From the NCBI GenBank assembly GCA_003557545.1, contig PWOD01000185.1, forward strand, positions 1 through 18,771: DNA of 18,771 nt, read 5' to 3'. This DNA is from a bacterium (GTDB lineage Bacteria; T1Sed10-126). Positions 1-18,771 of the stretch are shown here, piece by piece. The position numbers and the translations under genes are program-made. The notes beneath the pieces are model-generated. The model was given only the letters and a program-made list of their open reading frames with translations. It searched no databases and was not told the origin of the DNA. Position 1 is the stretch's first letter. Each line of letters starts with the position of its first letter.

Positions 1-1823
1 ACCGGAGTTTTATTCCAGATATTTTCCGGTTTTAATCCGGTCGCCTGCTGGTGAAACCGATTAGTGCGACGATAAACAAATTCACCATCAACCAGTTCAA
101 CTAGAAAAATCGCCGTCTGGACATTATCCAGAATCGTTTCATATTCAATAGATGATTCCTGTAATCTTTCAATAGTTCTTTTCCGCGTGTCAATATCAAC
201 AACAACCCCACTAATTTTTATATTTCCTTCCTGTTTATCAGTAATTTTCCCCACATCTTTAAACCATCGATAAGTTCCATCCTTATGCTGAAGTCTATAA
301 TCAATCTGATAGTTTTCTGCTCGGCCTTCCAGATGGTCCCGCATGGCCTGCATTGCCAGGGGATAATCATCTGGATGCAACCGCTCAGTAAAATCCCTAT
401 AATGGGTAAACTTGTCCGGCGGCAAACCCAACATTTCAGCTTTTTGAGGGCTAAAATTAACCCGCCCCGAAGGTAGTTCCATCTCCCACCAGGCAAGATT
501 GCCCGATTCCATGGCATCTTTAAGCCGGTACCCATAAATCTGTAGCTCTTGATTTTTTTTAAGCTGCTCAAGTTCGACTGCTGCTCGTGAGCCTAAAATC
601 GACAAAAGTTCTTCCCAGTTTGACGGATATCCGGTAATTTTTGAACGACTGATTCCCCAGATAATTCCCAGAATTTGTCCCCGGTTATCTCTCAGGGGAA
701 TTCCAAAATAACCTTCAATATCCAGTTCCTGCAGTTCAATATCTTGGGGGTATTTTTTCTGGACCGCCTGGTTAATCAAACAGGCATCCTGCTCCATAAC
801 ATTCTCACAGGGTGTCCCACTCAGACTATATTTATAGTCCTTTACCCACTCTCCATCTAACATCATTGCTACTGACCTGACAGTCTCCTCATCATCCATA
901 AGCTCTCCCACACATGCTCCATCCAGTTCAAACCAGTCGATCAACTCCTGGACAATTGCTTTAAATAGCTCAACTCCCGTATAACGGCTGATACTATGAG
1001 TTAAATGTTGCAAGGCTTTCTCTGCCTGTTTTCGTCGGGTAATATCAACCATTGTAGCCAGAACATGCTCTACACCAGTTAAAAAAACTGTTTTAAGCGT
1101 AACATGAAGCCAGATTTTTTCTCCGGCGCGGGTCTGGTTGCACCATTCAAACTCCTGGTCGCTCTCCCGAACAGTCTGTCTTATTTTCTCCACAGCATCC
1201 TGAAAACTATATGGCGATGCTGTCCAGATCTGAGTATTTTTCAGCTGTTCGAGAGAAGAACAACCATGCAGTTCCCAGGCGGCCCGGTTGGCCCATATGA
1301 TCTTTCCACTATCTTTATCATGGACAATTATTCCAGCCGGAGACTGCATGAATAAAGTTTGTAGTTCAGTTTGATTAACCCGAATAGACCCGCTGATAGA
1401 TTTTTTGCTCGATAAGCCGGACGAAAAACTAGCGCACTCCTCCTGCCCGATAAACAAATAAATCTGACCCCAGGAGGAATTAGCCTCAAGCAACTTAACC
1501 TGCCAGTTAAACCGCCGCTCAACCTGACCTGTAATAATTGTATTCTGATAAGCAACAGTTGCTTTCTGCCGATTCAAACTCTCGATAACAGTCCGCTGCT
1601 CCCCGCTGTCGGTGGAAAACAAGATCTCCAGATAACGACTTTCATCAGAAAGATTATCCGAAACGGATAACAGTTTTTGGCAGGCCCCGTTCATATATTC
1701 CAGACTCCAGTCTCCCATCTTATTTGCAACGATACAAACCGGACAGTCAAATGCCTCAATTAGAGCACGGGGAGCCTTCGCCAGACTCTCCAGAATAGTA
1801 GGATTATTTTCAAATTTTTGCAT
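1..1823 (-). CDS. PAS/GAF multi-domain sensory protein (N-terminal part; runs off the left edge)
   Basis: The minus-strand frame starts at ATG 1823-1821 and is open for 607 codons to the window edge; I checked every codon and found no stop. Residues about 158-270 form a PAS-PAC unit, with MQSPAGIIVHD near its start and the linker DITRRKQAE at its end. Residues about 280-420 look like a GAF domain. Residues about 430-545 form a second PAS of the PAS_3 type, with LHPDDY and the ending DIDTRKR. A further PAS begins near residue 555. The first 150 residues look like a degenerate PAS. No membrane segment is visible, so it is probably a cytosolic sensor. The output domain (kinase, diguanylate cyclase or phosphatase) lies beyond the edge and cannot be named. 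It is divergent from the cpaF-like gene. The domain family is clear; the signal and output are unknown. Confidence 0.85.
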   Translation of the reverse strand, partial: MQKFENNPTILESLAKAPRALIEAFDCPVCIVANKMGDWSLEYMNGACQKLLSVSDNLSDESRYLEILFSTDSGEQRTVIESLNRQKATVAYQNTIITGQVERRFNWQVKLLEANSSWGQIYLFIGQEECASFSSGLSSKKSISGSIRVNQTELQTLFMQSPAGIIVHDKDSGKIIWANRAAWELHGCSSLEQLKNTQIWTASPYSFQDAVEKIRQTVRESDQEFEWCNQTRAGEKIWLHVTLKTVFLTGVEHVLATMVDITRRKQAEKALQHLTHSISRYTGVELFKAIVQELIDWFELDGACVGELMDDEETVRSVAMMLDGEWVKDYKYSLSGTPCENVMEQDACLINQAVQKKYPQDIELQELDIEGYFGIPLRDNRGQILGIIWGISRSKITGYPSNWEELLSILGSRAAVELEQLKKNQELQIYGYRLKDAMESGNLAWWEMELPSGRVNFSPQKAEMLGLPPDKFTHYRDFTERLHPDDYPLAMQAMRDHLEGRAENYQIDYRLQHKDGTYRWFKDVGKITDKQEGNIKISGVVVDIDTRKRTIERLQESSIEYETILDNVQTAIFLVELVDGEFVYRRTNRFHQQATGLKPENIWNKTP

Positions 1824-1900
1824 TGATAAACACCTGTTTTTTTCTGGAAATTATCCTGCTTAAGCTGTAAAAATTAACAACTGGCCTTATTTATGATATT

Positions 1901-1930
1901 ATTATATCTTATTTGACCGTCAATTAACAA
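1901..1930 (-). promoter_or_regulatory. Candidate sigma-A-type promoter for the PAS protein
   Basis: On the minus strand a perfect TATAAT (plus 1901-1906) lies 18 bp from TTGTTA (plus 1925-1930, 4 of 6 matches to the -35 consensus). The 11-bp dyad TTGAC-N-GTCAA at 1913-1923 lies in the spacer. The start codon is about 78 bp downstream. Seen by eye only. Confidence 0.4.
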
Positions 1931-2021
1931 GCGATCTAATAAACCATCCAAAATCTGTTTAAAATAATCCTGCATCAATAGTGCCACTTACAGATTATAC
2001 AATTTCAACCTGTTTTTGTAC

Positions 2022-2083
2022 TTGATATTTTTAGCAAAATAAAATATCTTTAATTAAGCAAACTAAAATTTTCATGCTATAAA
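2022..2083 (+). promoter_or_regulatory. Candidate promoters for the cpaF-like gene
   Basis: There are two overlapping candidates. TTGATA (2022-2027) is 17 bp from TATCTT (2045-2050). Further down, TGCTATAAA (2075-2083) has the form of an extended -10. Neither is decisive in such AT-rich DNA. Confidence 0.3.
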
Positions 2084-2107
2084 AACTTGCTCTACCATCA
2101 GGTTAAC

Positions 2108-2130
2108 AACAACCTCCACACCTGGTTGTT
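2108..2130 (+). promoter_or_regulatory. Hairpin directly before the cpaF-like ribosome binding site
   Basis: AACAACC (2108-2114) and GGTTGTT (2124-2130) are perfect complements with a 9-nt loop. The Shine-Dalgarno AAGGAGG begins two bases after the stem (2132-2138) and the GTG start follows 6 nt later. A stem this close to the ribosome site could affect initiation or serve as an operator. No U-tract follows, so it is not a normal terminator. Confidence 0.4.
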
Positions 2131-2144
2131 CAAGGAGGATAACC

Positions 2145-3722
2145 GTGTCAGACCCAGAAGATCCCCGAAGTTCTTCCCGTTTACGAAAAGTTTTTCAAGA
2201 TTTACAAGATCAGGAAACCAAACAAACTGTTCCAGATAACCAGGAGTCCTCAGCACCACGGAGTTCTCCGACTGAAATTAAACTTGATGATTTTTCGCTG
2301 GACAAACTGAATTTTAGCGAAGAAGATCTGGCCGAAATTGAACGAATACAAAAACGGCTGGAGATCCTCAAAAGTCCTGAAAAAAAAGACAATAAAAATG
2401 AGCTAATCCCCTTCGACCAGGAGTTCATCAATAAATTAAAGGATCTTGTACCAGAAATTGTCGAGGCCGTCGTTGTAAAGTACCGAATGGACAGAACAAC
2501 CAGCCGGGAGCGGGCCGAGAACACCGGTTTTTATAATCAGGTCCGATCAAATACCGAAGAAATCATCCGACAATCACGTCACAACCTGAGTGTTGGGGAG
2601 CAAAATTTTCTGGTTGATATGGTGGTTGACGAGGTCATCGGTTACGGCCCGATAACCAGGCTGATCAAGGATGAATCAGTCAGTGAAATAATGGTCAATG
2701 ACCTGGCCGAAGTCTATGCGGAAAAAGAAGGGGGAATGGAACTAACCGATGTGTTTTTTATCAGCGTTGACCAGATGATGCGCTGTGTTAGCAGTATTTT
2801 AAAGGATACAAACCGGTCGGTCGATCAATCCTCACCCAGTGTAGATGCCACCTTGCCAGACGGTTCTCGTATCCACATAATTATTCCACCGCTTACCACA
2901 AACACTCCTAAAATCACGATCAGAAAATTTAAAAAAACCCTTTTAAAGATTGAAGATTTGATTGGTTTTGGTACCCTTACCCATGATCTCGCCTATTTTC
3001 TCGGCGCCTGTGTAAAAGCCAGTTTAAATATCGTCGTATGTGGGGGAACCTCTACCGGTAAAACTACCTTTTTAAATATTCTATCCTCACTAATACCTGA
3101 GGGTGAACGTGTTATAACAATCGAAGATTCCCTGGAATTGAAATTTCATCAGAATAAAGACAACATCATCCGACTCCAGACCAGGGACCCAAATATGGAG
3201 GGTGTCGGTGAAGTCACAACTACCGATCTATTAAAAGATTCATTAAGAATGCGTCCCGACCGGATAGTTGTCGGTGAGGTTAGAGGGCGTGAGTTTTTAG
3301 ATATGCTTCAGGCCATGAATACAGGGCATGACGGTTCTTTCACCACACTTCACGCCAATACTCCGCACGAGGCAATTTTCCGGCTGGTCAATTTAGCCCT
3401 GCTCTCGGGCTTCGACCTGTCAGACCATGTGGTACGGAGACAGATTGGAAGCTCAGTTAAGCTCTTTGTTCAACTTAAGCGGTTCAAAGATGGCAGTCGT
3501 CGAATCAGCCATATAACAGAAGTTTTCCCTGATAATGAACATGGCCTGCTGCTCAAAGATATTTTTCGATTTGAACACCAGGGTTTTGATAAAAACCGAC
3601 GTGTGATTGGCAAATTCAAATGCATCCGACGGCCTGACCACCTTATAGAACTCTTCCAGCTGGCCGGGATTGAATTTCCTGAAAAAGTCTTTGAAACAGT
3701 TTCTGAAAACCGAGATGAATAA
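2145..3722 (+). CDS. cpaF: CpaF/TadA-family secretion or pilus-assembly ATPase
   Basis: This 525-residue protein belongs to the type II/IV secretion ATPase superfamily; family members are hexameric motors for Tad/Flp pili or secretion. Residues 1-90 are acidic, low-complexity and probably disordered. Residues about 95-260 form the usual N-terminal domain, with EVIGYGPITRLI and SEIMVND. The ATPase core has a Walker A motif GGTSTGKTT (300-308), an Asp box ITIEDSLEL (about 325), a Walker B region RIVVGEVRG (373-381) and a His box GSFTTLHAN (397-405), so it should be active. The start is GTG with AAGGAGG 6 nt upstream. No pilin, TadB/C, CpaB or prepilin peptidase gene is in the window, which is unusual. 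It overlaps the following HATPase gene by 8 nt, which suggests co-translation. The family is certain; a role in pilus assembly is not shown. Confidence 0.9.
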   Translation: MSDPEDPRSSSRLRKVFQDLQDQETKQTVPDNQESSAPRSSPTEIKLDDFSLDKLNFSEEDLAEIERIQKRLEILKSPEKKDNKNELIPFDQEFINKLKDLVPEIVEAVVVKYRMDRTTSRERAENTGFYNQVRSNTEEIIRQSRHNLSVGEQNFLVDMVVDEVIGYGPITRLIKDESVSEIMVNDLAEVYAEKEGGMELTDVFFISVDQMMRCVSSILKDTNRSVDQSSPSVDATLPDGSRIHIIIPPLTTNTPKITIRKFKKTLLKIEDLIGFGTLTHDLAYFLGACVKASLNIVVCGGTSTGKTTFLNILSSLIPEGERVITIEDSLELKFHQNKDNIIRLQTRDPNMEGVGEVTTTDLLKDSLRMRPDRIVVGEVRGREFLDMLQAMNTGHDGSFTTLHANTPHEAIFRLVNLALLSGFDLSDHVVRRQIGSSVKLFVQLKRFKDGSRRISHITEVFPDNEHGLLLKDIFRFEHQGFDKNRRVIGKFKCIRRPDHLIELFQLAGIEFPEKVFETVSENRDE

Positions 3723-4197
3723 ATCCAAACAGCTAAAGATAAAAATTGATCAGTATTCCATGCTCAAACAAGCTCGGAAAAAAATAATAATTAAACTTAA
3801 AAATTTTCTAAAAGAACTTTCCTGCGACCAGTTGCTAATATCTGAAGCTACAATCATCAGTATTGAACTTATAACCAACATTCAAAAATACGCCGACTTA
3901 ACTGATAAACAGCTGCGGGAAAGGCCACTTAAAATCACTGCTCAAATAATCGGTAACAGATTGAAAATGGAATTTCTAGACCCCGGCATAAAATTCAACC
4001 CAGTAAAAAAGCATCCGGCTAAAAATTCTAAATTAAAACCCGGCGGGAGGGGATTAACAATAATCAAAAATATATCGAAAAAAATTACCTATGAGAGAAT
4101 TAACAATAACCAAAATAAACTCACTGTTTTTCTGCCCCTCTGCAGACCTGAAGCAGTTGGCGAACAACCGACTCAACCTGGTGATTACCCGGTTTGA
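3715..4197 (+). CDS. HATPase_c serine kinase / anti-sigma factor-like protein (RsbW/SpoIIAB type)
   Basis: This is a 160-residue single-domain protein. It has an N-box-like segment IELITNIQKYA (50-60, Asn55), a G1-like motif LDPGIKFNP (88-96) and a G2 motif GGRGLTII (110-117). This is the layout of anti-sigma kinases that phosphorylate a STAS partner and hold a sigma factor or other target. I chose ATG 3715 because it overlaps the end of the cpaF-like gene by 8 nt. A TTG at 3670 in the same frame would add 15 residues but looks like shadow sequence. The gene is A-rich and lysine-rich. Its last 18 residues lie beyond the core fold, and its final 13 bp overlap the convergent STAS gene. The likely partners are the STAS protein and the SpoIIE phosphatase next door. 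Its target is unknown; no sigma factor gene is in the window. Confidence 0.75.
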   Translation: MNKSKQLKIKIDQYSMLKQARKKIIIKLKNFLKELSCDQLLISEATIISIELITNIQKYADLTDKQLRERPLKITAQIIGNRLKMEFLDPGIKFNPVKKHPAKNSKLKPGGRGLTIIKNISKKITYERINNNQNKLTVFLPLCRPEAVGEQPTQPGDYPV

Positions 4198-4547
4198 TAG
4201 GATTTATTCAAAGCCTGTCGGACTGAATCGAAATCCGGGTAGATCTCCACAAACTTTTGAAGATTGGTTAAATTAAATATTTTTTCAACTCCAGGATTCA
4301 TCCCATAAAAATGAAGTTTTCCCGAACGAGTAGCGAGTTTTTTAATCATCTCAACGATAACACTCAAACCGGAGCTGTCGATCATCTCAAGTTTTTTACA
4401 GCTCAGAACGACCTCCCGAGCACCTGACTCAAAAGCATCCTCAAAAACCTGTTCTAAATTCTCCACATTATCATAATAGATTTTCCCGGATAGTTCGAAA
4501 TGTTTAACCGTACTGGAAAAGATAAACGTTTTTTCTTTTATTCCCAT
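4185..4547 (-). CDS. STAS-domain anti-sigma factor antagonist (RsbV/SpoIIAA type)
   Basis: This 120-residue protein is a single STAS domain. The motif DSSG (57-60) marks the site where anti-sigma kinases phosphorylate a serine in this family, probably Ser58 here. In partner switching, the unphosphorylated form binds the HATPase kinase and releases its target. The gene lies 24 bp downstream of the receiver-SpoIIE phosphatase gene, probably in the same transcript. It starts at ATG 4547 after AAAGGTAG. Its stop lies inside the 3' end of the convergent HATPase gene (13-bp overlap), so the kinase and its probable substrate are encoded tail to tail. Confidence 0.88.
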   Translation of the reverse strand: MGIKEKTFIFSSTVKHFELSGKIYYDNVENLEQVFEDAFESGAREVVLSCKKLEMIDSSGLSVIVEMIKKLATRSGKLHFYGMNPGVEKIFNLTNLQKFVEIYPDFDSVRQALNKSYQTG

Positions 4548-4571
4548 TTTTAACTACCTTTATCAAAAAAA

Positions 4572-5774
4572 TTAATTTACATCGATTACAATCAAGGTTA
4601 AATCATCTTCAAACTTAGTTGATTCGGTATAACGTTCAATCGAATCAAGAATCTTATCCGCAAATAATTGAGCTTCTACATCTTTTAATTTTTCGACCAC
4701 CCAATAAAATTTCTTTACTCCAAAAGGCTCACCATCAGCTGCGGTGGCATCGATTAACCCATCAGTATACAGAATTATTTTCGAACCTGGCTCTACCGTC
4801 CTTTTGCCAGCTTTAAAGGCTTCAGAAGAATCAAGCATCTCCCCCGGGAAAGCCCCCAGCAGCACACCCTCTGTTTCAAGTTTTTCCACTTGACCATCAG
4901 GTTTAACCAGCAGAGCTGGTTCCTGACCACATTTGAAATACTCAATTGTCCCATTTGCCGGATCCAATAGCAAGAAAAAAGCGCTGATAAAGCGGCCACC
5001 CGGTAAGATCTGGAACAGGCGACGATTGAGCTCACTCAGGGCCCGAGAAAGCTTTTCAGGCTGGCGAAAAAATAGCTCCGCCTGGCTGATAAACAGCGCA
5101 CTTAACAGAGCAGCCGGGACTCCATGACCAACTGCGTCGGCCAGATAAACAAGGATTTTACCATTATTTTCGTACTGCTTAAAATTGTAAAAATCACCAC
5201 CAATCTTACTGGTCATCCGGCGGCCCAGTCCAAACTGGTAATTATCTGTCTCCGGACAGCTGACCGGCAATAGTTTTTCTAGAATTTTAGAGGCCATGTC
5301 TAATTCTTTTTGCTGATTAACATTAATCTGATTGGTTTCCTTCAGATAAAGCCTCACCTGCTCAGCAGCCCTTTTTAATGAGATCTGGGTGTTAATACGA
5401 GCTTCTATTACTTCAAAATCATTCGACTTAGAAATAAAATCATTGGCCCCGAGCCGCAGCGCCTTGACGACTCGTTCCGAATAAGGACTGGCCGTTACAA
5501 CAATAATCGGCAGCTCGGTTTTGTCATAATCTTCTCGCAGTTTTTCAATCAGTTCAAAACCATCCATCACCGGCATCTCGACATCAACCATTACAAGCTC
5601 ATATTCAGCTGATCTGTTTGTTATCCGTTTGAGAGCTTCTGCTCCATCCGCAGCAGTTTCAACTTTAAATCCCCGGTTTTCAAGTTGAACTGTAAACACT
5701 TTTCGAATGATCTCTTCATCATCTGAAAATAATATTTTGATAGCATTATTATCCTTGACCTCCAAATTATTCAC
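4572..5774 (-). CDS. Response regulator with SpoIIE/RsbU-type PP2C phosphatase output
   Basis: This is a 400-residue two-part protein. Residues 10-125 form a receiver domain with acidic pair Asp18/Asp19, phospho-acceptor Asp64 in MVDVEMPVMDG, Thr94 and Lys116. Residues about 125-168 look like a helical, possibly coiled-coil linker. Residues 170-400 form a SpoIIE-type phosphatase with GGDFY (192-196), LADAVGHG (211-218), YTDG (336-339) and EDDLT (389-393), so the metal-binding acidic residues are present. In this family phosphorylation of the receiver controls dephosphorylation of a STAS antagonist, here probably the adjacent one. The start is GTG 5774. Its AAAAGGG ribosome site is very close, so TTG three codons later (5765) could also be used. 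No cognate histidine kinase is adjacent, although the PAS protein nearby is a possible source of signal. Confidence 0.9.
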   Translation of the reverse strand: MNNLEVKDNNAIKILFSDDEEIIRKVFTVQLENRGFKVETAADGAEALKRITNRSAEYELVMVDVEMPVMDGFELIEKLREDYDKTELPIIVVTASPYSERVVKALRLGANDFISKSNDFEVIEARINTQISLKRAAEQVRLYLKETNQINVNQQKELDMASKILEKLLPVSCPETDNYQFGLGRRMTSKIGGDFYNFKQYENNGKILVYLADAVGHGVPAALLSALFISQAELFFRQPEKLSRALSELNRRLFQILPGGRFISAFFLLLDPANGTIEYFKCGQEPALLVKPDGQVEKLETEGVLLGAFPGEMLDSSEAFKAGKRTVEPGSKIILYTDGLIDATAADGEPFGVKKFYWVVEKLKDVEAQLFADKILDSIERYTESTKFEDDLTLIVIDVN

Positions 5775-6401
5775 ACCCTTTTAGTTTATCGAAAAAATTT
5801 CCGCTTATATATGTTATCTTCCTTATTTCATCATAAAAAACTAATCTTGTCCGATTCCCTTTTCTGATAACCCAGCAAAGAATCTGACCCTGGATATTTG
5901 TTATAATCGGCACATCGCCCCTATAAGAAATTGCTTTGCTGTTTATTACCGGGATTATTCAGAATAATATGCTGATATTACCAGTTTGCCCTGTTAAATT
6001 TTACAACTCGCCCATGCTTGATTAAGAGAATGGTTCGAAAAGTCCAGAACAGCAAAAACAACCCGACTCATCATTAATAACTAATTATAACATACTAAAC
6101 AGCCAAAACCACGAGTTACGTTGATTAAATCTAATCTTATATCCAACCCGGTCTCCGGTTCTTATCGAGAAGTCAATTATATCTGATAAACCAACTTACG
6201 TTTTTCCTCTGGCCAACCCCGTAAAAAACTGTTAAGCTGTAAATTACTCTGCTAGCAGATAGAGCAATTAAGTTTTACTCCAATTCAGTCGACACTAGAG
6301 ATGCCGGACTGATTACTCTACAACATACCCGGTGCAGTGGCCAGTAACAAGCTGATTATATTGATTTAATAACAGACTATTCACAGGAGGTACCCGCTGC
6401 C
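5775..6401. other. Gene-free region of 627 bp
   Basis: I see no open frame with a credible start, ribosome site and length on either strand, and no tRNA. It contains two perfect short dyads, ATTATTC-A-GAATAAT (5954-5968) and TCTGCTAGCAGA (6248-6259), and a TATAAT at 5902-5907 without a good -35. It separates the divergent phosphatase gene from the 62-residue protein. It could be a long regulatory region, hold an unrecognised RNA, or contain decayed sequence; the sequence alone does not decide. Confidence 0.5.
6385..6390 (+). promoter_or_regulatory. Ribosome binding site of the 62-residue protein
   Basis: AGGAGG lies 11 nt before ATG 6402. The spacing is a little long, but the match is perfect, which supports this very short gene as real. 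Confidence 0.6.
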
Positions 6402-6590
6402 ATGGCCAAGAAAGTTTCTGCCGTTAAAAAACGGGTTTCAAGGCTTGTACCGGGGATGAAACTGGCGCGTTCCGCCCACAGCCGAGAGGGCACCAGGTTA
6501 TTCGACAAGGATGTCGAACTAACCGGCAGTGATATCGACAAGCTGAAGAAATGGAAGGTCAGGTTTGTCTACATCTATCCTGAAGACTGA
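6402..6590 (+). CDS. Small stand-alone protein resembling the domain found N-terminal to HD-GYP enzymes
   Basis: This is a 62-residue basic protein. After a lysine-rich start, residues 14-60 follow the pattern of the small domain that precedes some HD-GYP cyclic-di-GMP phosphodiesterases: LVPGMKLARS, then a Gly turn and LFDKDVELTGSDIDKLKKW, then a beta strand VRFVYIYP. No catalytic domain follows, because the stop is at 6588-6590. A clear AGGAGG supports translation. It stands alone, convergent with malic enzyme and divergent from the phosphatase across the 627-bp gap. I do not recognise a defined function; the domain likeness is by eye. It could be an adaptor or a remnant of a larger gene. 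Confidence 0.65.
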   Translation: MAKKVSAVKKRVSRLVPGMKLARSAHSREGTRLFDKDVELTGSDIDKLKKWKVRFVYIYPED

Positions 6591-6626
6591 CCACCGGAGC
6601 ATTTCACTTTAGAAGCCAACAATCTC

Positions 6627-7931
6627 TCAGTTAGTTTCCCCAATCAACTCCAACGCCTGCTTGCACAGCTCATCTTCAGTTAGTTCATATTTGGCTATCC
6701 CCTGCTGAATTGCGGTCATACCAACTGCCACAGCAGTATTAACAAAAACTTCACGTTCATCCATCGACGGTACAATATACTCCTCATTTAGACCCCTTTC
6801 TTGAGCAGTTCGAGCTATAGCTTCGGCAGCTGCAATTGCCATCTCATCGGTTATTGTAGAGGCTCCTACATCCAGGGCTCCACGAAAAATTCCACGAAAT
6901 CCCAGAGAGTTATTAATCTGATTAGGAAAATCAGAACGACCGGTCCCAACCAGTCTTGCCTCAGCTTTTTTGGCCTCCCAGGGCCAAATTTCTGGCAAAG
7001 GATTGGCCACAGCAAAAACCACGGCATCCTGTCGCATGGTTTTCACCCATTCTCCTCTTACCGTTCCCGGCACCGGCCGGGAGGCCGCGACCAGAATATC
7101 GGTTTCCCTGATGGCCTCCCCAACATCACCTCTTCTACCCTGTTTGTTCGTCTTATTAGCCAGCTTTAACTTTTCCCGATCAACCTGTTTCGAATCTCTA
7201 AAATCCTCTCTATCCGGATATAGAATACCACGACTATCAGCTACATAAAATTTTCCCGGATCAGCTCCGGCTTTTTCTAAAATTCGACAGAGAGCAACAT
7301 TGGCTGCACCCGCTCCAACTATACTGAAACTAACTTCACCGATCCGCTTTCCAACCAGCTTAAGAGCGTTTAAGATTCCAGCCAGTTCAACTGCCGCTGT
7401 TCCCTGCTGATCATCGTGCCAGACCGGAATATCTAACTCCGCCCGCAATCGCTCTAAAATATCATAACAACGAGGAGTTGCAATATCCTCCAGATTAATC
7501 CCTCCGAAGGCGGGAGCTATAAGTTTAACCGTCTCCACAAAAATATCGGGATCCTGTGTATCAATCGGAACTGGAAAAGCACTTACACCACCAAGATATT
7601 TAAATAACAACGCCTTTCCTTCCATTACAGGCAAACTGGCCTCAGGACCGATATTTCCCAGACCCAAAACCCGACTGCCATCGGTTATCACAGCTACATT
7701 ATTCCACTTGTTGGTATAACTATAAACTTTTTCAGGATCAGCCGCTATTTCTTTGCAAGGTTCAGCCACTCCCGGAGTATACCAGATACTAAAATCATCA
7801 AGACCGGTTATCGGAACCTTAGCACTACCTTCATATTTTCCACGGTATTTAGCATGCTGTTGACTGGCAATTTTCTGCGCTTCACCAGCTTTTTTAAGAA
7901 ACTGCTCATCTGCTGTTTCAATTTTATCCAT
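6627..7931 (-). CDS. Malic enzyme (oxaloacetate-decarboxylating malate dehydrogenase)
   Basis: This 434-residue protein is the short bacterial form that converts malate to pyruvate and CO2 with NAD(P)+. The sequence shows the substrate-side motif YTPGVAEPC (Tyr51), the probable catalytic Lys106 in MEGKALLFK, metal ligands in INLEDI (Glu148, Asp149) and WHDDQQGTA (Asp173, Asp174), and the dinucleotide loop GAGAAN (206-211). An Asp follows the second Rossmann strand (ADSRG), which may favour NAD+. It starts at ATG 7931 after GAAGGATGA and lies 28 bp downstream of fumarase beta. The three genes probably form one operon that takes fumarate to malate and then pyruvate. Length and motifs are normal for the family. 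Confidence 0.95.
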   Translation of the reverse strand: MDKIETADEQFLKKAGEAQKIASQQHAKYRGKYEGSAKVPITGLDDFSIWYTPGVAEPCKEIAADPEKVYSYTNKWNNVAVITDGSRVLGLGNIGPEASLPVMEGKALLFKYLGGVSAFPVPIDTQDPDIFVETVKLIAPAFGGINLEDIATPRCYDILERLRAELDIPVWHDDQQGTAAVELAGILNALKLVGKRIGEVSFSIVGAGAANVALCRILEKAGADPGKFYVADSRGILYPDREDFRDSKQVDREKLKLANKTNKQGRRGDVGEAIRETDILVAASRPVPGTVRGEWVKTMRQDAVVFAVANPLPEIWPWEAKKAEARLVGTGRSDFPNQINNSLGFRGIFRGALDVGASTITDEMAIAAAEAIARTAQERGLNEEYIVPSMDEREVFVNTAVAVGMTAIQQGIAKYELTEDELCKQALELIGETN

Positions 7932-7959
7932 TCAGATCATCCTTCATCCAGAACTGATT

Positions 7960-8490
7960 TTACCGATCATAGCTTTTCATATTAACAACCAGAGGTCCAA
8001 ACCTTTCAACCTCAACCACCCAGACTGCTTCAGCCATACCCAGATCCTCCAGCCACCAGGTTGCCTTTATTCGTTTTATAGCAGCGGCGGCCAACACCCC
8101 GGCTCCACCTGTATACTGGGCATAAATGGACCCGTTATCCTCTAATAATTGACAGGTCTGGCGACTCATCCCTCCCTTACCGATCAGTATTCGGGGACCG
8201 GCCAGAGTTAAAAAATCAGCCATCAGAGGATTCAACCTGGCACTTGTTGTTGGTCCGGCCGAAACTATCTCCCAATCCCCGGCTACCTGTCGGGCCAAAG
8301 GACCGCAATGATAAATCACCTGCCCGGAAAGAGTTTCCGGTAAATTTATCCCGGCTTTTAACTGAGAAATGATTCTCTGGTGGGCCGCATCCCGAGCCGT
8401 ATAAATTATACCCTCCAGATAAAAAATGTCACCATTTTTTAGACCAGAAAGCTGATCCGGCTCGGGAGGAGCATCGACTATCCTGATCAT
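7960..8490 (-). CDS. Class I fumarate hydratase, beta subunit
   Basis: This 176-residue protein is the C-terminal-type subunit of the two-part [4Fe-4S] fumarase / L-tartrate dehydratase family. Recognisable motifs are TARDAAH (31-37), GPTTSAR (79-85) and GKGGM (104-108), all expected around the active site. Its ATG overlaps the alpha-subunit stop by 4 nt (ATGA type), so the two are translationally coupled. The malic enzyme gene downstream favours fumarase over tartrate dehydratase, but sequence alone does not exclude the latter. Confidence 0.92.
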   Translation of the reverse strand: MIRIVDAPPEPDQLSGLKNGDIFYLEGIIYTARDAAHQRIISQLKAGINLPETLSGQVIYHCGPLARQVAGDWEIVSAGPTTSARLNPLMADFLTLAGPRILIGKGGMSRQTCQLLEDNGSIYAQYTGGAGVLAAAAIKRIKATWWLEDLGMAEAVWVVEVERFGPLVVNMKSYDR

Positions 8491-9344
8491 CTGACTCTCA
8501 CCCGGAAAGAACCATTATCAGTCAACTCAACCCGACAGCAGCGATGTGCCCAGCATTGGATAACAAGCCCCACCGGGAAAGAAGCGGGATGACGGGCGGC
8601 CACCTCAATCTGCACCGCCAGCGCCGTAGGGCCACCACCCAATCCCATAGGTCCAGCACCCCGGTGGTTTATTTTGTCGAGAATTGTCGATTCCAGCCGG
8701 GCCAGCTCAGGGTTACTGTTTTTTTCAGCCACTGGCCTCAACAGTGCCTGTTTAGCCAATCCCATAGCCTTGTCCGCCCCGCCGCCAAGAGCTGCACCAA
8801 CAACCAGGGGCGGACAGGGTTTTCCACCCGCAGAAACCACACTATCGACAATAAAATTTACCGCTGCCGGAAGACCCTCAGTCGGAGTCAACATAGCAAG
8901 CCGGCTGCAGTTTTCCGCCCCCCCACCCTTTAACAGTAGATCGATTGTACAACCAGTCCCCGGAACTACTTCCCAGTTAATCAGGGGTAGATTATAACCA
9001 CTATTATCAGCAGAATTTTTGCCGGTTAAGGGATCAACCGCATTGGGACGAAGAGGAACTACTTCTGTTGCTATCTTCACAGCTCTGACAATTGCCGGAC
9101 GAATTTCAGCGATTTTTCCATAATCACTACCCAGACGAACAAAAAAACTGGGAGTGCCCGTGTCCTGACAGATGGGACGCTGCAGTTTGCTGGCCAAACG
9201 AAGATTTTCAAGCATCGTTTCCAACTGTGTCCGGGCCGGTTCAATCGACCGGTCCCTGGCTGTTTCCAACAGATTTATCATACCCGGAGGTAGTTCTGTG
9301 GCAGCACGGTCGATAGCCTTAACTAAAACCTCTACAAGCTCCAT
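8487..9344 (-). CDS. Class I fumarate hydratase, alpha subunit ([4Fe-4S])
   Basis: This 285-residue protein is the iron-sulfur subunit of the two-part fumarase, catalysing reversible hydration of fumarate to malate. The three expected cluster ligands can be placed: Cys59 in CQDTG, Cys177 in GGKPCPP and Cys264 in VIQCWAHR. The GGGAEN motif (141-145 region) and the GLGGGPTALAVQIE segment are also typical. Extra cysteines occur at 132, 146, 269 and 270, including a CC pair just after the third ligand. The cluster of this family is oxygen-sensitive, consistent with an anaerobic host. It is the first gene of the probable operon with fumarase beta and malic enzyme. The start is ATG 9344. Confidence 0.93.
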   Translation of the reverse strand: MELVEVLVKAIDRAATELPPGMINLLETARDRSIEPARTQLETMLENLRLASKLQRPICQDTGTPSFFVRLGSDYGKIAEIRPAIVRAVKIATEVVPLRPNAVDPLTGKNSADNSGYNLPLINWEVVPGTGCTIDLLLKGGGAENCSRLAMLTPTEGLPAAVNFIVDSVVSAGGKPCPPLVVGAALGGGADKAMGLAKQALLRPVAEKNSNPELARLESTILDKINHRGAGPMGLGGGPTALAVQIEVAARHPASFPVGLVIQCWAHRCCRVELTDNGSFRVRVR

Positions 9345-9380
9345 TGCACCTTCTCCATTAAATTAGTGTAAAGGATGAAT

Positions 9381-9421
9381 CTTCAGCCAGATTATAAGTC
9401 TGAAGCAGCAGTTCCTGTAAA
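9381..9421 (-). promoter_or_regulatory. Candidate promoter of the fumarase-malic enzyme operon with an operator-like dyad on the -10
   Basis: On the minus strand a perfect TATAAT (plus 9391-9396) is preceded by TTTACA (plus 9416-9421), with a rather long 19-bp spacer. The inverted repeat CTTCAG (9381-9386) / CTGAAG (9400-9405) brackets the -10. This could be an operator, or a stem in the leader RNA. The alpha-subunit ATG is about 47 bp downstream. Confidence 0.45.
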
Positions 9422-9483
9422 AAGCTCTTATACCGGTTTAATCAAATTGGCCTGCCGATAATCAGCCCTCGCTTAAGCGCAGA

Positions 9484-10443
9484 CTACCGGTCAACAGCCA
9501 ACCAACCACTCAAATCTTTATCTATCAGTTTCTCTACCCGGCGAACCTCAGCAGCTGATTGGTCGACCAGTTTGCGGTACAGACGATCAGACATAGGGGG
9601 CCGGGTGGTGTTTTTAACCATCAGGGGCCGAATATCTTCCAAGGCCTGCATGCAGGGTTTAACCGGCAGAAAATCACGAATTGTCTCCTTAGTATCACCC
9701 GGTATTTTTTTTACAAATTCCTGCATAAACTCCGTTTTGAAGCGACTATTGCTATTATGTTTTTCAAACTGCGGTTTAGGATAGCTTTCTAATCCAAGAA
9801 ATTCCAGCACTGTTTTATAAACCTGTTCAGCCGATTGCCGTAATTCATCAAGCGTAATAAAAACTATCTGCTCCCGGTCAAATTCACGTAAATAACGAAG
9901 AATTTGACGAGCATAGAGAAAGACCTCTGTATAGATCAATCCTCGAGGAAAATAAGCACCTTCCGGTATAGCTTTACCCTGTTTTCTCAAGGGTTCTAAC
10001 CGCAACGCCCGAGTAAAATCATCAACCGACTCATTACCCAGATAGAGATACTGACTGTGTAAAGAATAGATCGCATCGGGAATTTTTCTAAGCATAATAA
10101 TTATTCGGGCCTCGGGAGCAAACTGTTTGATTTCAGCCGCCGCCCGGGATGAATAAAGATACCAGGTTGAAGCCTCACCCACCCGTGAATAACCAGCCGC
10201 ACCAGCGAAAAAACTAAGATACTCAGCTTCAGTTTTAGTCCGCAGCTTATGATCAATTAGATCCTTGCAAAAATAAAGCGGTTCCTTGGGCACAGACATA
10301 AATATTTCGGGATGCTCACGCAGATAAAAATAAAGTGAAGTTGTCCCACATTTCGGTGCTCCCACAATAAAAAAATTAGGCTTTTTTATCGACTTATTCG
10401 CTGATGGATTAAACAGATCAGCAATTTTCTCGGTTAGTGTGAT
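9484..10443 (-). CDS. PAPS-dependent sulfotransferase (no standard start codon at the expected site)
   Basis: The protein has the 5'-phosphosulfate loop GAPKCGTTSLYFYL, and later RKIPDAIYSLHSQYL matches the 3'-phosphate-binding region of PAPS sulfotransferases. The family moves sulfate from PAPS to an acceptor; the acceptor here is unknown. The only standard start, GTG 10365, would begin inside the first beta strand (PNFFIVGAPKCGTT) and remove it. The frame is open upstream to a TGA at 10450-10452, but contains no ATG, GTG or TTG. I extend it to ATC 10443, which lies 7 nt after GGGGGGTG, giving 319 residues. The conservative call is 9484-10365 (293 residues). Other possibilities are another rare start codon or a lost start. 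It lies about 30 bp downstream of the AI-2E-family gene. Confidence 0.8.
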   Translation of the reverse strand: MTLTEKIADLFNPSANKSIKKPNFFIVGAPKCGTTSLYFYLREHPEIFMSVPKEPLYFCKDLIDHKLRTKTEAEYLSFFAGAAGYSRVGEASTWYLYSSRAAAEIKQFAPEARIIIMLRKIPDAIYSLHSQYLYLGNESVDDFTRALRLEPLRKQGKAIPEGAYFPRGLIYTEVFLYARQILRYLREFDREQIVFITLDELRQSAEQVYKTVLEFLGLESYPKPQFEKHNSNSRFKTEFMQEFVKKIPGDTKETIRDFLPVKPCMQALEDIRPLMVKNTTRPPMSDRLYRKLVDQSAAEVRRVEKLIDKDLSGWLAVDR

Positions 10444-10450
10444 AGAGCTT

Positions 10451-10458
10451 CACCCCCC
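10451..10458 (-). promoter_or_regulatory. Ribosome binding site for the sulfotransferase
   Basis: Minus-strand GGGGGGTG resembles GGAGGTG with one change. It lies 7 nt before the ATC at 10443-10441 and about 85 nt from GTG 10365, so it fits only the upstream start. Confidence 0.45.
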
Positions 10459-10473
10459 GGGTCAGGTGATTGA

Positions 10474-11565
10474 TCACTTGAACCGGTAATGGTTAACTGC
10501 CCAGCTAAACTCTCGGCCAATAACCCAGAGACTGGCGGCCACCGGTATTCCCAGGATCATCCCCAGAACTCCCGCCAGCTGTCCCCCGGCGATGATAACC
10601 AGGATAACAATCAAAGGATGCAGAGACATACTATGGGAAAAGGCTACCGGTTTAACGAAAAGATTGTCGAGGAACTGCACAATCGCAATGACAATAACCA
10701 CTGCCAGCACAGCTGCGAGACTTTCAGTCTCAACAAATTGAACTATCAACGCCGGAACCGCCCCAACCACCGGCCCAATATAGGGCACAATATTGGCCAA
10801 TCCCACAAAAATACCGATCGTCACAGCATAGGGCACGGACAAAAGATACAACCCCACGGCACTTAAGATTGCAATGAACAGAGCTTCCAGGGCAAGCCCT
10901 CGCATATATTCACCAATCTTACCGTCAACCTTGATATAGATGTTATAGGCCATTTCAAAGAAAACGTTAGGAACGGCACTTAGAAAAAACTTTTCGATCT
11001 CCTGCTGATCCCGCACAAGGAAAAAAGCAATGAATGGTATTACAACCATATACTGGGCGATTAAATAAAGATTAAACAGTAGACCGGTTATCTGCTGTAA
11101 ACCCCAGTCATAGGCCCGGGAAATCTGCTCCTGGAATGTCCCCTCCGGTATAAAACCAAGTGATTTTTCAAGCTCATTCAAATACCCCATGAATCCCAGT
11201 GTCTCTTCCAGCTGTCCCGACCCATCTTCGATAGTTTCCTCAATCTGGAGTTCGCCAAGGGTATGTTGGAGATTAACCGCCTGTCTCCAGATAAGCGGAC
11301 TGAATCCACCCAAAATTCCGATAATCAAAAGAAACAGAAGAACAAAGACGACAATTGTTGACCGATTTCTGGTTAGACCTTTTTTTTGTAAAAACTCGAC
11401 AGGAGGTCGCAACAGATAGGAAAACAAGAAAGCCATGAACAACATCCCAACCAGGTGATAAAGGGCCGGCATAAAATAAAAGGCGGTTCCCACGACAAAC
11501 AGCGGAATTAGATAATAAACAGTTGTGACAATAGTCCGCGGTGCGGGGTAGTTTGATTTAGACAC
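10474..11565 (-). CDS. AI-2E family transporter (PerM/YdiK-like membrane protein)
   Basis: This 363-residue integral membrane protein has about seven to eight hydrophobic segments, including a pair near residues 15-55, one near 70-92, and a dense C-terminal set. The motif YIGPVVGAVPALIVQ and the ending HPLIVILVIIAGGQLAGVLG are typical of the AI-2 exporter superfamily. Members are variously linked to autoinducer export, Na+/H+ antiport or permease roles, so the substrate here cannot be stated. The start is GTG 11565, overlapping the cyclic-nucleotide-binding gene by 8 nt. The sulfotransferase gene follows closely, and the three probably share a transcript. Confidence 0.9.
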   Translation of the reverse strand: MSKSNYPAPRTIVTTVYYLIPLFVVGTAFYFMPALYHLVGMLFMAFLFSYLLRPPVEFLQKKGLTRNRSTIVVFVLLFLLIIGILGGFSPLIWRQAVNLQHTLGELQIEETIEDGSGQLEETLGFMGYLNELEKSLGFIPEGTFQEQISRAYDWGLQQITGLLFNLYLIAQYMVVIPFIAFFLVRDQQEIEKFFLSAVPNVFFEMAYNIYIKVDGKIGEYMRGLALEALFIAILSAVGLYLLSVPYAVTIGIFVGLANIVPYIGPVVGAVPALIVQFVETESLAAVLAVVIVIAIVQFLDNLFVKPVAFSHSMSLHPLIVILVIIAGGQLAGVLGMILGIPVAASLWVIGREFSWAVNHYRFK

Positions 11566-12163
11566 TATCAGCCGGTTCCTTTGTCTGGTCAGTTTGGCTG
11601 GATAAACGGGACATCTCTAATTCAGTTTTGCGCAGATCAGTGGCTAGCTGTCGATTCAAATTCAAAAGGATCTGCAGACCGGATTGAGGATAACGCTGGA
11701 CAAACCGTTGGAAATTTTTACGAAAAAGCAGATAGATAGTTACCGCCGAGCGAGCCCGGGCCTCAGCCGTTCTTTTATGCTCTAAACAGACTGCCAGTTC
11801 TCCAAAAAAATCACCCTCTTCAAGCAATTTTTCTTTGAAAGAATCAGCTGCGTCGCCCTGCAGGGCCACCTGCCCCTGCTCAACAATATAAAGAGCGCTG
11901 GCCGGATCCCCCTCAGAAAAAATAACCTCATCTTTACTGTACTGACGACGGTGTAAAAACTTAATCAGAGATAGAAACTCGGTGTTTTTTTTCAACCCCT
12001 CAAACAGTTTTACATTACGTAAAAAATCAACCAGCTGTAACTCCTGGGGATCTTCAGTCCTGGTTATTTCGCTCCACGACTCGTCAAGAAAAACTTTTAA
12101 ATCCCGCCAGCGTGCCTGTAATACAGCTCTAACTTTTTTTACTGCTGGTTTAATCTTATCCAC
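11558..12163 (-). CDS. Cyclic nucleotide-binding domain protein without a DNA-binding domain
   Basis: Residues 50-160 of this 201-residue protein form a cNMP-binding beta-barrel. Its phosphate-binding cassette, FFGELAVCLEHKRTAEARA, runs over about 119-137 with the ligand-contacting Glu122 and Arg131. Residues 1-45 are helical and charged, and residues 160-201 are a polar helical tail. No HTH follows, so it is not a CRP/FNR regulator. The tight coupling to the AI-2E membrane protein suggests a ligand-sensing role for that protein, but this is inference. The start is GTG 12163 with a weak GGTGA site 6 nt upstream. Confidence 0.85.
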   Translation of the reverse strand: MDKIKPAVKKVRAVLQARWRDLKVFLDESWSEITRTEDPQELQLVDFLRNVKLFEGLKKNTEFLSLIKFLHRRQYSKDEVIFSEGDPASALYIVEQGQVALQGDAADSFKEKLLEEGDFFGELAVCLEHKRTAEARARSAVTIYLLFRKNFQRFVQRYPQSGLQILLNLNRQLATDLRKTELEMSRLSSQTDQTKEPADSV

Positions 12164-12229
12164 TATGATTCACCATACCCAGTAAGATTCTCAAACAGCC
12201 TGACTTTATTTTATCATCCTTCTAAAACA

Positions 12230-12259
12230 ATTATAAATAAATCTAAGGTTCTCCAGAAC
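12230..12259 (-). promoter_or_regulatory. Candidate promoter for the cNMP-AI2E-sulfotransferase operon with a dyad over the -35
   Basis: On the minus strand a perfect TATAAT (plus 12230-12235) lies about 67 nt before the GTG start. The -35 match is poor. The expected -35 position is occupied by the perfect 12-bp dyad GTTCTCCAGAAC (12248-12259), which suggests control by a bound regulator, either an activator site or an operator. Confidence 0.4.
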
Positions 12260-12410
12260 TTGTTTTTCACTGAGTTTGACCGATTTGGCCACCTTTCAGT
12301 TTTTTTAATTTCCAGTTATACTATGATCAAACAGTTATTAATTTTAATTGAACTAACCAAATAAAGTCAGACAGCTCAGCTACAATAGAAACAGAATAGG
12401 GTGAACAACT

Positions 12411-13325
12411 ATGCTGAACAGCTTTCATCTAACTGAAACCCTCAGCCTCTTATACGAAATAATAACCTATCCCCTGTTCAAAATTCAAGACAGCCATATC
12501 TCACTTCATACCATTGCCGTACTATTAATCTTCATCTTTGCCGCCTACCTGATCTCCCGTTATCTACAAAAAATTTACGATCTGCGGGTTGCCTCCCACT
12601 TCTCCCGGGGAACTGATTTCACAGTAAAAAGATTAATCCATTACAGCGTCCTTATCATTGCCTTTCTAATCGGTGTGGAGGCGGCTGGTATCGACCTGTC
12701 CAGCCTCGCAATAATTGCCGGTTTTCTCAGTGTCGGTATCGGATTTGGTTTGAAAAATATAACCTCCAATTTTATCAGCGGACTAATCCTCCTGTTCGAA
12801 CGGCCGATCGAGGTTGGTGATACAGTCACAGTAGGTGATCAATTAGGAACTGTTACCGGAATAAATCTTCGGGCCACTGAAGTAAACACCTGGGAGAATA
12901 TCGACATAATCATCCCTAACTCAGCCTTTGTCGAAGAAAATGTTGTTAACTGGTCACACGGAGAGGATCATGTCCGAATTAGCTGTGAAGTAGGGGTGGC
13001 CTACGGTTGTGATACAGCAAAAGTGAAAGAACTTCTGGAGACTGTTGCCGGCGAACATCCAAAAATCCTAAAAACACCCCGCCCCAACGTACTATTTAGA
13101 GCTTTTGGAGATTCTTCTCTTGATTTTGAACTACGCTTTTGGATAAAAAATCCCCGCTGGAGAGCCCGCATCCAGAGTGAAATAAATTTTGCTATTGATC
13201 GTGAATTTAGAAAACATCAGATTGAAATACCCTTTCCCCAGCGCGATCTTCATCTACGCAGTACAACGACGACGCTGCCAATTAGCTCTGAATCAACTGT
13301 GGAAGAGAGCCCGATTTCCGATTAA
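12411..13325 (+). CDS. MscS-family mechanosensitive ion channel
   Basis: This 304-residue membrane protein has hydrophobic segments near residues 33-51, 75-92 and 96-125. The third is the pore helix, leading into GIGFGLKNITSNFISG and LLFERPIEVGDTV, the hallmark of MscS. The beta domain follows with INLRATEVNTWENIDIIIPN and a C-terminal PFPQRDLHLR. Channels of this family open under membrane tension and release solutes during hypo-osmotic shock. The start is ATG 12411 after AGGGTGA. It is a single plus-strand gene between two minus-strand operons. Its stop is 8 bp from the stop of the convergent RnfC-like gene. Confidence 0.93.
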   Translation: MLNSFHLTETLSLLYEIITYPLFKIQDSHISLHTIAVLLIFIFAAYLISRYLQKIYDLRVASHFSRGTDFTVKRLIHYSVLIIAFLIGVEAAGIDLSSLAIIAGFLSVGIGFGLKNITSNFISGLILLFERPIEVGDTVTVGDQLGTVTGINLRATEVNTWENIDIIIPNSAFVEENVVNWSHGEDHVRISCEVGVAYGCDTAKVKELLETVAGEHPKILKTPRPNVLFRAFGDSSLDFELRFWIKNPRWRARIQSEINFAIDREFRKHQIEIPFPQRDLHLRSTTTTLPISSESTVEESPISD

Positions 13326-13333
13326 CCGAATAA

Positions 13334-14413
13334 TCAAACGGTTATCCGGACAGAATTTTCTGTTACCTCCCGCACGACTCCATCTATCGAGGCATGCTGA
13401 TAATTACTTATCCCTGTAGAGGCCGGAACAGCAATAATCTCACCGGTTTTAACCGGTTGCCCCGGTTCGACTACCGGTTGACTTGGCTCGACTTTACCAA
13501 TCAGTTGTGGATTAGTTAAGGTTGGAATAGTAACAGTTTCCGGTTCCACCCTCAAAGGAGCAACACACCGCTTCGATTCGTCCCAGTTTCCGGCCTGCAG
13601 GGCATTAATTCTCACCGGCTGATTTTTGTCACGATTGTTTTCCACAAACTCCCGGGTTGTCACCATAACCCCGTTTGTCCGCTTACTAACTCCATAATTC
13701 CGATATTCCATTTTTATTTCACAGGCAAACCCCGGACCGCCGTCCAATAAAACTAAATCTCTGGATGCTACTCCCTGTTCAATCTCCAGTAACTTCAACA
13801 AGGTCAAAACCGGGGTGCCAACCGGCACATCAAAATAAGCCGGGGACAGCTGCGGACCATAAATGGTCACCAGTTTACGTGTAACAGGACGATTATCAAG
13901 CAGGGCAGCTAAAATATTATAGATAGTTTCAGCATTCTGTACTATCCACCCGTGCTGTGTGGGTAGATCTGTTCCTATCTGCTGACCGGCTATCGTCCAG
14001 ATCAAAGCAGTTTCCTGGCTCAGTTCATAACGTTCACCAGTATAAACGATCATCAACTCTTTACCTGGAGAAAACTCACACGGTAACTGGTGGGGAAAAA
14101 TAACAAGATCCGGTTCAATGGACTGTTCAAAACCACTCAGCCGATCTTCACGATATTTATTTTTAGTAGCAATAATCACCCGCTGGAAAGAACATTCCAG
14201 GAGCTCTTTCAATCCCCGTTGGTAAAAATCAACCTGGCTGGTGACAAGCCAGCAGTCAGTCCCAAAGACCGGTTCACCCTCCTGTAAATTAACTATCAAG
14301 CCACTAATCTTATCCAGCTGCTGCCATTTAACATAGGTAGGAAATCCAGCTCCCCCGGCACCACTCACCCCGGCTTCCTGAAGTTTTCCGGCAATTTTCT
14401 GGCTATCAATCAT
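13334..14413 (-). CDS. RnfC/PduS/PrdC-like flavoprotein lacking iron-sulfur motifs
   Basis: This protein of about 359 residues opens with the glycine-rich GVSGAGGAGFPTYVKW, typical of the Nqo1/RnfC/PduS/PrdC fold that binds FMN. It continues with GWIVQNAETIYNI and an SLBB-like PVGTPVLTLLKLLE. The last 60 residues look like the RnfC-type barrel-sandwich domain (VEPGQPVKTGEII, SIDGVVREV). Family members usually carry two [4Fe-4S] clusters in CxxCxxCxxxC motifs; none is present here, and only isolated cysteines remain. The usual AECEP-type segment reads LQEGEP. ATG 14413 overlaps the oadB stop in an ATGA, so the genes are translationally coupled; GTG 14422 is a second option. The function is unknown. 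Redox coupling or regulation of the Na+ decarboxylase is an inference from context. Confidence 0.75.
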   Translation of the reverse strand: MIDSQKIAGKLQEAGVSGAGGAGFPTYVKWQQLDKISGLIVNLQEGEPVFGTDCWLVTSQVDFYQRGLKELLECSFQRVIIATKNKYREDRLSGFEQSIEPDLVIFPHQLPCEFSPGKELMIVYTGERYELSQETALIWTIAGQQIGTDLPTQHGWIVQNAETIYNILAALLDNRPVTRKLVTIYGPQLSPAYFDVPVGTPVLTLLKLLEIEQGVASRDLVLLDGGPGFACEIKMEYRNYGVSKRTNGVMVTTREFVENNRDKNQPVRINALQAGNWDESKRCVAPLRVEPETVTIPTLTNPQLIGKVEPSQPVVEPGQPVKTGEIIAVPASTGISNYQHASIDGVVREVTENSVRITV

Positions 14414-15537
14414 GGAAACCACAATGGAACCAGCTGAATTAGCACGCCGGCGGCCAGAGCTGAACCTATGACCCCCGCCACATTAGCCCCCATAGCCACC
14501 ATGATTAAATAGTTATCAGCATCTGCCTCACGACCAACCTGATGAGCAACACGAGCAGCCATTGGGACAGCGCTAACCCCGGCCGCACCGATCACCGGAT
14601 TAATCTTCCCGCCACTCAGCCAGCAGAGGATTTTGCCAAAAATAACCCCGCAGACGGTGGCAAAAGCAAAAGCCACAACTCCCAGTATGAGAATACCCAG
14701 GGTCTGCCAGCGCCAGAACAATCCGGCCGGCATCGAGGCTCCAACAGCCAGCCCCAAAAATAAGGTGACGATATCCATTATATAATCCTGAGCGGCACGA
14801 TTTAACCGTTCCACAACCCCACATACACGAAGAAAATTCCCCAGCATCAACATCCCTATCAAAGGAGCAGCGGTGGGGATCAATAACAGAGTCAAAAACA
14901 TACAGACTACAGGGAAAATTATTTTCACCCGAGGATCAACCACAGCTCCCCGCTCCATCCTTATCTTCCTCTCCCGGGTTGTGGTTAACAGTTTTATCAG
15001 AGGTGGTTGGATAAGGGGTACAAGAGCCATATATGAATAAGCTGCAACAGCAATCGGCCCTACCAACTCCCCGGCCAGCCGGTTTGCCGCAAAGATCGCC
15101 GTTGGTCCATCAGCTCCTCCGATTATTCCAATGGCGGCAGCTTCTGCCGGTATGAACCCAAACAGCACTGCTCCAATAAAAGTAAGAAAAATCCCGGCCT
15201 GAGCCGCCATTCCCAGGAGCATCGTCTGGGGCCGCGAAAGCATCGGTGAAAAATCAGTCAGAGCGCCAACACCAAGAAAAATAAGGGGGGGCAAAATCTC
15301 ATAATCAATTCCCAGTTTGACGATGGATAGCAGTCCCTGATCAGCCAGCAAACCGGTTTCTGGCAGATTGGCCAGCATGATACCAAATCCAATCGGAACC
15401 AGAAGCAGAGGTTCATAGGATTTTTTAACTCCCAGATAGAGCAGAACCAATCCAACAATTAACATCCCCGCCTGGCCCAAACTGAAGCTCTCTATGGCAG
15501 TTAAACTAAAAATTTCCTGAACCGTTTGACTGATGAT
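14410..15537 (-). CDS. oadB: Na+-translocating decarboxylase beta subunit (OadB/MmdB/GcdB), probable ATC start
   Basis: This very hydrophobic subunit decarboxylates carboxybiotin and pumps Na+ across the membrane. It has YEPLLLVPIGFG near the N-terminus, GGADGPTAIF carrying the functionally essential Asp of the family, and GVSAVPMAARV plus MGANVAGVIG near the C-terminus. The only nearby standard start is TTG 15480, but family members have about 15-20 residues before the GQxxM segment, and the frame stays coding-like upstream (QEIFSLTAIESFSLGQ). No ATG, GTG or TTG occurs in that extension. AAAGGAG (15550-15544) lies exactly 6 nt before ATC 15537, so I take this as the start (375 residues). TTG 15480 (356 residues) is the conservative choice. 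It begins 1 nt after the stop of the second biotin carrier gene. Confidence 0.92.
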   Translation of the reverse strand: MISQTVQEIFSLTAIESFSLGQAGMLIVGLVLLYLGVKKSYEPLLLVPIGFGIMLANLPETGLLADQGLLSIVKLGIDYEILPPLIFLGVGALTDFSPMLSRPQTMLLGMAAQAGIFLTFIGAVLFGFIPAEAAAIGIIGGADGPTAIFAANRLAGELVGPIAVAAYSYMALVPLIQPPLIKLLTTTRERKIRMERGAVVDPRVKIIFPVVCMFLTLLLIPTAAPLIGMLMLGNFLRVCGVVERLNRAAQDYIMDIVTLFLGLAVGASMPAGLFWRWQTLGILILGVVAFAFATVCGVIFGKILCWLSGGKINPVIGAAGVSAVPMAARVAHQVGREADADNYLIMVAMGANVAGVIGSALAAGVLIQLVPLWFP

Positions 15538-15538
15538 T

Positions 15539-15952
15539 TTAAACTCCTTTCAGAGTAATTAATTTTTGTCCTTCTTCAACACTTTCACCCTCGGAAACAT
15601 GGATGCTATCGACTTCAGCAGCCATCGGAGCAGGAATTTTTGACTCCAGCTTCATCGCCTCAAGGTTAAGCAAATCCTCTCCTGAGGTAACACTATCCCC
15701 GGGTGCAACATAAATTTCCATGACCTTCCCTGCAATAGGAGAAGATATCTCGGTCACTTCAGAACTTGCTGATCTAACCTCACAATCATCTTCTACAGCA
15801 GTCTGCTTACCCGGACTGGCTGCTGTCGCCTCTGAAAAAGCTGGTTTTACTTTCCAGCTATTCTGACCAATAGTTGCACGATAACCATCTCCCACCCATT
15901 CTACTTCTACTTCAATCTCTTCACCCTCATGTACTAAGCTGTATCTGGCCAT
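15539..15952 (-). CDS. Biotin carrier protein of the Na+ decarboxylase (MmdC/OadA-C-terminus type)
   Basis: This is a 137-residue protein. Residues 3-36 form the small beta region seen in decarboxylase biotin carriers (YSLVHEGEEIEVEVEWV). An Ala/Ser/Glu-rich linker runs over about 38-66, followed by a biotinyl domain at 68-137 with the biotinylation motif EAMKLE (Lys101). It should carry carboxybiotin from the carboxyltransferase to OadB. I chose ATG 15952 because GGAGGG lies 9 nt upstream; the in-frame TTG at 15961 directly abuts that site and cannot use it. It is distinct from the AccB-like carrier upstream in the same operon. Confidence 0.92.
   Translation of the reverse strand: MARYSLVHEGEEIEVEVEWVGDGYRATIGQNSWKVKPAFSEATAASPGKQTAVEDDCEVRSASSEVTEISSPIAGKVMEIYVAPGDSVTSGEDLLNLEAMKLESKIPAPMAAEVDSIHVSEGESVEEGQKLITLKGV
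15544..15550 (-). promoter_or_regulatory. Ribosome binding site that points to an ATC start for oadB
   Basis: Minus-strand AAAGGAG overlaps the last codons of the biotin carrier gene. It is 6 nt from ATC 15537 and more than 60 nt from TTG 15480, so it serves only the upstream start. Confidence 0.6.
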
Positions 15953-16015
15953 AGTAACCAACCCTCCGTTATAATCAGAAAAAAATTTCTTCCGATAGAA
16001 CAGTGCCCGACAGAC

Positions 16016-16315
16016 TCAATCAATTCTCTCTGAGCCCTGGAAAAGACGCTCACCCAGCCCAATCCTCTGACGATGTATCTCTACCGCAACAACCGCTATC
16101 ACCGGCTCAGCCAACCGGTCACCGGGAGTTTCCTGCGGGTGACTGTCAACTGTATTATCAGAGCTATCTTTAGTGATTGGTTGAGCCTTTTCAGCGGGAA
16201 AGAAAAATCGCAGTAAAACTACAGTTAAAATCAGCAGCAACAGGACTGCTGCCACCACTGTAATACCCACAACCGACACCAGCAAAACAGTCGGCAAACT
16301 ACCAAAGTTGATCAT
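16016..16315 (-). CDS. OadG-family gamma/delta subunit of the Na+ decarboxylase
   Basis: This is a 99-residue protein with one membrane helix at about residues 8-38, a polar Ser/Asp/Pro-rich linker, and a short C-terminal hydrophobic stretch PVIAVVAVEIHR. This is the build of OadG/MmdD-type subunits, which anchor the carboxyltransferase to the membrane subunit and help assembly. Primary sequence is poorly conserved in the family, so context matters: it sits 9 bp after the carboxyltransferase stop and before the biotin carrier and oadB. The start is ATG 16315; its ribosome site (GTAGAG) is weak, as is common for a coupled gene. Confidence 0.8.
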   Translation of the reverse strand: MINFGSLPTVLLVSVVGITVVAAVLLLLILTVVLLRFFFPAEKAQPITKDSSDNTVDSHPQETPGDRLAEPVIAVVAVEIHRQRIGLGERLFQGSERID

Positions 16316-16324
16316 TGTTTTGCT

Positions 16325-17896
16325 CTACAACGGGATATTTCCATGTTTTTTACCGGGTCGATGCTGATCCTTGTTAATCACCATTTCAAGAGTTTCAACC
16401 AGCACCCGCCGGGTTTCAGCCGGATTAATCACCTGATCGACCAGGCCATCCTCAGCGGCCCGGTATGGTTTGGCAAACCGTTCACGAAACTGATCGATTT
16501 TTTCCTGCCGTTCCCTGTCAGGATCTTCTGCCTTATTTATTTCAGAACTATGAATAATATTAACGGCACCCCGCGCGCCCATGACTGCAATTTCAGCCGT
16601 CGGGTAGGCCATAACAGAATCATATCCCATGTCACGGCTGCACATTGCCACAAAAGCTCCACCATAAGACTTGCGGACTATCAGACTAATTTTGGGAACT
16701 TTAGCTTCAGAATAGGCAAACAACATCTTAGCCCCATGTCGAATAACTCCCCCATGTTCCTGACCAACACCCGGCAAAAATCCGGGAACATCAACAAAGT
16801 TAATCAATGGAATATTAAAACTGTCACAGAGCCGTACAAAACGGGCTATTTTATCAGCACTATCTATATCAAGACAGCCGGCCAGCTTCTTCGGTTGGTT
16901 ACCGACTATACCTACCGGATGACCGGCCAGCCGGCCAAATCCAATAATACAGTTGCCGGCAAAATCAGGTTTGAGTTCAAAAAACTTTCTTTCATCAAGC
17001 ACCGGTTTTATCACTTCCCGCATATCAAAGGCCAGCTTGGGATCAGTAGGAACAACACTGAGTATCTCCTCGGTCGGCCTATCGACTGGATCCTCAACCT
17101 TCTCTCTGGGCGGCTTCTTCTGATAATTATCCGGCAAAAATCTTAATAGTTTTTTTACATTATCCAGACATTCCCGCTCACTGGCGAAACTTATATCAGC
17201 CGTCCCGGTAATTCTGGCATGGGTTACAGCACCCCCAAGCTTTTCAACAGTAACTTCTTCACCGGTCACCTCTTTAATTACCTTGGGACCGGTCAAAAAC
17301 ATGTTGCTGGTCCCTTCAACCATAAAAATAATGTCGGTTATGGCCGGCGAATAGACGGCACCACCGGCACAGGGACCCATTATACAGGTAATTTGAGGAA
17401 TAACCCCGGAGGCAAAGGTATTATTTTTAAAGATCTTCCCATATCCATTTAATGAATGAATCCCCTCCTGTATACGTGCACCACCAGAATCATTTATCTG
17501 GATGAAAGGCCGGCCGTTTTCCAGAGCTTTGGTCTGTACAGCGACTATCTTTTCTGCATGCATTTCCCCCAGAGAACCACCCATGACCGTAAAATCCTGA
17601 GCCATAAGATAGACCTGCCGGGAATCGATTCGGGCAGTCCCGGTGACCACACCATCACCCGCCGGCCGTTTATTTTCCATACCGAAATCAGTACATCGAT
17701 GACGGGTAAAAGGATTCATCTCACGAAAACTACCCTCGTCAACCAGATAATCTATCCGTTCCCGGGCGGTCAACTTACCCTTTTCATGCTGTTTTTCAAT
17801 TCGTTGCTTGCCGCCACCGGCTTTAAACTCCTCACGCTCCCGGTGCAGCTCATCAATCAACTTCTGCATCTGATCAAGATTTTCTTGTTCATCCAT
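16325..17896 (-). CDS. mmdA: Acyl-CoA carboxyltransferase, methylmalonyl-CoA decarboxylase alpha-subunit type
   Basis: This 523-residue protein is a full-length carboxyltransferase of the MmdA/PccB family, with paired N- and C-terminal crotonase-like halves. Oxyanion-hole regions are visible as NDSGGARIQEG and GPCAGGAVYSPAITD in the first half, and VPGFLPGVGQE and RKSYGGAFVAMCSRDMG in the second. It transfers the carboxyl of an acyl-CoA to biotin. The length and the presence of oadB and oadG in the operon favour methylmalonyl-CoA decarboxylase over propionyl-CoA carboxylase; glutaconyl-CoA decarboxylase alpha is longer. Substrate specificity cannot be proven from sequence. The start is ATG 17896, 71 bp after the AccB-like gene. 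Confidence 0.92.
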   Translation of the reverse strand: MDEQENLDQMQKLIDELHREREEFKAGGGKQRIEKQHEKGKLTARERIDYLVDEGSFREMNPFTRHRCTDFGMENKRPAGDGVVTGTARIDSRQVYLMAQDFTVMGGSLGEMHAEKIVAVQTKALENGRPFIQINDSGGARIQEGIHSLNGYGKIFKNNTFASGVIPQITCIMGPCAGGAVYSPAITDIIFMVEGTSNMFLTGPKVIKEVTGEEVTVEKLGGAVTHARITGTADISFASERECLDNVKKLLRFLPDNYQKKPPREKVEDPVDRPTEEILSVVPTDPKLAFDMREVIKPVLDERKFFELKPDFAGNCIIGFGRLAGHPVGIVGNQPKKLAGCLDIDSADKIARFVRLCDSFNIPLINFVDVPGFLPGVGQEHGGVIRHGAKMLFAYSEAKVPKISLIVRKSYGGAFVAMCSRDMGYDSVMAYPTAEIAVMGARGAVNIIHSSEINKAEDPDRERQEKIDQFRERFAKPYRAAEDGLVDQVINPAETRRVLVETLEMVINKDQHRPGKKHGNIPL

Positions 17897-17967
17897 TAGC
17901 TTCCAGCTCTCTTTCTTTGCTGAAGTGATTTTTCCGGGGTTAACACCTGGAATATCAGTTGGTTTTT

Positions 17968-18402
17968 TCAGTCCGGCTCAACATAGAGCAATACATCGCC
18001 CTTGCTGACCGGTTCCGCATCTTTTTTACAGAGCTGCCGAACCGTGCCTTTACATTCAGCTTCAATCTCATTCATCAACTTCATAGCCTCAATAATACAG
18101 ACGGTGGTTGTATAAGAGACCTTATCACCCGGTTCAACAAATGGTTTGGCATCCGGCGCCGGTGCTTCATAGAAAGTCCCAACCATCGGTGCTTCAATAG
18201 CCACCCAGTCTTCCGGCGGCTGATCAACATCGCGTGGTTTAGAACCGGTCACAGAGCTCTGTACCGCAGGAGCTGCTGCTGCAGTCCCGGGCTGTAAAGA
18301 GCTCATTTCAACTGCAAAATCCTCATCTGACCAGCCAAGCTTATCAAGCTCTGCTTCCTCTTTCAAACGTGCTATTTCCTGTAAAGTCTGCCAGGGAATC
18401 AC
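17968..18402 (-). CDS. accB: AccB-like biotin carboxyl carrier protein
   Basis: This is a 144-residue protein. The N-terminal 35 residues are helical and charged, a Pro/Ala-rich linker runs over about 36-64, and the biotinyl domain (68-144) carries the AccB hallmark APMVGTFYEAPAPDAKPF, including the thumb, and CIIEAMKLMNEIEAE with biotinylated Lys108. This thumb is typical of acetyl-CoA carboxylase carriers and differs from the second carrier of the operon. Start GTG 18402 overlaps the hflX stop in a GTGA. It may serve an acyl-CoA carboxylase encoded elsewhere or be a second carrier for the decarboxylase. No biotin carboxylase gene is visible here. Confidence 0.9.
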   Translation of the reverse strand: MIPWQTLQEIARLKEEAELDKLGWSDEDFAVEMSSLQPGTAAAAPAVQSSVTGSKPRDVDQPPEDWVAIEAPMVGTFYEAPAPDAKPFVEPGDKVSYTTTVCIIEAMKLMNEIEAECKGTVRQLCKKDAEPVSKGDVLLYVEPD

Positions 18403-18771
18403 TGTTTGATCATCTCCCTCAGGGGCAATTTTTTTGCATAATCAGGTCGTTCAATTAAATTTTTCTTCAATAGATAACGGTATATTGTCCGCTTTAGTTT
18501 CGTCAACCCTTCCCCGCTTTTAGCCGACACAAAATAAGCATCGGGAAATTTCTTCTGGTAACGCTGCAGCACACCTTTTTTTACCCTGTCTATCTTGTTA
18601 AACAGTTTAAAACAGGGTTTGTCATCAACTCCCAGTTCTTCCAGGAGAGTCGTTACTATCTCCAGTTTTTCCTTTAACCTCGCACTATTTATATCGATAA
18701 CGTGGATAAGAAACCGGGCCCGTTCCAGCTCCTCCAGCGTAGCAATAAAAGCATTTTTTAATTTTGGCGGC
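18399..18771 (-). CDS. hflX: HflX-type GTPase (C-terminal 123 residues; runs off the right edge)
   Basis: The minus-strand frame is open from the window edge to TGA 18399-18401. The visible part covers the end of the GTPase domain: ATLEELERARFLIHVID, an ELGVDDKP segment, the G4 motif NKID, and the G5-like motif SAKSGEGL. This pattern fits HflX, a ribosome-splitting and rescue GTPase; the N-terminal HflX domain and the G1-G3 motifs lie outside the window. Its stop overlaps the AccB-like start (GTGA), so it is the most upstream visible gene of the decarboxylase operon. Confidence 0.8.
   Translation of the reverse strand, partial: PPKLKNAFIATLEELERARFLIHVIDINSARLKEKLEIVTTLLEELGVDDKPCFKLFNKIDRVKKGVLQRYQKKFPDAYFVSAKSGEGLTKLKRTIYRYLLKKNLIERPDYAKKLPLREMIKQ

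Follow-up and report, generated by a model that had tools for sequence, protein, structure and literature searches.

Which part does a relative of RnfC and PduS without iron-sulfur clusters play at the end of an operon for a Na+-pumping decarboxylase? The question is raised by contig PWOD01000185.1 (assembly GCA_003557545.1) from a bacterium of the GTDB lineage T1Sed10-126, the 18,771 nucleotides of which make up the window analyzed here. The original prediction for this locus held that the protein retains an FMN fold and a barrel-sandwich domain, lacks [4Fe-4S] motifs, overlaps oadB and could serve as an NADH sensor, as a dock between the decarboxylase and another complex, or as a link from decarboxylation to Na+-dependent redox chemistry. 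To our knowledge, the Fe-S clusters have so far been taken as the purpose of RnfC, PduS and PrdC proteins. The features concerned are:

13334..14413, minus strand: clusterless PduS/RnfC-type flavoprotein, 359 aa (Complex1_51K match, PduS-like profile alignment, RnfC fold match)
14410..14413, minus strand: ATGA shared by the stop codon of oadB and the start codon of the flavoprotein gene (read from the sequence)
14410..15480, minus strand: oadB, Na+-translocating carboxybiotin decarboxylase beta subunit (OAD_beta 3.3e-147, TIGR01109 465.6 bits)
15539..15961, minus strand: biotin carrier of the gamma/GcdC type, EAMKLE (Biotin_lipoyl 2.2e-16)
16016..16315, minus strand: OAD_gamma-like one-helix membrane subunit (PF04277 24.9 bits, slightly under the cut-off of 27)
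16325..17896, minus strand: MmdA-like carboxyltransferase subunit (Carboxyl_trans 1.2e-188; TIGR01117 773.8 bits against a cut-off of 998.8)
17968..18402, minus strand: second biotin carrier, AccB-like (Biotin_lipoyl 7e-20; TIGR00531 113.2 against a cut-off of 115.2)

The flavoprotein gene has the boundaries originally given for it and resides on the minus strand, with its ATG at 14413 and a stop codon ending at 13334; an in-frame GTG at 14422 offers an alternative start. The oadB stop codon TGA (14412-14410) shares ATGA with the flavoprotein's ATG, so that the overlap noted earlier is real in the window. Upstream and on the same strand, the full subunit set of a Na+-pumping biotin decarboxylase is encoded, and the flavoprotein gene is the last of the series. 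MmdA-like, OadB, OAD_gamma-like and biotin carrier subunits are all present, as in the oxaloacetate, methylmalonyl-CoA and glutaconyl-CoA decarboxylase pumps, and by its genes the pump resembles methylmalonyl-CoA or glutaconyl-CoA decarboxylase. Two biotin carriers are also found in Gcd of Clostridium symbiosum (PMC7145394); the two in the window's operon are unlike each other. In contrast to the window's operon, a flavoprotein is not among the subunits of the described pumps, and its absence from the Oad and Gcd subunit lists (PMC7145394) agrees with the earlier statement that such a subunit is foreign to known decarboxylases. Neither methylmalonyl-CoA mutase nor 2-hydroxyglutaryl-CoA dehydratase was detected in the window's genome or in the sister genome from the same phylum, and the lack of the latter enzyme in both led us to reject a glutaconyl-CoA route for the pump.

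The start of oadB probably lies upstream of 15480. In this frame, the stop at 15552-15550 is followed by no ATG, GTG or TTG until the TTG at 15480 (minus strand) is reached, yet residues conserved with the sister OadB are found upstream of this TTG. The sequence ATC ATC at 15537-15532 (minus strand) has an AAAGGAG motif in front of it, and either a non-canonical start or an assembly error may account for the situation. Downstream of the flavoprotein gene follow a convergent mscS-like gene and then genes for a cNMP-binding protein, an AI-2E transporter, a sulfotransferase, both fumarase parts and malic enzyme. The sulfotransferase-domain gene (9484-10365, minus strand), flanked by the genes for fumarase and for the AI-2E transporter, occupies the same place in the gene order of the sister genome.

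The domain structure of the flavoprotein points at PduS. Pfam places Complex1_51K at residues 12-167 (1.4e-18) and the RnfC_N barrel-sandwich at residues 303-354 with 23.2 bits, slightly below the cut-off of 25.6; the sister protein (27.6) and one haloarchaeal homologue (27.9) exceed this threshold with the same domain. The NCBIfam models for RnfC and PrdC match with 105-115 bits, well under their cut-offs: the protein fails the RnfC model TIGR01945 (105 versus 246) as well as the PrdC equivalog (115 versus 490), and no prd genes were seen in the window. A glycine-rich FMN motif, GAGGAGFPTYVKW, and an NxxExEP motif are present, CxxC pairs are absent and the five cysteines are dispersed. In a profile-profile comparison (hhalign), the clusterless profile is collinear end to end with PduS-like proteins (probability 100%, E 2e-47), interrupted by a single gap of roughly 100-130 residues that spans both CxxCxxC [4Fe-4S] motifs. 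The order of FMN/51K, SLBB-like and C-terminal barrel-sandwich domains is that of PduS and of the PduS-like protein encoded in the same genome (C61, L002), whereas the module that harbors the two [4Fe-4S] motifs, which in PduS lie between the SLBB domain and the barrel-sandwich, is missing. The PduS-like gene of this genome adjoins a BMC-domain gene, whereas no microcompartment genes were seen in the window; a second canonical relative, RnfC (C83, L003), is encoded beside an RnfD-type gene.

Among solved structures, RnfC (7zc6, 9eri, 8ahx) is the best match by sequence (3e-35) and by fold, and the NADH/FMN domain is common to both. A first structure model, built from two sequences, was set aside (pLDDT 40). 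The second AlphaFold2 model reached pLDDT 69.8 and pTM 0.75 and aligns with RnfC at Z 14.5-16.3 over 230-242 residues and with NuoF at Z about 13; the FMN loop (residues 19-33) is its least certain part, with a pLDDT below 50. RnfC differs in that its barrel-sandwich is N-terminal, its two-cluster ferredoxin domain lies at the C-terminus and its gene belongs to an rnf operon. The original description of the domains thus needs one correction: the FMN fold and the barrel-sandwich are indeed kept and the [4Fe-4S] motifs are gone, but the barrel-sandwich is C-terminal as in PduS and not N-terminal as in RnfC. With a full-length PduS alignment, no CxxC and intact FMN-site residues, the protein is almost certainly a clusterless flavoprotein of the PduS type, in accordance with the class assigned to it at the outset.

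The protein does not stand alone. We found 47 clusterless homologues, two of them bacterial and 45 from haloarchaeal loci, all of which score 468-622 bits with the family profile as compared to 82-150 bits for canonical proteins. Four CxxC occur in canonical PduS-like proteins and none in the body of the clusterless ones, with the exception of a single one in L036. The close haloarchaeal homologues emerged from tblastn and whole-genome searches; several are encoded on megaplasmids and they are annotated as 'NADH dehydrogenase subunit' (e.g., WP_004060600.1 from Haloferax mediterranei), sharing 37-42% identity with the clusterless protein across almost their entire length. At least one clusterless gene is present in 41 of 292 haloarchaeal genomes. 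Seven of 294 genomes sampled from the whole archaeal phylum were positive, and all seven were already known from the class search. Among 386 bacterial genomes, the protein was confined to the window's genome and its sister, the next-best bacterial matches being canonical proteins (E around 1e-31), and no clusterless homologue was found in viral contigs. Many haloarchaeal homologues (L040, L043, L091, L094-L103 and others) extend at the C-terminus into a zinc-ribbon-like tail, which contains two CxxC pairs and is absent from the bacterial proteins, and two haloarchaeal copies are seemingly interrupted by stop codons (G520:C9:73373-73966 and G693:C35:80438-81509). We did not find a description of the clusterless family, or of a flavoprotein in biotin decarboxylase Na+ pumps, in the open-access literature.

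Phylogenetically, the clusterless proteins form a clade apart from their canonical relatives, in which the two bacterial sequences group together (99/98). All 45 haloarchaeal sequences together form the sister group of this pair, a placement that is not decisive given its support of 88/76 and the long branches; as it stands, it lends no support to a recent transfer from haloarchaea. Comparison of the flavoprotein gene with its sister gene yielded a dN of 0.43 at saturated dS, indicating purifying selection. Selection of this kind and the uniformity of the clusterless family rule out a decayed or frame-shifted PduS.

Is the flavin site still in working order? For mapping, we used what we take to be the numbering of the FMN-contact residues in complex I Nqo1. 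The alignment positions equivalent to Nqo1 G64, G66, G67, G69, F70, K75, N92, E95, E97, E185 and N220 are invariant in all 47 clusterless proteins, and those of Y180 and G183 nearly so, in line with the expectation that FMN-site residues are kept. At the same time, the family possesses new invariant Trp, Gln and Asn residues of its own that set it apart from PduS, with W30, Q44, W156, G228-W229, N247 and N301, and W55 and W277 are conserved as well. Because the mapped FMN positions are conserved and new family-specific residues are present, a protein in which the flavin site was kept and the electron exit was changed is suggested. Binding of FMN is likely, as judged from these residues, which also make binding of NADH plausible. 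A caveat comes from PduS itself, in which Cys-to-Ala exchanges led to loss of FMN along with the clusters (PMC2982820), so that deletion of the module could have cost the flavoprotein its FMN.

In RnfC and PduS, FMN interconverts hydride transfer from and to NAD(H) and single electrons that travel via two clusters (PMC9588780, PMC11889175, PMC2982820). The parent chemistry is known, since PduS is an NADH-dependent FMN flavin and corrin reductase (PMC2982820). Homology and collinearity with PduS, the deletion, the conserved FMN site, the separate family and the selection on the gene are the observed points from which our preferred explanation sets out, and we consider it about evenly poised between right and wrong: the flavoprotein would be a PduS-type NAD(P)H-FMN protein with the two-cluster module deleted, acting as a direct-exit flavoenzyme. 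An ancestral PduS-type protein would have lost its two-cluster ferredoxin module; the remaining protein is predicted to bind FMN and to accept a hydride from NAD(P)H, and the reduced FMN would then pass its electrons directly to a small or protein acceptor instead of releasing them singly via Fe-S centres. This acceptor may sit at the vacated cluster face, in a pocket lined by W30, Q44, W55, W156, W229, N247 and W277. In haloarchaea, the protein would operate as a free-standing enzyme, while in the bacterial phylum its gene would have become the last cistron of the pump operon, with the consequence that it is made together with the pump.

How firmly, then, is the flavoprotein tied to the pump? 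The original prediction would have fallen had no other genome shown the pairing with oadB, but one does: in the sister genome, the single further member of the phylum examined, the flavoprotein gene again follows oadB, although the two are separated there by about 50 bp and the ATGA overlap is missing. The pairing is, however, confined to this phylum and embedded in a syntenic block: the sister genome is collinear over the whole 13-14-gene block from malic enzyme to an HflX-like GTPase, including the unrelated genes for the sulfotransferase, the AI-2E transporter and MscS. Because these unrelated genes keep their order too, adjacency of the flavoprotein gene and oadB in the sister genome says little on function. 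OAD_beta was found in 48 of 192 sampled bacterial genomes, and a mere two of these 48, both from one family, contain the flavoprotein; among the matches listed, no Complex1_51K gene lay within 10 kb of oadB.

The same picture arises for the archaeal family members. No oadB is present near the clusterless gene at any of the 45 haloarchaeal loci, where the gene is mostly standalone and has no constant neighbor; the protein thus does not need the pump to function. Its commonest neighbor encodes 3-dehydroquinate synthase II, mostly 209-275 bp upstream, and in one clade (L095, L097-L108) the clusterless gene usually follows this gene after about 215-275 bp, near a gene for type I 3-dehydroquinase. 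An mmdA-like gene (51% identity to that of the window) occurs at only three of the 45 loci. At one of them, L093, an mmdA-like carboxyltransferase and a biotin-carrier-like stretch (2406-3956 and 12354-12725) are encoded near the clusterless gene. Taken together, block synteny, an overlap that is not conserved, 45 haloarchaeal loci without oadB and 46 oadB-bearing bacteria without the flavoprotein leave the proposed functional tie to oadB unsupported. The flavoprotein is probably not an obligate pump subunit, and functional membership in the pump, of whatever kind, strikes us as unlikely.

Of the other roles that may be considered, docking to the Na+-pumping decarboxylase or serving as a structural component in it, as an independent parallel to NqrA, fares best, though we judge it quite unlikely. 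NqrA of Na+-NQR is likewise a member of the RnfC superfamily that resides in a Na+ pump without Fe-S clusters; it lost both clusters and FMN and is thought to have kept a structural role (PMC4014512, PMC9588780). The position of the flavoprotein gene at the end of the pump operon, overlapping oadB in one genome and in the same order in the sister, would fit such a role, as would its faster divergence, which is expected for a peripheral subunit (53% identity between the sister pair versus 81% for OadB). Unlike NqrA, in which the FMN site is lost and the barrel-sandwich is N-terminal, the clusterless proteins carry the barrel-sandwich at the C-terminus and have an FMN site that is invariant across the family, and a purely structural role is disfavored because this site is intact. 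The 45 haloarchaeal loci without OadB and the 46 of 48 oadB-bearing bacterial genomes that lack the flavoprotein further argue against docking, and block synteny accounts for the adjacency. No match to NqrA or NQRA_N appeared in the Pfam and NCBIfam, solved-structure profile (PDB) or fold listings, bearing in mind that absence from such lists is no proof of exclusion. An elaborate version, in which the phylum's decarboxylase pump gained an NADH/FMN-binding subunit that docks to OadB via its barrel-sandwich and renders the decarboxylation of carboxybiotin coupled to, or gated by, the state of NAD(H), would make the protein the second RnfC relative after NqrA to be independently built into a Na+ pump without clusters; we hold this to be highly improbable.

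It is very unlikely in our view that the gene is a mere passenger, i.e., an unrelated house-keeping gene that a rearrangement carried to the end of the pump operon, where it is simply co-transcribed, although archaeal family members without a pump, synteny of the entire block and the non-conserved overlap would all be in agreement with this. The gene has been kept in place over a divergence that left 53% identity, but staying at a new location costs nothing by itself. The passenger scenario moreover overlaps with our preferred explanation of a direct-exit flavoenzyme, which makes a claim on chemistry and none on a tie to the pump.

The prospect is slim for a redox sensor that binds NADH and FMN and regulates the pump by a change in shape without passing electrons on. 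Retention of the nucleotide and flavin site, loss of the electron exit and co-expression with the pump would fit, but we found no link to regulation, the haloarchaeal homologues have no pump to regulate, and the new invariant aromatic residues rather suggest a substrate or acceptor site. Equally slim is the prospect of a corrinoid (B12) reductase serving adenosylcobalamin-dependent methylmalonyl-CoA mutase in the way PduS, a corrin reductase (PMC2982820), serves diol dehydratase: one haloarchaeal clade (L042, L090, L093) encodes the mutase and the mmdA-like carboxyltransferase alongside the clusterless gene and a mutase is also present near L116, but no mutase was detected in the two bacterial genomes, on which ground we reject this function for the window's organism, most haloarchaeal copies reside elsewhere, e.g., about 215 bp after 3-dehydroquinate synthase II, and one clade among, by rough estimate, ten neighborhood types could be due to chance.

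What stands out here is the protein family, whereas its link to the pump is no more than a possibility. If true, that link would join decarboxylation-driven and redox-driven Na+ transport. For the haloarchaea, our observations imply that 'NADH dehydrogenase subunit' is probably the wrong name for the proteins so annotated. Dozens of members that possess an NADH/FMN site but not the cluster module suggest that the scaffold works as a different kind of flavoenzyme, and the clusterless family provides a natural test of the flavin domain acting alone.
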